In this document: positions 1 to 64,000 of the stretch, in pieces
How positions within the stretch are numbered: position 1 is the stretch's first letter
Layout of the letters: every line of letters begins with the position of its first letter
Source of the DNA: Flavihumibacter profundi
GTDB lineage: Bacteria; Bacteroidota; Bacteroidia; Chitinophagales; Chitinophagaceae
Length of the DNA: 64,000 nucleotides
Assembly: GCF_020076305.1 (NCBI RefSeq)
Contig: NZ_JAIQXE010000003.1
Span: forward strand, 744,001-808,000
Reading direction: 5' to 3'
Notes under the pieces: generated by a model
The model's database searches: none
Told to the model about the DNA's origin: nothing
The model's input: the letters and a program-made list of their open reading frames with translations, nothing else
Translations under genes and position numbers: made by a program

Positions 1-746
1 GTAGTCAGTTTCATATTGGTCTTTCCGCCCAATCCTTCGGCCTGCGTATAAAATATTTTTTTGTTTTTACTGAAGAGACTACTGTCATTCACGAAATCAT
101 CAGTAAGCAATAAGGAAAGACCAGCGCCTGTATCAAAAAAATAACGGGTATTGGCAATGTTTTCGTCCTTGATACGCGCGCTGATAATAGGAATTGAAGT
201 CAGGTTAGGCTTCAGGAGGTGTCCTCCTTTGGGATATTTCATAGTCCCTTTTGAATAAACAAAGACCCTAAGGGTATCATAATCCAGTTTAACAATATAC
301 CGGGAAAAAAAACTAAAGCCGATAATGCCGTCTATTTTCTCCCCATATACACTGGTTAGAATATCATAGTCGTTGATATGGAAATTCAGGGAATCAACAG
401 TTAGTCCAGGGAAGAATAATTTGTGGTTATAGGCAAACCGGACTTTTTTTAGTCCGGCAATTCCCCGAATCGTTCTATCTGTAGCTACTGTTGGCAGCTT
501 TAAATTGACTACGGTTCCTGAATCCAAGGATATGCCACCACTTCCTGTATCTAAAATGAAATTCAGGGAATCGGGGTAATTATCAAGTTTCGCCCTAACC
601 ATAATTACACCCCCGTTAAATTGGATAAATGGAAAATCAGTCAGTAGCTGTGCCGGGGGGGGTGAAAAATACTCCTGGGAATATGCCTTATCCTGGTTAA
701 AAACAAGGAATAAGGTTACTAGTGCTATCGTGAATTTATTAAGCAA
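1..746 (-). CDS. Retropepsin-like aspartyl protease, C-terminus cut by the window edge
   Basis: The minus strand stays open from the window edge to about 746. The translation has two aspartyl-protease signatures, ILDTGSGG near residue 65 and FFDTGAGLS near residue 202, as in single-chain retropepsin-like proteins of Bacteroidota, which often continue into a PDZ domain (not visible here). No ATG gives a full N-terminus. A TTG at 746 starts MLNKFTIALVTLFLVF, a good signal peptide, so I chose it. The next in-frame ATG, near 600, would remove the signal. An in-frame stop lies upstream near 846. Export to the periplasm or outer membrane is likely. Substrate unknown. The family call is firm and the start is an inference. 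Confidence 0.75.
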   Translation of the reverse strand, partial: MLNKFTIALVTLFLVFNQDKAYSQEYFSPPPAQLLTDFPFIQFNGGVIMVRAKLDNYPDSLNFILDTGSGGISLDSGTVVNLKLPTVATDRTIRGIAGLKKVRFAYNHKLFFPGLTVDSLNFHINDYDILTSVYGEKIDGIIGFSFFSRYIVKLDYDTLRVFVYSKGTMKYPKGGHLLKPNLTSIPIISARIKDENIANTRYFFDTGAGLSLLLTDDFVNDSSLFSKNKKIFYTQAEGLGGKTNMKLT

Positions 747-894
747 ACAGAAGGGGTTTGTAACAATCGGCTGGAAACCAATTGAATTTACTACGTTTTT
801 TTGGGGGCAACAACACCTTTTAACTGAATATTCCTGCCAGTTGTTCTAATGAATCCCAAACCGGAATATTTCAATGCATTCCATATACATGTGC

Positions 895-902
895 TAATTT
901 TG
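895..902 (+). promoter_or_regulatory. Candidate -7 promoter element of mqnC
   Basis: TAATTTTG matches the Bacteroidota -7 consensus TAnnTTTG and lies 23 bp before the mqnC ATG. No clear -33 TTTG is visible at the expected spacing, so this rests on the -7 box and its position. Confidence 0.5.
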
Positions 903-925
903 TAGGCCAAATTAAATAAGGCATT

Positions 926-2050
926 ATGCACTTATCAGAGCTTTACAGGAAGGCATTGAATTTTGAATTTCTATCTGCTGAAGAAGGTGTTTTCCTTTTC
1001 AGGGAAGCCCCATTGACGGAATTAATGAATATCGCAGACCAGTTAAGGAAAATCCAGGTACCCCATGGAAAGGTAACATGGATCATTGATCGTAATATGA
1101 ATACGACCAATGTTTGTATTGCCAATTGTAAGTTTTGCAACTTTTACAGGATTCCAGGTCATGCAGAGGCATATGTTACAGATATTGAGACCTATAAAAA
1201 GAAAATAGCAGAAACCTTCCGTTATGGTGGTGAGCAATTATTGCTTCAGGGTGGACACCACCCTGATTTGGGCCTGGACTATTATACCGGGCTGTTCAAA
1301 CAACTGAAACAACTTTTCCCTGCACTGAAACTACATACACTCGGGCCGCCGGAAGTTGCCCATATCTGCAAACTTGAAAAGAAATCTCATTATGAAGTCC
1401 TGAAGGCCCTTAAAGATGCCGGGATGGACTCCCTGCCAGGCCCTGGAGCTGAAATATTGGTTGACCGTGTGCGCCGCCTGATCAGTAAAGGAAAATGCGG
1501 GGCACAGGAATGGCTGGATATTATGCATGAAGCCCACAAACTCAATCTGACCACCTCGGCTACCATGATGTTTGGACATGTGGAAACCATAGAAGAACGG
1601 ATGGAGCACCTTGTGAAAATAAGGGATGTCCAGGCCAGGAAACCAGATAATGTAAAAGGATTTATTGCATTTATTCCCTGGACATTCCAGGATGTTGATA
1701 CTTTACTCGCCAAAATCCGGGGCGTACATAACATAACTACTCCTGAGGAATACATTAGGATGATTGCGATTAGCCGGATCATGTTACCCAATGTGAAAAA
1801 TATCCAGGCAAGCTGGCTTACAGTTGGGAAAAATGTTGCGCAGATTTGCCTGCATGCCGGAGCCAATGATTTTGGAAGCATCATGATTGAGGAAAATGTG
1901 GTCAGTGCAGCCGGGGCACCTCACCGCTTTACCTACAAAAGCATTCAGTCAGCGATCCGTGAGGCTGGCTTTGAACCCCAGCTAAGGAATCAGCAATACG
2001 AATTCCGGGAAATGCCCGAACAAATTGAAGAGCAGGTCATCAATTATTAA
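926..2050 (+). CDS. mqnC: Cyclic dehypoxanthinyl futalosine synthase (radical SAM)
   Basis: MqnC is the radical SAM enzyme that turns dehypoxanthinyl futalosine into its cyclic form in the futalosine route to menaquinone. The CxxxCxxC cluster motif is C64-IAN-C68-KF-C71, within NTTNVCIANCKFCNFYR. Further MqnC-like blocks are LLQGGHHPDLGLDYY, ATMMFGHVET, GFIAFIPW and ASWLTVG, followed by GANDFGS. The length (374 aa) is normal. MqnE has a different cluster context, which favours MqnC. The ATG is preceded by a good -7 box. The gene stands alone, and no other menaquinone gene is in the window. Confidence 0.93.
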   Translation: MHLSELYRKALNFEFLSAEEGVFLFREAPLTELMNIADQLRKIQVPHGKVTWIIDRNMNTTNVCIANCKFCNFYRIPGHAEAYVTDIETYKKKIAETFRYGGEQLLLQGGHHPDLGLDYYTGLFKQLKQLFPALKLHTLGPPEVAHICKLEKKSHYEVLKALKDAGMDSLPGPGAEILVDRVRRLISKGKCGAQEWLDIMHEAHKLNLTTSATMMFGHVETIEERMEHLVKIRDVQARKPDNVKGFIAFIPWTFQDVDTLLAKIRGVHNITTPEEYIRMIAISRIMLPNVKNIQASWLTVGKNVAQICLHAGANDFGSIMIEENVVSAAGAPHRFTYKSIQSAIREAGFEPQLRNQQYEFREMPEQIEEQVINY

Positions 2051-2095
2051 ACCTTAAGAGCCAACCTCTTTGTTTTTATTCTCGTCTGCTTGTAC

Positions 2096-2386
2096 ATGAA
2101 AATCCTGCGACCAAGCCTGGTACTCTGCCTCTTGCTCGATGCTGTTGGCTATTTTACATACGCAATTCCCGTACTGGGAGAATTTGGTGACCTTATCTGG
2201 GCCCCGGTTTCAGGTATAATTTTTTACCATCTATTCGGTGGATGGAAAGGTGCTTTAGGCGGTTTATTCAGTTTCACAGAGGAAATACTTCCCTTCACGG
2301 ATTTTATCCCCACTTTCACTATAGGCTGGCTTGTTCAGAGGTTCAGTAAAAAGAACCAGCAAAATGGGCTGTTTACCATTAAATAA
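2096..2386 (+). CDS. Small conserved membrane protein
   Basis: This is a 96-residue hydrophobic protein starting at ATG 2096 (MKILRPSLVLCLL). A TTG six bases upstream is possible but less likely. It has an N-terminal membrane segment, then a Gly/Phe-rich segment (LIWAPVSGIIFYHLFGGW) and a second hydrophobic stretch ending in a basic tail. It resembles small uncharacterised proteins I associate with Bacteroidota genomes. I do not know its function. It follows mqnC by 45 bp on the same strand and may share its transcript. Confidence 0.7.
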   Translation: MKILRPSLVLCLLLDAVGYFTYAIPVLGEFGDLIWAPVSGIIFYHLFGGWKGALGGLFSFTEEILPFTDFIPTFTIGWLVQRFSKKNQQNGLFTIK

Positions 2387-2473
2387 ACCATTGAATTACC
2401 TGTTTTCCGCGCTACTAATTTCCTGGAGAATTACCCGGCATGATTTTGGCAATAAATTTTAATAGGGTAAAAA

Positions 2474-2600
2474 CCACCTTAAATGGTGGGAAGGATAGGT
2501 ATGTGCATAAAAAAAGGGGTCAGAATAGAAATTCAACCCCGTTTTTAAAATCCAATATCCTATGAAAAACCAATACAATAATATAGGTTTTCACCTATAT
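2474..2600. terminator. Cluster of three hairpins between convergent genes
   Basis: Three inverted repeats lie between the converging genes ending at 2386 and 2646: CCACC/GGTGG at 2474-2489, an A-tract/GGGGT stem closed by ACCCC/T-tract at 2510-2546, and ATATAGGT with a TTTC loop and ACCTATAT at 2581-2600. The middle one has A and T tracts on both flanks and fits a bidirectional intrinsic terminator. The last sits just past the stop of the minus-strand gene. Confidence 0.55.
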
Positions 2601-2645
2601 ATGCAAGTATTTTTATAAATTGAGTAGAACTACGTATTGCAGAAA

Positions 2646-3275
2646 TTAATTCTTGAGCAGCTTTTCTGTGAGTACCTGCCCGCTTTCTGCCTGAGTTAAC
2701 GTAATGATATACAGGCCTTTCTCTAATCCTGAAACATCGAGGTACTGTAATCCGGCCTTTAATTTTACATTGGTCCTTACCTGTCCGCCTGCGTCAGTAA
2801 GTAATAGTTCCAAAGGTTGTTCGGAACGTACAATCAGGATATTATCGACCGGATTTGGATAAAACCGGCAGGTCATATCACCAGCAAAACTTGTTGAAAC
2901 GATTCTCGAAACCTGTTGCCATCCAAAATCAGGTGACCATTTGACCCGGTAATAGTTATTTCCTTTTAACGGCAGTTCGTCAATAAATTGTCCCAGCTTC
3001 CCTTCCTGGCGAAGTACCGCAACAACTTCATAGTTACCATTCTGCAGGGGAGATCGCTCAATAGTAATATAGCCTGGTTGTGCTGAGGCGTTCAGGGACC
3101 ATTGCAACAGCAATTTACCCTGGCCCGCATTGGCCGGTTCTTCCAATTTAATCATTATTGGGCCCGTAGCCGTAGCTACCAGGCGCTGAAAGGCTTGGCT
3201 GTAGCTTGTCTGCGCAACACCGGTATAAAAAAGGCATACCAATGCCACGGACAATAAATGGGTTAGTATTCGCAT
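2646..3275 (-). CDS. Secreted protein with T9SS type A sorting domain
   Basis: 209 residues. The N-terminal signal peptide is MRILTHLLSVALVCLFYTGVA. The last ~75 residues, from RFYPNPVDN through GLYIITL to the basic LLKN end, form a type A sorting domain that sends proteins through the type IX secretion system to the cell surface. The middle has two beta-rich stretches typical of Ig-like folds (QPGYITIERSP and NNYYRVKW) and no catalytic motif. It is probably a surface or adhesive protein. It is divergent from mgsA with a 139 bp shared upstream region. Confidence 0.85.
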   Translation of the reverse strand: MRILTHLLSVALVCLFYTGVAQTSYSQAFQRLVATATGPIMIKLEEPANAGQGKLLLQWSLNASAQPGYITIERSPLQNGNYEVVAVLRQEGKLGQFIDELPLKGNNYYRVKWSPDFGWQQVSRIVSTSFAGDMTCRFYPNPVDNILIVRSEQPLELLLTDAGGQVRTNVKLKAGLQYLDVSGLEKGLYIITLTQAESGQVLTEKLLKN

Positions 3276-3414
3276 AGTCTGGTCCGTAAGACTGTGGATA
3301 ACATGTGAACAATTATTGTGCCATAGGTAAAACGACCGGGAAAATATTTCTATTGGGTGGGTAGTGTTAATCCTTTTTTAAAGTGAACTTTATCTGATAA
3401 AGCGCGTGTAAACG

Positions 3415-3870
3415 ATGAACAACAGAATATTTGGCAGCAGGAAAAGGATTGCAATGGTGGCCCACGACAAGAAGAAAAAAGAATTGCTGGAATGGGCAGA
3501 GCATAATAAGGTGTTGCTGTCGCGGCATGAGCTGATGGCAACGGGAACAACCGGTCGGCTGTTGGAAGACCAGCTGGACAGGCCCGTAAAAAAACTTTTA
3601 AGTGGCCCGCTTGGGGGTGACCAGCAGATTGGCGCCATGATCGCCGCCGGCGAAATAGATATCCTGATCTTTTTCTGGGACCCTATGGAGGCTCAACCAC
3701 ACGACAGTGATGTAAAAGCCTTGCTTCGCCTGGCCGTAGCCTGGAACTGCGTAGTCGCAAATGACCCTGCAACGGCCGATTTCATTTTCACCTCTCCCCT
3801 GATGCAGCAGGACTATGAAGCCATCGTACCCGATTACTCCCAGTATTTGCACAGGAGCATTGAAAAGTAA
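3415..3870 (+). CDS. mgsA: Methylglyoxal synthase
   Basis: This enzyme converts dihydroxyacetone phosphate to methylglyoxal plus phosphate, a bypass that relieves phosphate limitation in glycolysis. The family blocks are present: RIAMVAHDKKK, LMATGTTG, GPLGGDQQIGA (D69 is the likely catalytic base) and FFWDPMEAQPHDSDV (D89 and H96 in the active site). Length 151 aa is normal. The start is ATG 3415. It converges with the DUF3817 gene, 24 bp apart. Confidence 0.93.
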   Translation: MNNRIFGSRKRIAMVAHDKKKKELLEWAEHNKVLLSRHELMATGTTGRLLEDQLDRPVKKLLSGPLGGDQQIGAMIAAGEIDILIFFWDPMEAQPHDSDVKALLRLAVAWNCVVANDPATADFIFTSPLMQQDYEAIVPDYSQYLHRSIEK

Positions 3871-3894
3871 CTGTATTTCTCTGCTGTGGTAATA

Positions 3895-4188
3895 TTATTT
3901 CCGCAAGTATACTCGCTCGAAGACAAAAGGGCCGAATGGCAGAAAAGCTGCGAAGAAGGCAAATAAGAGTTGCTTCAGGGTCCAACCGCAAGCTTTTCCG
4001 GTTCGTATCACCATTAGACAATACCAGATAAAAAGGACCCCATGTGCCCAGCCCAGGTAACGTACCACTTCAGGAATTCCTAATAAATATTTTATTGGCA
4101 TGGCAATGGCCACCAGTAATAAAAAAGATATCCCTTCGGCAAATCCAATTTTCCTGAACAGGTTTAGCGTGCGCAAATTTTCTTCCAT
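3895..4188 (-). CDS. DUF3817 family integral membrane protein
   Basis: 97 residues with about three membrane segments. It starts MEENLRTLNLFRKIGFAEGISFLLLV and has the DUF3817 features GxAEGxSFLLL, the central VRYLGWAHGVLFIWY and the closing LPFGPFVFE. Members are small inner-membrane proteins of unknown function. The nearest upstream feature is a 33 bp palindrome at 4218-4250, which lies in or next to the 5' leader of this gene. Confidence 0.85.
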   Translation of the reverse strand: MEENLRTLNLFRKIGFAEGISFLLLVAIAMPIKYLLGIPEVVRYLGWAHGVLFIWYCLMVIRTGKACGWTLKQLLFAFFAAFLPFGPFVFERVYLRK

Positions 4189-4217
4189 TATCCAACAATT
4201 TGGCCGCGAAGATAATG

Positions 4218-4250
4218 ATTCACCCGCCGGGTAATACCCGGCGGGTGAAT
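4218..4250. repeat. Palindromic element, copy A (33 bp, intergenic)
   Basis: A perfect inverted repeat: a 15 bp arm ATTCACCCGCCGGGT, the loop AAT, then its exact reverse complement. The same architecture recurs at 44644 and 54554. Against the genic copy at 54554, this one differs only at the middle base of each arm, a C:G pair instead of G:C, so pairing is kept. It lies between two minus-strand genes, 30 bp before the DUF3817 start and 20 bp after the upstream lipoprotein stop. Confidence 0.9.
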
Positions 4251-4269
4251 GTGGGTTTTTTTTACCAGG

Positions 4270-5262
4270 CTATACCGTCTTCGGATTCTTTGGAATTCCC
4301 GGTTGCTTTTTTTCTTTGCCCGCCTCCTTCTGGATCTGGATGACTTTTCGAATGACATCAACTACCGGTGCGCCAATACCCAGGCGTTGGGCATTGGAAT
4401 TTGCCGGTATTGCCATCATGGTGACAGGATCAAAAAGCAGGTAATTTCCTGCCTTTTTTCCTGAAGAATCGACGCTTCCCCCAGGTACATAAACTTGTAT
4501 TTTGACGTTTTGGTAACCATTGGGAAAATAGCGCACATAATAACCTTCAGGCTGTAAATACCATTGGTCTTTTTTGTAGTCTGCATGCCTTATTACAGAT
4601 GGTTGGCGCAACACCGCTACCCGCTCATATACCTCGTAAGAACTGGCACCCAATTCAAACAAATTATTGATATCCCGTGAAGCATTTCCTAATCCTGTTT
4701 CTGGCAGGGTTGTGGCGATTGTCTTAACAATGCCCATCACGCCACCTTTTAATTCAAATATTTGTTTGGGTGATAATAGCTGTACAGCTGTAGACTGCAC
4801 TGGAAAAGATAGTTTATTGAAATTAGAACCGCTTACAACAGACCATAACAATAGCTGGATATTCTTCTGCTCGAGGTCCGGCTTTTTTAAAGAATTGCGC
4901 AGGATGGTTTCAATAATATCCCTGCGGTAACCTCCTAAGGGTGCCATCAGGTAGGCATCCCTGTCAGAAGGGGAAGGCGTTCCCGGTTGCAGGCAATAGC
5001 TTTTATAATCTGCTTCGTAATATCCGTCAACCAGCACATAATCCCCATCCTGCGTTTGGGGCAGATCCAATAGGGAGAGCGGTTTTCTATCTGCCAGGAA
5101 ATCGAATTGACCGGAAATGACAGCTTCGGGATAAACTGTTTCCGGCTGAACCACCAGGCGGTTATTGCTGGAATTATTGCTGCTTGCTGTATCGTGTGTT
5201 GCAGTGGCGCAGGAGGCCAGCAGCATAAAAAACCATACTTTCCTAAGTACAAATTTTAGCAT
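4270..5262 (-). CDS. Hypothetical lipoprotein
   Basis: 330 residues. The lipobox LLASC near residue 18 marks a lipoprotein, followed by a Ser/Asn-rich linker. The body (residues ~40-290) has no motif I recognise. It contains DGDYVLVDGYYEADYKSYCLQPG and a YLQPEGYYVRYFPNGYQNVKIQVYVPGG-type beta region, and ends in a Lys/Pro-rich tail. It is probably periplasmic or outer-membrane anchored. No function can be assigned. It is divergent from uvrB across 143 bp. Confidence 0.75.
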   Translation of the reverse strand: MLKFVLRKVWFFMLLASCATATHDTASSNNSSNNRLVVQPETVYPEAVISGQFDFLADRKPLSLLDLPQTQDGDYVLVDGYYEADYKSYCLQPGTPSPSDRDAYLMAPLGGYRRDIIETILRNSLKKPDLEQKNIQLLLWSVVSGSNFNKLSFPVQSTAVQLLSPKQIFELKGGVMGIVKTIATTLPETGLGNASRDINNLFELGASSYEVYERVAVLRQPSVIRHADYKKDQWYLQPEGYYVRYFPNGYQNVKIQVYVPGGSVDSSGKKAGNYLLFDPVTMMAIPANSNAQRLGIGAPVVDVIRKVIQIQKEAGKEKKQPGIPKNPKTV

Positions 5263-5405
5263 AGGGTGCTTTTTTAAATTATAGCTCTTGTAAAAGCATT
5301 GGCCCGGTAAAGAATCTTAAGATTCAGGAACACGGGTATCCTCTGATTAATAACGCAGAATTGGCGGTTATTGTATAAAGAATTGCCTTCTTCGTAAATT
5401 GCAAC

Positions 5406-7445
5406 ATGCCATTTCAACTCAAAGCGCCTTACAAACCAGCCGGGGACCAGCCCGAGGCAATCCGCCAGCTCATCGAAGGATTGCAGGCCGGGGAAAGGGA
5501 CCAGACCCTGCTGGGCGTGACCGGTAGTGGTAAAACGTTTACTATCGCCAATGTCATCCAGGCCGTCCAGAAGCCGACCCTGGTATTGACCCATAACAAA
5601 ACACTGGTGGCTCAGCTATATGGCGAATTCAAACAATTCTTTCCGGATAATGCGGTGGGATATTTCGTTTCCTACTACGACTACTACCAACCGGAAGCCT
5701 ACCTGCCGGTATCAGATACTTATATCGAAAAAGACCTGGCCATTAATGAGGAACTCGATAAGTTGCGACTGCAGGCCACTTCACAATTGCTTAGCGGCCG
5801 CCGCGACATTATTGTCGTCGCCTCTGTGAGCTGTATTTATGGTATGGGTAATCCAACGGAATTTGAAAATGGCATCGTGCGCATCCACGAAGGACAGACT
5901 ATTTCTCGGCAGGGTTTTTTACATGCCCTTGTTAATTCACTTTATAGCCGTACCCAGACTGATTTTACCCGGGGCACCTTCAGGGTTAAGGGAGATACCG
6001 TTGATATCAACCTACCTTACCTGGATATCGGCTACCGCATCGCCTTCTTCGGGGATGATATTGAAACTATTGAAAGCTTCGAAATACAAACCGGCAAAAG
6101 AATCGGGCGTCTCGAAAACGCCGCCATCTTCCCTGCTAACCTTTACCTCGCGCCTAAGGACCAGATGCAACAGGTCCTTTATGAAATCCAGGATGAAATG
6201 GCCGCACAGGTGGAATACTTTAAGCAACAGGGAAAATTCATTGAAGCACAACGCCTTAGTGAACGTGTGAATTACGACCTGGAAATGATTCGCGAGCTGG
6301 GTTATTGCAATGGCGTTGAGAACTACTCCCGCTTTTTTGACCGGCGCAAACCCGGCACCAGGCCGTTTTGCCTGCTGGATTATTTCCCCGGGGATTACCT
6401 TTGCGTGATCGATGAAAGTCACCAGACCATTCCGCAGGTTAGTGGTATGTATGGAGGCGACCGGAGCCGTAAACTTAACCTGGTAGACTATGGTTTCCGA
6501 CTGCCTTCGGCGCTGGATAACCGTCCGCTCAATTTCCACGAATTCGAATCCCTGCTGAACCAGACCATCTATGTGTCAGCTACTCCCGGTGACTATGAGC
6601 TGGAAAAAACCGGGGGTGTAGTAGTAGAACAGGTAGTCCGGCCAACCGGATTGCTTGACCCACCCATTGAAATCCGCCCCAGCATTAACCAGATTGATGA
6701 CCTCCTCAATGAAATCGACTTACGCGTAAAACAAGGTGATCGCGTACTGGTGACCACATTAACCAAACGTATGGCGGAGGAGATGGACAAATACCTGGGA
6801 AGGATAAATATCAAATCGAAATATATCCATAGTGAAGTGGATACCCTCGACCGGGTGGAAATCCTTCGCCAGCTGCGTTTAGGGGAGATCGATGTTTTGG
6901 TCGGCGTGAACCTGCTGCGGGAAGGGCTTGACCTGCCGGAGGTGTCTCTCGTAGCGATACTGGATGCCGATAAGGAAGGCTTTTTGCGCAATGAAAAATC
7001 ACTGACCCAGACTGCAGGAAGGGCCGCAAGAAATGTAAACGGACTGGTTATATTTTATGCGGATAAGATGACGGAGAGTATGCAGAAAACTATCGATGAA
7101 ACTACGCGCCGCCGCGAAAAGCAGATCGCTTATAACAGGGAACATGGCATTACTCCCCGGACAATTATTAAATCTATCGAGCAGGTGATGGCCCAGACAT
7201 CGGTTCTTGACATTAAGGGCTTTGATGTGAAAAACCCATATGCCATTGCACCTGATGAAGACCTTATACCGGTTGCCGCCGATGAGCAAGCTGCATATAA
7301 GACCATACCACAGCTTGAAAAAGCCATCCAGCACACGAAGAAAACCATGGAAAAAGCGGCTAAGGACATGGATTTCATGGAAGCTGCACGCTTAAGGGAT
7401 GAGATGTTCCGGATGCAAAAAGAGCTGGAGACCATGAAAAAATAG
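5406..7445 (+). CDS. uvrB: Excinuclease ABC subunit B
   Basis: UvrB is the damage-verifying helicase-like subunit of nucleotide excision repair. Walker A is GVTGSGKT at residues 37-44. The beta-hairpin that probes DNA includes YFVSYYDYYQPEAY near 93-106. The DEAD-like box is DESH near 336. The helicase C-terminal motifs include VLVTTLTKRMAEE and VGVNLLREGLDLPEVSLV, and a C-terminal UVR domain (AARLRDEMFRMQKEL) binds UvrC/UvrA. The length, 679 aa, is normal. The start ATG 5406 gives the canonical MPFQLKAPYKPAGDQPEAI. Confidence 0.97.
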   Translation: MPFQLKAPYKPAGDQPEAIRQLIEGLQAGERDQTLLGVTGSGKTFTIANVIQAVQKPTLVLTHNKTLVAQLYGEFKQFFPDNAVGYFVSYYDYYQPEAYLPVSDTYIEKDLAINEELDKLRLQATSQLLSGRRDIIVVASVSCIYGMGNPTEFENGIVRIHEGQTISRQGFLHALVNSLYSRTQTDFTRGTFRVKGDTVDINLPYLDIGYRIAFFGDDIETIESFEIQTGKRIGRLENAAIFPANLYLAPKDQMQQVLYEIQDEMAAQVEYFKQQGKFIEAQRLSERVNYDLEMIRELGYCNGVENYSRFFDRRKPGTRPFCLLDYFPGDYLCVIDESHQTIPQVSGMYGGDRSRKLNLVDYGFRLPSALDNRPLNFHEFESLLNQTIYVSATPGDYELEKTGGVVVEQVVRPTGLLDPPIEIRPSINQIDDLLNEIDLRVKQGDRVLVTTLTKRMAEEMDKYLGRINIKSKYIHSEVDTLDRVEILRQLRLGEIDVLVGVNLLREGLDLPEVSLVAILDADKEGFLRNEKSLTQTAGRAARNVNGLVIFYADKMTESMQKTIDETTRRREKQIAYNREHGITPRTIIKSIEQVMAQTSVLDIKGFDVKNPYAIAPDEDLIPVAADEQAAYKTIPQLEKAIQHTKKTMEKAAKDMDFMEAARLRDEMFRMQKELETMKK

Positions 7446-7472
7446 TATCTTATATTTTCATAATACCAGGCC

Positions 7473-8216
7473 ATGATCTCTATTGCGTTGTACAACCTGA
7501 AAGGCGGTGTTGGTAAAACCGCCACTAGTGTAAACCTTTCTTACCTGGCTGCATTGGATGGCTATAAGGCCCTCCTATGGGACCTTGACCCCCAGGGTTC
7601 CGCCTCCTTTTACTATAACATACAACCGAAGGTAAAAAGCGGCACACAAAAATTATTCAGTGAGCAGCTTGACCTGGATGACCTGATTATGGCAACAGGC
7701 TATGACAATATTGATATCATTCCCGCCGACCTCACAGCCCGTAACCTGGAACTGATAATGGAAGAAATGCGGACCTCCAGGAAAAGATTCAAAACCATTT
7801 TATCCAGCCTGGCGAATGACTATGATTTTGTTTTCATTGATTGTCCACCCGGTTTCTCTGTTTTATCCGAAAATATTTTTACTGCTTCAGATATTATCCT
7901 GATGCCAACAATTCCTACTACGCTTTCCGTGCGTACGTATGAATTGGTAAAAGAATACTTCGAAGAAAAATCTTTAGACCTTAGAAAGCTGATGTGTTGT
8001 TTCACTATGGTTGACATTCGCAAGAATATGCATATTGATACTATGGAGCAACTGATCAAAGACAAAAGATTCTTCTCGAATTATATTCCCTACCTCTCTG
8101 ATGTTGAAAAGATGGGAATCTACCAGGCACCCATTGCCGTATTCGCACCGTCCAGTTATGCAGCCAAGTGCTACCGGGATCTTTGGGAAGAAATAAAAGA
8201 AGGCGTAGTGGGATGA
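7473..8216 (+). CDS. Orphan ParA/MinD-type ATPase
   Basis: A 247-residue ParA-family P-loop ATPase. The deviant Walker A KGGVGKTA is at residues 10-17, Walker A' is LWDLDPQGSA near 40, and Walker B is VFIDCPPG near 117. There is no N-terminal HTH, so this is the small (type Ib or orphan) class. There is no parB or centromere-like repeat nearby, so plasmid-type partition is unlikely. Orphan ParAs often position a cargo on the nucleoid. It follows uvrB by 27 bp and leads a same-strand run with CapA-like and phosphoribosyltransferase genes, which suggests, without proving, a shared task. Confidence 0.88.
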   Translation: MISIALYNLKGGVGKTATSVNLSYLAALDGYKALLWDLDPQGSASFYYNIQPKVKSGTQKLFSEQLDLDDLIMATGYDNIDIIPADLTARNLELIMEEMRTSRKRFKTILSSLANDYDFVFIDCPPGFSVLSENIFTASDIILMPTIPTTLSVRTYELVKEYFEEKSLDLRKLMCCFTMVDIRKNMHIDTMEQLIKDKRFFSNYIPYLSDVEKMGIYQAPIAVFAPSSYAAKCYRDLWEEIKEGVVG

Positions 8217-8291
8217 ATGGCTGATGACAATCATTCTTTTTGTTGGCGGTAGTCCTATTTTAATTCTACTGTATGAACTAACCTTGTACTA

Positions 8292-9266
8292 ATGAGTATT
8301 AGTTCAGTTTATATTGGATTAACAGGGGATGTGATGATTGGCAGAACTGTTAATGACATAATAAGTGAAAAAGGGTATCTCTATCCATGGGGAAATGTAT
8401 TGCACTTATTGAAAAATACAGATTTCAATATTATTAATCTTGAAGCCGCATTAACTAACAGCCATATAAAAGTATTTAAAACTTTTAACTTTAAAGCCAC
8501 ACCTGACAGGATCAGGACTTTAACCGGGGGTTATGTATCCCTGGTGAACATTGCCAATAATCACATACTGGATTTTTCAAAAGAGGGATTAGCAGAATCA
8601 ATTCATACACTTGCCGGTGCAGGCATAAAATATGTAGGTGCAGGCATAAATGCTATGGAGGCCCAAAGGCCCTGCATTCTTACAAAAAATGAAATCAATA
8701 TTGGCGTGCTGGGTTTTACAGATAATGAACCCGGATGGGCAGCAACTCCATCTGGTAGCGGTATTAATTATATTGACGTTTCAAACGATGAAGACCGCGC
8801 AAGGGCAAAGGGCTGTATTTCAGAACTGCGAAAACAGGCAGATATTGTTATTGTAAGTATCCACTGGGGGCCCAATATGAAAGCATCCCCTGATAAGGAG
8901 TTTATCGATTTCGCGCACGAAATGGTCGATTCAGGAGCAGATATAATTCATGGACATAGTGCGCATAATTTCCAGGGAATTGAGGTCTACAACAAGAAAC
9001 TTATTTTATATGATACGGGTGATTTTATTGATGATTATATGGTTGACCCTGAGTTGAAAAATGACCATTCCTTCTTTTTCAGGGTGGAAGTAAATAAAGA
9101 GGGAATAAAAAAATTAGAACTCTTCCCTGTAGTGATTTCGGATTACCAGGTAAACCTTGCAGCTAAAGCGGACTATCAATGGTGTGTTGAGAGAATGCAA
9201 AAATTATCTTCAAAATTCGGAACGACGCTGGTTGATAAAGAGGAATTTATATTAATAATATTTTAA
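8292..9266 (+). CDS. CapA-family phosphoesterase-like protein
   Basis: 324 residues. The family motifs appear in order: LTGDVMIGR (12-18), IINLEAALT (47-55), NIANNHILDF (near 90), VSIHWGPN (near 190) and IHGHSAH (near 216). These build a calcineurin-like metallophosphoesterase core, known as the PgsA/CapA poly-gamma-glutamate synthesis family. Unlike PgsA there is no signal or membrane anchor, so it should be cytosolic. No pgsB or pgsC ligase gene is nearby, so polymer synthesis is not supported. It sits between an orphan ParA and a phosphoribosyltransferase on the same strand. Confidence 0.85.
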   Translation: MSISSVYIGLTGDVMIGRTVNDIISEKGYLYPWGNVLHLLKNTDFNIINLEAALTNSHIKVFKTFNFKATPDRIRTLTGGYVSLVNIANNHILDFSKEGLAESIHTLAGAGIKYVGAGINAMEAQRPCILTKNEINIGVLGFTDNEPGWAATPSGSGINYIDVSNDEDRARAKGCISELRKQADIVIVSIHWGPNMKASPDKEFIDFAHEMVDSGADIIHGHSAHNFQGIEVYNKKLILYDTGDFIDDYMVDPELKNDHSFFFRVEVNKEGIKKLELFPVVISDYQVNLAAKADYQWCVERMQKLSSKFGTTLVDKEEFILIIF

Positions 9267-9281
9267 CCAAAAACAAAAGCC

Positions 9282-9926
9282 ATGTTTGCCAACAGGAAGG
9301 ACGCTGCTATTCAATTAGCAAAAGCGCTGGAAAAATACAAAGGCACAAATGCGCTTGTATTGGGAATCCCAAGAGGTGGTGCTGAAACAGCTTTTTATGT
9401 AGCCATCCACCTGGATGCCGAATTATCCATGCTTGTTTCACGCAAACTGGGTCACCCGGATAACCCGGAATTTGCTTTTGGTGCCATTGCAGAAGATGGT
9501 AGTATATATTTGAATCCATATGTAAAAAGCGAACTTTCAGCATCAACCATCAATTCCGTTGTGGAAGAACAGAAACTGGAAATTGAGCGCAGGATAAAAA
9601 TGTTGCGAAAAGGGAAGCCATTACCCAACATAAAAGGAAGAACCGTAATACTGGTAGATGACGGTATTGCAACCGGTGCTACAATATTTGCGGCCATTGA
9701 AATGTGTAAAAAACAAAAAGCGGGTAAAATTGTGGTGGCAGCCCCGGTTTCTTCTAATGATGTTGAGGAAAGATTTGCCAATAAAGCGGATGAACTGGTT
9801 ATTCTGGAGAAGCCGGATTATTACCATGCCGTTTCCCAGGTTTATGAAACGTTTAGTCAACTATCAGATGAAGATACAATCAGGTTTATGGAGCGATGGG
9901 AAAAGGAAAAAGGGCTAACAGGTTGA
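9282..9926 (+). CDS. Phosphoribosyltransferase-domain protein
   Basis: 214 residues with the type I phosphoribosyltransferase fold. The PRPP-binding loop is VILVDDGIATGAT near residue 122, and the early PPi loop is GIPRGG near 33. The insert region SRKLGHPDNPEFAFGAIAEDG is typical of the uncharacterised PRTase group often annotated only as phosphoribosyltransferase. The base substrate is unknown. It follows the capA-like gene by 15 bp and is probably cotranscribed with it. Confidence 0.85.
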   Translation: MFANRKDAAIQLAKALEKYKGTNALVLGIPRGGAETAFYVAIHLDAELSMLVSRKLGHPDNPEFAFGAIAEDGSIYLNPYVKSELSASTINSVVEEQKLEIERRIKMLRKGKPLPNIKGRTVILVDDGIATGATIFAAIEMCKKQKAGKIVVAAPVSSNDVEERFANKADELVILEKPDYYHAVSQVYETFSQLSDEDTIRFMERWEKEKGLTG

Positions 9927-9947
9927 TATATTTTACAACATCTATAC

Positions 9948-10325
9948 ATGTGGTACCAGTTCCTGAATATATTTTTCTTTGTATTTCATACCATATTCAC
10001 TTTATTCAATATTACAGGATGGATTTTTAAAAGGACCAGGAAATGGCATTTGCTTACGCTTTCATTAACCGCATTTTCATGGTTTATACTGGGTATCTGG
10101 TATGGATGGGGCTATTGTTTTTGTACACACTGGCATTGGCAGGTACGATCTGCCCTTGGTTACGCAGATACGTCGAATTCCTATATCCATTTCCTGATAC
10201 TCAAACTGACAGGCATTAATTTTGCAGAACAACTGGTAGAGTATGCCACACTAATTATTTTCCTGGTGAGCTTTGGGTTGAGTATCTGGCTAAATTTAAA
10301 AGACCATCGGAATAAGAGACTTTAA
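9948..10325 (+). CDS. Small membrane protein, DUF2784-like
   Basis: 125 residues with about four hydrophobic segments (residues ~5-28, 36-55, 70-85 and 95-117). The middle stretch WYGWGYCFCTHWHWQVRSALG, followed by a Tyr/His-rich segment, resembles DUF2784 proteins, which I recall as small inner-membrane proteins of unknown function. The DUF assignment is tentative. It lies 21 bp after the phosphoribosyltransferase gene and closes this gene run. Confidence 0.6.
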   Translation: MWYQFLNIFFFVFHTIFTLFNITGWIFKRTRKWHLLTLSLTAFSWFILGIWYGWGYCFCTHWHWQVRSALGYADTSNSYIHFLILKLTGINFAEQLVEYATLIIFLVSFGLSIWLNLKDHRNKRL

Positions 10326-10333
10326 ATTAACTT

Positions 10334-10639
10334 CTACCTGTTCTCCTCCAATTCTTCTTTAAACTTGCGCAACTGGTGTTCCAGGTCATCTACTACCTTT
10401 TCAAGCGCAATCTCAAAGCTTTCCGCTCTATCGCTGGCGAACAATATTTTTGACTTTGGCACTTCCATTTTTGCTTCAATGGAGTAATACTTCCGGACGT
10501 CACTTTTTTCCTTTCGGAGTACTACAGTACAAGTTCCTATCCGATCATACCTTTTGCCAAGGTGTTCAAACTTTTCACTTACAAGTTCCATTAACTTATC
10601 ATCCGGTTCAATATGGGGTGATTCTATTTGTAATTGCAT
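10334..10639 (-). CDS. hpf: Ribosome hibernation-promoting factor, short form
   Basis: 101 residues from the start MQLQIESPHIEPDDKL. The open frame continues upstream to a TTG at 10711, but those 24 residues are not part of the family. HPF/YfiA proteins bind the 30S subunit in stationary phase and block or dimerise ribosomes. Family features are the beta-alpha-beta-beta-beta-alpha pattern, KRYDRIGTCTVVLRKEK and the C-terminal helix AESFEIALEKVVDDLEHQLRK. It lacks the long-form C-terminal domain. It converges with the upstream membrane-protein gene. Confidence 0.88.
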   Translation of the reverse strand: MQLQIESPHIEPDDKLMELVSEKFEHLGKRYDRIGTCTVVLRKEKSDVRKYYSIEAKMEVPKSKILFASDRAESFEIALEKVVDDLEHQLRKFKEELEENR

Positions 10640-10747
10640 ACGTTCACTTTTAATGTAAAACCCTACATTCTTTGAATTTACGAAATCTCCCTCATTAAAC
10701 AGGTATTTCAAACTACTAACAATAGCATTCCATTAAAGTCCTGGTAA

Positions 10748-10973
10748 ATGGTTAAACGACCTGCAAAACTGCCATCACCGGAGTTTGGCACCAATGCATT
10801 TGTTTGTTCTGTCCAGGTGCAGGATTGTGATCAAAACAATGAACGTATACAAAAGAATGGTGGGCAGGTAAGCGTTACCAAAATTTGCCATTCCCGGTAG
10901 ATGCTGGAAGGGCTATTTCATTGATGCCGATAATAATACTTCCGGCATATTTGAAGTTGATGAAAAAAGTTGA
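10748..10973 (+). pseudogene. VOC/glyoxalase-family C-terminal fragment with frameshift
   Basis: The first frame reads MVKRPAKLPSPEFGTNAFVC, then QVQDCDQNNERIQKNGGQVSVTK and soon a stop at 10900. Shifting frame at the four-A run near 10880 continues as FAIPGRCWKGYFIDADNN, then TSGIFEVDEKS and a stop at 10971-10973. Together this matches the second half of PhnB/glyoxalase-like VOC proteins (GGxVxxPKxxIPGxxWxGYFxDxxxNxFGI). A single inserted A explains the shift. The N-terminal half is missing, since TAA immediately precedes the ATG. It is a decayed gene. Confidence 0.7.
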
Positions 10974-11032
10974 GCCCATTATCTATAACTTGAGTCCATT
11001 ATTTAGCAAAATGAGTCCATTATTTGGGGAAT
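10971..11032. repeat. Three imperfect ~20-21 bp direct repeats
   Basis: TGAGCCCATTAT, TGAGTCCATTATTT and TGAGTCCATTATTT begin at 10971, 10991 and 11012. Period is 20-21 bp. They follow the VOC pseudogene stop directly. No function is apparent. Confidence 0.7.
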
Positions 11033-11059
11033 ATGCGCCCTTCATTACTTGTCCCCGAA

Positions 11060-11100
11060 ATCAGGAAAGGGTAGTTTTTTGCCGGTGCCTTTTTCCTGAT
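11060..11100. other. Inverted repeat in non-coding stretch
   Basis: ATCAGGAAA at 11060-11068 pairs perfectly with TTTCCTGAT at 11092-11100 around a 23-base spacer. It lies in the gene-free stretch 10974-11333, where I see no credible coding sequence. It may be a weak terminator or decay product. Confidence 0.4.
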
Positions 11101-11179
11101 CTTCAGGCTTTTCGCTATAAAAAGGAGTATATTAATGCCCCTGGTCGGGGTTTATATTAAGGAGATTCCTTTATTAAGT

Positions 11180-11223
11180 TTGCCGTTGTCTTGCCGTTGT
11201 CTTGCCGTTGTGTTGCCGTTCTA
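11180..11223. repeat. Four tandem copies of an 11 bp unit
   Basis: The unit TTGCCGTTGTC occurs twice exactly (11180, 11191), then TTGCCGTTGTG (11202) and TTGCCGTTCTA (11213). It lies in a gene-free stretch 110 bp past the end of the beta-helix gene. It is a possible variable-number repeat. Confidence 0.85.
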
Positions 11224-11333
11224 CTAAATAGTATCTCAATATCATCTCATAGTTATTTAAGTATTTTGAAATATCATTATTAATACAAGCGTATAAAATC
11301 CAAATCCGTATAGGATTCCACCTAAATAAATTC

Positions 11334-12713
11334 TTACTTTTTATACACCCCGATCCTGTAATTTTTCAAATTCTTTACTGAAGGTGAGATAAACCCGATT
11401 GTAGCCTGGTCTCCTTTCACTTCCGTAATCATCCCCTGGCCAAGGTAACTCCAGTCAGCCATCTGCATGAAGACCACATATTGTCCGGCTTCCACAGAAT
11501 TTGGCCGCACGCGAACAGTCGCTTTGTGGTCTGTAACATCTTCATCCGCAGGGTAGAAAGGCTGATCGATTTTAAAACCTTTGATATTGGTACTGTCCCA
11601 GCCATATTTATTAGTCACGGGCGGAACATAGAAAGAATTGGTGGGAGAATTCTTAATTCCCCGCAGGACTACAGGTTGCTTTAATTCCCCATAGTAACGC
11701 AAATTGCTGTTCAGGATGGTCAGGCTATTTGAGAATAACTGGTAATCTGGCAGGTATCCCAATTCGTTCTTATATTTAAAATTGATAAAGGCCTCAGACA
11801 AAACGTCCCCGCTATCACCATCCCAAACCCCAATTGATTCTACATTTTCTGCAAAGACTTTGCTCATGAACATTGGGCCCCAGCCGCTGGAAAGCCGGTA
11901 AATGATATTAGCAACACTTCCCGCAATATTCACACCTTCGATAAACCAGTTACCCGGCTGGCCTGCGCCATATTTATTGAAAACAAATAAAGTATGACAG
12001 GATTCCCAACAACCCAGATTGATGATCCGGTTCATTTTCTCCTGCGACTGACAGCCAGCAATGCCTGCCTTGCAAGCACCTATCCTTATATTCTGCAAGG
12101 TGATGATCTCAGCATTCTGCGTATATCCATTAGGGGAAGTAATCACCCCGATGGTAACATTCCCAATGGTGCAATCTTCAATTCGTATACCTGTTGATCC
12201 GGAGCGCGTCTGTGGACCCCGGTACCAGGCCTTAAGAGTTGGATAGCCGCCATCTGCGGGTAAGTCGCCACTAAAGGGATCAATACAAATGCCTGCATAA
12301 GGCGAAAACCTTGAATCGCGGCAACTCGGGTCACCAAAATTTTCAAAGGGAATGCCATAGGGACTTTTTTGCGTTACATATGATCCAAGAAGCGTTATGC
12401 CTTTAATGATCACGCCCTTCCCTTTCTGTATTGAGAGGATAGGTGCATTCTTAAATGTTGCACGGATTACCGAGTTAGCCCCAACATCCCACATGGAACC
12501 GGTTCCAAGCATCTGGAAATAAACCTGCCGGTATTCTTTTCCATTCCAATCGGCTGCAATCAGGGGTTGGTCAATGGTATAGTTACGCTCCACTTTCACT
12601 ACACCATGTTGTTTAATTGCACTATCTATCTTGCCCTGCAATTCTTTCCAATCTGCATTTTGTGAAAAACCAAAAATGGGCAACCAAAGTAAAACGATCA
12701 CAAATACCTTCAT
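11334..12713 (-). CDS. Secreted protein, probable right-handed beta-helix fold
   Basis: 459 residues. The signal peptide is MKVFVIVLLWLPIFGFS. The region from ~60 to ~330 reads like pectate-lyase-type coils (ILSIQKGKGVIIKGITLLG, GIRIEDCTIGNVTIGVIT, ITLQNIRIGACKAGIAG), the pattern of parallel beta-helix proteins. I see no catalytic motif of a named polysaccharide lyase or hydrolase. The C-terminal ~60 residues form a separate beta domain, and the protein ends in VYKK without a T9SS tail. It is probably periplasmic or surface, with a role in polysaccharide binding or cleavage as one option. Fold call moderate, function unknown. Confidence 0.7.
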   Translation of the reverse strand: MKVFVIVLLWLPIFGFSQNADWKELQGKIDSAIKQHGVVKVERNYTIDQPLIAADWNGKEYRQVYFQMLGTGSMWDVGANSVIRATFKNAPILSIQKGKGVIIKGITLLGSYVTQKSPYGIPFENFGDPSCRDSRFSPYAGICIDPFSGDLPADGGYPTLKAWYRGPQTRSGSTGIRIEDCTIGNVTIGVITSPNGYTQNAEIITLQNIRIGACKAGIAGCQSQEKMNRIINLGCWESCHTLFVFNKYGAGQPGNWFIEGVNIAGSVANIIYRLSSGWGPMFMSKVFAENVESIGVWDGDSGDVLSEAFINFKYKNELGYLPDYQLFSNSLTILNSNLRYYGELKQPVVLRGIKNSPTNSFYVPPVTNKYGWDSTNIKGFKIDQPFYPADEDVTDHKATVRVRPNSVEAGQYVVFMQMADWSYLGQGMITEVKGDQATIGFISPSVKNLKNYRIGVYKK

Positions 12714-12867
12714 ATAATTATTGTGGTTATTCTTAATATACCCATAACCGGCTAACTAATATAAATGCCGGTATAATTCATTTCACCTGCCCGGGCCAGC
12801 TTCTTAAATTGGGCCTGGGTAAAACCGTGCAGAAAATGGCAAACCCGCACCTGTTATATTTTAGCGG

Positions 12868-15789
12868 TTAGATTAAAGCATCAAACAAGACTTCAACAGG
12901 ATGCAGCGCTTTCCTGCCTGTACCATCCTTGATCTGGTGGCGGCAACTGGTGCCGGGCGCGGCAATGATAACTTCATCGCTTTGTTTCCTTATGGTTGGA
13001 AATAAAACCAGGTCACCGATCTTAATTGACAGGTCATAGTGTTCTTTCTCATAGCCAAAAGACCCGGCCATGCCACAACAACCCGAAGGAATGTTTTCCA
13101 CAGTATAATTGGCAGGAAGGGATAATAATTTAAGGGAAGGCGCTACCGAAGAGATGGCTTTCTGCTGGCAATGCCCGTGCAGCTTAATTTTCCGTGAATC
13201 TTGTGTAAACTGCTCTTTCCGGATATTTCCCTTCTCAATTTCTGAAGCAATAAACTCGTCTACCAGGAAAGCCCGCTTCGATAATTGCTTAGCCGCATCC
13301 AGTAATTCCTCACTCACCAGGTCGGGATATTCATCCCTGAAAGTCAGGATTGCTGAAGGTTCCACGCCTACCAGTGGGGCATCATCGGTAATTACGGGGT
13401 ACAATAAACGAATATTATCATTGGCAATGACCTGCGCCTTTCTCAACAATCCTTTCGACAACCAGGCCCGGCCACTTTCGACATGTTCGGGAATGATTAC
13501 TTCATAACCCAGGCGCTCCAGCAAGCGGATAGCCTTGATCCCGATGGCGGTATCATTATAATTCGTGAACTCATCGCAAAACAGGTGTACTTTCCGGCCT
13601 GATCCTGTCAATGGCTTTTGCTTCCTGTATTGCTTATACCAGCTTTGCAGGGTTGTACGATAAAGTGTAGGCATTGATCGTTCAACCGCGAAACCTGAAA
13701 ACCTTTTCACCAGGCCACTTACCATTTTATTCGTCATCACGAAATTATACAAGCCCGGAACGAATGCGCCCAACCTGGCCGAGCGGCTGAAATTCGCGAT
13801 CAGTTTTGACCGGAAGGGTACGCCATTCGCATCATAATAATGCTGCAGGAATTCAGCCTTCAGTTTGGCCATATCTACATTCGACGGGCACTCCGACTTA
13901 CAGGCCTTGCAGCTCAGGCAAAGGTCCATCACTTCGTATATCTCTGGATGGTCAAACCTGTTCTCCTTATTTGACCGGGTAAGGTATTCCCTTAATATAT
14001 TGGCCCTTGCGCGGGTTGTGTCTTTTTCATTTCGGGTAGCCATGAATGATGGGCACATGGTGCCTCCGCTCAGATGTGATTTCCGGCAGTCACCCGAACC
14101 ATTGCACTGCTCCGCATGCTGCAACACATTTTGGTTATGGAAACGGAAAACCGTTTCAAATGCCGGTGTTTTTTGTCCGGGTTCATACCGCAGCATGGTA
14201 TTCATCGGGGGCGTATCAACAATCTTGTTCGGGTTGAAAATATGCTGGGGGTCCCAGGTTTCTTTAACCTGTTTCAATAAGGCATAGTTCTTTTCACCCA
14301 CCATTTGTTTGATAAACTCACCCCGCAAGCGGCCATCACCGTGTTCACCACTTAATGAGCCATTGTATTTCTTCACCAGAGTTGCGATCTCTTCCGCAAT
14401 CGTGCGGAATAAGGCATTGCCTTCCTTTGTTTTCAGATTCAGGATAGGGCGCAGGTGAATCTCACCAGAACCCGCATGCGCATAATGGACGGAATGCAGG
14501 TTATATTTTTTCAATATCTCATTGAAATCGCGGATATAGGCGGGAAGGTCATTTACATCCACGGCTGTATCCTCAATCACAGGAACGGCTTTATCATCTC
14601 CCGGAAGGTTACTCAAAAGGCCCAGTCCGGCTTTGCGAAGGGTCCAGATTTTCTTTGTATCCTCCCCAAACAAAAGCGGAAAATGATACCCCAATCCGGC
14701 AGCCCTCATATCTGCTTCAACTTTGGCAGCAATGGCCACAACCTCTTCACGGTTAGTCCTTGCAAATTCGATTACCAGTATCGCACCGGGATCCCCTTTT
14801 ACAAAAAACCGGTTCTTTAACTGCTCCCGGTTATCCTTCGTGCATTCCAAAATAAAATGGTCAATCAATTCTGAGGCGCTGGGCTTGTATTGCATCGCAA
14901 TGAGGTTTGCCCGCAGGGACTCATCGATAGAATTAAAATGCACGCAAAGCAACCCGACCTCCTTTGGTGGCAGCGGTACTATATTTAGTTTGATTTCGGT
15001 AATAAAAGCTAAAGTGCCTTCTGAACCAGCAAGCAGTTTGCAGAAATTAAAATCCGGTTCCCCGGCAGTAAATGGTGCCGATTCCAATAAAACATCAATT
15101 GCATAGCCTGTATTCCTGCGCTCAACTGATTTTTTCGGGAATTCCTTCCTGATTTCAACCTGGTTATCGTAATTACCCAATAAGCCCCGGATGGTTTTGT
15201 AAATTTTGGCTTCCAGGGTATCGCCTTCGCATTTCCGGTGAAATTCTTCCAGGTTAAGTGCTTTAAAGATGGCTTCAGAGCCATCACTTAAGAAAGCTTT
15301 TACTTCGAGCAGGTGTTCCCTTGTGCTTCTGTACACCACCGAATTGGAACCGCAGGAGTTATTGCCTACCATACCCCCGATCATAGCGCGATTGGCAGTG
15401 GAGGTTTCCGGGCCGAAAAACAATCCATGTGGTTTCAGGAACATATTCAACTCATCACGGATTACACCCGGCTGTACCCGCACCCAATTTTCTTCCTTGT
15501 TCAGTTCCAGGACCTGGTTAAAATACCTGGAAACGTCTACAACGATGCCGTTGCCTACTACCTGACCGGCTAAAGAAGTACCAGCCGTCCGCGGAATCAG
15601 GGAGGTTTTCTCCGCCCTTGCAAATTCAATCAGTTTCCGGATATCTTCAGTCGTTTTCGGTACGGCTACAGCCAGTGGCATTTCCCGGTAGGCCGATGCG
15701 TCGGTGGCATAGAGGGTACGCATGGTCTGGTCATCATAAAGTTCGCCATCCAGTTGTTTTTTCAGTAGCTGCAATTTGTCAATCATCAT
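12868..15789 (-). CDS. FAD-linked oxidase fused to Fe-S/CCG domains
   Basis: About 973 residues from ATG 15789 (MMIDKLQLLKKQL). The frame extends ten codons further upstream but without family similarity. The N-terminal part is an FAD-binding PCMH domain (RTAGTSLAGQVVGNGIVVDVS), then a FAD-oxidase C domain (HAGSGEIHLRPILNLK, SGEHGDGRLRG). It then has two cysteine clusters (CNGSGDC..., CLSCKACKSECPS) and a CCG domain (SGCCGMAGSFGYE, PGTSCRHQI). This is the fused GlcD/GlpC-type architecture of D-lactate, glycolate or 2-hydroxyglutarate dehydrogenases feeding electrons to quinone. The exact substrate cannot be read. Confidence 0.88.
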   Translation of the reverse strand: MMIDKLQLLKKQLDGELYDDQTMRTLYATDASAYREMPLAVAVPKTTEDIRKLIEFARAEKTSLIPRTAGTSLAGQVVGNGIVVDVSRYFNQVLELNKEENWVRVQPGVIRDELNMFLKPHGLFFGPETSTANRAMIGGMVGNNSCGSNSVVYRSTREHLLEVKAFLSDGSEAIFKALNLEEFHRKCEGDTLEAKIYKTIRGLLGNYDNQVEIRKEFPKKSVERRNTGYAIDVLLESAPFTAGEPDFNFCKLLAGSEGTLAFITEIKLNIVPLPPKEVGLLCVHFNSIDESLRANLIAMQYKPSASELIDHFILECTKDNREQLKNRFFVKGDPGAILVIEFARTNREEVVAIAAKVEADMRAAGLGYHFPLLFGEDTKKIWTLRKAGLGLLSNLPGDDKAVPVIEDTAVDVNDLPAYIRDFNEILKKYNLHSVHYAHAGSGEIHLRPILNLKTKEGNALFRTIAEEIATLVKKYNGSLSGEHGDGRLRGEFIKQMVGEKNYALLKQVKETWDPQHIFNPNKIVDTPPMNTMLRYEPGQKTPAFETVFRFHNQNVLQHAEQCNGSGDCRKSHLSGGTMCPSFMATRNEKDTTRARANILREYLTRSNKENRFDHPEIYEVMDLCLSCKACKSECPSNVDMAKLKAEFLQHYYDANGVPFRSKLIANFSRSARLGAFVPGLYNFVMTNKMVSGLVKRFSGFAVERSMPTLYRTTLQSWYKQYRKQKPLTGSGRKVHLFCDEFTNYNDTAIGIKAIRLLERLGYEVIIPEHVESGRAWLSKGLLRKAQVIANDNIRLLYPVITDDAPLVGVEPSAILTFRDEYPDLVSEELLDAAKQLSKRAFLVDEFIASEIEKGNIRKEQFTQDSRKIKLHGHCQQKAISSVAPSLKLLSLPANYTVENIPSGCCGMAGSFGYEKEHYDLSIKIGDLVLFPTIRKQSDEVIIAAPGTSCRHQIKDGTGRKALHPVEVLFDALI

Positions 15790-15891
15790 TACAAAATGGG
15801 CGCATATGAGCAGGGGCAAATTTAAACCTAGTTTACGGATTATTGCGATAGAAGCTAATGATATTAAATAGGAAAAAGAGGCAGTTTAATA

Positions 15892-15904
15892 GTACAATTT
15901 GTAC
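15892..15904. promoter_or_regulatory. Candidate operator upstream of the HigA-like gene
   Basis: GTACAA-T-TTGTAC is a perfect inverted repeat 50 bp before the HTH gene start, and a second GTACAATTT follows directly. HigA-type antitoxins commonly repress their own promoter through such sites. The link here is inferred from position only. Confidence 0.45.
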
Positions 15905-15954
15905 AATTTCACTATTTTCATTTTTCAGGAATCCGCCATTTTAAAGGATATTCT

Positions 15955-16464
15955 ATGGCAAAATCAAAAAAAATAAAGAAAAATAACACCATTCGCGGAA
16001 AACGCGAAAAAGCCGTGGCCCCCTGGACGAAAGAAAAATTATTGCGCGTAAAAGCTTTTCTGGATAAAGAAAATAAAAAAACTATCCCCCAAAAAGACCG
16101 GAAAAATGCTTTGCTTAGTATCCAATACCGGATGGAATATTACCTTTTGACCAATAATGCCGAGATCCGGAAAATACGACCCCTTGAAGAATTCCTGTTA
16201 TCCTCATTAAAAGCCCTCAATATTCCTTTTAAACTTTTTGCACTCAGCATCGATACAACTGATGCCAACCTAAAAAAATACCTCAGCGGCGCCCGTAAAT
16301 TCAATATTGACCTGGCCATGAAATTTGGCGCATTTTTCCATATGCCACCTGAATTATGGTTGAATATCCAGGTAAAAAACGACATCATCAGGTTGCAGGA
16401 GGAAAAGAAACTACGCAAAGCCTATGAGTCCTACAATTATGAAAACCTTTTTTTATCCCGATAA
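15955..16464 (+). CDS. HigA-like HTH protein with basic N-terminal arm
   Basis: 169 residues. Residues ~1-40 are very Lys-rich (KSKKIKKNNTIRGKREK). Residues ~80-155 carry an XRE/HigA-type fold: PLEEFLLSSLKALNIPFKLFA, then LKKYLSGARKFNIDLAMKFGAFFHMPPELWLN, which matches the HigA signature with the closing FxxxPExWLNxQ. A HigB toxin normally lies next to it, but none is present on either side. It could be an orphan antitoxin or a transcription regulator. A palindrome 50 bp upstream suggests autoregulation. Confidence 0.75.
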   Translation: MAKSKKIKKNNTIRGKREKAVAPWTKEKLLRVKAFLDKENKKTIPQKDRKNALLSIQYRMEYYLLTNNAEIRKIRPLEEFLLSSLKALNIPFKLFALSIDTTDANLKKYLSGARKFNIDLAMKFGAFFHMPPELWLNIQVKNDIIRLQEEKKLRKAYESYNYENLFLSR

Positions 16465-16485
16465 AACCGGGCCCGGCCAATAAAA

Positions 16486-16510
16486 AGGGACCAGCCAATG
16501 GCCGGTCCCT
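16486..16510. terminator. Hairpin between convergent genes
   Basis: AGGGACC-A-GCC pairs with GGC-C-GGTCCCT around an AAT loop, with A-rich flanks. It lies between the ends of the HigA-like gene and the minus-strand carboxypeptidase-regulatory-like gene, so it can serve both. Confidence 0.55.
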
Positions 16511-16536
16511 GGACTAAAAAACTACTGCTGCTTATT

Positions 16537-16854
16537 TTATTTAACTAAGGTAATTTCTGCCACAACTGTTGCCTGGCCATCCAATACGGAAATGCCTTCT
16601 TTTGCCGCATTTTTATATGGCGGTTTGGCTTCAATAACCAGTTTATAGGTACCGGCCTTTGCACCAGGGATCTCAAAAGCACCATTTGCAATAGGTGCCT
16701 TCAGCGTGTCTGTTGCTGATATAGCCCAGGCTTGAACAGCGCCATCTGCGGGACTAACCTTACCCTTAATTGATCCGGTATCGATAGAAGTAAAAGCAAA
16801 AAATCCGGCTGTTGAAATACCTAATGCTATCAGGCTCAATTTGATCTGTTTCAT
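16537..16854 (-). CDS. Small exported protein with carboxypeptidase-regulatory-like fold
   Basis: 105 residues. The N-terminus MKQIKLSLIALGISTAGFFAF is a signal peptide. The rest is one beta-sandwich: GSIKGKVSPADGAVQAWAIS, then GAFEIPGAKAGTYKLVIEAK and the end VVAEITLVK, the pattern of CarboxypepD_reg-like domains (GxVxxxxG, GxFxIxxLxxGxYxL). No enzyme domain is attached. It is a secreted small protein of unknown role. The family is recognised from the pattern and the function is not known. Confidence 0.75.
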   Translation of the reverse strand: MKQIKLSLIALGISTAGFFAFTSIDTGSIKGKVSPADGAVQAWAISATDTLKAPIANGAFEIPGAKAGTYKLVIEAKPPYKNAAKEGISVLDGQATVVAEITLVK

Positions 16855-17037
16855 AAACGTCTTTTTAAAATTCTCGAAAATAGTGCAGCAAATACTTGCT
16901 GTTACCTATACATTAGCCAATCATCGTGCCACGAGACCAACTTAAAACGTTAATGGATGGCCAGTCAGGGCTAAAGCGCTAACCCTTAAGGCCTTCCGCA
17001 TATGTTAAGGTCTTCTTTCTTTTCCTACCTTTATCCG

Positions 17038-19866
17038 ATGGACAAACGCCTCTTCCTTCTTGATGCCATGGCACTAATTTTCAGGGCCTATTACGCGTTG
17101 ATCCGCAGTCCGCGCATCACCTCCCAGGGAAAAAACACCAATGCCCAGTTCGGATTTACCAATGCCCTGCTGGAATTGATCAATAACCGCAAGCCTTCCC
17201 ATATGGCGGTTTGTTTTGATACGCACGCACCAACGGAGCGTCATACCGATTTTGCCGACTATAAGGCCAACCGGCAGGAAGCCCCCGAGGACCTGATCCT
17301 GGCAATCCCCGATATCAAAAAGATTATCCGCGGATTCAACATCCCCGTGATGGAACTGGATGGTTTCGAAGCCGATGACGTAGTAGGCACGCTCAGCAAA
17401 CAAGCGGCCGCTGCCGGGTATGAAGTTTATATGGTGACCCCCGATAAAGATTACGGGCAACTGGTATCTGAAAAGATTAAAATTTACAAACCTGGCTACC
17501 AGGGTGGCGATGTTGAGATTATGGGGCCTGAAGAGGTCTGCTCCAAATGGAATATCAAAACGGTAGACCAGGTCATCGATATCCTTGGCCTCATGGGAGA
17601 TGCGGTGGATAACATCCCCGGCATTCCCGGCGTAGGTGAAAAAACAGCAGCCAAATTGTTATCGGAATATGGTAACCTGGAAAACGTGCTGGCGAATGCC
17701 GACAACATAAAAGGAGCCCTTGGCGAAAAAGTACGTAATGGCAGGGAATCAGCAATCATGAGTAAAAAACTCGCCACCATAATAACTAATGTGCCGGTGG
17801 AGTTTCATGAAGAAGACTTCCGCCTGAAAGACTGGAACAAAGACGCATTAAAAGAAGTCTTTACAGAATTGGAATTCCGCACTTTTGCCAAAAGGGTATT
17901 GGGAGAAGAGCTGGCCATCAATACTACCTCATCCTCGCCGGTGGGTGTACAAACCGATCTTTTTGGAAATGTAGTCGCTGCCGCCAAACCCGTGAATAAC
18001 AGTGATACTGAAGATGAAGAAGGAACAGAAAATATCGTTGCGGTCGATAAAAATATCCACAATACCCCGCACCACTACGAATCGGTAGAAGGCGAAGACG
18101 GCATAGACGCACTGGTGAAAAGATTATCCCTGGAAACCGAGATCTGCTTCGATACCGAAACTACCAATATCGATGCCAATGACGCAGAACTGGTCGGACT
18201 CAGTTTTGCGACCCGCGAACATGAAGCCTTTTATGTGCCTTGTCCGGCGGACCAGAGTGCCACTAAAAAGATCCTCCTGCAATTCCAGCCCTTGTTTAGT
18301 GATACTACCAAAACCTGGGTCGGACAAAATATCAAGTATGACCTTCTTGTTTTGAAATGGTATGGCATTGAACTGGCCGGCAACTTATTCGATACCATGC
18401 TTGCCCATTATGTGATTGAGCCCGAAGGCAAGCGTGGCATGGATGTGCTGAGCGCAAAATACCTGGGCTACGAGCCGGTACATATTGAAGAACTTATCGG
18501 CAAAAAAGGAAAGAACCAGGGTAATATGCGCGATGTTGAACCCGAAAAGATTAAAGAATATGCAGCCGAGGATGCAGATATCACCCTGCAACTGAAACAC
18601 CGTTTCACACCGCTGCTGAAACAACTGGAAGTATCCGGGGTCTTCGAAAAAGTGGAGAACCCATTGGTGAAAGTACTCGCTGATATGGAGTTTGAAGGGA
18701 TTAAAGTAGATACAGAATTCCTGAAAGAATATTCTAAGGAACTTGAACGGGAAGCTAAAGCTGCCGAAGAGCGTGTATACCAGCAGGCCGGTGTTCGCTT
18801 TAACCTGGCATCCCCCAAACAACTGGGAGAAGTACTCTTCGATAAATTGCAGATTGATCCCAAAGCAAAAAAAACCAAGACCGGCCAATATGCTACGGGT
18901 GAAGACGTACTTGCCAAACTGGCCATGCAAAATCCTATAGTTGATGATATCCTGGCCTTCCGGGAATTAACCAAGCTGAAATCAACTTACGTGGATGCCC
19001 TACCCTTGATGATCAACCGAAAAACAGGCAGGGTGCATACATCCTATGCTCAGGCAGTAGCTGTTACAGGGAGGTTATCGAGTAATAATCCAAACCTGCA
19101 GAATATCCCGGTAAGGACGGAAAGGGGAAGGGAGATCAGGAAGGCATTTGTACCCCGCGACACCAACCATATCTTATTATCAGCCGATTATTCCCAGATC
19201 GAACTTCGCATTGTTGCTGCCATTAGTGCAGATCCGAACATGTGTGAGGCCTTCCGCCTCGGAAAAGATATCCATACTGCCACCGCAGCAAAAGTATTCG
19301 GGATCGATGAAACTGAAGTGACGAAAGACCAGCGCAGAAAGGCCAAGAGTGTAAACTTTGGTATTATATACGGTCAGGGGGCATTTGGACTTGCGGATAA
19401 CCTGGGCATAAGCCGTACAGAAGCCAAAGCGATCATTGATAATTATAAGAAAGAGTTCAGTGGCATTACCAGCTATATGGATGATACCATCAATTTTGCA
19501 AAGGAGAAAGGTTATGTGGAAACCCTGATGGGCAGGAAACGCTGGTTGCGGGATATCAATTCCTCCAACTTCACGGTAAGGGGCTTTGCAGAACGAAACG
19601 CCATCAACTCACCGATACAGGGTACCGCGGCTGACATGATCAAGCTGGCCATGACCGCAATGGATGCCGCCATAAAAAAAGCAAGGTTGCGCAGCAAAAT
19701 GATTCTGCAGGTGCATGATGAATTGGTATTTGATGCCCTTCGGGAAGAAGCGGAAATATTGAAACCACTGATCATCGAGTGTATGCAGAATGCTTTACCA
19801 CTGCCAAACAATGTGCCGGTTATTGCTGAAGTAGGCGAGGGCGAGAACTGGCTGGTTGCACATTGA
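17038..19866 (+). CDS. polA: DNA polymerase I
   Basis: 942 residues from ATG 17038 (MDKRLFLLDAMALIFRAYYAL). A longer frame begins at 17002 but adds no family sequence. The 5'-3' exonuclease domain (1-~290) includes FEADDVVGTL and GDAVDNIPGIPGVGEKTA. The 3'-5' exonuclease domain starts near 365 and keeps its metal residues (FDTETT, NIKYD, YAAEDAD), so proofreading should be active. The polymerase domain carries motif A (DYSQIELR), motif B (RRKAKSVNFGIIYG) and motif C (QVHDELVF). It acts in Okazaki maturation and repair. Confidence 0.97.
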   Translation: MDKRLFLLDAMALIFRAYYALIRSPRITSQGKNTNAQFGFTNALLELINNRKPSHMAVCFDTHAPTERHTDFADYKANRQEAPEDLILAIPDIKKIIRGFNIPVMELDGFEADDVVGTLSKQAAAAGYEVYMVTPDKDYGQLVSEKIKIYKPGYQGGDVEIMGPEEVCSKWNIKTVDQVIDILGLMGDAVDNIPGIPGVGEKTAAKLLSEYGNLENVLANADNIKGALGEKVRNGRESAIMSKKLATIITNVPVEFHEEDFRLKDWNKDALKEVFTELEFRTFAKRVLGEELAINTTSSSPVGVQTDLFGNVVAAAKPVNNSDTEDEEGTENIVAVDKNIHNTPHHYESVEGEDGIDALVKRLSLETEICFDTETTNIDANDAELVGLSFATREHEAFYVPCPADQSATKKILLQFQPLFSDTTKTWVGQNIKYDLLVLKWYGIELAGNLFDTMLAHYVIEPEGKRGMDVLSAKYLGYEPVHIEELIGKKGKNQGNMRDVEPEKIKEYAAEDADITLQLKHRFTPLLKQLEVSGVFEKVENPLVKVLADMEFEGIKVDTEFLKEYSKELEREAKAAEERVYQQAGVRFNLASPKQLGEVLFDKLQIDPKAKKTKTGQYATGEDVLAKLAMQNPIVDDILAFRELTKLKSTYVDALPLMINRKTGRVHTSYAQAVAVTGRLSSNNPNLQNIPVRTERGREIRKAFVPRDTNHILLSADYSQIELRIVAAISADPNMCEAFRLGKDIHTATAAKVFGIDETEVTKDQRRKAKSVNFGIIYGQGAFGLADNLGISRTEAKAIIDNYKKEFSGITSYMDDTINFAKEKGYVETLMGRKRWLRDINSSNFTVRGFAERNAINSPIQGTAADMIKLAMTAMDAAIKKARLRSKMILQVHDELVFDALREEAEILKPLIIECMQNALPLPNNVPVIAEVGEGENWLVAH

Positions 19867-19885
19867 TCCACCAAAATTAAAAACC

Positions 19886-20641
19886 ATGGATTGGTCCCCA
19901 TACTTTTTCATTGCGCGTTTAATAGGTACCCGTTATTTCCTTTTTGCGGGAATAGCTTTCCTGTTGGGGTATGTTATATTCCGCAAAAAGATCCAGGGGA
20001 AAAAGATCCAGGGAAAGTTCCCGCAGGACAAAGATTATTTCCGGGAGATCGGTTATTCTATCCTTACCATTTTCATTTTCGCAGCAGTTCCTGTACTACT
20101 AATATATAATAATAGCATCCGGCCATTAACCATGTATTATACTGAAATCGGGCAACATGGATGGGGTTACTTTTTTGGTGCCTTCCCGATCATGTTAATA
20201 GTGCATGATACCTATTTCTACTGGACCCACCGGCTGATGCACCATCCAAAAATTTTCAGGTATTTCCACCTGGTCCACCATAAGTCAACAAATCCGTCAC
20301 CATGGGCAGCGTATTCGTTCCACCCGCTGGAAGCTATTGTGGAAGCTGGCGTGGTAGTGGTCTTCCTGTTCATAATGCCAATACATAAACTGCACCTGGG
20401 CCTCTTTTTCCTGTTCATGATCATATATAACGTTTATGGTCACCTGGGTTATGAATTGTATCCTAAAAGCTTCAGCAGGAACCGCATCGGAAGGTGGATC
20501 AATACTTCGGTGAACCATAACCAGCACCACCAGTACTTTAAGGGGAATTATGGACTGTATTTTTTATTCTGGGACCGGGTAATGGGCACGATCCGCCCTG
20601 ATTACGAACAATTTTTCGAGGAGGTAAAATCAAGACAATGA
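19886..20641 (+). CDS. Sterol desaturase / fatty acid hydroxylase superfamily protein
   Basis: 251 residues from ATG 19886 (MDWSPYFFIARL). The di-iron histidine motifs of the family are present: HDTYFYWTHRLMHH, HLVHHKS and NHNQHHQY. It has about four membrane segments. Members hydroxylate or desaturate membrane lipids, and the substrate cannot be told. A 15 bp tandem duplication near 19985-20014 encodes KKIQGKKIQG in the cytoplasmic loop. It starts 19 bp after polA, and its stop overlaps the start of the next gene (ATGA). Confidence 0.88.
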   Translation: MDWSPYFFIARLIGTRYFLFAGIAFLLGYVIFRKKIQGKKIQGKFPQDKDYFREIGYSILTIFIFAAVPVLLIYNNSIRPLTMYYTEIGQHGWGYFFGAFPIMLIVHDTYFYWTHRLMHHPKIFRYFHLVHHKSTNPSPWAAYSFHPLEAIVEAGVVVVFLFIMPIHKLHLGLFFLFMIIYNVYGHLGYELYPKSFSRNRIGRWINTSVNHNQHHQYFKGNYGLYFLFWDRVMGTIRPDYEQFFEEVKSRQ

Positions 20642-21291
20642 CACCTACACTTTATTATTGTTATGATGCCTATTGCGGCTGGTGTTACGGGTTTAGTCCG
20701 GTCATCAAAAACATATACGAATTATATGCTGACCGCATTGCATTCGAAGTCTTATCCGGGGGAATGATCCTTCCTGAGGAACCTCGTCACATCAGCATAA
20801 TGGCCGGCTATATCAGCGAGTCATACCAATCGGTAGAAGAACTTACAGGTGTCAGGTTTGGTGAAGACTACCTCTGGCATATTTTTAATCCAGGTGAGAG
20901 CGACTGGTACCCCAATTCAGAAAAGCCTGCCATTGCATTATGCATCCTCAAGGAATATTACCCCGACCGGCAGGTAGAGTTTGCGTCCGACCTGCAGTAT
21001 GCCTTACATTATGAAGGCCGTGACCTTTGCGATAATGAGTCATACAGGCACCTGATTGATAAATATAACCTGGATGCAAAGGACTTTTATGAGCGGTTGG
21101 AAAGTGAAGACTATAAAGAAAAAGCCTATTATGAATTCGCACTTTGCAAGCAGCTCCAGGTGACCGGTTACCCAAGCGTACTGATACAGGTAAGCGAAAC
21201 GAAATTCTTCCTGCTGTCAAGAGGATATACCGACCAGAATACACTAGTACAAAGAATCGAAGCGGTGCTGGCTGACCTGAATAAAAACTAA
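20638..21291 (+). CDS. DsbA-family thioredoxin-fold protein
   Basis: 217 residues. The redox motif CGWC lies at 14-17 (YDAYCGWCYGF), the cis-Pro is in VTGYPSVLI, and the helical insert lies in between, as in cytosolic DsbA/FrnE-like proteins. There is no signal peptide, so it probably acts in the cytoplasm in thiol redox or as a glutathione-S-transferase-kappa-like enzyme. It is translationally coupled to the preceding sterol-desaturase-family gene by a 4 bp overlap. Confidence 0.85.
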   Translation: MTPTLYYCYDAYCGWCYGFSPVIKNIYELYADRIAFEVLSGGMILPEEPRHISIMAGYISESYQSVEELTGVRFGEDYLWHIFNPGESDWYPNSEKPAIALCILKEYYPDRQVEFASDLQYALHYEGRDLCDNESYRHLIDKYNLDAKDFYERLESEDYKEKAYYEFALCKQLQVTGYPSVLIQVSETKFFLLSRGYTDQNTLVQRIEAVLADLNKN

Positions 21292-21712
21292 GCCGTTCAT
21301 CAAAAAAGTAAAAAAAGAAAAGGTCGTTCCGTAACTTTACACTTTCCGGCCGCACCGGTATTAAATTATCCCAGGGAACCCTCAGGGAGAAAAGACTGGA
21401 GACTCTGCTTCAGTAAGGCTTATACCAATACTATTAGGTTAGAAAGGGCAATCTGATTATTAGCACCATTTTACAAACAAACTTTTCCTGTTCGATCAGG
21501 TACAGACCTTGTTGAATAGGAAAAATGAAGAATTTAATGACTAAAATCAGAAACATACTAAACTAAAATCATGTATTGCCGCGGCAAGGTATTTTAATTT
21601 CGATTTAGATATTATCTATTGTACGCTTGAAATTATCAAGGGGCTTGGTTATTCATTTAGCCGGGTTTTTTGGTATCTGCTGAATTAATCAATTTTTTAA
21701 CAAACCACTAAT
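21292..21712. other. Gene-free stretch with one perfect palindrome
   Basis: No coding sequence is credible in these 421 bp. The 12 bp perfect palindrome TTGCCGCGGCAA lies at 21576-21587 in AT-rich sequence, 125 bp before the barrel gene. It could be an operator. TAACTTTA near 21339 weakly resembles a -7 box. No riboswitch fold that I know fits. Confidence 0.4.
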
Positions 21713-22372
21713 ATGAGAAAATCCATTGTTGTTTTTGCCACAGTATTGTGTGCCAGCTTATCGCTAAGGGCCCAGGAATTAAGACTGAACGCTTATGCCG
21801 GGTATGTTTTTGATGACAGGGTTGACGGGTATACTAGTAATACCAATTATTATGACGCTACAATTAAAGGTGGATTCACCTGGGGAGCCGGACTGGAATA
21901 TATGCTAGGAAAAGAACAGGGTGTCGAACTGAGTTATATCCGCCAGGATACCAAAGCCCCTACAACTTACTTTGATTATACTTCAATCCCCCAGGGCACA
22001 AAGCAGAAAGAATTTGATATGGCTTTAAATTGGATCATGCTTGGTGGAAACCACTATTTTGTCAACAACCCAAAAGTTGAGCCTTATTTTGGTATGCAAC
22101 TGGGTGCAGCCATTATCGATGTGTCTAACACAGTTGAGGGTGGTAGTGGCAGTGCAACAAAATTCGCATGGGGATTCAGGGGCGGTGTAAATGTTTGGGC
22201 CAGTGAAAAAGTCGGTATAAAACTGCAGGCCAACCTGATGTCTGCCGTTCAGGCATTTGGTGCCGGACTTTATGTTGGAACCGGTGGAGGTGGTGCTGGT
22301 GTAAGTACCTACTCTTCCATGTTGCAGTTTGGCTTAGGCGGCGGACTTGTATTTCGCCTTAAATCAAAATAA
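21713..22372 (+). CDS. Outer membrane beta-barrel protein
   Basis: 219 residues. The signal peptide is MRKSIVVFATVLCASLSLRA. It is followed by alternating aromatic/hydrophobic strands (LRLNAYAGYVFDD, TWGAGLEYMLG, GVELSYIRQDT) and ends with the strand LGGGLVFRLKSK, typical of 8-strand OmpX/OmpW-like barrels. The ligand is unknown. It is first in a run of four same-strand envelope genes. Confidence 0.8.
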   Translation: MRKSIVVFATVLCASLSLRAQELRLNAYAGYVFDDRVDGYTSNTNYYDATIKGGFTWGAGLEYMLGKEQGVELSYIRQDTKAPTTYFDYTSIPQGTKQKEFDMALNWIMLGGNHYFVNNPKVEPYFGMQLGAAIIDVSNTVEGGSGSATKFAWGFRGGVNVWASEKVGIKLQANLMSAVQAFGAGLYVGTGGGGAGVSTYSSMLQFGLGGGLVFRLKSK

Positions 22373-22451
22373 TCCAAACCCGTATAGTTCATTAAACCTC
22401 TTCCCTGGTTAATGCAACGGACCAGGGAAATTAACCATAAAAAAACAGGAT

Positions 22452-23084
22452 ATGATAACAAAAAATTCATCCAGGGGCTTATTAAAAATATTGCTATCCG
22501 TAGCATTATTTTCAGCCTGTACACCCAGTTCTCCGGACTATATTGCAGACTATGACCTCGTGTATACGAAGGAGAGATCGGGTTATGATTTCAGTGCCGT
22601 GCATACTTATTTCCTTCCGGACTCAGTGGCACATGTAGGTGGAGATTCTAAACACATTTATGATTCAACAATTTTAAAAAGCCTTAAGACTAATCTCGAT
22701 GCGCTTGGCTGGACCAGGTTGACCGAAACCGGAACAGAAAAAGCTGATGTTATGGTATTTCCTGCCGCAAATGAAGTGACCTATGCCTCTTGTACTGCGT
22801 ATTGCTGGTATTGTTACTGGGGCTGGTACCCGGGTTGGGGATACTATCCACCTTACCCAGGATATGGATGGGGATACCCATCAGATATTGTTTGCGCCTC
22901 CTATAATACAGGTACAGTGGTCGTAACCATGACTGACCCAAACAAAGCAGCCAATGATACCATCCCTGTTGCCTGGGTAGGTATACTCAATGGCCTGCTG
23001 GAGGGCTCACAAGCTGAAATTACTTCCCGCATCAATACAAACATTGACCAGATGTTTATTCAATCTCCTTACCTCAAACAATAA
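22452..23084 (+). CDS. DUF4136-like lipoprotein
   Basis: 210 residues. The lipobox LFSAC ends the hydrophobic leader near residue 23, so this is a lipoprotein. The core matches the DUF4136 style (FSAVHTYFLPD, LKTNLDALGWTRL, ADVMVFPA, the C-terminal INTNIDQMF). A Trp/Tyr/Gly/Pro-rich insert lies near 118-142 (CYWGWYPGWGYYPPYPG). Members are envelope lipoproteins of unknown function. It lies between two beta-barrel genes. Confidence 0.78.
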   Translation: MITKNSSRGLLKILLSVALFSACTPSSPDYIADYDLVYTKERSGYDFSAVHTYFLPDSVAHVGGDSKHIYDSTILKSLKTNLDALGWTRLTETGTEKADVMVFPAANEVTYASCTAYCWYCYWGWYPGWGYYPPYPGYGWGYPSDIVCASYNTGTVVVTMTDPNKAANDTIPVAWVGILNGLLEGSQAEITSRINTNIDQMFIQSPYLKQ

Positions 23085-23094
23085 ATTGACCTCC

Positions 23095-23703
23095 ATGAGA
23101 AAGATAATTTTAATGACAATATGTGTCCTTGGGAGCGGCTTTATGCTTGCCGGATACGCACAAAAAGTTGGTGAGTTTTCCTATCAGGCTTCTTTCCCTA
23201 CAGGTAAATTCGGCGATTTTATCGGAAAGACAAGTTGGGTTGGCTTTAGTGGAGGCGGAAGGGGATACCTGAAGAGTAACGAGCAGTTATCCATAGGCGG
23301 TAGTTTAAGCTGGTTTTATATGGCTGATAAGAAAGGAAAACAAACCTTTACGGGTCCTGAAGGTGGCGTTACTACTGGCAACCTGACTAATTTTACCAAT
23401 ATTTACGGGTTGATGGCAGTAATACAATATGACCTCAAAAAAAGAAATGAAAAAAAGGTTCCCTATATAAGGGGCGGACTGGGTGGCGCATACCAGAACC
23501 AGAACTCAGATATTGGCATATACAGGATCCAGAACGATGGTTTCCAGTTTATGATGAATGCTGAAGCCGGTGTAAATTTTAATATGTCCGCTAATAATGG
23601 TATTGTATTGGCAGCAACCTATCATTACCTGCCCGAAGCAAGCGGTATGGTGACTACCAGTTTCTTTGGTATAAAGCTAGCCGTTACCAGTTTCAGCTAT
23701 TGA
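23095..23703 (+). CDS. Outer membrane beta-barrel protein
   Basis: 202 residues from ATG 23095 (MRKIILMTICVLGSGFMLAGYA, a signal peptide). The open frame runs further upstream through the end of the previous gene but only as a shadow. Barrel-like strands follow (FSYQASFPTGKFGDFI, LSIGGSLSWFYMAD, YIRGGLGGAYQN, FFGIKLAVTSFSY end). It begins 10 bp after the DUF4136 stop and is probably in the same operon. Confidence 0.78.
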   Translation: MRKIILMTICVLGSGFMLAGYAQKVGEFSYQASFPTGKFGDFIGKTSWVGFSGGGRGYLKSNEQLSIGGSLSWFYMADKKGKQTFTGPEGGVTTGNLTNFTNIYGLMAVIQYDLKKRNEKKVPYIRGGLGGAYQNQNSDIGIYRIQNDGFQFMMNAEAGVNFNMSANNGIVLAATYHYLPEASGMVTTSFFGIKLAVTSFSY

Positions 23704-23731
23704 GGGATAATAATTTATTAATTCACGCAAA

Positions 23732-24514
23732 ATGAGAAAATGTACCGCTGTTCTCAGGCCTTCCATTTTGGGGATGCTTATATTTATTACCCATTTATCG
23801 TTTGCCCAGGATAGCACTGTTACAGATAAGAAGAAAAAAAGTGAAGAGCGTGAGTACATGAATGTTGTCCGTTATAACCTGTCGGGGCCAATTATGTTTG
23901 GCCCCGGCTATGTTGTATTCGGGTATGAACGGGTAATTAATGAGCACCATAGTTTCTCAATAAATATGGGCAAGACCGCCCTTCCTAAATTGAAGACTAT
24001 TGTTTTAGACAGTTTTCAGACTTCGCATGACTTCAAAAATACCGGGTTAAACATTTCAATGGATTACAGGTTTTACCTGGCTAAGGAAAACAGGTACAGC
24101 GCACCACACGGCCTGTATATCGGGCCATATTATTCCTTTAACACATTTGCCAGGAATAATGATTGGACCGCAGTAGTTGAAAGCAGTGACAAGTATGCAA
24201 AATCCGAATCGTCGCTGAATATTCATACACTTGGATTTGAATTAGGCTACCAGTTCGTATTCTGGAAAAGGCTAACGCTTGATCTTGTTGTGGTTGGGCC
24301 CGGCATAGCCAGGTACGACCTGAAATCAACTGTTGAAGGAAATATCGATCCGGCAAACAAGGAACAAATATTGGAAGCAATCAATAAAGTTTTCACCCAG
24401 AAGTTTCCCGGAATGGATATTGCCATTGGGGATAACACACTTACGGGTTCAGGAACAGTAGGTACCTGGAATATTGGTTACCGTTATCTCTTCCAGGTTG
24501 GATTCAGGTTCTGA
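23732..24514 (+). CDS. Outer membrane beta-barrel protein (DUF3575-like)
   Basis: 260 residues. The signal peptide runs to about residue 25 (LIFITHLSFAQ). A Lys-rich linker precedes strands YNLSGPIMFGPGYVVFGYERV, the GLYIGPYYSF segment and the final WNIGYRYLFQVGFRF ending in Phe, as expected for a BAM substrate. It is similar in style to DUF3575 proteins. The function is unknown. It is 28 bp after the previous barrel gene. Confidence 0.75.
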   Translation: MRKCTAVLRPSILGMLIFITHLSFAQDSTVTDKKKKSEEREYMNVVRYNLSGPIMFGPGYVVFGYERVINEHHSFSINMGKTALPKLKTIVLDSFQTSHDFKNTGLNISMDYRFYLAKENRYSAPHGLYIGPYYSFNTFARNNDWTAVVESSDKYAKSESSLNIHTLGFELGYQFVFWKRLTLDLVVVGPGIARYDLKSTVEGNIDPANKEQILEAINKVFTQKFPGMDIAIGDNTLTGSGTVGTWNIGYRYLFQVGFRF

Positions 24515-24556
24515 TCGGTTTTTGCATACTTTAATCTAACTTTCATGAAATAATTC

Positions 24557-25660
24557 ATGGAGCCTTCAACATCTTCCCCGAACCTGAACTATATTGAGAA
24601 AGCCCTGTTGCTGCTCTTCGTTCTTATCCTTTTGTACAATATATACGCTGTATTGGGGGTTTTCCTGGGTGTGTTCACCTATGCAATAATTCTATCCGTT
24701 TCTTTTTATTCATTATTTGAAAAAGTTGTAGCCCGCTTCTTCAAGGGTAAGCGGAAACTTGCTTCTACCATATACGCAATCCTGGCAATAGTCCTGATTG
24801 CTGTTCCTCTCTTTTTAATTCTATCAAAACTAGCAGGATTTATATTTGATGCACAACAATGGATTTCCGGTGTTAAAAGCGGGAATGTTCCACCTCTCCG
24901 GGAAGGCATAAAGGATTTACCGGTTATAGGAGAGCGCATAGCCGCTTTCTGGGTGGACTTTTCAAATGATCCCGAAAAGTTTTTAGGTGCCCATAGGGCA
25001 AAGATTATATCCATATTAGGTCATTTATTATCAGGTGGCCTTGGCATTCTTGGTGCCGGTTTTGAAATAATACTGGGCATCATAATTTCTGCAATTATCC
25101 TTGCTAAAGGATCAAAAACCACTGCTCCTATATACAGTATTATGAATAAACTGGTTGGGGAAGAAACTAGTTCCGCAATCATTGGAGTTGCCGGCAGGGC
25201 TATTAAAGGTGTTTCCATAGGTGTTATGGGAAATGCATTTTTAGGTGGCATCCTGGGCTGGATTGGTTTTACTATTGCAGGAATTAAAATCGCGGCAATC
25301 CTTGCAGCACTTACCTTTTTCCTGATGTTGATACAGGTTGGGCCGCTACTTGTTATATTACCCGTTGCTATCTGGCTTGGATCAACCGGCCAGACTGGTA
25401 TGACCATTTTTTTTAGTATTTATGGAATAGTGGTGTTAATGGGCGTTGATAATATACTTAAACCCATACTTATTGGAAAAAGCGGACAGATGCCGGTACT
25501 GGTTCTCTTCCTCGGTGTTGTTGGTGGTATGTCTGCCTGGGGGTTTACCGGTATGTTCAAAGGGGCTATCATGATAGCTATATTTTATACCATCTTCCAA
25601 TCGTGGTTAGGAATTAAACAAGGCAAAGAAATCGCACCAAATCCCGAAATAGCGCAATAG
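24557..25660 (+). CDS. AI-2E family transporter
   Basis: 367 residues with about eight membrane segments. The two-part layout (helices at 15-90, a soluble region at ~100-150, then helices to ~350) and the blocks VGPLLVILPVAIWL and DNILKPILIGKSGQMPVLVLFLGVVGG are those of the AI-2E (PerM/YdiK) family. Members have been tied to export of autoinducer-2 or to ion exchange, so the substrate is open. It converges with the amidohydrolase gene 14 bp away. Confidence 0.88.
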   Translation: MEPSTSSPNLNYIEKALLLLFVLILLYNIYAVLGVFLGVFTYAIILSVSFYSLFEKVVARFFKGKRKLASTIYAILAIVLIAVPLFLILSKLAGFIFDAQQWISGVKSGNVPPLREGIKDLPVIGERIAAFWVDFSNDPEKFLGAHRAKIISILGHLLSGGLGILGAGFEIILGIIISAIILAKGSKTTAPIYSIMNKLVGEETSSAIIGVAGRAIKGVSIGVMGNAFLGGILGWIGFTIAGIKIAAILAALTFFLMLIQVGPLLVILPVAIWLGSTGQTGMTIFFSIYGIVVLMGVDNILKPILIGKSGQMPVLVLFLGVVGGMSAWGFTGMFKGAIMIAIFYTIFQSWLGIKQGKEIAPNPEIAQ

Positions 25661-25674
25661 ATTTAAAGGGTCCC

Positions 25675-26838
25675 TTACTCCTGTTTAGCTACACCTGAAG
25701 ATGGTGTAGGAGCCGGAATGACATCGGGATCATTGGCATGTGCTTTTTCCCATGCCCTTACTTTAATTCTCGCTGCATCAAACAAACGCTCATAATTACC
25801 TTTTAGTAATTTGTAACGGGCATCTGGGGTCAGCTGGGCCAGTAACGGTGTATACATGTTATATATCTTCAGGTATTTTTCCTGAGTTGCCGGTGCAACT
25901 TCATCAGTACCGAAAAGAAACCTGTCGGGATACTTATTGATTACAGCTGCAGTGGCTTTTATTGCTTCAGGGGAAGAAACAATATACTTAGCAACTTCAT
26001 CCCAGGAAATGTCGATATACACATGCTGGGTTTCAGGATTACCTAAAGCAATTTCCAAAAGCCGGAGCTGGTCGTGTATTGGCTGCACTACCCTGCCCAG
26101 CCCACAATGGGCCCAGATGATAGTTGCATCCTTATGCCTTCTGAAAAGGTCGCCAATCTGTTTAACCAGGTAAGGATCCTGTCCGGATTTAGGATATGGC
26201 ATATCAATATCATTATGAAGGATAACCAACAAACCTGCCTCCGCAGCAAAATCAAGGATCTTGTCGAGTGCCGGATTATTCAGAGATGCTGTTTCACCGC
26301 TAATCTTGGAAGATACAAACTCCTTATGGATCGAAAACTCACCGATACCGCTGAATACCCCTGGAAAAACCTTCAAGACCCTTTTTATATGGTCTGCAGC
26401 ATACATATCGGCCGGATTGAAACCGGTGATCATAGGATCAAACCGCTTCTGTTGCTCTGGTCGCAGGGATTTATAAGCCATGGCAATAAAAGCATCCGTA
26501 AAAGAATAATAATACAGGGGCGCGTCTGAAGCGAGGTAATAACTGGGGGCAAAATTTCCTGTATTGCCATAGGACCATTGTTGCTGTAAGGGTATGCCAA
26601 ATAATGCCACCCTGCCCACTTTATCTCCCATAATATCCAGGAACTTATTGATATTAGTACCTTCCTGGATATAATTGGTAAGGTGAAAATGCGAGTCATT
26701 TAGTTCGTAATTCACAGGTGGAGCTGAAACCGGAGGCTTGGTTGCTGATTTTTTTGCCTGTGAGTAAGCTGGTGTACTTACAAGAGAAATTATTCCTGCC
26801 AGTAAGAATACAGCAAGGTTAACAAAATTGTTTTTCAT
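25675..26838 (-). CDS. Exported amidohydrolase (TIM-barrel metal hydrolase)
   Basis: 387 residues. The signal peptide MKNNFVNLAVFLLAGIISLV is followed by a Lys/Pro linker. The core has the metal motif DSHFHL near 50, GEFSIH, LVILHNDIDMPYP, IWAHCGLGR and RFLFGTDE, the layout of the amidohydrolase_2 superfamily. It is predicted to be periplasmic. It lies 25 bp downstream of a porin gene and near an exported glutaminase, so a role in scavenging an amide or peptide-like nutrient is plausible. The substrate is not known. Confidence 0.8.
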   Translation of the reverse strand: MKNNFVNLAVFLLAGIISLVSTPAYSQAKKSATKPPVSAPPVNYELNDSHFHLTNYIQEGTNINKFLDIMGDKVGRVALFGIPLQQQWSYGNTGNFAPSYYLASDAPLYYYSFTDAFIAMAYKSLRPEQQKRFDPMITGFNPADMYAADHIKRVLKVFPGVFSGIGEFSIHKEFVSSKISGETASLNNPALDKILDFAAEAGLLVILHNDIDMPYPKSGQDPYLVKQIGDLFRRHKDATIIWAHCGLGRVVQPIHDQLRLLEIALGNPETQHVYIDISWDEVAKYIVSSPEAIKATAAVINKYPDRFLFGTDEVAPATQEKYLKIYNMYTPLLAQLTPDARYKLLKGNYERLFDAARIKVRAWEKAHANDPDVIPAPTPSSGVAKQE

Positions 26839-26863
26839 GTCCCTCGTTTAAATAATTAAATAC

Positions 26864-28207
26864 TCAGAGTATAATATCTGTACCAATGGTAATGGTTGTG
26901 CCGGTCTGACCAGCTGTATACAAGCCGAATGTACCCCCGGCTGATGTTTTATAAACGCGCATGACCTGCCCGTTCAACCGCCAGCTTCGGCTATTGATAG
27001 GATAAAAATTAAACCCACCACCAAATTCATAGGGATGGCGTTTGAACTCATCCCAGAAATAGGAATTTATCCCATAGAGCACCAACCTTCTGGGAACCAC
27101 CAGATGGGATATTTGTAAGCTATAACCATAATCATTTATGGAAGATAACGGGACCGGGCCATCAGCAGCAAAATTGGATAACCTGCGGCCATAGACTTCC
27201 AGTTGGGCACTAAACCCCTTGTATTTCACCCCGGCATCTACAGCCATCATATTGTAGTCAGCCTGTTGAACAGTTAAACCATCTTTTAAGGCTCCTGTTT
27301 CAAAGAAAAGCAGGCCATCCGTCATCCTGACCTGTGTGTTATCAGGTGAAGGTGTTCCGATATTATTAAATCGGTCTTCCCGGCTATGCACAATTGAGGT
27401 ACCAAATCTTGTGGCAACTTTCTTATGGTATTCAAAATCACCAATTCCACCCCTTGGACCAAACTCACCAGTGGTCGGCATCCATACCAGGGTCATACTT
27501 TTAGAAAGGTTTCGGGTTTCTTTAGACGCCTGGATCCCTAATGTACTAAGGTTATTTCCAAGCATAAGGGTATAACTGAGTTTAGGAACGATTTCACCTG
27601 TTACAAAAAAGCCCTGGGTGAAACCACCACGGAGGGATTCCTCACCCATTGTCCGGTCTGTTGATGCATAAAAAGGGAATGGCCCCTGCATGGATCGAAT
27701 AGAAAGATTGGGTGCAACGCCAATACCGAACCTGAAATGTTTGTTTAATCTGTACTGTATGTTTCCATAAACAAGCGTTTGTTGTGTTGGCATAATAGTC
27801 CAGACCGTGGCCACATAACTTAGTCGGGGCGTTCCAACAAAACCTGAAAACCAGAGCATGGCCCTATGGAAATAAAAATCATTCCTGCCGACAAAATCCC
27901 GCTGGCGGCCCAGGTGATCAGTCCAGGTCTGATTTCCAGGTAACTGGTTTAGGTACCTGGCCATGGCATACAAACTGAAATTAAGGCTCCCATATTTTGT
28001 ACGAACGAGGTCAAAACCCTTTCCGGGTGTAAATTCCCCTGAAGCAACATTCTTATATACAGAGTCAATTTCTGTGCTGCTTTTAAAATAGAGATAATAG
28101 TTTAATGCTTGAATTGAAGTATCAACACCTGGAACTTGTACCTGGGCAAAAAGTGAAAAGCTAAATGAAATAAAAATAGTAGAGAAAAGCACTTTCATTT
28201 TTATCAT
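26864..28207 (-). CDS. Outer membrane porin-like protein
   Basis: 447 residues. The signal peptide is MIKMKVLFSTIFISFSFSLFA, and the start could instead be the ATG three codons on. The rest is beta-strand rich with the features of long porins (LNFSLYAMARYLNQLPG, FVGRNDFYFHRAMLWFSG, FGGGFNFYPINSRSWRLNGQV) and ends in ITIGTDIIL. It resembles phosphate-selective-type porins. Its partner gene downstream is an exported amidohydrolase. A terminator separates it from the glutaminase gene upstream. Confidence 0.75.
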   Translation of the reverse strand: MIKMKVLFSTIFISFSFSLFAQVQVPGVDTSIQALNYYLYFKSSTEIDSVYKNVASGEFTPGKGFDLVRTKYGSLNFSLYAMARYLNQLPGNQTWTDHLGRQRDFVGRNDFYFHRAMLWFSGFVGTPRLSYVATVWTIMPTQQTLVYGNIQYRLNKHFRFGIGVAPNLSIRSMQGPFPFYASTDRTMGEESLRGGFTQGFFVTGEIVPKLSYTLMLGNNLSTLGIQASKETRNLSKSMTLVWMPTTGEFGPRGGIGDFEYHKKVATRFGTSIVHSREDRFNNIGTPSPDNTQVRMTDGLLFFETGALKDGLTVQQADYNMMAVDAGVKYKGFSAQLEVYGRRLSNFAADGPVPLSSINDYGYSLQISHLVVPRRLVLYGINSYFWDEFKRHPYEFGGGFNFYPINSRSWRLNGQVMRVYKTSAGGTFGLYTAGQTGTTITIGTDIIL

Positions 28208-28250
28208 CGGATAAAATTTTTATACTGATTTTCAGAAATTATGCCTGTGA

Positions 28251-28285
28251 AAAAATGTTGGCTGCTATCCGCAACCAACATTTTT
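28251..28285 (-). terminator. Strong intrinsic terminator of glsA
   Basis: AAAAATGTTGG at 28251-28261 pairs perfectly with CCAACATTTTT at 28275-28285. On the minus strand the stem is followed by a T-tract. It lies 29 bp past the glutaminase stop and separates that gene from the porin-amidohydrolase pair. Confidence 0.75.
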
Positions 28286-28313
28286 ATAACAAAAAGCTTC
28301 AGAAGAAAGTCAG

Positions 28314-29387
28314 TTATTGCTTAGGCTTGATCAGGTAAGGATTCACGCCAAGGGCATCAATAATATACCTGATGGTGTAAATCGCTTTTACACTATTACC
28401 GGCTGGGGACAGTGGCGGGGAAATAACAGCAATACCAAATTTTCCAGGAACCACAGCGATGATACCTCCACCAACACCAGATTTACCGGGAAGTCCTGTA
28501 GCAAACAGCCATTGACCGGCATCGTCATAGAGTCCGGCTGTAGCCATTACAGGAAGGGTATATTTTACTGTTTCAGGTTTAACCACCACTTTTTTAGTAA
28601 TAGGATTTAAACCTCCGTTTGCCAGGGTAGCAGCCATAATGGCCAGGTCTTTTGCATTAACACTGATTGCACATTGCTTGGTGTAGATGTCTGTTGCCTG
28701 CACAGGGTCGAAATACATTCTTCCATAGGCAAAAAGGAGGTGGGCAATGGCCTGGTTCCGCAGGTTATCACCAGCTTCACTGATATATACGGGCATGTCT
28801 AATGAAAGCGGCCTTCCGGCAAAATCACTATGCGTCTGCAGGATACTTTTCCACTTAGCTGCAGAATCTGCACCGGCCACCAGGCTTGAAGCAGCTATGG
28901 CACCTGGATTGACAAGCGGATTGATTTCCTTACCCTTCTGGAGTTCAACTGCCACAATGGAATTGAATCGCATACCTGTTGCATCTACGCCGATTTTATC
29001 CATAATGGCCCTGGGACCTTGTTCTTCAATTACCCTTGCCATTGTGAACACCTTGGAAATCGATTGAATAGAAACCGCAGACTGCAGGTCACCCTTTGTA
29101 TAAATTGTTCCATCAGTGGTAACGATGGCTATGCCATAAATATTAGGGTCAACTTTTGCAAGTTCCTTTATATAATCTGCATTCTTTCCTTCCTTAATAT
29201 CCTTGAATTTATCATAGGCTTCATCCAGCGCTTTTTGAATGTTTGCAGGAGTCAGTGTGTTATCAGCCTGAACAACCGGAGCTGCAGCTTTTTTCTTCTG
29301 TGCCTGCACAAAAGTTGCCGCCCCAAGAAACGCAATGGACAGGCAGGCGATCCGTATCGTGATTGCTGAAATTATATTCCTTTTCAT
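28314..29387 (-). CDS. glsA: Glutaminase A with predicted export signal
   Basis: Converts glutamine to glutamate and ammonia. The serine-lysine catalytic motif is S109-I-S-K112 in SIQSISKVFT, with further family blocks RFNSIVAVELQ, NPLVNPGAIA and GLPGKSGVGGGI. Typical glutaminases are about 305-310 aa. This one is 357 because of a leader: MKRNIISAITIRIACLSIAFLGAATFVQA reads as a signal peptide with a cleavable AQ site, then a KKKAAAP linker. It is therefore predicted to be periplasmic, unlike most GlsA proteins. It is flanked by two porin genes. Confidence 0.9.
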   Translation of the reverse strand: MKRNIISAITIRIACLSIAFLGAATFVQAQKKKAAAPVVQADNTLTPANIQKALDEAYDKFKDIKEGKNADYIKELAKVDPNIYGIAIVTTDGTIYTKGDLQSAVSIQSISKVFTMARVIEEQGPRAIMDKIGVDATGMRFNSIVAVELQKGKEINPLVNPGAIAASSLVAGADSAAKWKSILQTHSDFAGRPLSLDMPVYISEAGDNLRNQAIAHLLFAYGRMYFDPVQATDIYTKQCAISVNAKDLAIMAATLANGGLNPITKKVVVKPETVKYTLPVMATAGLYDDAGQWLFATGLPGKSGVGGGIIAVVPGKFGIAVISPPLSPAGNSVKAIYTIRYIIDALGVNPYLIKPKQ

Positions 29388-29432
29388 ATTGCGTCAATTT
29401 TATAATTATAGGTTTTATGTATAAAGTTTTGC

Positions 29433-30638
29433 TCAGTTATTTTTATAAAACGCCTGGGAGAAGTTGTATTTGAAACTAAACTGGAGCTTGGTAATATCTG
29501 AGCTGAATCCATCAGTATAATTATCCCTTTTACCATATTGCAATTCTGCGCCAAACATAAAATTGGGAGCAGGGGTACAAAGGAGGTTTACAATTGCATA
29601 TTGACCCTTCTTGAAAGCGCTGGGAGATGAAGCATCTGTATTTTTAATATCAACAGATGAATATCCGATAGAAGTGCTGAACTTCTTGTTCCAGTTATGA
29701 TCCACAAACGCAACAATACCTGTCAGCGGAAGTGGTTTACCTACTACCGGGCTGATTGAATTACCTGGATTATTCTTTACACCGATATCAGCAGGTCCTT
29801 CATTCATATAGTTCTGGATTCCTTCCCCATAAACCAGCGATCCGCGAAATATGCTATTCGTGCCAAGGTTCAGGTTTGTACTCAGGTTAAGGCCCCAACC
29901 AAGTGCGTTGCCACTCAGGTCATACTGGTCTGTTCCCTGGTCAACCCATTCGATCTTTCTCAGGATACCTGCCAGCTCAACATATCCAAACTTTCCGGCA
30001 TAACGGTATTCTGCAGACAGGTCAGGCAGTTTGAAGCGGGGCTTCACATCTGCCAGTTCTATACGGTCTGCATACACGCCACCATCGGCACTGGCACCCG
30101 GGCGCTCCAATGCAATGGTCAGGCGGGTATCTCCCTGGATCGGCATATACCTGATCTGTACGTTACGGAAAAAGGCCATACCAGAGGGTCCCCAATATTC
30201 CACCGTGTTTGGGAACACATCAATATCCATGAAAGGGCTCCAGTACTGGCCTACCCCAAATTTGCCTAACTCTCCATAAGCATGGCGAAGTCGGATGGTG
30301 GTTTGTCCGGCATCCACACCGGTACCAAACATTTCAAATTCAAATTGCGTCTTTAACAAACCTAAAGGGGTCTGTGTGTACCCTTTTACACCAAACCTGG
30401 TCTGGCGAACACTGAAGTAAGCGTTACCGTCCGTGCCATATTGATTTTTATAAGAGGGCAGTTTTGTTGGCCGGACAACATCAAACCAGTCTCCTTGTAT
30501 CTGCTTGAAGTTATACCCGATATCAGTCATTACAAAGCCATAAAATTCCAGGGTTTTTTGCTTCGCTGAGTCCTGGGAATAGGAAACCAGGCAGAAAAGC
30601 ATAAAGAGGGGTAAAATGAACAGGATTTTCTTTCTCAT
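29433..30638 (-). CDS. DcaP-like outer membrane porin
   Basis: 401 residues. The signal peptide is MRKKILFILPLFMLFCLVSYS. The start of the mature protein, TLEFYGFVMTDIGYNFKQI, and the blocks VRQTRFGVKGYTQTPLG, LRHAYGELGKFGVGQYWSPF and the final LQFSFKYNFSQAFYKNN are those of DcaP-family trimeric porins. Known members pass dicarboxylic or other anionic small molecules. It lies 45 bp upstream of glsA on the same strand, so it likely feeds that enzyme's compartment. Confidence 0.8.
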   Translation of the reverse strand: MRKKILFILPLFMLFCLVSYSQDSAKQKTLEFYGFVMTDIGYNFKQIQGDWFDVVRPTKLPSYKNQYGTDGNAYFSVRQTRFGVKGYTQTPLGLLKTQFEFEMFGTGVDAGQTTIRLRHAYGELGKFGVGQYWSPFMDIDVFPNTVEYWGPSGMAFFRNVQIRYMPIQGDTRLTIALERPGASADGGVYADRIELADVKPRFKLPDLSAEYRYAGKFGYVELAGILRKIEWVDQGTDQYDLSGNALGWGLNLSTNLNLGTNSIFRGSLVYGEGIQNYMNEGPADIGVKNNPGNSISPVVGKPLPLTGIVAFVDHNWNKKFSTSIGYSSVDIKNTDASSPSAFKKGQYAIVNLLCTPAPNFMFGAELQYGKRDNYTDGFSSDITKLQFSFKYNFSQAFYKNN

Positions 30639-30824
30639 AGTCCCAGTTTTAAAAGTTAATCAGCCAATGAAAATAAAAGTGCATATCAAAGACATTGATT
30701 TGCAATATAAAACTAGCCCGTTCAAGCCGGCGCAAGCCTGATTAAGGTCAATATCAGGTCTGATCTTTATCACGTTCCAGATGTCGCAGCTTAATCAATT
30801 AGTAAATAAGTAATTAAAAAATAT

Positions 30825-31238
30825 TTACCGCCACAACCCGATGATCGCCCCCATTATGGTCAGGGCAACCAGGCTATAGCCGCCATTAATCAGGATATGC
30901 CGCCAGCTTTTTAACTCAAATAAACTATGAATGGCAATAGCACAGAAGGTCCAGATGCCCGCGAGGAAACCGGCGGTAGCACCCCAGGTTAGATCTGTTT
31001 TCATTTGGGGCGTATCTACAAGGAATATGGCCAGATTGGCTGCCATAACCAAAGAAAAAATGGCGGTAAACCCAAAGATCTTAGCCTTGTTGCCATTCTT
31101 AATATCGGCTTCGGTAAGCTGGCTATCCTTCATCCATTGTTTACCAAATAAGGCGGGGGAATACCAGATACCGCCAGTTGCAAATCCTGAAAGGCCGGCC
31201 ACCAGTACAGCAAGCCAGTTGATTGAGGACATATCCAT
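30825..31238 (-). CDS. DUF1761 family membrane protein
   Basis: 137 residues with four membrane segments. It starts MDMSSINWLAVLVAGLSGFATGGIWYSP and has the family blocks GxxWYSPALFGKQW, WGATAGFLAGIWTFCAIAIHSLFE and INGGYSLVALTIMGAIIGLW. Small integral membrane protein of unknown function. It stands alone between the porin locus and the DUF5606 gene. Confidence 0.85.
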   Translation of the reverse strand: MDMSSINWLAVLVAGLSGFATGGIWYSPALFGKQWMKDSQLTEADIKNGNKAKIFGFTAIFSLVMAANLAIFLVDTPQMKTDLTWGATAGFLAGIWTFCAIAIHSLFELKSWRHILINGGYSLVALTIMGAIIGLWR

Positions 31239-31410
31239 AAAAATGAATTGTACCCTAATTTAAGTCTTATTACTGTTTTTTACAATAATTAAGGCTACTA
31301 GAGAAGTTGGCGCAGGCCTGACCCCAAAATACCTGAAACCACCAGTTTTGGTGAAAGGATGGATGCCTGTGCATTTTTATTATCTTGCACGTCCTTTACA
31401 ATATTGAGAT

Positions 31411-31965
31411 ATGGAATACAACAGAATAATTGCAGTAACCGGATTGCCCGGATTGTTTGAAATGGTTAGCAGCAAAACCGATGGCGCCATTGTCAGGTCC
31501 CTGGATGATAAAACCACAAAATTCGTCTCTTCCCGCGTGCACAATTTCTCTCACCTGGAAAGCATCGAAATTTATACCCAGCGTGATAATGTGAACCTCG
31601 TGGATATTTTCCAATCAATGGATAAAAGCAGCGATAAGCTTCCCGATGGAAAAGACGCGGCCCAGTTAAAGGCCTATTTCCAGAAGGTTTATCCTGATAT
31701 GGACTTCGAGCGCGTTTACTCCAGCGATATGAAGAAAATGGTGAAGTGGTTTGAAGTGCTGAAGAAAAACGATGTGGTTTTCAAGTTATCTGAACCGGCT
31801 GAAGAAACTGTTGAAGAAATAGAAGCTGTAGAAACACCTGTTGTTGCAGAAAAGCCGGTTAAGGCAGCAAAGAAAAAAGAAACGCCTAAAAAAGAGGCAG
31901 CTGCCGATGAGGAAACCAGCGAAGCTCCGAAGAAAACCGCGCGTAAGAAAAAGTCAGAAGAATAA
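31411..31965 (+). CDS. DUF5606 protein with charged tail
   Basis: 184 residues. Residues 1-~130 match the Bacteroidota-specific DUF5606 domain (IIAVTGLPGLFEMVSSKTDGAIVRSL, VHNFSHLESIEIYT, MDFERVYSSDMKKMVKWFEVL). Residues ~130-184 are a low-complexity Glu/Ala/Lys tail (AAKKKETPKKEAAADEE). The function is unknown. It is immediately followed by the M3 peptidase, whose ATG begins at the base after this stop, so the two are cotranscribed and probably translationally coupled. Confidence 0.85.
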   Translation: MEYNRIIAVTGLPGLFEMVSSKTDGAIVRSLDDKTTKFVSSRVHNFSHLESIEIYTQRDNVNLVDIFQSMDKSSDKLPDGKDAAQLKAYFQKVYPDMDFERVYSSDMKKMVKWFEVLKKNDVVFKLSEPAEETVEEIEAVETPVVAEKPVKAAKKKETPKKEAAADEETSEAPKKTARKKKSEE

Positions 31966-33690
31966 ATGATGCAATACTCAGCACATATCCATAAAGCACC
32001 CCGTCAATTCCTTCCGGAAGGGTTCAGCATCACAACATGGGAAAACCTGGAGCCTTATTTTAAGGAGCTGCTCGAAAGGCCCATTATGTCTGGTGCAGAA
32101 CTCGAAAAATGGATGAAGGACTCGAGCGAACTGGAGGCCGTAATCAGCGAAGATGCTTGCTGGCGCCAGATCCGCATGACCTGCGATACGGAAAACAAAT
32201 CACTTGAAGAGGCATTTACTTTCTTCGTGATGGAAATTCAACCGCAGATCCAGCCCTATGCAGACCAACTGAACAGGAAGCTGATAGATTGCGTATATAC
32301 CAAGGAGTTAGATGAAAAAAAATACTTTACTTACCTGCGCAGTGTAAGAAAATCAATAGACCTGTTCCGTACCGAAAATATACCACTGCAGGCCGAACTC
32401 AGCGTTATGGCGCAGCACTTTGGTGTGGTTTCCGGTAAAATGACAGTGACCATTGATGAGAAGGAATACACTTTGCAGCAAGCGACAAAATTCCTCGAAA
32501 ATCCGGATCGCGCAGTAAGGGAATCTGCCTATAGAAAAATCAATGAACGCAGGTACCAGGACAAGGAAGTGCTGAATGAGCTGTTTACAAAATTGGTCCA
32601 AAAGCGCCACCAGGTTGCCTTAAATGCAGGTTTTTCAAATTACCGCGACTACAAATTCGTGGAGATGGGCCGCTTTGATTATACTAAAGAAGATTGTTAT
32701 GCTTTCCATGACGCAGTAAAGCTCCATGTAGTTCCGCTTGTTGCAGCAATCTATAAACATAAGCAAAAACAATTAGGCCTCGATACGCTGCGTCCATGGG
32801 ACACAGAGGCGGAGCCTGAAGGTACCGCACCTTTAAGACCCTTCCATACCGGGGAAGAGTTGCTGGAGAAATCAATCGCCTGTTTCCGCCAACTCAGGCC
32901 TTTTTTCGCAGACTGCCTGGTTACGATGAAAAAAATGGGCCGGCTTGACCTGGAAAGCCGGAAAGGAAAAGCGCCGGGTGGTTATAACTGCCCGCTTGCT
33001 GAAACTGGTGCGCCTTTTATTTTTATGAATGCTGCCGGACAAATGAATGATGTCACCACTATGGTCCATGAAGGTGGCCATGCGGTACATTCCTTCCTGG
33101 CGCACCCTTTGGAACTGAGTTCGTTTAAAGAATACCCCATGGAAGTTGCTGAGGTAGCCAGCATGAGCATGGAATTGTTCAGTATGGATTACTGGAATAG
33201 CTTTTTTAATGATAATGCAGAATTGGTCCGGGCAAAACTGCACCAGCTGGAAAGGGTAATAACAATTTTCCCATGGATCGCAATCATTGACAAATACCAG
33301 CACTGGATTTATGAAAATCCTTTCCATACAGAGGATGAAAGAGCTGCAAAATGGATGGCCATTAATAATGAATTTTCGACTGGTGTCCTGGATTATAGCG
33401 GACTGGAAGAGTTCAGGAAGTACGGATGGCAAAAGCAATTGCATCTTTTTGAAGTGCCTTTTTATTATATCGAATATGGCATTGCGCAATTAGGGGCAAT
33501 AGGTATGTGGATGCAATTCAAGGAGGACAAGGAAAAGGCCCTGGATAATTATTGCCAGGCATTAGCCCTTGGCGGAACCAGGACTTTACCGGAATTGTAT
33601 AAAGCTGCAGGCATTCCTTTTGACCTGGGCCCGGATCGTGTTAAAACTTTAATGGAATTTGTAGGAAAAGAAATAAACAAATTAAGCTGA
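31966..33690 (+). CDS. M3 family oligoendopeptidase
   Basis: 574 residues. The zinc motif is HEGGH in MVHEGGHAVHSF near residue 369, with the downstream glutamate in VAEVASMSMELF, as in PepF/thimet-type M3 metallopeptidases. There is no signal peptide, so it is cytosolic and probably cleaves short peptides. A second ATG lies one codon after the first. It abuts the DUF5606 gene. Confidence 0.92.
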   Translation: MMQYSAHIHKAPRQFLPEGFSITTWENLEPYFKELLERPIMSGAELEKWMKDSSELEAVISEDACWRQIRMTCDTENKSLEEAFTFFVMEIQPQIQPYADQLNRKLIDCVYTKELDEKKYFTYLRSVRKSIDLFRTENIPLQAELSVMAQHFGVVSGKMTVTIDEKEYTLQQATKFLENPDRAVRESAYRKINERRYQDKEVLNELFTKLVQKRHQVALNAGFSNYRDYKFVEMGRFDYTKEDCYAFHDAVKLHVVPLVAAIYKHKQKQLGLDTLRPWDTEAEPEGTAPLRPFHTGEELLEKSIACFRQLRPFFADCLVTMKKMGRLDLESRKGKAPGGYNCPLAETGAPFIFMNAAGQMNDVTTMVHEGGHAVHSFLAHPLELSSFKEYPMEVAEVASMSMELFSMDYWNSFFNDNAELVRAKLHQLERVITIFPWIAIIDKYQHWIYENPFHTEDERAAKWMAINNEFSTGVLDYSGLEEFRKYGWQKQLHLFEVPFYYIEYGIAQLGAIGMWMQFKEDKEKALDNYCQALALGGTRTLPELYKAAGIPFDLGPDRVKTLMEFVGKEINKLS

Positions 33691-33751
33691 AGCTGCAAAA
33701 AATTACCACTTTAGGGTATAGAAAATTATTTTATTTAATGATTAATAACAA

Positions 33752-33759
33752 TATATTTG
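33752..33759 (+). promoter_or_regulatory. Candidate -7 box of a small RNA
   Basis: TATATTTG fits TAnnTTTG exactly. It lies in the 167 bp after the M3 peptidase, and no plus-strand gene follows. It is therefore a promoter candidate for a short non-coding transcript. Confidence 0.45.
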
Positions 33760-33764
33760 TACAG

Positions 33765-33860
33765 GAAAACACTTAGAAGAGAAATCTTCTTTAAAAATAG
33801 CTACTAATCAGAGCCTTAACCAAAAGTCCCGGTGTGTCTACATCGGGGCTTTATTTTTTA
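33765..33860 (+). ncRNA. Candidate small RNA (about 95 nt)
   Basis: Downstream of the -7 box at 33752 lie two hairpins. The first is AGAAGA-GAAA-TCTTCT (33775-33790), a perfect stem with a GNRA loop. The second is an intrinsic terminator: CCCGGTGT (33828-33835), loop GTCT, ACATCGGG (33840-33847), with one G-U pair, then CTTTATTTTTTA. The neighbouring gene (fur) converges, so this is not its leader. It could also be the 3' end of the M3 peptidase mRNA. I cannot match it to a named RNA family. Confidence 0.5.
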
Positions 33861-34277
33861 TCCCTTACATTCCCTGCATTTGCCGCTTATGACCATTTCC
33901 ACTTGTTTTGGTGTAAAGCCCAGGGGCAATTTGATAGTTGGGATAGTCACTTCATCAAGGCAGACAGTATTTCCGCAATCATCGCAAACAAAGTGAACAT
34001 GGTTATCGTGGTGATGCCCTTCCGCACAATTGTCCTTACACAATGCATAGCGGATACTATTATCAGCCGTGGGAATGGTATGGATAATGCCCTTATTCAT
34101 GAAAGACTGAAGTGTCCTATAGACAGTAACCCGGTCAAACTTTTCACCGGTACGCTTCTCAATATCCCCGTGAGCGAGCGCACCCTGCTGAGCAAGAAAC
34201 AATTCCAGGATTTTCACCCTGCTTTCCGTAATGCTTAACCGGTGTTTTTTTAATAAATCCTGAATGGCAGCTTCCAT
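33858..34277 (-). CDS. Fur-family metalloregulator (Zur/PerR-like)
   Basis: 139 residues from ATG 34277 (MEAAIQDLLKKHRLS); a TTG two codons upstream is also possible. A winged helix covers residues ~1-80 (SITESRVKILELFL, DRVTVYRTLQSFMNKGI). It is followed by a His-rich metal stretch (GHHHDNHVHFVC), the structural zinc CDDCGNTVCL, and a second pair, CRECKG, near the end. The metal sensed (Zn, Fe or peroxide) is not settled. The gene is 6 bp behind sco. A palindrome in the nearby merC promoter is a candidate target. Confidence 0.88.
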   Translation of the reverse strand: MEAAIQDLLKKHRLSITESRVKILELFLAQQGALAHGDIEKRTGEKFDRVTVYRTLQSFMNKGIIHTIPTADNSIRYALCKDNCAEGHHHDNHVHFVCDDCGNTVCLDEVTIPTIKLPLGFTPKQVEMVISGKCRECKG

Positions 34278-34283
34278 AAACAA

Positions 34284-34946
34284 TTATTGGGGATTGTTAT
34301 TGAATAATCCATTTGAAAACCTAGAGCCAGTCGCTTCATTTTCTTCAAGAAGAACAGGAATATCTTCAATAAGTTTATCAACTTCTTCTTTTTTCAATCC
34401 GTCATAAATTCGCCTTACGCGGCCAGATTTGTCCACTAATGCAAAAAACTGGGTATGGATAAACTGGTCTTCAATCTTTTCATTGTTGTTTTTGGGATCA
34501 TCAAGCAGGTAACTAACCCTTGCAGCCTGGTACAGGCTATCTTTCCTGCCGGTTAAAAAATGCCAGTTTGCTCCGTTCACACCCAGCGAATCAGCATATA
34601 TCCGCATCCTGCCAACACTATCGGTAACCGGGTCAACAGAATGTGAAAGAATAAGAAAACCGGGTTCGTTCCTGAACCGGTCAAATACTTTTTTCATGTT
34701 CCTGTTCATTTTGGGGCAAATACCCGGACAAGTTGTAAAAAAATACTCGGCCACATAAACTTTCCCGGCCACATCACGATCTGTAAAATCTTTCCCCGAC
34801 TGGTCCTGGAAATGAAAAGGCTGTACATAACTCAATACCGGCATTTTTACGGATGTAAAACCAGGAATTACCCTTGACATTGCAAATACAAAACCAATGA
34901 ACAACAACCCGAAAAAGGCGATATAATACCAGGATCTCTTACTCAT
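34284..34946 (-). CDS. SCO1/SenC-family copper chaperone
   Basis: 220 residues from ATG 34946 (MSKRSWYYIAFFGLLFIGFV), whose N-terminal helix anchors it in the membrane. The frame is open for another 72 codons upstream, but that part overlaps the merC leader and lacks family features. The copper site is CPGICPK, with the distal His in FIHTQFFALVD. SCO proteins deliver copper to cytochrome oxidase or keep thiols reduced. It is the first gene of a sco-fur operon, divergent from merC. Confidence 0.9.
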   Translation of the reverse strand: MSKRSWYYIAFFGLLFIGFVFAMSRVIPGFTSVKMPVLSYVQPFHFQDQSGKDFTDRDVAGKVYVAEYFFTTCPGICPKMNRNMKKVFDRFRNEPGFLILSHSVDPVTDSVGRMRIYADSLGVNGANWHFLTGRKDSLYQAARVSYLLDDPKNNNEKIEDQFIHTQFFALVDKSGRVRRIYDGLKKEEVDKLIEDIPVLLEENEATGSRFSNGLFNNNPQ

Positions 34947-35006
34947 AATGCACAAATTTACAGCCACAAAAGCGATTTGACCGTAATAGTATATAAGAAG
35001 AAAAAT

Positions 35007-35037
35007 TTTGCAACAAAGTTGCATCTTGCTATTTTTG
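35007..35037 (+). promoter_or_regulatory. merC promoter with embedded palindromic operator
   Basis: A -33 TTTG (35007-35010), 19 bp, then the -7 box TATTTTTG (35030-35037) make a near-ideal Bacteroidota promoter facing merC. A perfect 15 bp inverted repeat, TGCAAC-AAA-GTTGCA (35009-35023), overlaps the -33 box and the spacer. A bound repressor would block it. The adjacent Fur-family gene is the natural candidate. Confidence 0.65.
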
Positions 35038-35046
35038 CGCTTCTTT

Positions 35047-35439
35047 ATGTCATTTAAAATCAATTTGGATGCTTTGGGAATTGCCACTTCGGTAGCATGT
35101 GCGATACATTGCGCTGTCTTGCCGCTATTACTGACAAGCCTGCCTGTTTTTGGCATCAACATCGTTGAAAATGTGCCTTTTGAGTATTTTATGATCTTTT
35201 CCGCAGCAGCAATAGGCGCAAATTCACTCTATCACGGTTATAAAAGCCACCACCACAAGGCCGGCCCCGTAATCATATTTGGAATTGGCATCCTTTTTTT
35301 GCTGGCCAAGCAACGGTGGCATTATCTGCAATTGTGGTTCCTGGTTCCAGCCGTAACAGCAATTATTTTTGCCCATTTTCGCAATTTTCAGCTTTGCCAG
35401 AAGGCAAACCACTGCCATGCCGGGGATTGTAACCATTAA
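35047..35439 (+). CDS. MerC-domain membrane protein
   Basis: 130 residues from ATG 35047 (MSFKINLDALGIATSVACAIHC). An upstream TTG extends it only through the operator. It has four membrane segments and the MerC signature CAIHCAVLP on the first helix. The C-terminal tail CQKANHCHAGDCNH is rich in Cys and His and could bind metal. MerC proteins move mercury or other soft metals. Context with a Fur-family regulator suggests zinc or copper. The -7 box is only ten bases before the ATG, so the leader is very short. Confidence 0.85.
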   Translation: MSFKINLDALGIATSVACAIHCAVLPLLLTSLPVFGINIVENVPFEYFMIFSAAAIGANSLYHGYKSHHHKAGPVIIFGIGILFLLAKQRWHYLQLWFLVPAVTAIIFAHFRNFQLCQKANHCHAGDCNH

Positions 35440-35478
35440 GATTTCCGTATTTCACAAACTTTCCCACCCCGCAATTGT

Positions 35479-35486
35479 TATTTTTG
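35479..35486 (+). promoter_or_regulatory. Candidate -7 box of the Nfu gene
   Basis: TATTTTTG matches TAnnTTTG, 19 bp before the ATG at 35506. No TTTG is evident at the -33 position. Confidence 0.45.
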
Positions 35487-35505
35487 CCAGTAAATCTGTT
35501 GAATT

Positions 35506-36102
35506 ATGATTAAGACCGGAAATCCTGTTATTAGTATCTATACGGAAATGACGCCCAATCCGGAGACCATGAAATTTGTGGCCAATAAGTTGCTCTACCC
35601 CGGAAAGAGCATTGACCTTCCTGATATGGAAAGCGCCAGGCCATCTCCATTAGCTGTAGAGCTTTTTGGTTTCCCTTTTATCAGGAGTGTTTTCATTGCC
35701 AGTAATTTTGTTACCCTTACTAAAACTGCGGAAACAGAATGGAATGATGTGATCCCTTCCATACGCCAGTTTTTAAAAGATTACCTGGAAGAAGGAAAAC
35801 CAGTGGTTAATGAAGATGAAGTGGCAGCCACAAAACAACAGAGCAGTAACACGGTTAGCGCCGATGATGATGACGTGGTGAAGCGGATTAAAGAATTACT
35901 GGAAAATTATGTTAAGCCAGCTGTTGAAATGGATGGCGGTGCAATACAGTTTAAAAGTTATACAGAAGGGGTTGTAAACCTGATGTTGCAGGGAAGCTGC
36001 AGTGGTTGCCCTTCCAGCATGATTACACTGAAAGCCGGCATTGAAGGCATGATGAAAAGAATGATCCCCGAAGTTAAAGAAGTGGTGGCAGAAGCCGAAT
36101 AA
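35506..36102 (+). CDS. NifU/Nfu-type iron-sulfur carrier
   Basis: 198 residues. The N-terminal Nfu_N domain (TPNPETMKFVANKLLYPGKS, LFGFPFIRSVFIASNFVTLTK) is followed by an acidic linker and a C-terminal NifU domain with the Fe-S-binding CSGCPSS near residue 164 in a MDGGAIQF context. Nfu proteins carry assembled clusters to apoproteins. The length is normal and the start ATG 35506 is well placed. Confidence 0.92.
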   Translation: MIKTGNPVISIYTEMTPNPETMKFVANKLLYPGKSIDLPDMESARPSPLAVELFGFPFIRSVFIASNFVTLTKTAETEWNDVIPSIRQFLKDYLEEGKPVVNEDEVAATKQQSSNTVSADDDDVVKRIKELLENYVKPAVEMDGGAIQFKSYTEGVVNLMLQGSCSGCPSSMITLKAGIEGMMKRMIPEVKEVVAEAE

Positions 36103-36172
36103 GACGAACTATTCCAATTGCTTTTTGTAAATTGATAGGGTATTTTCTTATTAACCTATTGATAGTCTTCCT

Positions 36173-36892
36173 ATTCGCCATTCTTATTCCATCTACCCCC
36201 TGTCAGAATCAGCCCTGACACTTTCTTACGGAACGGAGATTTCTATTGACCGTCACCGTGAACTATTGGGCCTGTTAACCGAAGTTCGGCAAACCGGGTT
36301 TGAGGGGCTACTGGATGTATCCATTGCCTATAACAGCCTTTCTGTTTTTTTTGATCCGGGGTTGGTTTCCAGGCGTTACCGGCAATCTCCGCAAGCTTTT
36401 GTTTTCCAGTGGCTGGATGAGCTGGCAGCAAGGGAAAGAGTGGAGGTTGGGCCTGTGATGGGAAAAGAACATATCCTGCCTATTTGCTACGACCCGCCAT
36501 TTTCGCCCGACCTGGATACAATGGCCGCATTTCACAATTGTTCGAGGGAAGAAATTATTTACTTACACCAAAGCCAGCCTTACTATGTCTTTATGGTAGG
36601 GTTCAGTCCGGGTTTTCCTTACCTGGGAATAGTTCCGGAACGGCTTGATACCCCCCGAAAAGCTACGCCGGCATTAAAAGTGCCTGCAGGGTCGGTAGGT
36701 ATTGCCGGCCGGCAAACCGGTATCTATCCATTTGAGAGTCCGGGTGGCTGGAATATTATCGGCCGGACACCAATCAGGATGTTCAACATTCTTGACCCCG
36801 ATTTATGCCTGTTGCAAGCTGGGGACCGGGTATTGTTTAGTCCCATCGACCAGCAAACATTTAATTACCTGAACCAATATGCTGATACTTAA
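36173..36892 (+). CDS. pxpB: 5-oxoprolinase subunit B (KipI family), non-canonical start
   Basis: PxpB, with PxpC and PxpA, hydrolyses 5-oxoproline to glutamate using ATP. The family core is clear: GFSPGFPYLG, TPRKATPALKVPAGSVGIAGRQTGIY and ESPGGWNIIGRTP. The only canonical starts in frame are downstream, first a TTG at 36266, yet the conserved N-terminal strand (YSIYPLSESALTLSYGTEI) is encoded before it. No in-frame ATG, GTG or TTG lies between the stop at 36152 and 36266. An ATT at 36173 would give MRHSYSIYPLSES and 239 aa, close to the B. subtilis KipI length (240 aa by recall). The start is therefore inferred. Confidence 0.88.
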   Translation: MRHSYSIYPLSESALTLSYGTEISIDRHRELLGLLTEVRQTGFEGLLDVSIAYNSLSVFFDPGLVSRRYRQSPQAFVFQWLDELAARERVEVGPVMGKEHILPICYDPPFSPDLDTMAAFHNCSREEIIYLHQSQPYYVFMVGFSPGFPYLGIVPERLDTPRKATPALKVPAGSVGIAGRQTGIYPFESPGGWNIIGRTPIRMFNILDPDLCLLQAGDRVLFSPIDQQTFNYLNQYADT

Positions 36893-37859
36893 AACAGGCA
36901 TGGCCACAATACAGGATATGGGCCGTTTTGGCTACAGGAACAAGGGAATCCATGTGGGTGGGGTAATGGATAAAACCAGTGCATTCCTGTGTAATATGCT
37001 GGTGGCCAATGAACAGGACGCAGCTCTTGTAGAAATCACAGGAGGTGAATGGCTTACGGAAATGAGCCATCCCCAATTGATTGTAGCTGGGGGTAAAGGA
37101 TTTAATGTTTTTGTGAACGATAATCCCGTCAGTTTTTGGCAACCCTGTTTTTTACAAGCTGGTGATAAGCTGCGGCTAATCCCTTTGCCCGGCGGTGGAA
37201 TCAGCTACCTGGCTATTCATGGTGGAATTCGGATAAAACCTGTTTTAAATAGCCGTTCTACGCACCTCGGCGCCTCTTTCGGTGGTTTTAATGGCCGCTT
37301 ACTGAGGCCTGGTGACCTGCTTCCAACGGCTGTTCTTCGTACCACGCAGGCGGAAAAAATTGTACGCCATATCTGCCGGCCGGGCGCGCAACATCACCTT
37401 CGCTTGTCTAACACAGCAATACCAGACCATTCCAGGAATTCGGTACGCATCATTGCAGGGCATGAATATGATTGGTTTACACCAGCAGCCCGGGAATTGC
37501 TGGCATCTTCGCTTTTTGAACTAACAGGAATGTCGAACCGAATGGGGTACAGGTTTAACGGACCTGCTTTACAACTCGGCCAGCACGAGCAGGTTATATC
37601 ATCTGCCGTTTCACCCGGAACAATTCAGGTTAGTCCGGATGGGCAATTATTAGTTTTAATGGCAGATGCACAAACCACAGGCGGGTATCCAAGAATTGGA
37701 CAGGTAATCAGTGCCGACCTTCCCCTGCTTGCGCAAAAATCTGCCGGTTGCCAGTTGCAATTCAGGTTGGTCACTATAGCAGAAGCGGAAACTGTATATT
37801 TAAAACGGGAAGAACAGCTGGCAAATCTGCAAAAAGACTATGCCCTGATTTTCACATGA
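36879..37859 (+). CDS. pxpC: 5-oxoprolinase subunit C (biotin-dependent carboxyltransferase-like)
   Basis: 326 residues, starting MLILKTGMATIQDMGRFGYRNKG, the KipA/allophanate hydrolase subunit 2 signature. Further blocks: GGVMDKTSAFLCNMLVANEQDAA, EITGGEWLTEM, RSTHLGASFGGFNGRLLRPGD, SNRMGYRFNG and MADAQTTGGYPRIGQV. It completes the 5-oxoprolinase with PxpB. It overlaps the pxpB stop by 14 bp and the pxpA start by 4 bp, so the three form one translationally coupled operon. Confidence 0.93.
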   Translation: MLILKTGMATIQDMGRFGYRNKGIHVGGVMDKTSAFLCNMLVANEQDAALVEITGGEWLTEMSHPQLIVAGGKGFNVFVNDNPVSFWQPCFLQAGDKLRLIPLPGGGISYLAIHGGIRIKPVLNSRSTHLGASFGGFNGRLLRPGDLLPTAVLRTTQAEKIVRHICRPGAQHHLRLSNTAIPDHSRNSVRIIAGHEYDWFTPAARELLASSLFELTGMSNRMGYRFNGPALQLGQHEQVISSAVSPGTIQVSPDGQLLVLMADAQTTGGYPRIGQVISADLPLLAQKSAGCQLQFRLVTIAEAETVYLKREEQLANLQKDYALIFT

Positions 37860-38605
37860 GCCAAACCGTTATAGACATCAATTGCGACCTTGGTGAAGGT
37901 ACTGGAAATGAATTAGCCATCATGCCCTTCATCAGTTCTGTGAATATTGCCTGCGGGTTCCACGCCGGGAATGCCCTTACCATGATGGAAGTAGTCCGGC
38001 TGGCAAAAAAACACCATGTTGCAATCGGGGCGCATCCTTCCTATGAGGATCGCGAACATTTCGGAAGAAGGATAATGCATATTTCCCCCTCCGAAATTTA
38101 TGCAGGCGTATTGTACCAGATGGGTGCATTGGCCGCCATTTGCCAGACTGAAAAAATCAACCTGCACCATATTAAACCTCATGGTGCTTTATATAACCAG
38201 GCAGCCCGGGATATGGAAATTGCGAAAGCAATTGCTGCTGCAGTTAAAGATTTCAACCCTTCCCTGATCGTTTATGGTTTATCAGGTAGTATGTTGATCA
38301 GTGCAGCAAAATCAGCCGGGCTTAGAACCGCATCTGAAGTTTTTGCTGATAGAACCTATACCCCGGAAGGGGAATTAACACCACGGTCTATGCACAATGC
38401 CCTGATTACGGATCCCCACGAGGTTACGCGGCAGGTCCTTTCTATAGTGAAGCTAAATGCTGTAACCACTACTGATAATAGCCTGTTCTCCGTAAATGCT
38501 GAAACAATTTGTATCCATGGCGATGGCCTGCATGCACCAGAATTTGCCCGGGAAGTGAGCCATGCCCTGGCCAATGAAAACATTAAGATTCAATCCCCTT
38601 CCTGA
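37856..38605 (+). CDS. pxpA: 5-oxoprolinase subunit A (LamB/YcsF family)
   Basis: 249 residues from ATG 37856 (MSQTVIDINCDLGEGTGNE); a longer open frame upstream is only overlap with pxpC. Family motifs: DINCDLGEG, NIACGFHAGNALTM, IGAHPSYEDREHFGRR, HIKPHGALYN and ASEVFADRTYTPEGELTPR. The operon turns over 5-oxoproline, a spontaneous damage product of glutamine and a glutathione breakdown product. It ends just before a transporter-like remnant. Confidence 0.94.
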   Translation: MSQTVIDINCDLGEGTGNELAIMPFISSVNIACGFHAGNALTMMEVVRLAKKHHVAIGAHPSYEDREHFGRRIMHISPSEIYAGVLYQMGALAAICQTEKINLHHIKPHGALYNQAARDMEIAKAIAAAVKDFNPSLIVYGLSGSMLISAAKSAGLRTASEVFADRTYTPEGELTPRSMHNALITDPHEVTRQVLSIVKLNAVTTTDNSLFSVNAETICIHGDGLHAPEFAREVSHALANENIKIQSPS

Positions 38606-38797
38606 AGACGCCCGGTTCAAACCGCACCGCCTTACGGGGAGCAGCCGGTTTCCCTCCTCATTCTTTTACTGGCCGTACAAAAACAACAGATTAGTAAGGG
38701 CTACCAACACCCGAAATGGTTAACCATAACCGGTGGGTTGATAGCCCTGGCCCTGGCAGTCATTGCTGCACAGGTAATCTTTCAAGAATTTTTATAA
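38606..38797 (+). pseudogene. Probable remnant of an NRAMP-type transporter (C-terminus)
   Basis: Directly after the pxpA stop and in the same frame, 63 codons stay open with no start codon. They read RRPVQTAPPYGEQPVSLLIL, then LLAVQKQQISKGYQHPKW and LTITGGLIALALAVIAAQVI, ending FQEFL and a stop. This is a membrane-helix pair around a Lys-rich loop, like the last two helices of NRAMP divalent-metal transporters, which often follow pxp genes. The rest of the protein is absent. The NRAMP identity is inferred from layout and context. It overlaps the 3' end of the osmC-like gene by 6 bp. Confidence 0.45.
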
Positions 38798-39202
38798 CAA
38801 AGTGCCTTCAGAACTGATTGCTGTATTCAGGACTTTGGAGATCGGGCAATTCGCTTCCGCATCTTTAACACAGGCATCAAATTGTTCTTTACTTATGCCT
38901 GGAACTTTCCCCTTGACAACCAGGTGCGATTTTACAAGAACCCCACCTTCAAAGCTGATCTCACATATTGTTTCCAGTGATTCTGGCGTAAATCCGGCAG
39001 CGCCAAGCACAAAACTCAGTTTCATTGTAAAGCATCCCGCATGTGCAGCTGCAACCAGTTCTTCTGGGTTAGTGCCAATCCCGTTTTCAAACCGGGAATT
39101 GTACGAATACTGTACTTTGCTTAATACTCCGCTTTGTGTTGATACATGACCATTTCCTTCTTTTCCTGAGCCGTTCCAAACGGCAGTTCCTTTACGAATC
39201 AT
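38792..39202 (-). CDS. OsmC-family peroxiredoxin
   Basis: 136 residues. The two redox cysteines of the family lie in AAHAGCFTM (near 57) and ANCPISK (near 123). GTNPEELVAAAHAGC and the C-terminal LNTAISSEGTLL are family blocks. OsmC proteins reduce organic hydroperoxides in the cytoplasm. The length is normal. It converges with the transporter remnant after pxpA. Confidence 0.92.
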   Translation of the reverse strand: MIRKGTAVWNGSGKEGNGHVSTQSGVLSKVQYSYNSRFENGIGTNPEELVAAAHAGCFTMKLSFVLGAAGFTPESLETICEISFEGGVLVKSHLVVKGKVPGISKEQFDACVKDAEANCPISKVLNTAISSEGTLL

Positions 39203-39264
39203 TTCTTTATTTTTTAAAATTTAGGCGAATAATTAATATGAAATATTAAAGTTAATTCATCCGT

Positions 39265-40386
39265 TCAGGATTTAATCCAGTGAACGCCTCTATCCTTAAG
39301 ATAATTCACAACAAAGTCAAAACACCTGGCATTTTTTCCGACAAGTTCAGGAGGAAAAACACCTTTCTCCCGGAATAAATTTCCGGCAACGAGTTCAACA
39401 GCTGCAGTGCAGGTATAGCCTGTTGTTCGTGACATGGAAGATATTTTGGAAACAGGGTCATAACGGTCCAGCATGTTATATTCAATCCGCTCTGATTTAC
39501 CATTGTGCTCGCCTTCAACAATCACGCGCATTATTGTAAATTCTTCCTCTTCCGGTCCGAGTTTCCATTCCTTAAACAGGATGCTTGAAGAAAAGTCGAT
39601 CGGCCTGATTTTCGTCCCATTTATTTCTAATGGGGTTTCATCGAAGAACCCGCCCTGCTGCAACGCCAGGATAAGGTCTACATGTCCCGGGTAACGAAGG
39701 GTCTGCTCTTTCAAATTCGGGATATGTGGCATCGTAAAAAGCAGGCTCCTTAAGCCATCGGTATTAAATGCCTCCAGGGTACCTATCTCCCCGAATTCCA
39801 TATAATGCCTTTCTGTTAAGGCAGGTTTTACAATGATAAAGCCATTTTCTTTGAGGCGGGCGGGCCGTGTATATTCTTCAATGACATCTACCGGGGAAAA
39901 TGGCGCCTTGTATTCAAACGGTTTTTTCCGTGTTTTGGGTAAGCCGCCAACATAGCATTCGAAGCTATGCACTTTCATCGTTTCATTGTACCTGCCAATT
40001 ATAAAATTACTCATACCTGGGGCAACACCACAATCCGTAATAACGGTCACGTTCTTTTGTTTGGCAAGCAGGTCTAGCTGCAGCGCGTCTTCCGGGAAGA
40101 AAGATATATCCACAACATCTTTACCGGCATTAATTACAGCTTCGAGGGTACGGTAGCCCATGAATCCGGGGACAGCAGTAACCACCAGGTCGAATGGCGA
40201 TAACCAATTATTATATTGAGCAAAATCTGCCAGGTCATTCACCACCGTTTTAATGGCATTGTTCCTTTCCTTCAATAGCTGCAAAGGCATTTCATACTTA
40301 TCAAAAGAGGTCACTTCATGGCTGGCAGACAGGTCGAGTGCCATAGCCCGTCCAACCATTCCAGCTCCTAATACGGCGATTTTCAT
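39265..40386 (-). CDS. Saccharopine dehydrogenase family (lysine 6-dehydrogenase-like)
   Basis: 373 residues from ATG 40386 (MKIAVLGAGMVGRAMALDL), a Rossmann NAD-binding start. Blocks such as VTDCGVAPGMSNFIIGRY, FECYVGGLPKTRKKPFEYKAPFSP and the C-terminal SMSRTTGYTCTAAVELVAG are those of lysine 6-dehydrogenase or saccharopine dehydrogenase relatives. It probably oxidises lysine or a related amino acid. The exact substrate is not readable. It is divergent from pnuC. Confidence 0.87.
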   Translation of the reverse strand: MKIAVLGAGMVGRAMALDLSASHEVTSFDKYEMPLQLLKERNNAIKTVVNDLADFAQYNNWLSPFDLVVTAVPGFMGYRTLEAVINAGKDVVDISFFPEDALQLDLLAKQKNVTVITDCGVAPGMSNFIIGRYNETMKVHSFECYVGGLPKTRKKPFEYKAPFSPVDVIEEYTRPARLKENGFIIVKPALTERHYMEFGEIGTLEAFNTDGLRSLLFTMPHIPNLKEQTLRYPGHVDLILALQQGGFFDETPLEINGTKIRPIDFSSSILFKEWKLGPEEEEFTIMRVIVEGEHNGKSERIEYNMLDRYDPVSKISSMSRTTGYTCTAAVELVAGNLFREKGVFPPELVGKNARCFDFVVNYLKDRGVHWIKS

Positions 40387-40431
40387 ATAAACAATTTCAG
40401 GCAATCTAGAAATTCTGGTGCATTTTTAAGC

Positions 40432-41052
40432 ATGGAACATTCGATATGGGAACAATTTATTGCGGGACTGCAACAAACCTCCTTATTGGAATTCATAGCG
40501 GTGATCGCAGGAATTGGCAGTGTCTGGTTCAGTAAAAAAGAAAATGTCCTGGTTTACCCGGTTGGGCTCATCAATACGATATTTTATATATTCCTGAGTG
40601 TAAAAGGTCATTTACTGGGTGAAGCAAGCGTAAACCTGTATTATACGATCATGAGTGTTTACGGATGGATACTCTGGACCAAAAAGGATAAACAACATCA
40701 CCATATACTAAACATCACTTATTCGTCCGGCAAGGAACTGGTGCAGCAAAGCCTTTTCTTTACAGCATGTTATTTCGCCATATTCGGTGCTTTAAGCTGG
40801 TTAAAACAGGAATTTGCACCCGAGGCCATTCCATGGGCCGATGCCCTGGCTAGTGCAAGCGCGTATACCGGCATGTGGCTGATGGCCCGGAAAAAAGTGG
40901 AAAGCTGGTACTGGTGGATCCTGACAAATACCGCCTCCATTCCGTTGTATTTTGTTAAAGGATATGTATTTACCAGTTTTCAGTTTATTGTTTTACTGAT
41001 TTTAGCCATAGCCGGTTTAGTGGCCTGGAAAAGAAAAGCAGCCAACCCATAA
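40432..41052 (+). CDS. pnuC: Nicotinamide riboside transporter PnuC
   Basis: 206 residues with about seven membrane segments. The family blocks are ENVLVYPVGLINTIFYIFLS, NLYYTIMSVYGWILW (a PnuC hallmark), MWLMARKKVESWYWWILTN and PLYFVKGYVFTSFQFI. It brings in nicotinamide riboside for NAD salvage. It is followed 14 bp later by a NadR-like kinase gene, which would trap the substrate by phosphorylation. No NiaR or NrtR site is evident upstream. Confidence 0.93.
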   Translation: MEHSIWEQFIAGLQQTSLLEFIAVIAGIGSVWFSKKENVLVYPVGLINTIFYIFLSVKGHLLGEASVNLYYTIMSVYGWILWTKKDKQHHHILNITYSSGKELVQQSLFFTACYFAIFGALSWLKQEFAPEAIPWADALASASAYTGMWLMARKKVESWYWWILTNTASIPLYFVKGYVFTSFQFIVLLILAIAGLVAWKRKAANP

Positions 41053-41066
41053 CTTTGACAGGCAAT

Positions 41067-41609
41067 ATGGTAAAAAAGATCGTTGTATTAGGGCCTGAAT
41101 CAACTGGTAAAAGCACATTATGTGAACAGTTGGCAAACCGCTACCAAACCAGTTGGGTCCCGGAATTTGCAAGGGAGTACCTGTTAAAAAATGGAACGGA
41201 CTATTCCCATGAAGACCTGCTTACAATTGCGAAGGGCCAGATTGCCCTTGAAGAGATGCACACGCAAAAAATAGTTGCTGAAAAACGGGAAAACCCGCCG
41301 CTCCTGTTTATTGATACCGATATGTACGTGATGAAAGTATGGAGTGAATTTGTATTTGGTAACTGCCATCCATATATCATCGACCAGATAGTTGACAGGC
41401 ACTATGATCTTTACCTGCTTTGTAATACAGATATTCCGTGGACGAAAGATGAATTACGGGAATATCCAGACTTAATAACGCGACAAAGGCTTTTCCACAT
41501 GTACAAGGATATTCTTGTAAATCAATCTACGCCATGGATTACCATAAGCGGCGCTGCCGGGGAAAGATTATCCCAGGCTGAAGATGCTGTAAAAAAGTTT
41601 CTGTTATAA
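41067..41609 (+). CDS. NadR-type nicotinamide riboside kinase-like ATPase
   Basis: 180 residues from ATG 41067 (MVKKIVVLGPESTGKSTLCEQL). The P-loop is GPESTGKST, then WVPEFAREYL, LLFIDTDMYVMKVWSEF and DIPWTKDELREYPD, which match the kinase domain of NadR. There is no HTH and no nicotinamide-nucleotide adenylyltransferase domain, so it is the stand-alone kinase. It pairs with pnuC upstream, which supports nicotinamide riboside as substrate. Confidence 0.88.
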   Translation: MVKKIVVLGPESTGKSTLCEQLANRYQTSWVPEFAREYLLKNGTDYSHEDLLTIAKGQIALEEMHTQKIVAEKRENPPLLFIDTDMYVMKVWSEFVFGNCHPYIIDQIVDRHYDLYLLCNTDIPWTKDELREYPDLITRQRLFHMYKDILVNQSTPWITISGAAGERLSQAEDAVKKFLL

Positions 41610-41622
41610 CTTAAATTAAACC

Positions 41623-43305
41623 ATGTCATCAATTGCCCGCTCCGTCCGACAACACCCATCCATTTGGTTCTACAGTTGCTGGTTGCTGGTAAACCTGGTG
41701 CAGGCTGCCGGTACGGAATTGCTTAATGACGAAGCTTATTACTGGGTGTATTCGAAATACCTCGACTGGGGTTATTTTGACCATCCTCCAATGATCGCAG
41801 TATTGATCAAATTGGGTTATTCAATTTTCCATAATGAATTAGGGGTGCGTTTATTTATGGCGCTGATGAATACTGCCACCATTTTCATCATTCAAAAACT
41901 ACTCCTGCGGGATAATGAACGCCTGTTTTTTGCGATTGTTTTATCCATGGGCGTATTGCAGATAGGAGGCATCCTGGCTGTGCCGGATATTCCACTGGCA
42001 TTTTTCACCGCCCTGTTTTTCTGGCAGTACAAAAGGTTTTTACAAAATACCGATCTCTTACAATCCGTATTACTGGGGGTTGTAATGGCTTTAATGCTAT
42101 ACAGTAAATACCATGGAATACTAATCATATTTTTCACATTTATCAGTAACCGAAAACTTGCACTTCAATGGCCAGCCTGGCTGGCTGCTATTATTGGCGC
42201 ATTGCTATTTAGTCCGCATTTATGGTGGCAGTTTACCCACGATTTTCCTTCCGTACAATATCACCTGAAAGAACGAAATGCACCAAGCTATCAGTTTGCT
42301 TTTACACTTGAATATATTGGTGGTCAGATATTGCTGGCTGGTCCTTTGATAGGTTGGCTATTATTATATGCTGCTGGAAAATTCAGGACCTCAGATCCTT
42401 TTGCCAGGGCTTTAAAATGGAGCATGGCAGGTTTCTATGGTTTTTTCCTGGTTAGTACTTTAAAAGGAAGGGTGGAAGCCAACTGGACTGTTCCGGCCTT
42501 AGTTCCCCTGATTATCCTTGCACATGCATGGCTTTCCGATTCGGGAATACTTGTACGTTGGGTATACCGGTTAATGAGCCCGACGATTTTGATCATTGTA
42601 ATTGTCCGGATTTATATGCTGACTGATATCTCCTTTTTTACAAGCAGGTTTAATGATGAAATGCACCACAACAGGTCCTGGGCTGCAGCAATCAGGGAAA
42701 AAGCCAATGGGCTTCCGGTTGTATTTCTCAATTCATACCAACGCCCTTCCAAATATTGGTTTTATACCTGTGATGCCAGCTTTGGCCTGAACACAACCAT
42801 GTACCGGCGTAACAATTATAATTTCTGGCCTATAGAAGAAAAATTCCAGGGCAGGCAGGTTTTTGTGGTAGATAACCTGGTAGCCAATGAAGTGCGAAGC
42901 ATACCAATTATAACAGACAGGGGGAATACTGCAGGTATAGTGGCAGAACATTTTGAAAGTCATTCCGCCCTCCGTTTTCAGAGCGCCTTGCCTTCACTGG
43001 AAATCGAAAACGAAAAGCTGGTGCCATTCCCCCTTACGATATATCCGGATACACTTGGTCAGGCATTATTGAACCCTTCCTCTCCAGGCCATGTTACCGC
43101 GGTATTGGACATATTCATGGGCGATTCGTTAATGGCCAGGGTAGAACCTGAATTCACAAGGACCGGTGGCCAGTGGGAATGTTCCTTTTCTAAAAAGATT
43201 GCATTGGAAAACGGAAGTTATCGTGCAAAAATCGGACTAGCTTCTTCCCTGCCTGGGTTCTTCAGTCAGAATAGTGCATCGCTTCCCATTAAGGTGATTA
43301 AATAA
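41623..43305 (+). CDS. GT39-family membrane glycosyltransferase
   Basis: 560 residues. The N-terminal loop has the ArnT/PMT-type motif LLNDEAYYWVYSKYLDWGYFDHPPMIA, with the catalytic acidic residue in NDEAYY. About ten membrane helices follow, up to about residue 350, then a soluble C-terminal domain. The family transfers sugars from polyprenyl carriers to lipids or proteins. Acceptor and sugar are unknown. It converges with mtgA, 3 bp apart. Confidence 0.85.
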   Translation: MSSIARSVRQHPSIWFYSCWLLVNLVQAAGTELLNDEAYYWVYSKYLDWGYFDHPPMIAVLIKLGYSIFHNELGVRLFMALMNTATIFIIQKLLLRDNERLFFAIVLSMGVLQIGGILAVPDIPLAFFTALFFWQYKRFLQNTDLLQSVLLGVVMALMLYSKYHGILIIFFTFISNRKLALQWPAWLAAIIGALLFSPHLWWQFTHDFPSVQYHLKERNAPSYQFAFTLEYIGGQILLAGPLIGWLLLYAAGKFRTSDPFARALKWSMAGFYGFFLVSTLKGRVEANWTVPALVPLIILAHAWLSDSGILVRWVYRLMSPTILIIVIVRIYMLTDISFFTSRFNDEMHHNRSWAAAIREKANGLPVVFLNSYQRPSKYWFYTCDASFGLNTTMYRRNNYNFWPIEEKFQGRQVFVVDNLVANEVRSIPIITDRGNTAGIVAEHFESHSALRFQSALPSLEIENEKLVPFPLTIYPDTLGQALLNPSSPGHVTAVLDIFMGDSLMARVEPEFTRTGGQWECSFSKKIALENGSYRAKIGLASSLPGFFSQNSASLPIKVIK

Positions 43306-43308
43306 GCC

Positions 43309-44007
43309 CTATTGAATAATGGCCTGGATATCCGAATCATCCGAGAGGTTATTCATTTGTCGCTGGATAATAAAACCACGACTGGTCACATATTTTCCGG
43401 CCGGCTGGGCAAGGAATTTTTTCGGGTTGGGTAATCCGGCAGCAATTCTTGCTGCTTCTACTTTGCTTAACTGGCTGGCGGGTTTGTGGAAATAATATTG
43501 CGATGCGGCTTCAATACCAAAAACACCAGGGCCCATTTCAATTACATTCAGGTACATTTCCAGGATCCTTTTTTTACCCCATACCAATTCAATCATGAAA
43601 GTAAAATAAGTTTCCAGTGCCTTTCTTACCCAACTTCTTCCCTGCCATAAGAATACATTTTTTGCAGTTTGCTGACTGATTGTACTGGCGCCGTGTACCC
43701 GGTTAGGTTTGCGCTTATTATATTCCATGGCCTTTTCAATGCTCCTCCAGTCAAATCCTTTATGGTCTGCGAAAAGCTGGTCCTCGGAAGATATAACTGC
43801 TAATTTTGCGTAACGCGACATTTCTTCCTTATTGATATAATCGCGCTTCAGGCCATAGCCGCTGACAAGGTTGCCCAGTTGTGTAAGTGTGAATGGCGGA
43901 TTTACCCACTTCAAAATAATAATATAGCAAAATTGCCCGATGAACAGGAAAAGAAACAGTTTCTTTAAAAATCGCCAGCTTCGGGGTATCAAACCTTTTG
44001 TCTTCAC
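43309..44007 (-). CDS. mtgA: Monofunctional peptidoglycan glycosyltransferase
   Basis: 232 residues with one N-terminal membrane helix (LFLFLFIGQFCYIII). The GT51 motifs are in order: AVISSEDQLFADHKGFDW (the catalytic Glu), GASTISQQTAKNVFLW, RKALETYFTFMIELVWGKKRILEMYLNVIEMGPGVFGIEAAS and ARIAAGLPNP. There is no transpeptidase domain, so it is the MtgA type that polymerises lipid II. Confidence 0.93.
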   Translation of the reverse strand: MKTKGLIPRSWRFLKKLFLFLFIGQFCYIIILKWVNPPFTLTQLGNLVSGYGLKRDYINKEEMSRYAKLAVISSEDQLFADHKGFDWRSIEKAMEYNKRKPNRVHGASTISQQTAKNVFLWQGRSWVRKALETYFTFMIELVWGKKRILEMYLNVIEMGPGVFGIEAASQYYFHKPASQLSKVEAARIAAGLPNPKKFLAQPAGKYVTSRGFIIQRQMNNLSDDSDIQAIIQ

Positions 44008-44057
44008 GTAGGACCTTGATATTTAGGTGGCCGCAAGATATAAAAATTGGTGGACCA

Positions 44058-44630
44058 TTAATGGTCTGTCATATGGACGTATTCAATCTTATATTTTTTC
44101 CCTTCCCTTTCTTTTTTCCTATAAATGCGGTTTAAAATAAATCCACCTGTGGCAACTCCCAGCGCAATGCCGAGGGAACGCATGTTTGCCGGATCGTTAA
44201 CGGGTTCGTGCAGGTATGCAGCATTTATTAAATTCAATGCAACATAACCAAGACCGCCGATCATAAAAATGCTGCCGTTTTTTACAAAGCGCCAGCTCTC
44301 CTTTTTATCGGGAATAATTGTCCTGATCTCCTTATAGTGCATTTTGTGTACAAAATAACCGACAGTATCCACCTTGGTAGTTCCCAGGGTAGTCATATAG
44401 GTCTGGATCTGCCATTGGCGTACAAATACCGAATCATTTCGGATTGCATCAATGAGTCCTTCAATTTGCTGGCCGTTTACATGCTGGAATATAATGTAAC
44501 TGCCCTTGAAATAGGTAGCAACATGCTTGCCATTCATTTTCTTCAGGGAAATAAAATCACTCATTTGTATCTGCCCCTGAACACCCAGGGCCAGCCCTAA
44601 AATCAATATAAAAATGGTACTTCTTAACAT
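44058..44630 (-). CDS. Hypothetical exported or membrane protein
   Basis: 190 residues from ATG 44630 (MLRSTIFILILGLALGVQGQIQ), a signal peptide. The open frame continues 36 codons upstream, but this part is the palindromic repeat and the lysE 3' region. The body includes GKHVATYFKGSYIIFQHVNG and LIDAIRNDSVFVRQWQIQT, then a later hydrophobic stretch (FMIGGLGYVALNLI) and a basic tail. I do not recognise a family. A palindromic repeat sits 13 bp before the start, in the 5' leader. Confidence 0.7.
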   Translation of the reverse strand: MLRSTIFILILGLALGVQGQIQMSDFISLKKMNGKHVATYFKGSYIIFQHVNGQQIEGLIDAIRNDSVFVRQWQIQTYMTTLGTTKVDTVGYFVHKMHYKEIRTIIPDKKESWRFVKNGSIFMIGGLGYVALNLINAAYLHEPVNDPANMRSLGIALGVATGGFILNRIYRKKEREGKKYKIEYVHMTDH

Positions 44631-44643
44631 AATGTATGTTGTT

Positions 44644-44668
44644 ACCCGGCGGGTAATACCCGCCGGGT
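44644..44668. repeat. Palindromic element, copy B (25 bp core, intergenic)
   Basis: The arm ACCCGGCGGGT, an AAT loop and its exact reverse complement. The core is identical to the genic copy at 54554, but the outer four bases on each side have diverged. It lies between the lysE-like stop (44686) and the ATG at 44630, so it is in the leader of the downstream minus-strand gene. Confidence 0.9.
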
Positions 44669-44685
44669 GGATTGAACAAACTAAC

Positions 44686-45318
44686 TTAATCGGATATGAA
44701 TGCGACCCCCCAAAGCAGCGCAATACCAAATCCCACAAGTATTAAACCAGATATTTTATTAATTACTGAAAGGTTGTGCAGGGTCAGCTTCTTGCGAAGC
44801 TTTCCAGCCATTAGGACCTTCAGCACATCTGCAATAATATTAACCGCGATACAGGTCGAGAAAATGATGATCCTTTGCCGCATGGTATGGGTAACCGCAA
44901 AAGCCGTGGCATTTATTAACCAAAAAAGGATTACACTCGGATTTAATGTATTTATAAGGAATCCCGAGGAAAAAATCCTGGCCATATCCCTTTTCCTGAA
45001 GCGTGATTCTTCGGTAGAAGCGTCTACAGTCAGTTTCACTTTTTTAAGAAACAAATAAAATGCGCCTAACCCTATTAAAAATATACTGCCGAAATAACCA
45101 ATGGCCCGCTTATACTGGAGCAATGCATTGACCCATTCGGAAAATGCATTGCTTAAAAAAACCAAAACTATATCACTCACCCAAACACCAGCCACAAAGC
45201 TCATTCCGCCTTCTTTACCATTATTCAGGCTTTGCTTGATAATTGTAAAAATGACAGGCCCCACCGATAAAGCGAGTATACTGCCCAATGCCAATCCTTT
45301 TAAAAATGCTTCTGTCAT
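44686..45318 (-). CDS. LysE-family exporter
   Basis: 210 residues with six membrane segments. The start MTEAFLKGLALGSILALSVGPVIFTIIKQSL is the LysE/RhtB signature (GPVxxxxIxxSLxxG), and SGFLINTLNPSVILFWL matches the conserved NxxNPxxxxFW block. The family exports amino acids. The substrate is unknown. It is divergent from corA. Confidence 0.9.
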   Translation of the reverse strand: MTEAFLKGLALGSILALSVGPVIFTIIKQSLNNGKEGGMSFVAGVWVSDIVLVFLSNAFSEWVNALLQYKRAIGYFGSIFLIGLGAFYLFLKKVKLTVDASTEESRFRKRDMARIFSSGFLINTLNPSVILFWLINATAFAVTHTMRQRIIIFSTCIAVNIIADVLKVLMAGKLRKKLTLHNLSVINKISGLILVGFGIALLWGVAFISD

Positions 45319-45387
45319 AAGCGTAATACGGAGCCTAAAAATAATGATTACCTGCTCATTACAAGTTTTCTATAATTTCATTGTAAG

Positions 45388-46518
45388 ATGATCAGGAAAT
45401 CTATCAATAATAAGATCGGGAAACCAACCAGGCGCTACCTGCGTTATCTTGGCCTGAACATTCTTTTTGGTACCGACCGGACCAAGGAAATTTTACATGT
45501 TAATCCGACCCTTCCCCCGAAGCGTGAAGAGGCTGGTGAGGTCCGGGTATTTGTCTTTGACTATGATGCCAGCCAACTCGAAGAACATGAATTTAATGCT
45601 GTGGAAGCATGCTTGCAGTTTCGGCACAGCAATAGGATCAGTTGGATTAATGTGGATGGCCTGAGAAAAGCGGATGTGGAAATGGTATGCAATAAATTTG
45701 AGGTACACCCGCTTTTGGTAGAAGACATATTAAGTATTGGCCATCGGCCCAAAATGGACGAAGTAGAAGGAGTGCTTTTCTGCCTTTTGAATATGCTGTA
45801 TTTTAATGACCTGGAAGGAACAGTTGAGCAGGAACAAATCAGTATTGTACTGGGAAAAGATTTTGTAATCAGTTTCCAGGAAGATGCATCAAGGGATGTA
45901 TTCAATCCGCTTCGTGATAAACTGCGCCTGGCCAATTCCAAGATCCGCCAGCGTTCGGCCGATTATTTGTGTTACAGTATGCTGGACCTGATCGTTGACA
46001 ATTATTTCCTGGTGATGGAAAAACTGGGGGAGCGTATTGAAGAACTGGAGGAGCAGGTCATCAGGAACAGCAATAGCAGGGCACTGGCCAGGATCAGTGC
46101 CTTAAGGAAAGAACAAATCGTCCTGAAAAGAAATATTGCACCGGTGCGGGACCTGCTGGGTGGAATCATCAGAAGCGAAAGCGATCTCCTTGATGATCGT
46201 ACTACCAAATACTTTAAGGATGTTTACGACCATATCATGCAGGCATATGACCTTAGTGAAAACTACCGGGATATCATGATTAACATGCAGGACCTTTATA
46301 TCAATAATGTTAACCTGAAGATGAATGAAGTGATGAAAGTAATGGCCATCGTAACCTGCCTGATGGCTCCGGCTACAGTGATCGGGGGAATCTTTGGGAT
46401 GAACTTCGACAGGATACCCTACCTGCACAACGACTACGGCTTTTTTATTGCAGTTGGCCTGATGATCCTTATTCCTTTTTATATGTTATGGGTCTTTAAT
46501 AAGCGGGGTTGGTTTTAG
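45388..46518 (+). CDS. corA: CorA-family magnesium/cobalt transporter
   Basis: 376 residues. A large cytoplasmic domain is followed by two C-terminal helices with the pore motif GMNFDRIPYLH near residue 337. The helix after it, FFIAVGLMILIPFYMLWVF, ends with KRGWF. Other blocks: WINVDGLRKADVE, VEDILSIGHRPKMDE. The CorA fold and GMN motif are clear. Co2+ or Ni2+ in place of Mg2+ cannot be ruled out. Confidence 0.93.
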   Translation: MIRKSINNKIGKPTRRYLRYLGLNILFGTDRTKEILHVNPTLPPKREEAGEVRVFVFDYDASQLEEHEFNAVEACLQFRHSNRISWINVDGLRKADVEMVCNKFEVHPLLVEDILSIGHRPKMDEVEGVLFCLLNMLYFNDLEGTVEQEQISIVLGKDFVISFQEDASRDVFNPLRDKLRLANSKIRQRSADYLCYSMLDLIVDNYFLVMEKLGERIEELEEQVIRNSNSRALARISALRKEQIVLKRNIAPVRDLLGGIIRSESDLLDDRTTKYFKDVYDHIMQAYDLSENYRDIMINMQDLYINNVNLKMNEVMKVMAIVTCLMAPATVIGGIFGMNFDRIPYLHNDYGFFIAVGLMILIPFYMLWVFNKRGWF

Positions 46519-46520
46519 CA

Positions 46521-46964
46521 TCATTCCAGGTCAAACCGGTAATAACGGTCTGTTTCGCGGATCCACCCGTTTTTTTCATATACCGACTGTGCAATGGTAT
46601 TATCTTCTGCTGTTTCAAGCAATATCCATTTGGCATTTGAATGCCTGCCTATTTCCTTTGCGGCATCAAGTAACATCGAACCAATCCCTTTTCCACGTTG
46701 TTCGGGGGAAACAAATAAATCATTCAGCAGCCAGGTCCGCGAGAGGGAAACTGAAGAAAATATTGGATACAATTGGGTGAATCCTAAAAACTCTCCATTT
46801 TCCATGGCCACAAGAATGACGGATTCATTTTTCTCTAGCCTTTCTTTCAGGAAGGCACGTGCTTTATCCAGATCAGGAAGCTGGTTATAAAACTGCCGGT
46901 ATTGATCAAAAAGGAATGCCACTGCAGCGAGATCGGATAAAAAAGCTTTTCGGATAGTGATCAT
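46521..46964 (-). CDS. GNAT-family N-acetyltransferase
   Basis: 147 residues. The acetyl-CoA-binding motif A is LFVSPEQRGKGIGSMLLDAA (R/Q-x-x-G-x-G), and the C-terminal motif B region is QSVYEKNGWIRETDRYYRFDLE. It starts MITIRKAFLSDLAAVAFLF. The substrate is unknown. It converges with corA, 3 bp apart. Confidence 0.92.
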   Translation of the reverse strand: MITIRKAFLSDLAAVAFLFDQYRQFYNQLPDLDKARAFLKERLEKNESVILVAMENGEFLGFTQLYPIFSSVSLSRTWLLNDLFVSPEQRGKGIGSMLLDAAKEIGRHSNAKWILLETAEDNTIAQSVYEKNGWIRETDRYYRFDLE

Positions 46965-47012
46965 ATGCTAAATCCTGGATGGTTATTGACACGCACTCTT
47001 TTTAATGCTGCT

Positions 47013-48539
47013 TCAAACGGCTGGCTCACCCAAAAATGCCTGCCAGTCCTGCAGCATCTTACCCTTCAGCACCCTGGGAAATTTGTGCTGGCCGCCCACC
47101 TTGCCTTTTGATGCCATAAACTCCATGAATTTACTCTCGGGCAGAACATCCAGGAACACTTCTTTCAGGGCACTTTTCCGTTCAACAATGTAATCATCAT
47201 TCAACTCTTTCAGGTGCTGGTCAATTTTTTGCAGCAGGATTGCCTTATCGACATGATCATTTGAAGCTACATACCAATGGTGTGCAAAAAAGTTACCGTA
47301 CGGAATACCAGCTACAGTATATTCCGGAATTGACACGTTCAATTCTTCTGAAGCGAGTTGCAGGGCCCGGTTCATATTATCCACAGATAAATGCTCCCCG
47401 ACCAGGCTTAAGAAATGTTTGGTACGGCCAGTAATAATAACCTCGCACCTTTCAATATCTGAAAACCGTATTGTATCACCAATAAGGTACCGCCAGGCAC
47501 CTGCTGAAGTACTGATCAAAAGTGCATAATCACGGCCTTCCTCAACCTCATGGATCATATATGATTTTGGATTGGGAACCATATTCCCTTCCGCATCAAA
47601 ATTCTCATCGTCAAAAGGGATGAATTCAAAAAAGATATGGTCATTGATCGACAATTTCATGCCCTTTGCATGTTGCCTGTCCTGGTATGCAATAAATCCC
47701 TCCGACGCCAGGTAAGTTTCAATATAGGTCAGCGGCTTCGCCAATAATTTTTCAAACCCTTTCTTATACGGTTCGAAAGAGACGCCTCCATGCACAAAAA
47801 AAGAAAGGTTTGGCCAGATATCATGAATCGTTTTCAATTGATAGCGTTCAATGATCTTTTCCATGCACATCTGGATCCAGGCGGGAACGCCTACTACAAA
47901 ACTGATATCCCAATTGGGTGCCTGCTCCACAATTTCATCGAGCTTATCGTTCCAGTCGTTCATCTTGGCAATCTTCCTGCCGGGCTTATAGAATGGTGTA
48001 AACCAGAATGGCACTTTTTTGGCCGTGATGCCGCTAAGGTCACCGGCATAATAGCCTTGCCCCCGTTGTAACTGGGTACTACCCCCCAGCATCAGCCAGC
48101 CTTTACCAATATTGCTGAAGGGAATATCATCATAATGGCGCAGGGAAAACAATTGCTTTACCATAACTGTGCGGTTTCCCTTCAAAAGGTCTTCTGTAAT
48201 GGGAATATACTTGCTCGCAGCTTCTGAAGTTCCAGAAGACAACGCATAATATTTGATCCTTCCCGGCCAGCATACATCCCGCTTACCTTCAAGGGTCCTG
48301 TGCCACCATTGCTGGTAAATAGAACTATAATCGTGTGTGGGTACTAATTGCTGAAATCTTTTACCTGGATGCCTGCTTAGCAGGATCTCATCAAAACGGT
48401 AATGCTGCCCAAATTCCGTAAACCTGGCTTTTTTCAGCAGTTTTTTTAAGACTTTAAGCTGCTGCCCCCTCGGAGAACTGGCTGGTAGCCGAAGCGCCCT
48501 TGCAATCGTTTTTGGCAAACTAATCTCAATCAGCGGCAT
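47013..48539 (-). CDS. GH3-family acyl-acid-amido synthetase-like protein
   Basis: 508 residues. The order of motifs is that of the GH3 adenylating family: KYYALSSGTSEAASKYIPIT (phosphate-binding), FFVHGGVSFEPYKKGFEKLL, YLASEGFIAYQD and TSAGAWRYLIGDTIRFSD, ending with GGQHKFPRVL. Plant GH3 proteins conjugate amino acids to hormone acids. Bacterial members are widespread in Bacteroidota, but their natural substrates are not settled. It stands alone, 64 bp from the GT2 gene. Confidence 0.88.
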   Translation of the reverse strand: MPLIEISLPKTIARALRLPASSPRGQQLKVLKKLLKKARFTEFGQHYRFDEILLSRHPGKRFQQLVPTHDYSSIYQQWWHRTLEGKRDVCWPGRIKYYALSSGTSEAASKYIPITEDLLKGNRTVMVKQLFSLRHYDDIPFSNIGKGWLMLGGSTQLQRGQGYYAGDLSGITAKKVPFWFTPFYKPGRKIAKMNDWNDKLDEIVEQAPNWDISFVVGVPAWIQMCMEKIIERYQLKTIHDIWPNLSFFVHGGVSFEPYKKGFEKLLAKPLTYIETYLASEGFIAYQDRQHAKGMKLSINDHIFFEFIPFDDENFDAEGNMVPNPKSYMIHEVEEGRDYALLISTSAGAWRYLIGDTIRFSDIERCEVIITGRTKHFLSLVGEHLSVDNMNRALQLASEELNVSIPEYTVAGIPYGNFFAHHWYVASNDHVDKAILLQKIDQHLKELNDDYIVERKSALKEVFLDVLPESKFMEFMASKGKVGGQHKFPRVLKGKMLQDWQAFLGEPAV

Positions 48540-48603
48540 TACTGTGTATCTGGCTTTAGGTTAGGACAAAAATACTTATTCAGGGGCCAATATCGTAAAA
48601 TGC

Positions 48604-49749
48604 TTACACAGGCGGTTCTTTTTTTAGGGGGATAATTATACCGTTGCCGTTTTTGTCATCACTGCCTACAATACAAGCGGTGCCTTTCCCATGAAAACGG
48701 GTGGGTAACGATGGCCTTTCCCGCATCCAGTTTTCCAAAACCTCTAGCATCCCATAATTTTCACCTAATGCATAAACCAGCCAAGCCGGCACTTGCTCCC
48801 CCCCATTAAAAACCGGTGCAAAGGACTGCAATTCTTCTATTGACCGGGCATCACCAATAATTTTCCAATTAGCATTGGGTGCTATTTTCGGTTTTCGGTA
48901 AGGCAGCAATTTTGCAAGTGCCGCAAAAATTCCCCTGAATAATATACCGGTTTCGAGGATTCCCTTCCATATCCAGGCCTGGTTACGGTAATATTTCCGA
49001 ACGAAAAGGACCATAGCTTCATAGAAATGCCGGGTATAGCGCATATTGCGGGTGGTGCTTTCACCCTTGAAATGTACTATTCCGGGAAAAGGCAGGTAAT
49101 AATTGGTAAACCCGGCGAGCATAATCCGGTAACTCAGGTCTATATCCTCACCATACATAAAAAATTGCTCATCGAAACCTCCTACCTGCTCATATACCCG
49201 CTTTGGCAGCATGAAGAAAGCACCGGCCAAAACTTCAACCTGCTGGACTGTTTCAGGGGATAAATGACCCAGGTAATACCTGGCGAATGCAGGGTGCCTG
49301 GGAAATAAGCGGGTAATCCCGCTCAGTTTGTAAAATGCGGTCGCGGGCCCTGGCAAACCTCGTTTTGATTCCGGCAGGTATTTCCCGGTGCCATCAAACA
49401 TGCGCATACCCACAGCCCCTGCACCAGGATGGGTTTTAAAAAATTCGAGGCAGGTACTTAATGTATTTTGCGGTAGAAGGGTATCAGGATTTAATAAAAG
49501 CAGGTATTCCCCTTTTGCAATGGCCAGGGCCTGGTTATTGGCGGCACCAAATCCCCTGTTCTCCTTATTCCAGATAAACTGCACCCCCGGAAAGTGGCCC
49601 GGAAGGTAGTTCCGGCTGTCATCGGCAGATGCATTATCCACCACAATAATTTCTGTATCAATGTTTTTTGTGGCTTCCAAAACAGTATAGAGGCATTGCT
49701 CCAGGAAGTAACATACATTATAATTAACGATGATGACAGATAACCGCAT
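48604..49749 (-). CDS. GT2-family glycosyltransferase
   Basis: 381 residues. The GT-A start SVIIVNYNVCYFLEQCLYTVLEA, the DxD-like LLLNPDTLLP and the acceptor-region MYGEDIDLSYRIMLAGF identify family 2. The C-terminal ~100 residues include a short hydrophobic stretch and a Lys-rich end. It probably adds sugars for cell-surface polysaccharide. It is divergent from the inositol-monophosphatase gene with only 27 bp between starts. Confidence 0.9.
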   Translation of the reverse strand: MRLSVIIVNYNVCYFLEQCLYTVLEATKNIDTEIIVVDNASADDSRNYLPGHFPGVQFIWNKENRGFGAANNQALAIAKGEYLLLLNPDTLLPQNTLSTCLEFFKTHPGAGAVGMRMFDGTGKYLPESKRGLPGPATAFYKLSGITRLFPRHPAFARYYLGHLSPETVQQVEVLAGAFFMLPKRVYEQVGGFDEQFFMYGEDIDLSYRIMLAGFTNYYLPFPGIVHFKGESTTRNMRYTRHFYEAMVLFVRKYYRNQAWIWKGILETGILFRGIFAALAKLLPYRKPKIAPNANWKIIGDARSIEELQSFAPVFNGGEQVPAWLVYALGENYGMLEVLENWMRERPSLPTRFHGKGTACIVGSDDKNGNGIIIPLKKEPPV

Positions 49750-49776
49750 GCTGCGAAATTATTGGTAATTTGCCGC

Positions 49777-50556
49777 ATGTTACAGGAAACACTTATCAAT
49801 GCTACAAAAGCCGGAGCGGCCATACTGGAACAATTCTTCAACCAACATGATCTTAAAATTTCCAATAAGGAGAGCATTAACGACCTGGTTACGGAAGCGG
49901 ACCATGCATCAGAAAAAGTAATCATCGATGTTATAAGGCATGCTTTCCCGGATCATCATATACTAACCGAAGAGAGTGGTGACCTGCCCACTTCTTCCAA
50001 TTATAAGTGGATAATCGATCCAATCGATGGCACAGTAAATTTTGCCAATGGAATACCTATTTGTTGCGTTAGCATCGGTTTGGAAAACGACGGACAAATG
50101 ATAATGGGTGCGGTTTATAACCCCTTACTCAAGGAGTTTTTCTTTGCGGAAAAAGGGAAAGGTGCTACGCTGAACGGGCAGCCTATCCATGTAAGCAATA
50201 AAGCTGAAGTTGCCAGCAGCTGCCTGGTTACCGGTTTCCCTTATACCTACCTTGATGCGCCGAATGGCCCATTAGCGTGTTTTGAAAGGTTTATCCGCAG
50301 GGGTATCCCGGTTCGACGCCTTGGATCCGCGGCAATTGACCTTTGCTGGGTCGCTGCAGGCCGGTTTGACGGTTTCTATGAACACAAACTGAACGCATGG
50401 GACAGCGCAGCAGGTTTTCTGATTGTTGAAGAAGCCGGTGGAAAAGTGACTGACTTCAAAGGCGATTACTACTCTCCCTACCAGCCGCATCTGCTGGCCA
50501 CCAATGGAAAAATCCACGATGAAATGTTACAGTGGATTAACGGTGAAAAATCTTAA
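49777..50556 (+). CDS. suhB: Inositol monophosphatase family protein
   Basis: 259 residues from ATG 49777 (MLQETLINATKAGAAI); an upstream in-frame start overlaps the divergent GT2 gene. The metal and phosphate motifs are DLVTEADHASEK, ILTEESG, WIIDPIDGTVNFANGIP and NAWDSAAGFLIVEEAGG. Members hydrolyse inositol-1-phosphate or act as SuhB in transcription. It precedes thiL by 17 bp on the same strand. Confidence 0.92.
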   Translation: MLQETLINATKAGAAILEQFFNQHDLKISNKESINDLVTEADHASEKVIIDVIRHAFPDHHILTEESGDLPTSSNYKWIIDPIDGTVNFANGIPICCVSIGLENDGQMIMGAVYNPLLKEFFFAEKGKGATLNGQPIHVSNKAEVASSCLVTGFPYTYLDAPNGPLACFERFIRRGIPVRRLGSAAIDLCWVAAGRFDGFYEHKLNAWDSAAGFLIVEEAGGKVTDFKGDYYSPYQPHLLATNGKIHDEMLQWINGEKS

Positions 50557-50573
50557 GGGTTTAAAATTGTACT

Positions 50574-51608
50574 ATGGAACAAAGAACAGAAATCGCTTCG
50601 CTTGGTGAGTTCGGCCTGATCGACCACCTTACAAAAAATATAGAATTCCAGAATGCTTCCACCATTTTAGGTGTTGGTGATGATGCTGCCGTAATTGACC
50701 ATTACGGCAAACAAACAGTTATTTCAACAGACATGCTTGTTGAGGGTGTGCACTTCGACCTCATGTATACACCCCTGAAACACCTGGGCTATAAAAGTGT
50801 GGTGGTAAACCTGAGTGACATCTACGCGATGAACGCACACCCCACCCAAATTACCATGAGCATTGCCGTTAGCAACAAGTTCAGCGTTGAAGCACTGGAT
50901 GAATTTTATGAAGGGGTATATGCCGCCTGTGATAAATACGGAGTTGATTTGATTGGTGGTGATACCAGCACCTCACGCAGCGGTTTCGTTATCAGTGTTA
51001 CTGCCCTTGGCGAAGTGGTTCCGGACCAGTTTGTAAAACGTTCCACAGCCCAAAAAGGTGACCTTATCTGCGTCAGTGGTGACCTTGGTGGATCCTTCCT
51101 TGGATTGACACTGATGGAGCGGGAAAAAAGGATATACCTTGAAAATCCCCGGATCCAGCCCGACCTGGAGAATGAGGCCTATATTGTTGGGCGTTTATTA
51201 AAACCGGAAGCAAGGCGCGATATCATCGCTTTTTTTGCGGATAATGAATTACGGCCAACAGCTATGATGGATGTGAGTGACGGATTAAGTTCAGATTTAC
51301 TGCATATCTGCACCCAAAGCCAATTAGGTTGTGTTGTATATGAAGAAAAGTTACCTATCCATGAAGATGCGCGCCAGGCTGCTTTCAAATTTGGTTTAGA
51401 CCCGACTGCCTGTGCACTGAGCGGCGGTGAAGATTATGAGTTGCTGTTTACTATAGCACAGGCTGATTATGATAAGTTGGTCCTGAATGAACAGGTTAGT
51501 GTAATTGGTTACATGACCGAACCAGAAGCCGGTACCCATATTTTAACAAAAGGAGGCAATCAATTTAAGATTACTGCCCAGGGATGGAATGCATTTAAAG
51601 AGCAGTAG
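50574..51608 (+). CDS. thiL: Thiamine-monophosphate kinase
   Basis: 344 residues. ThiL makes thiamine diphosphate from thiamine phosphate. Family motifs are EFGLIDHLTKNIE, GVGDDAAVID, STDMLVEGVHFDL, VVNLSDIYAMNA, LIGGDTS, MMDVSDGLSSDLLHI and CALSGGEDYELLFT. The start ATG 50574 is canonical. There is no TPP riboswitch upstream. It overlaps nothing and is followed by the S41 peptidase gene 16 bp later. Confidence 0.95.
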   Translation: MEQRTEIASLGEFGLIDHLTKNIEFQNASTILGVGDDAAVIDHYGKQTVISTDMLVEGVHFDLMYTPLKHLGYKSVVVNLSDIYAMNAHPTQITMSIAVSNKFSVEALDEFYEGVYAACDKYGVDLIGGDTSTSRSGFVISVTALGEVVPDQFVKRSTAQKGDLICVSGDLGGSFLGLTLMEREKRIYLENPRIQPDLENEAYIVGRLLKPEARRDIIAFFADNELRPTAMMDVSDGLSSDLLHICTQSQLGCVVYEEKLPIHEDARQAAFKFGLDPTACALSGGEDYELLFTIAQADYDKLVLNEQVSVIGYMTEPEAGTHILTKGGNQFKITAQGWNAFKEQ

Positions 51609-51624
51609 CGCTTATCTTTATTCA

Positions 51625-53151
51625 ATGCTGCTGAGAAAGAGAATCGCGAAACCATTTTATTGGCTATTGCCCGTTATTATTTGTTTTTTCGGGTGCGGAA
51701 TCAGCCACCCGGCGTTTAATGCTGATAAAAAATACCCGCTTCCAGAACTGCAGCGCGACTATACAATTTTCCGGAACATCCTCCAGGAATCTCACCCCAG
51801 CGTTACCTGGTATACGCCCGCCGATAGTATGCAATATTATTTCGACTGGGGTTACCGTCAACTCAAAGATTCAATGACTGAACCACAATTCAGGACAGTA
51901 CTCACCTATGTAATATCAAAAATTCATTGCGGGCATACCAGTACACGGTATTCAAAAAAATATATCCATTATCTCGATACGGCCAGGTTACCCATTTTCC
52001 CGGTATCTATTAAAGTACTCGACAACGATACGGTAGTCCTGAATAATACCCTGAAAAGGAAAAATGCAACATTACCGAAGGGTACCATTTTAACCAGTTT
52101 CGACGGGAAACCTTTCCGGGAAGTTATTGACAGCATTGGTCAATTTATTCCGAGTGACGGTTATAATGAATCCTACCTGCGCCAGGCGGTGAGTAACCGC
52201 GGCGCATTTGGTTCCTGGCTCAGGCTGCTCAGGGGTTGGAAATCAAGCTATGAACTGGGTTTCATAGATAGCACCGGCAGGGAACAAACAACAATTTTCA
52301 GTCTTATTGAACCCAGGCCAAAGGATACCATCAAACGTATTGTAATTCCTGACCTGACGGAAAGGCTTAACCGGCGCGAACGCAGGGAAGAACGATTATA
52401 CGAAGCACGTTCCCTGCAAATTGATACCGGGTTATCTACAGCCTACATGACAGTGAATACTTTCAATAATGGCAATCAGTTGCATTCTTTTTTTAAATCA
52501 TCATTCAGGGAGTTAAGGAAGGAGCGGATTCAGCACCTTATTATTGATATCCGCAGCAATGGTGGCGGTAATGTGAACCATTCCACATACCTCACCAAAA
52601 TGCTGGTGGATAAACCATTTAAAATTGCCGATTCCTTATATGCCAGTAATAAAAGAAGTAAATACGGACGCTATATACAATATAATGGCATTACCGGGAT
52701 ATTCATGAGTTTCATAACTAAAAAGAAATCCGACGGCAAATACCATTTCGGATATTATGAGCGCCATGTTTTCAAACCTGTTAATAAAAACCACTATAAA
52801 GGCAATGTATATGTGCTTACCGGGCCGAACTCATTTTCTGCAGCGACGATTTTTGCCCGGGCAGTTAAAGGCCAGAAAAATATTATGCTGGTGGGTGAGG
52901 AAACCGGCGGCGGTAACTATGGTAATACTGCGTGGTTTATTCCCAATGTAACGCTTCCTGAAACAGGTATCCGTTTTCGTTTACCAAAATTCAGGTTGGT
53001 TATTGATAAGGATACCGAAAAAAATGGCAGGGGGGTAATACCGGATATTGTTATACCACCTACAAGATCATCACTTATACAAAACCGCGACCTGAAAGTG
53101 GAAAAAGTCCGTGAGTTGATTTTATCACCGGAAACAGTCTCCAAAAATTAA
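51625..53151 (+). CDS. S41-family peptidase lipoprotein
   Basis: 508 residues from ATG 51625 (MLLRKRIAKPFYWLLPVIICFF). The lipobox FFGC makes it a lipoprotein. A PDZ-like portion lies near 130-200 (LPKGTILTSFDGKPFREVI). The S41 core has IQHLIIDIRSNGGGN and the Ser nucleophile in LTGPNSFSAATIFA, followed by GEETGGGNYGNTAW. C-terminal-processing proteases like this act in the envelope. The last four bases overlap the convergent nagA stop. Confidence 0.88.
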   Translation: MLLRKRIAKPFYWLLPVIICFFGCGISHPAFNADKKYPLPELQRDYTIFRNILQESHPSVTWYTPADSMQYYFDWGYRQLKDSMTEPQFRTVLTYVISKIHCGHTSTRYSKKYIHYLDTARLPIFPVSIKVLDNDTVVLNNTLKRKNATLPKGTILTSFDGKPFREVIDSIGQFIPSDGYNESYLRQAVSNRGAFGSWLRLLRGWKSSYELGFIDSTGREQTTIFSLIEPRPKDTIKRIVIPDLTERLNRRERREERLYEARSLQIDTGLSTAYMTVNTFNNGNQLHSFFKSSFRELRKERIQHLIIDIRSNGGGNVNHSTYLTKMLVDKPFKIADSLYASNKRSKYGRYIQYNGITGIFMSFITKKKSDGKYHFGYYERHVFKPVNKNHYKGNVYVLTGPNSFSAATIFARAVKGQKNIMLVGEETGGGNYGNTAWFIPNVTLPETGIRFRLPKFRLVIDKDTEKNGRGVIPDIVIPPTRSSLIQNRDLKVEKVRELILSPETVSKN

Positions 53152-54218
53152 TGCATCATATAAAACCGGGCCATATAACCGGGAGCAATTTTACCCCATT
53201 CCTTTTCCAGGCCTAAAACCCTGGCAGGGTACAGCGAAGCCATGCGTAGGGCTTCTCCTTCATCAATGCCGACTTGCTCAACGCAATATTTTACAGCTTT
53301 GGCCATTGTAAGCGCAGATCCGGAAAGTGTGCCATCGGGCATCACATAACGGTTTCCGGCGAGCCTGTGCTGGTAATACCCTTCATTGTTTTCAGTGACC
53401 GCATCCGTTATAATAAATAACCTTTCCCCCATTAACTTTTTTGCAAGCCGGATTACTGCGGCGTCTACATGATAACCGTCTGTGACAATACTCGACATTA
53501 CAGTAGGATGATCCAATATTGCGCCAACAAGACCGGGCGCGCGATGTTGGAGCGGGGACATAGCATTAAATAAATGGGTACATACTTTGATGCCTTTGTC
53601 AAATGCTGAATTTGCTTCGGTATACGTAGCATTGCTATGTCCGGCAGATATTATTATTCCGGCTTCCTGCAAAATCTTCATTGCTTCTTCGGAAAATAAT
53701 TCGAGGGCAATGGTCATCATTCGAACAACGCCTTTCCCGTAATCCACTAGTTTTCGGATATTACTTACCGTTGGCTCCTGTATCTTATCTATAGCGTGTG
53801 CGCCTCTTTTTGCTGCATTCAGAAACGGGCCTTCCAGGTGCAATCCTGCAACGCCCTTGCCACCGGCTTTCCAATATTCCCGGACAGCATCAATTGCTGC
53901 AAAAGAAACATCATTTGTATTTGTTGCAACAGTAGGTAATATGAGGCTGGCGCCACCTTCCCGGGAATATGCTACAGTGGCTTCTAACGCGGCCACAGTT
54001 GGATGTTCCCCAAAAAACTGTCCATTTCCGCCATACAACTGAATATCAATAAAGGCCGGTACCAGTTTTTTCCCCTGGAGGTCTATCTGCTCATCTGTAC
54101 TTCCATCATTTGCAACAGATGTAATCCGATCATTTTCGATACTGATAACTGCCTGGTCCATCCAGCTCTCACCGTTAAAAATCCGGCCATTGAAATACTT
54201 TATACTATGCTTACTCAT
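53148..54218 (-). CDS. nagA: N-acetylglucosamine-6-phosphate deacetylase, short C-terminus
   Basis: 356 residues. Hallmarks: FIDIQLYGGNGQ, GLHLEGPFLNAAKRGAH, IISAGHSNATYTEA, THLFNAMSPLQHRAPGLVGAILD, IVTDGYHVD, ITDAV and GTLSGSALTM. The metal Glu and both metal His are intact. The end GKIAPGYMARFYMMH stops about 20 residues before the usual final strand (GxxADxVxxD...VxxxxxxG). The stop overlaps the convergent S41 stop. It is translationally coupled to the amidase upstream (ATGA). Catalysis should be unaffected. Confidence 0.92.
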   Translation of the reverse strand: MSKHSIKYFNGRIFNGESWMDQAVISIENDRITSVANDGSTDEQIDLQGKKLVPAFIDIQLYGGNGQFFGEHPTVAALEATVAYSREGGASLILPTVATNTNDVSFAAIDAVREYWKAGGKGVAGLHLEGPFLNAAKRGAHAIDKIQEPTVSNIRKLVDYGKGVVRMMTIALELFSEEAMKILQEAGIIISAGHSNATYTEANSAFDKGIKVCTHLFNAMSPLQHRAPGLVGAILDHPTVMSSIVTDGYHVDAAVIRLAKKLMGERLFIITDAVTENNEGYYQHRLAGNRYVMPDGTLSGSALTMAKAVKYCVEQVGIDEGEALRMASLYPARVLGLEKEWGKIAPGYMARFYMMH

Positions 54219-55051
54219 GTATTCTCATCATTTAATAAGGTGAAAGGATCCGCATCTTTCAAAAACGGCAACTTGCTGCGAATTTCCTGCAAGGCCGATT
54301 TCTCCAGTGTAATGGTATGCACGTCTTCATCATGCGATTTATCATACAATGCAACGCCCATGGGTTCAATTACCATTGTATCACCACTATGGTAATTATC
54401 GAGTCCGTCGTTTCCCACCCGGTTCACCCCTATTACATAACACTGGTTTTCAATAGCCCTTGCAGCCAGCAGGGTCTTCCAGGCATGATTGCGCCGCTCC
54501 GGCCAATTCGCCGAATAAATCAACAGGTCATACTCCGGGGTGATTTCACCCTCATTCACCCGGCGGGTAATACCCGCCGGGTGAATTTGCTGCCGTGCCC
54601 AGACCGGGAAGCGAAGATCATAGCAAACCTGCAGCATGATTTTCCAGCCTTTGACTGAAGCAACCAGCCTTTTTTTGCCTGCCGAATAATACTTATCCTC
54701 GCCGGCAAATGCAAACAAATGCCGCTTATCGTATACCCCATACTGTCCTGTGGGCAGCATCCAGATTAACCGGTTAAAATATTTTCCGCCTTCTTCAATA
54801 ATCAGGCTTCCGGTTAGGATAATTCTTTTTTTCGCCGCCAGGTTTTTCATCCAGGAAACTGTTGGACCATCCATAGATTCGGCAAATTTCGCCGGTTGCA
54901 TACTGAACCCGGTGCTGAACATTTCGGGAAGCACTACGATTTCGGTATTCTCAGTGATTCCCAAAATCTTTTTTTCAAACATCGCCAGGTTGGCAGCTTT
55001 ATCTTCCCAATGCAGGGAACTCTGTATTGTAGTAAGGGTCAGTGAAGACAT
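54215..55051 (-). CDS. Carbon-nitrogen hydrolase (omega-amidase YafV-like) with palindrome insertion
   Basis: 278 residues. The catalytic triad is E43 (LPEMFSTGFSM), K109 (YDKRHLFAFAGED) and C143 (QVCYDLRFPVW). This points to the omega-amidase/YafV branch of the nitrilase superfamily, which deaminates ketoglutaramate-type amides. Residues I156-N166 (IHPAGITRRVN) are exactly the translation of the 33 bp palindromic repeat at 54554-54586. Homologues I recall, such as E. coli YafV, pass from RFPVW to YDL with a shorter loop. The frame is kept and all later family blocks (LLIYSANWPERRNHAWK, IENQCYVIGVNRVG) are intact, so the protein may still work. Confidence 0.92.
   Translation of the reverse strand: MSSLTLTTIQSSLHWEDKAANLAMFEKKILGITENTEIVVLPEMFSTGFSMQPAKFAESMDGPTVSWMKNLAAKKRIILTGSLIIEEGGKYFNRLIWMLPTGQYGVYDKRHLFAFAGEDKYYSAGKKRLVASVKGWKIMLQVCYDLRFPVWARQQIHPAGITRRVNEGEITPEYDLLIYSANWPERRNHAWKTLLAARAIENQCYVIGVNRVGNDGLDNYHSGDTMVIEPMGVALYDKSHDEDVHTITLEKSALQEIRSKLPFLKDADPFTLLNDENT
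54554..54586. repeat. Palindromic element, copy C, inside an amidase gene
   Basis: A perfect inverted repeat: arm ATTCACCCGGCGGGT, AAT loop, then its reverse complement, 33 bp or eleven codons. On the minus strand it is read as IHPAGITRRVN in the amidase. Its length is a multiple of three and its reading frame has no stop, so the host gene stays open. The core is identical to copy B at 44644 and one base-pair swap from copy A at 4218. Confidence 0.95.
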
Positions 55052-55084
55052 AACCGAAATTAATTCTTTACGGTGAAGGATTGA

Positions 55085-55567
55085 TCAATCGGGCCTGCCT
55101 TGCAATTTTTTGATGACTGCTTGTATATTTTCCCATTCGTACCCCTTATATAGCAGGTAATCCTGTGTTTTCTTAACCCGGACTAATTTGGCCGAATCAG
55201 CCAGACTTTCCCATTTTACGCTTGCAATCTTATCAAGTGTGGCCTGGTAATCGTCATCCGGGATTTCTTTCATGGCTTTCCGGATGCAATAATCACTTAC
55301 CTGCCTTTGCTTCAATTCATTCTGGATCCGGTTGCGGCCCCAGTTTTTCATGCGGAATTTTCCCCCGGCAAATTGCCGGGCAAAACGCTCCTCGTTCAGG
55401 TAGTCTTCTTCTATCAACTGCGATAAAAGCTGTTCCACCTGGGTTTTGTGCAGGCCAAAGCCATATAATTTCTCCTTTACTTCCTGGTGGCACCGTTCCT
55501 GGTAACCGCAGTAATGACGGGCTTTCTGCAACGCCTGCTCAGGGGTTAATGATTTGGGATAGGCCAT
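55085..55567 (-). CDS. recX: RecX regulatory protein
   Basis: 160 residues from ATG 55567 (MAYPKSLTPEQALQKARHYC); the longer frame upstream has no family match. The RecX three-helix repeats are present: LTPEQALQKARHYCGYQERCHQEVKEKL, EDYLNEERFARQFAGGKFRMKNWGRNRIQNEL and DDDYQATLDKIA. RecX binds RecA filaments and inhibits them. No recA gene is in the window. Confidence 0.92.
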   Translation of the reverse strand: MAYPKSLTPEQALQKARHYCGYQERCHQEVKEKLYGFGLHKTQVEQLLSQLIEEDYLNEERFARQFAGGKFRMKNWGRNRIQNELKQRQVSDYCIRKAMKEIPDDDYQATLDKIASVKWESLADSAKLVRVKKTQDYLLYKGYEWENIQAVIKKLQGRPD

Positions 55568-55682
55568 CCTGCAAATTTGGGGTAAAAGGGAATGTGGAAA
55601 AAACCCAATTCCTTTGGCCAATTAAAGGAACAACCACAAAATTGTGTAGTTTCGTCCCTATCAATAAATCGTAACCAGCTTT

Positions 55683-56798
55683 ATGAAGTTTATCGTTTCC
55701 TCATCGGCCTTATTGAAGCAACTGCAGCAGATCAGCGGTGTAATTAATGCAAATACCGTTTTGCCTATCCTCGAAGATTTTCTGTTTGAAATTGATAAAA
55801 ACAAACTGAACGTGGTGGCCACCGACCTGGAAACAGTAATGCGTGTGCAGATGGAGATTGAAGCCAAAGACAGTGGGAGGGTTTGTATTCCGGCTAAAAT
55901 ATTGATTGATTCCCTGAAAAATATCGCAGACCAGCCACTTACGTTTACAATTGATAAAAATTTTGGCATTGAAATCACAAGCGATAATGGCAAGTATAAA
56001 GTGATGGGTGAAAATCCGGATAATTTCCCTAAAGAGCCATCCGCAGATGATACCACTTCATTTGAAATGCCAAGCACGGCAATGGTTACAGGTATCAACA
56101 AAACCCTTTTCGCAGTTAGTAATGATGATCTTCGTCCGGCTATGACGGGTGTATATTTTGAACTCGATAAAAACTTCATCCAATTCGTGGCCACCGATGC
56201 CCATCGCCTGGTACGCTATAAAAGAACTGATGTAAAATGTAAAAAGAGCGACACTTTTATCGTTCCTAAAAAACCATTGAATATCCTTAAAAGTGCATTA
56301 CCGGATAATGAAGATATTATTACGGTAAGCTACAACAGCAATCATTTGTTTGTTACCCATGGTAACACCCAGATGAGTTGTCGCCTTATTGATGCACGCT
56401 TCCCTGATTATAAAGTGGTAATTCCTGCTGATAACCCTTATAAAATGGTCGTTACAAAGGCTGATTTCCAGGGTGCATTGCGCCGGGTCAGTGTGTTCAG
56501 TAATAAAAGCACCAACCAGGTGGTTTTGAATATAACCGGCAGTGAATTGCAACTGGCAGCACAGGATATCGACTTCAGCTTTGAGGGTACAGAACGCATG
56601 AAATGCCAGTACGACGGTGAAGACCTGGCTATTGCATTTAATGCCCGTTTCCTTATCGAAATGCTGAACGCGGCTGAAAGTGATGAAATCAGAATGGAGT
56701 TATCCACTCCTACTAAGGCTGGAATCATTAAGCCAATGGAAGCCGATGAAAATGAAGAGTTGTTAATGCTGGTGATGCCGCTTATGCTGAATTCCTGA
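55683..56798 (+). CDS. dnaN: DNA polymerase III beta clamp
   Basis: 371 residues, the usual length, with the three repeated clamp domains. It starts MKFIVSSSALLKQLQQISGVI. Blocks: NTVLPILEDFLFEI, VVATDLETVMRVQM, the second-domain FVATDAHRLVRYK and the C-terminal MLVMPLMLNS. It slides on DNA to hold the replicase. It is 6 kb from a DnaA-box cluster at 62.4-63.0 kb. It is not next to dnaA or gyrB in this window. Confidence 0.97.
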   Translation: MKFIVSSSALLKQLQQISGVINANTVLPILEDFLFEIDKNKLNVVATDLETVMRVQMEIEAKDSGRVCIPAKILIDSLKNIADQPLTFTIDKNFGIEITSDNGKYKVMGENPDNFPKEPSADDTTSFEMPSTAMVTGINKTLFAVSNDDLRPAMTGVYFELDKNFIQFVATDAHRLVRYKRTDVKCKKSDTFIVPKKPLNILKSALPDNEDIITVSYNSNHLFVTHGNTQMSCRLIDARFPDYKVVIPADNPYKMVVTKADFQGALRRVSVFSNKSTNQVVLNITGSELQLAAQDIDFSFEGTERMKCQYDGEDLAIAFNARFLIEMLNAAESDEIRMELSTPTKAGIIKPMEADENEELLMLVMPLMLNS

Positions 56799-56811
56799 CA
56801 GCCCAACACAC

Positions 56812-57213
56812 ATGAAGTTTTTGCAGATCAGATCATATGACAATTATATAGTTGCCAACCTTCAGCTGAACCTGTTGAAAGATCATGGTATTTCCTGTTA
56901 CCTGCAAGATGAGCATACTATAACCATCGACCCATTATTGAGTCCGGCAATTGGCGGAATGAAATTGATGGTCATGGAAAATGACGCAGATCAGGCTAGC
57001 CAGCTTTTAGAAAATGTTGATGAAAATTACCTGGCTACAGTTGACTGTCCGGTTTGCAGATCCAAAAGTCTTGAAAAAATTACCCATGTCGAAAACCCGA
57101 CTGGTTTCTGGCGAAAATTAAGAAACAGGCTAAATAATGGCACGCCTGCAGCGCTTAAAACCTATTATCATTGTCGTTCCTGCGGGAATAAATTTTCCTC
57201 CCTTCCTGCTTGA
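56812..57213 (+). CDS. DUF2007-domain protein with zinc ribbon
   Basis: 133 residues. Residues 1-~75 match the DUF2007 signal-transducing-like domain (NYIVANLQLNLLKDHGISCYLQDE, IGGMKLMVMENDADQA). Residues ~78-130 form a zinc ribbon (CPVC ... CRSCGNKF). The function is unknown. It starts 13 bp after dnaN. Confidence 0.82.
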   Translation: MKFLQIRSYDNYIVANLQLNLLKDHGISCYLQDEHTITIDPLLSPAIGGMKLMVMENDADQASQLLENVDENYLATVDCPVCRSKSLEKITHVENPTGFWRKLRNRLNNGTPAALKTYYHCRSCGNKFSSLPA

Positions 57214-57288
57214 TTGCCATCAAAATAACTAGCCGGGTACGATAGCTTCCGGTTTCCTTTCATATATTAACAGGAATATCTTTCAGGT

Positions 57289-58107
57289 ATGGAAAAATTC
57301 ATGGAATTCTGGACGCATATCTCTTCATTGCACCGCTTAGTGATAATCATGGGGGGAATGATTTTTTTCTGGTTGCTGGAAGGATATTATCCTTTATTCA
57401 GGTTTTCCTTTAACAGGTTAAAACATGCTGGTGTAAACCTGGTTTTTTTAACCACAACGATTGTGTTAAATCTGGTTTTTGGCATATTCACGATTAAAGT
57501 TTGCCAATATACGGCTGACCATAATTTTGGCCTCTTGAACTGGATGCTATGGCCACTTTGGGCAGAAGTTCTCCTGGGAATTTTTATGATGGATTTTTTC
57601 GGTCAGTACATGCCGCATTGGCTCATGCATAAAGTAAAATTTATGTGGAAGTTCCACATGGTGCACCACAGTGATACAAAGGTTGATGTAACTACCGGAA
57701 CCCGTCACCATCCCGGCGAATGGTTATTCCGCGAAACTGCTGCCATTGCTGGGATCCTGGTGTTGGGACTGCCGGTTGGTATGTATTTCTTGTACAGGGC
57801 ATGCGCTGCTTTGTTCACCCATTTCAATCATGCTAATATCAGGGTTCCCATTTCGGTTGATAAACCCATCAGCTGGATTTTTGTTTCGCCCAATATGCAT
57901 AAAGCACATCATCACTTTCAAAGGCCGCTTACTGACACCAATTACAGCAATATTTTTTCGTTGTGGGACAGGCTGTTTGGAACATTCGTTTATGTTGATC
58001 CAAAAAATTTACACTACGGATTGGATGTGCTGGATAGCACCACAGATGAAAATCTGAAATACCAGTTCAGGTTACCATTTGATCCAACCATTAAAACCGA
58101 CTATTGA
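57289..58107 (+). CDS. Sterol desaturase / fatty acid hydroxylase superfamily protein
   Basis: 272 residues with four to five membrane segments. The di-iron histidine boxes are HWLMH, FHMVHHSDTK, TGTRHHPGE and HKAHHHFQRPLTD. This is the second member of the superfamily in the window (the other starts at 19886), but the two are not close in sequence. Substrate unknown. It is followed 2 bp later by kdsB. Confidence 0.88.
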   Translation: MEKFMEFWTHISSLHRLVIIMGGMIFFWLLEGYYPLFRFSFNRLKHAGVNLVFLTTTIVLNLVFGIFTIKVCQYTADHNFGLLNWMLWPLWAEVLLGIFMMDFFGQYMPHWLMHKVKFMWKFHMVHHSDTKVDVTTGTRHHPGEWLFRETAAIAGILVLGLPVGMYFLYRACAALFTHFNHANIRVPISVDKPISWIFVSPNMHKAHHHFQRPLTDTNYSNIFSLWDRLFGTFVYVDPKNLHYGLDVLDSTTDENLKYQFRLPFDPTIKTDY

Positions 58108-58109
58108 CT

Positions 58110-58832
58110 ATGGGAAAAACTATTGCCATGATTCCGGCAAGATATGAAGCCACAAGGTTTCCGGGCAAGCTTATGAAAATGCTGGGCGATAAAACGGTAA
58201 TTCGCCTCGCCTATGAAAATACCTTAAAGACGGGATTGTTTGATGAAGTCAGCGTGATCACGGACAGCGATATTATTGAAGAAGAAATTAAAAAAATAGG
58301 TGGTGTCGTAAGAAGAAGCATTGCAGAACATGAAAGCGGAAGTGATCGCATCGCCGAAGCCGCAAAAGAAATGGACGTTGATATTATCCTGAATGTTCAG
58401 GGTGATATGCCTTTTGTAAAAAAAGGCCCTTTGGCCAAATTGCTGGATATTTTTAAAGATCCTTTGGTTCAGGTCGGCTCTTTGATGCAGGCAGTTCATG
58501 AAGAAGAGGCCATTAAAAACCCAAATGTTGTAAAAGTGGTGGTGGACAGGAATATGAACTCCCTCCTGTTCAGCCGAAGTCCGATACCATATCCACGAAA
58601 CACAGACCTGCCAATCACCTGGTATGAGCATATTGGTGTTTATGCTTATAGAAAACAGGCCCTGATGAATTTTACCACCTGGCCAATAACACCTTTGGAA
58701 GCTGCTGAAAAAATTGAATGCCTGCGGTATCTCGAATATGGGATACCATTAAAAATGGTTATTACAGAATACATGGGAGTAAATATTGATACCCCCGCGG
58801 ATATGGAAAAAGCATTACAGTTATTACAGTAA
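58110..58832 (+). CDS. kdsB: 3-deoxy-manno-octulosonate cytidylyltransferase
   Basis: 240 residues from ATG 58110 (MGKTIAMIPARYEATRFPGKLM). KdsB activates Kdo with CTP for lipopolysaccharide inner core. Other blocks: ESGSDRIAEAA, ILNVQGDMPFV, LFSRSPIPYPR and HIGVYAYRKQALMNF. Typical family members have NVQGDEP at the metal site. Here the motif reads NVQGDMP, with Met in place of Glu at that position. Confidence 0.93.
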   Translation: MGKTIAMIPARYEATRFPGKLMKMLGDKTVIRLAYENTLKTGLFDEVSVITDSDIIEEEIKKIGGVVRRSIAEHESGSDRIAEAAKEMDVDIILNVQGDMPFVKKGPLAKLLDIFKDPLVQVGSLMQAVHEEEAIKNPNVVKVVVDRNMNSLLFSRSPIPYPRNTDLPITWYEHIGVYAYRKQALMNFTTWPITPLEAAEKIECLRYLEYGIPLKMVITEYMGVNIDTPADMEKALQLLQ

Positions 58833-58892
58833 ATTGTAATAAATTAGTGTACATCATCGTCAACTGCTCCCATAACCAAAAAATACCTTTTT

Positions 58893-59588
58893 ATGAATCA
58901 GACAAAAGCGCTCATGGCTGAATTCCTGGGAACAGCCTGGCTGGTCCTGGGTGGATGTGGGAGTGCCGTATTGGCTGCGGCTTTCCCAAATGTCGGAATT
59001 GGCCTTTTGGGTGTTTCGCTGGCCTTTGGTTTAACGGTGGTAACTATCGCCTATGCCCTGGGCCCAATTTCAGGGGCGCATCTTAATCCGGCTGTTTCTG
59101 TAGGTTTATGGGCTGCTGGTAAATTTCCTGGAAGTTCCCTTCCTGGTTACATCATTGCACAGGTTTTGGGCGCTATAGCCGGTGCAGGCATTTTGTTCCT
59201 GGTTGCATCTGGCCAGGATGGCTTTTCCCTGGCTGGCGGTTTTGCTGCTAATGGCTACGGCGAACACAGCCCGGGTAAATACAATATGAGTGCAGCCCTG
59301 GTTTGCGAAATAGTGATGACCTTTTTCTTTTTACTGATTATCCTGGGCGCCACGGCGAAAAGGGCAAGCGCTGGTTTTGGTGGTTTGGCGATAGGCCTTG
59401 GTCTTACCTTAATTCACCTGATTAGTATCCCTGTTACCAACACTTCCGTGAATCCTGCGCGCAGTACCAGCCAGGCCATCTTTGTTGGTGACTGGGCAAT
59501 GGGACAGTTATGGTTGTTTTGGGTAGCGCCGATAGTGGGGGCAATACTTGCAGGTCTCGTTTACAAATATATTTTTAGGGAAGAGTAA
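58893..59588 (+). CDS. aqpZ: Aquaporin Z
   Basis: 231 residues with six membrane helices and two NPA boxes, HLNPAVS and SVNPARS. The aromatic/arginine filter includes the Arg after the second NPA. The start [28 protein letters not shown] is typical of AqpZ, a water channel. It converges with the DUF2480 gene. Confidence 0.94.
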
Positions 59589-59605
59589 TTTATTCCGGTC
59601 AACGG

Positions 59606-60112
59606 TCACTTCTTTTTATATACTGGTACAGTACTGCAAGGCTCACCGTACATGATCGTTTTTGCTACTGGCCGGAGAATGCTGGTTATTTCCAGGTAGG
59701 CGAAGTCGCCGATCGGGGTTTCGCCACAACCTTTCACTACCACTCTCTTATCCAGGAATTCCTGGGGGTCAATTTGGTGTAGCCGGTCGATGAAGATTTT
59801 TTTATGGAATTCTTCAGCGGTACCCATGAAAATTTCCCTTGCGAATGGTTGGAGGCCAGACGCTACCAACATATAAGCCCAAACCGGAATTACAGCATCT
59901 GCAGTACAGGTAATGGCAACATACTTGTCCTGGTACTGCGACCAATCGAGCTGTTTCATAGCTTCCCTGAAATCCTTTTCCTTCAGGATTAATTCCATGA
60001 AGAGGTAATTCTTCATGTCAAATACTGCAATGGTTTCACGCGGATAATAGGTTTCCAGGTCAAGACTGACAAGACCACTTTCCGCTACTTTATTCACTAT
60101 CAAATCTGGCAT
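59606..60112 (-). CDS. DUF2480 family protein
   Basis: 168 residues from ATG 60112 (MPDLIVNKVAESGLVSLDLE). The open frame continues 17 codons upstream without similarity. Blocks IAVFDMKNYLFMELILKEKDFR, AVIPVWAYMLVAS and VVVKGCGETPIGDFAYLEIT are those of the Bacteroidota-specific DUF2480 family. The function is unknown. Confidence 0.85.
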   Translation of the reverse strand: MPDLIVNKVAESGLVSLDLETYYPRETIAVFDMKNYLFMELILKEKDFREAMKQLDWSQYQDKYVAITCTADAVIPVWAYMLVASGLQPFAREIFMGTAEEFHKKIFIDRLHQIDPQEFLDKRVVVKGCGETPIGDFAYLEITSILRPVAKTIMYGEPCSTVPVYKKK

Positions 60113-60173
60113 ACCAAAGCATTTAATTAAATAACAATTTTGGATTGATAAAGTTACAGCCAAAAATAAGAAA

Positions 60174-60192
60174 GCGGCCTGTTAAGGGCCGC
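60174..60192 (-). terminator. Intrinsic terminator of ppiD
   Basis: GCGGCC pairs with GGCCGC around a 7-base loop. On the minus strand the stem is followed by TTTCTTATTTTT. It lies 43 bp past the ppiD stop. Confidence 0.75.
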
Positions 60193-60234
60193 CTTCCTGT
60201 TTAATTATCGCTTCTAAAATTGCTATGGCTTGAT

Positions 60235-62346
60235 TTATAGAATTTTAGCTCTTTCATCTTTAATGGTTGCAGCTTTACGAAGGCCGTCAATAGCCCTGAA
60301 CCCGCTCATTTGGCGCATTTGTTGCATTTTAGCTTTCCGTTGGTCATCCGGATTAACTCCACCGTCAGAGACTGCTGAAACATTTTCCGTTTTCAGGACG
60401 TATACACCAGCATTTCCTGGGATTGGAGCTGATATTTTAGCCTGGTTAGCTTTATTGAATGCAGCACCAATAACTTTTGGTTCCTGTCCAACATTTGGAA
60501 TAATCGGCGCTGAAAACCGGATACTGTCAGAATGTTTAATGGTTTGCTGGGTAGCCGCTGCAATTGCATCGAGTGTATTTGCAGTACCTATTTTTTTCCT
60601 GATCTGCTCAGCTTTCTTTTGGTTTCTTATGATAAATTCTACCTGGGGCCTGGCCTTTGCCACACTCATAGTTCCTTCTGTATTGATTTCTGAAAGGAGG
60701 GCCACTACATATTTATCTTCAATATTAAACGGCTCGGAAACATCACCGATTTTAGCTTCATTGATCCAGCGAACCAATTGACGGCTGGAACCAAGTCCCT
60801 GTATCATAGCATCATTCGGCTTAATTTCAGAAGCCTGCAGTTTAGTCAATTTGTCTTTAACGACCATATCTTCAAATGCCTTTGCCGTGCGACTTTCGCC
60901 TGCAAATTGATTGGCGGCGCCGGATGCAGCATTTTCGGTTTCAACACTTGCGGTAATCGCCCTGCTTAAATAGGCCACTTTATAGGCTGTCTCAAAATTC
61001 TTTTGATCCAATACCTCTATATAGTGATAACCAAAGCTGGTTTTCACAACTTTTTTATCTCCTTTGTTACCATATAAAATAGCATCCCCAAATTCCTTTG
61101 CCAGGGTAGGGATTGTCTGGGAAGCAAAACTGTATTCCCCACCTTTATTTTTACTTCCCTGGTCATCACTGTATTTTGCCGCGAGTGCCGCAAAATCAGC
61201 TCCACCCCGGATAGCCAATTCTATACTATCAATTCTTTTCCTGGCAATACTGTCGGGAATATTTTGGGTGTTTATTAATATATGGCGACACTTTACACTG
61301 TCAGGCAGGGTACGCTTGGAAATCATTTTTGCAATCGTAACGTTTGCGGCATCCAGGTAAGGGCCGAATAATGCGCCTTCAGGAAGGTTTCTAATGGTGT
61401 CTGCATTGGGAACCTGCAATTTCGATTTCAATACATAGCCGTCAAAATATGGCGTTTCCGTATTATTCCTGACCAGGAAGGCCGCTGGATCAGCCGCTGC
61501 GGCAAATTCTGGTTTTAAATTGTTGAGTGTTGTTATAATAGCTATGGAATCAGCTGATGAAGGTGCTGCGCTAAAAGCTACATAACTTATTGACCGGCTT
61601 GCTTCCTGCTTATATTCTTCCTTATGTTTTGCGATGAATGATTCAATATCGCTATCGGTAACTTTTACTTCTGCTGCACTGTCACTTACTGTAGAATAGG
61701 GAACGGCCACATAATTCACTGCAGCCAGCTGGCTATTGTCTGCGGTGGTTTTTTCTGCCATCCATTTAGGGATATAATAGGTATTGCCCAGCAGGGAAGA
61801 ATATTTTTCACGCAACCTGGCTTCCATTAAAGAAGGAAGGTAAACGTCGTTTAAATTTTGGGCCATGGGGTTATCTTTCTTAGACCGCAAATTTGCAAGC
61901 GCTGCCTTTGCCGCATTTGCATCATAAACTCCCTGCTCATTAGTAAACTGCTGGCGGAGGTCCTGGGGTGGATTTGCTCCGAATAAAATATCATCCAGTT
62001 CTTTGGGCGTTACTGAAAGCCCGAGTTCCTCATATTCTGGCTTAAGTACATTTTCTTCAATAAACTGGTTCCAAACCTGGTCCTGAACATTTTGCCGCAT
62101 CATTTCATTCATTGGGTAACCACTCTGCTGATATTGGGTTTCCACCATCTGAACTTTTTTCTGATACTCTATATAATCAATTTTATTTCCGTTAACAGAT
62201 CCAATGGTTGATTTATTTCCTGCCATGATTCCGCGACCGCTTTTTCCAACAAAAGCGTCCATTAACAGGAATCCCAATAAACTCAGCGCAATAACGCCAA
62301 ATACCAGCCACGCTGCCTTGTCCCGAATAGTCTGAATGATCGACAT
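60235..62346 (-). CDS. ppiD: PpiD-like membrane-anchored peptidylprolyl isomerase
   Basis: 703 residues. The N-terminal helix AAWLVFGVIALSLLGFLLMDAF anchors it, with the rest in the periplasm. A SurA_N/PpiD N-terminal chaperone domain follows. The parvulin (rotamase) domain lies near residues 345-450: CRHILINTQNI, GADFAALAAKYSDDQGSKNKGGEYSF and VVKTSFGYHYIEV. It helps fold exported proteins and barrels leaving the Sec channel. The end AATIKDERAKIL is complete. Confidence 0.9.
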   Translation of the reverse strand: MSIIQTIRDKAAWLVFGVIALSLLGFLLMDAFVGKSGRGIMAGNKSTIGSVNGNKIDYIEYQKKVQMVETQYQQSGYPMNEMMRQNVQDQVWNQFIEENVLKPEYEELGLSVTPKELDDILFGANPPQDLRQQFTNEQGVYDANAAKAALANLRSKKDNPMAQNLNDVYLPSLMEARLREKYSSLLGNTYYIPKWMAEKTTADNSQLAAVNYVAVPYSTVSDSAAEVKVTDSDIESFIAKHKEEYKQEASRSISYVAFSAAPSSADSIAIITTLNNLKPEFAAAADPAAFLVRNNTETPYFDGYVLKSKLQVPNADTIRNLPEGALFGPYLDAANVTIAKMISKRTLPDSVKCRHILINTQNIPDSIARKRIDSIELAIRGGADFAALAAKYSDDQGSKNKGGEYSFASQTIPTLAKEFGDAILYGNKGDKKVVKTSFGYHYIEVLDQKNFETAYKVAYLSRAITASVETENAASGAANQFAGESRTAKAFEDMVVKDKLTKLQASEIKPNDAMIQGLGSSRQLVRWINEAKIGDVSEPFNIEDKYVVALLSEINTEGTMSVAKARPQVEFIIRNQKKAEQIRKKIGTANTLDAIAAATQQTIKHSDSIRFSAPIIPNVGQEPKVIGAAFNKANQAKISAPIPGNAGVYVLKTENVSAVSDGGVNPDDQRKAKMQQMRQMSGFRAIDGLRKAATIKDERAKIL

Positions 62347-62425
62347 GGTTTTTTCTTAATTAATATATTATATGGTTGACCAAAAATGAGTGGCGAAAAT
62401 AAGGAAATTCGCCATATGAACAAAT

Positions 62426-62963
62426 TGTGGATAATGCCTCAAATTCGCTTCAAATCAGCATTTCAGGCTATATGTCCATCTTATTTAAAAGAATTACCAA
62501 ATTTTATATTCTATTTAATATATATATATTATAAATCTATTGTTCCACGGAAAATTTGAATGGCTTCCTTTAAAAATATAAGACTGTATTAGGTTTTTGC
62601 AGTTTTTTAATAAAAAATATACTTGTGAAACGGGTTTACACAGCGATTTGTGGATTGAATAGATTTTTAGTGGAAAAGGGCGCTTTTTTCATCAGGCGCC
62701 CGGGGAGAATAGTAGAACAAGTTTACCCGCTCCATTAATTCATTTAAGCAAGTCTTAACAACCCTTTATTTATACCTATCAAATTAACAGGTAGGGTCAA
62801 TATTTTTTTTACAGTAACTATCTTCCTCCACAACTGTTAATAAACACGGTTTGTTGAATCAGGGCAAGGATATAGTTCTGTTGGATTTTTGTGGATTACT
62901 GTGGATAAGCAACTAATTTTGACAGTAACAAGCGATTTAAATTTTATTATCCCCATATCCACA
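62426..62963. other. AT-rich DnaA-box cluster, candidate replication origin
   Basis: The 669 bp between ppiD and nadA (62347-63015) holds no gene. It has DnaA boxes at 62426-62434 (TGTGGATAA, perfect), 62649-62657 (TGTGGATTG), 62890-62898 (TGTGGATTA), 62900-62908 (TGTGGATAA, perfect) and 62955-62963 (ATATCCACA, opposite strand). A long AT-only stretch runs through 62500-62535. The flanking genes are divergent. This is the picture of an oriC, but dnaA is not in the window and strand skew was not computed. Confidence 0.55.
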
Positions 62964-63015
62964 GCCCTAATAGTAATAGGTTTATTTTATAAATTATTTA
63001 TTATAGTATAATACT

Positions 63016-64000
63016 ATGGCAGTTATCAACATCGAAGAAGCAAAGTCAAATATTTCCCGGGTAGGTTTCCTGGATATTGAAATTGATCCAACCATGGACC
63101 TGTTTCATGAAATTGAAAGGTTGAAGAAAGAGAAGAATGCAATTATACTTGCGCATTACTACCAGGAGCCGGATATCCAGGATGTTGCCGATTATATTGG
63201 TGATAGCCTTGGCCTTGCGCAACAGGCCGAAAAGACAACTGCAGATATTATTGTTTTTGCGGGGGTTCACTTTATGGCAGAGACTGCGAAGATTTTGAAT
63301 CCATCAAAAAAGGTTTTATTGCCTGATCTCAAAGCTGGTTGTTCACTTGCTGATTCAGCTCCTGCAGACCTTTTCAGTGCATTTAAGCGGCAGCACCCGA
63401 ACCATATTGTGATTTCATATATTAATTGTTCTGCAGATATAAAAGCGCTGAGTGATATCATTTGTACCAGTAGCAATGCAGAAAAAATTATTGAAAGTTT
63501 ACCTGCTGACCAGCCTATTATTTTTGCGCCAGATAAGAACCTTGGGGCATACCTTAACAAGAAAACCGGGAGGAATATGGTTTTGTGGAATGGTGCCTGC
63601 ATGGTTCATGAAATTTTTAGCCTGGAAAAAATAACAAAGCTGAAAATACGGCACCCGAATGCAAAATTGATTGCTCACCCTGAGTGTGAAGCGCCTTTGT
63701 TGCGCATTGCGGACTTCATAGGGAGCACAACGCAGCTTTTGAAGTATTCTCAACAGGATAGTGGAAATGAGTTCATTGTTGCGACGGAAACAGGCATTTT
63801 ACACCAAATGCAAAAAGCGAGTCCTGGTAAAATATTTATTCCGGCTCCTCCGGATAATAGTTGTGCCTGCAATGATTGTCCGCATATGAAACTGAACACC
63901 CTGGAGAAGTTATATCTCTGCATGGAATACGAAACACCTGAAATTACAATGGAAGAATCTCTCCGGCTTGCGGCAAAGAAACCAATTGACAGAATGTTAG
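63016..64000 (+). CDS. nadA: Quinolinate synthase, 3' end cut by the window
   Basis: The frame is open from ATG 63016 to the last base (328 codons). NadA joins iminoaspartate and dihydroxyacetone phosphate to quinolinate, using a 4Fe-4S cluster. The three cluster cysteines are in [17 protein letters not shown] and CACNDCPHM. Other blocks: [39 protein letters not shown] and HPEC. The final few residues are lost at the window edge. Confidence 0.95.

Follow-up and report, generated by a model that had tools for sequence, protein, structure and literature searches.

Concerted change of a dispersed family of palindromic arrays into species dialects in the genus Flavihumibacter

The genus examined here carries a dispersed family of short palindromes whose copies have changed in concert into species dialects, at places that are partly shared between species. 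One member lies in frame inside an amidase gene in a window of 64,000 nucleotides (the window being the whole stretch of DNA that was analysed), and two others lie between genes. The features concerned, in window coordinates, are as follows.

4218..4250, no strand assigned: two-unit array with the unit centres exchanged; intergenic (L076)
44644..44668, no strand assigned: two-unit array, 25-bp core only; intergenic, between two predicted minus-strand genes (L077)
54215..55051, minus strand: nitrilase-superfamily amidase gene, 278 aa, catalytic C143, with the array in frame
54554..54586, no strand assigned: 33-bp palindromic array of two 11-mer units, amidase residues 156-166
54558..54568, no strand assigned: unit 1, ACCCGGCGGGT on the plus strand
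54572..54582, no strand assigned: unit 2, ACCCGCCGGGT on the plus strand

A preliminary description of the window had reported the amidase palindrome, and its account of the element itself was accurate: positions 54554-54586 form a perfect inverted repeat with 15-bp arms and a 3-nt centre, in frame in the minus-strand gene, and the encoded residues (IHPAGITRRVN) start 13 residues past C143, with the family motifs of the amidase intact around them. Folding of this segment as DNA gave -19.7 kcal/mol (z -8.1), and none of 100 dinucleotide shuffles of the window contained a match, even when up to 3 mismatches were allowed. The protein matches PF00795 and scores 240.4 bits against NF007757, below the cut-off of 249. 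A search of the window against Rfam 15 gave no match at gathering score. Inside the amidase gene the array is followed by another small inverted repeat (54538-54551), which reads GGGTGAAATCACCC on the minus strand. Two further copies had been proposed. The one at 4218-4250 is, as described, a complete 33-bp palindrome whose two units have swapped their C/G centres; at 44644 the 25-bp core is shared, but the outer arms are not.

Repeat unit, genomic distribution and species dialects

We refer to the genome of the window as G000 and to the other genomes of the genus as G001-G014. The G000 unit is an 11-bp near-palindrome, ACCCGSCGGGT, which with a 3-nt spacer recurs at 14-bp steps in arrays of two, three or four units (25-53 bp). 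Across the genus the general unit is ACC-n-G-n-C-n-GGT, repeated two to seven times at 14-bp steps. The suggestion that the palindrome is multi-copy and dispersed was borne out by a genome-wide search of G000, in which the pair pattern (up to 3 mismatches) gave 49 matches versus none for the reversed control; the exact 11-mer occurs at 120 places, versus one for its control. We counted 47 G000 arrays when units were allowed up to 2 mismatches and 45 under a stricter rule, both figures covering fetched loci only and leaving out C2:636988, C2:646803, C2:728351, C3:439941 and all unlisted sites. Twelve of the 47 lie within predicted genes, as called by a home-made codon score, and 35 lie outside them, at 18 tandem, 11 divergent and 5 convergent sites and one that overlaps a gene edge. 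One stretch of 11.5 kb (L056, C1:1831500-1843000) contains five arrays. Nine lone 11-mer sites, eight of them genic, are perhaps chance matches.

A strong hairpin found mostly outside predicted genes might be expected of an intrinsic transcription terminator. However, the 10 nt 3' of the hairpin, taken on both strands of 45 arrays, have an A fraction of 0.42 and a T fraction of 0.22, the reverse of a terminator. Moreover, divergent sites outnumber convergent ones and a quarter of the arrays (12/47) lie in predicted genes. Flank composition and gene orientation together make the terminator explanation very improbable indeed. We also rejected promoter-bound operators. Of 100 flanks on the promoter side, 31 contain a promoter-like TANNTTTG box (control fraction 0.272), and 11 boxes lie within 20 bp where 6.1 were expected; the tendency is slight, and therefore no regulon is evident.

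In size, the nearest known system is that of REP sequences with their RAYT. As described in the available sections of PMC3733652, these too are short dispersed palindromes, mostly intergenic and sometimes genic. They differ from the present arrays in the GTAG/CGTC tag that they carry at one end: read by eye, our arrays have no such tag, and CGTC occurs in them only at the centre of the W-dialect unit. The many divergent-gene sites and the switching of dialects also set the arrays apart, as does the result for PF01797, which had no match in G000 in a search that was positive in 5 of 14 control genomes, and a RAYT-driven origin was rejected. A phage origin was rejected as well, since two dialect patterns matched no stretch in viral contigs, and so was a plasmid origin, for which the four records returned (46-52% coverage at E 1-5) were taken as chance. 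The open-licence literature yielded nothing for Chitinophag- combined with palindrome or repeat terms, and six of the 11-mers used as text strings returned, by listing, other subjects only.

Dialects were defined by unit positions 4, 6 and 8 together with the spacer, and were counted in fetched loci with each array taken once. In most carriers a single dialect accounts for nearly all copies. Thus, 84 of 96 G000 units read ACCCGSCGGGT, with an AAT/ATT spacer in 40 of 51 cases, and 117 of 118 G012 units read ACCCGWCGGGT, with a GCC/GGC spacer in 57 of 67. The latter spelling also accounts for 34 of 38 units in G008. G004 has ACCCGTCCGGT in 67 of 73 units (3/73 being of the G005 kind) and G005 has ACCCGACCGGT in 29 of 35 (3/35 of the G004 kind). 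The exception is G014, which is mixed, with 13 S-type and 11 ACCCGACCGGT units. At four G014 loci (L281, L213, L184 and L026) units of another dialect lie between outer S-dialect units, as though new units had been added within old arrays; such nesting was seen in four of the eight G014 arrays first read and in none of five arrays in 400 kb of one G014 contig.

A pattern covering all dialects found pairs in 12 of the 15 genomes of the genus: 147 in G014, 132 in G012, 102 in G003, 92 in G011, 82 in G009, 69 in G004, 50 in G008, 45 in G000, 18 in G005, 6 in G006 (55% complete) and 3 each in G002 and G013. None were found in G001, G007 or G010, nor in five genomes of other genera; for the G004 and G005 dialects, five genomes outside the genus were searched. 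At family level, the exact ACCCGNCGGGT pair (ACCCGN type) is present in 3 of 294 sampled genomes, all three of this genus, and absent from the 288 sampled outside it. Reversed control patterns gave no match in any genome of either search.

In behaviour, the closest parallel is with the dialects of DNA uptake sequences (DUS) in Neisseriaceae. According to the available sections of PMC3630211, DUS are thousands of copies of one dispersed sequence, spelt in a species-specific way, located within and between genes, occurring also as inverted pairs and containing a TGA stop in one frame. All of these features except the copy number have counterparts here, and they would suit uptake or other self-marking sequences whose dialects act as species barriers. 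The dialect feature in particular recurs, with G014 mixed. However, our copies are 11-mers set in palindromic arrays at a 14-bp step, and they number 3-147 pairs per genome in the 12 carriers, or 120 exact 11-mers in G000, versus the thousands of DUS copies. A role in uptake or self-marking therefore seems highly improbable.

Shared positions and switching of dialect

Nearly half of the G000 arrays (22 of 45, by script among fetched loci) are matched by a collinear array in some other species of the genus, with a median offset difference of 4 bp. Loci fetched around G012 arrays gave 7 collinear cases versus 1.36 expected (Poisson P 0.0005). Those of G004 gave 10 by script, or 9 without a double count, versus 0.85, and those of G008 gave 2, or 1 without the double count, versus 0.48; all of these expectations assume uniform placement. 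The double count concerns L061:2970, which was matched to single G004 and G008 arrays that pair better with L061:3101; it has its own G012 partner, and the total of 22 is therefore unchanged. The number of units was equal at all 13 sites shared by G000 and G012 (permutation P 0.0013) and at all four shared by G004 and G005. With G000 as the reference it was equal at 4 of 9 sites in G004, 2 of 3 in G008, 3 of 4 in G013 and none of 4 in G014. Hence, places are shared while unit number shifts in some lineages.

Shared places are mostly intergenic, some falling within predicted genes or at their ends, and at some of them G013, a genome with few copies, has degraded forms. Upstream of mutS2, arrays are present in G000, G012, G008 and G014; G013 and G003 each have one degraded unit there, and G007 has none. 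Upstream of dnaK, they are present in G000, G012, G014, G011 and G003, degraded in G008, and not seen in G013 or G007. At both places each species uses its own dialect. Other places are shared less widely: an array upstream of a desaturase gene is confined to G000 and G012 among eight genomes compared, and a pair of arrays upstream of rimO to the same two among seven, with one degraded unit in G008. At the end of an MBL-fold gene, three of seven genomes (G000, G012 and G008) have arrays.

The closely related G004 and G005 allowed the switch itself to be followed at single sites. Four pairs of loci (from 26 and 14 fetched, respectively) could be aligned along some 3.1-3.2 kb, with 82-92% identity and an array in each member. 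At three of the four sites all eight units differ in dialect while array length is kept, and the fourth has the G005 spelling in both species. In one of the three switched pairs, L293/L315, a 10-bp length difference lies directly outside the array. What distinguishes the two species at the switched sites is rewriting in place, not fresh insertion. In the pairs L299/L320 and L300/L328, the first unit differs by two or three substitutions, which also flip its orientation; this hints at replacement of a whole block.

These observations bear on the preliminary proposal that the palindrome is a mobile element inserted into a live gene. The copies are dispersed and in frame, and the amidase loop is longer than in most homologues (see below), so this much of the proposal stood. 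Recent insertion as a general account did not, since 22 of 45 arrays are collinear elsewhere and dialects change without any change in array length.

Arrays within genes and the amidase loop

As had been suggested, the palindromes lie in frame in several predicted genes, the 12 genic G000 arrays being either in frame or gene-ending. Apart from the amidase, the genes affected encode WbqC-like, LuxE-like, DinB-like, Snf2-helicase, peptidyl-prolyl-isomerase, NagZ-like and TonB-receptor proteins; these names come from reading the sequences, and the amidase alone was run against family libraries. In four of the 12 the array ends the gene, its last T and the following GA forming a TGA stop. The same is true of 5 of 8 genic arrays in G012 and of none of the 6 in G004, G005 and G008 combined. 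The stop-supplying arrays are L051, L067, L075 and L080 in G000 and L228, L232, L240, L242 and L251 in G012, which makes 9 of the 20 genic arrays of these two species. An array at the G000 place, with the same number of units, is also present in four G012 genes: WbqC-like (4/4), LuxE-like (3/3), DinB-like (2/2) and Snf2 (2/2). There, the ACCCGWCGGGT spelling of G012 encodes other amino acids than the G000 spelling does; in these four genes the amino acids follow the DNA dialect.

Palindromic elements in frame within genes are known from Rickettsia, and in genic position these are the nearest parallel. The available sections of PMC3767692 describe elements of 100-150 bp that lie in frame in genes, in exposed regions of the protein and at the same locus in orthologues, which are likenesses to the arrays described here. 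They differ in length, the G000 arrays measuring 25-53 bp, and in that our arrays share one dialect per species; Rickettsia elements lose repeat identity over time, as PMC6649704 states in the part available. Perfect inverted repeats in coding sequence also occur in the mitochondria of Nematomorpha, where, according to the same sections of PMC6649704, they are thought to be actively maintained and are gained and lost between species. Those palindromes are mitochondrial and up to 284 bp long, and the text available to us does not state that one dispersed sequence changes in concert. Each of the three bacterial systems compared (DUS in behaviour, the Rickettsia elements in genic position, REP in size) departs from the arrays in one or more of the features tested.

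Alignments of orthologues show variable length at the WbqC-like, LuxE-like, DinB-like, Snf2-helicase and peptidyl-prolyl-isomerase genes, the DinB-like segment with the array being shorter in G000 than in relatives. The NagZ-like and TonB-receptor genes have gained no length, and the residues under their arrays have counterparts in relatives. One alternative explanation is repeated in-frame insertion of a mobile palindromic element, of the Rickettsia or MITE kind, for which sites like the amidase loop would be hot spots. The differing unit numbers at many shared sites speak for it. Against it stand the collinear positions, the length-neutral change of dialect, the unchanged length of the NagZ-like and TonB-receptor genes and the lack of a PF01797 match (the one transposase family searched), and we consider it improbable.

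In the amidase of G000 the loop after CYDLRFPVW is 22 residues long; among 29 homologues its length is 7-30 residues. The preliminary description had suggested asking whether relatives lack the additional residues. The loop is shorter in 22 of the 29, and the other seven are all of the same genus. Among close relatives, G005 has a loop of 10 residues with no unit, G009 one of 13 with a single unit and G014 one of 28 with four units, the last being the sole array collinear with the amidase array in the fetched loci. Because these species have none, one and four units, gain or loss did occur in this loop, and such differences among close relatives are a point in favour of a mobile element. Long loops are also found without a recognisable array in G012 (22 residues) and G001 (29 residues), so that loop length by itself is no mark of an array. 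In 80 further relatives, with the loop counted two residues longer, it has at most 16 residues in 49 and at least 24 in 12, and some of the long loops have no palindrome. The array may have entered the loop by insertion in this lineage.

Two other Chitinophagaceae (L121 and L122) have an unrelated palindrome, CCCTCTC-N(2-7)-GAGAGGG, in the same amidase loop, as a mobile element with a preference for this place might. It is likewise dispersed, with 1-21 copies in each of 12 genomes out of 14 others of the Chitinophagaceae type (control 0). A further amidase loop (L125) contains TTCGACTCCGCTCAGG, which we take to be a common Bacteroidota repeat.

In a tree of the amidase (30 rows; 14 of 27 inner branches open) G000 pairs with G013, G012 with G008 and G003 with G011, and G014 groups with G002, G004, G005, G006 and G009; the count of four changes on this tree was coded without knowledge of the G004, G005 and G009 dialects. 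A structure predicted from a 42-row alignment had a mean pLDDT of 84.6, falling below 50 at residues 158-167, and 2e11, the solved structure nearest to it in sequence, has gaps in that region. The array thus corresponds, in the predicted model, to a low-confidence loop. It is most simply regarded as a tolerated resident of a variable loop, the residues of which would follow the DNA of the array.

Candidate causes of the concerted change

The uniformity of the copies within a species would be kept either by a factor that recognises the DNA or by conversion between copies. One form of the latter is a family of self-maintaining repeats, in which replication is broken or stalled at hairpins or cruciforms and repair carries sequence from one array to another by ectopic conversion and from one arm to the other by template switching, giving homogeneity without any function. 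In its favour, palindromic flanks of site-specific sequence, at least 6 bp long, occur at 10 of 45 G000 arrays, where mixing flanks between sites predicts about 0.4; the array at L056:9838 has 19 bp on each side, and five G012 arrays have flanks of at least 10 bp. The flips at L299/L320 and L300/L328, which resemble block replacement, and the enclosed units at four G014 loci are also in its favour. However, the flank effect is not general (0/31 arrays in G004 and 0/11 in G008), nesting was absent from the five arrays of the 400-kb G014 stretch, and the shared homology is short, at 25-53 bp in G000. Furthermore, the degraded arrays of G013 show that palindromy alone fails to preserve an array. 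We therefore consider self-maintenance possible but unlikely.

Taken whole, the explanation that we consider best, if still somewhat short of an even chance, is that these are dispersed palindromic sites of one genus, matched to a putative trans-acting factor. Such a factor would bind DNA sequence-specifically at the array sites; selection would hold the sites to its current specificity, and a shift in that specificity would drag the sites along, a situation resembling the DUS dialects of Neisseriaceae. In favour of this reading are the near-uniform dialects, the shared places, the equal unit numbers between G000 and G012 and between G004 and G005, the change of dialect at constant array length and the four genes whose amino acids follow the dialect. 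We prefer a factor with shifting specificity to repair-driven conversion between copies. Several findings nevertheless stand against it. Unit number is equal at just 4 of 9 sites shared by G000 and G004 and at none of 4 shared with G014; sharing is patchy, as upstream of the desaturase gene (2/8 genomes) and of rimO (2/7); G014 is mixed; and the tendency towards promoter-like boxes is slight. In addition, the orientation flips at two sites suit block replacement better than site-by-site selection, the inverted site-specific flanks point to hairpin-driven copying, and copy number is far under that of known uptake sequences. A more tentative form of the factor model is that the arrays represent an undescribed genome-wide addressing system in Bacteroidota, with 11-bp palindromes at a rigid 14-bp pitch and a putative factor whose specificity shifts between sister species and forces their concerted rewriting, genic sites included.

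G004 and G005 seem to be half-way through a switch, each keeping a few units of the other kind, and this state makes selection by a binding factor and repair-driven conversion testable against each other. It is unusual for sites that are short, dispersed and not in tandem to change in concert at shared positions. The arrays also correct the view that a palindrome lying in frame in a gene has to be a fresh selfish insertion.
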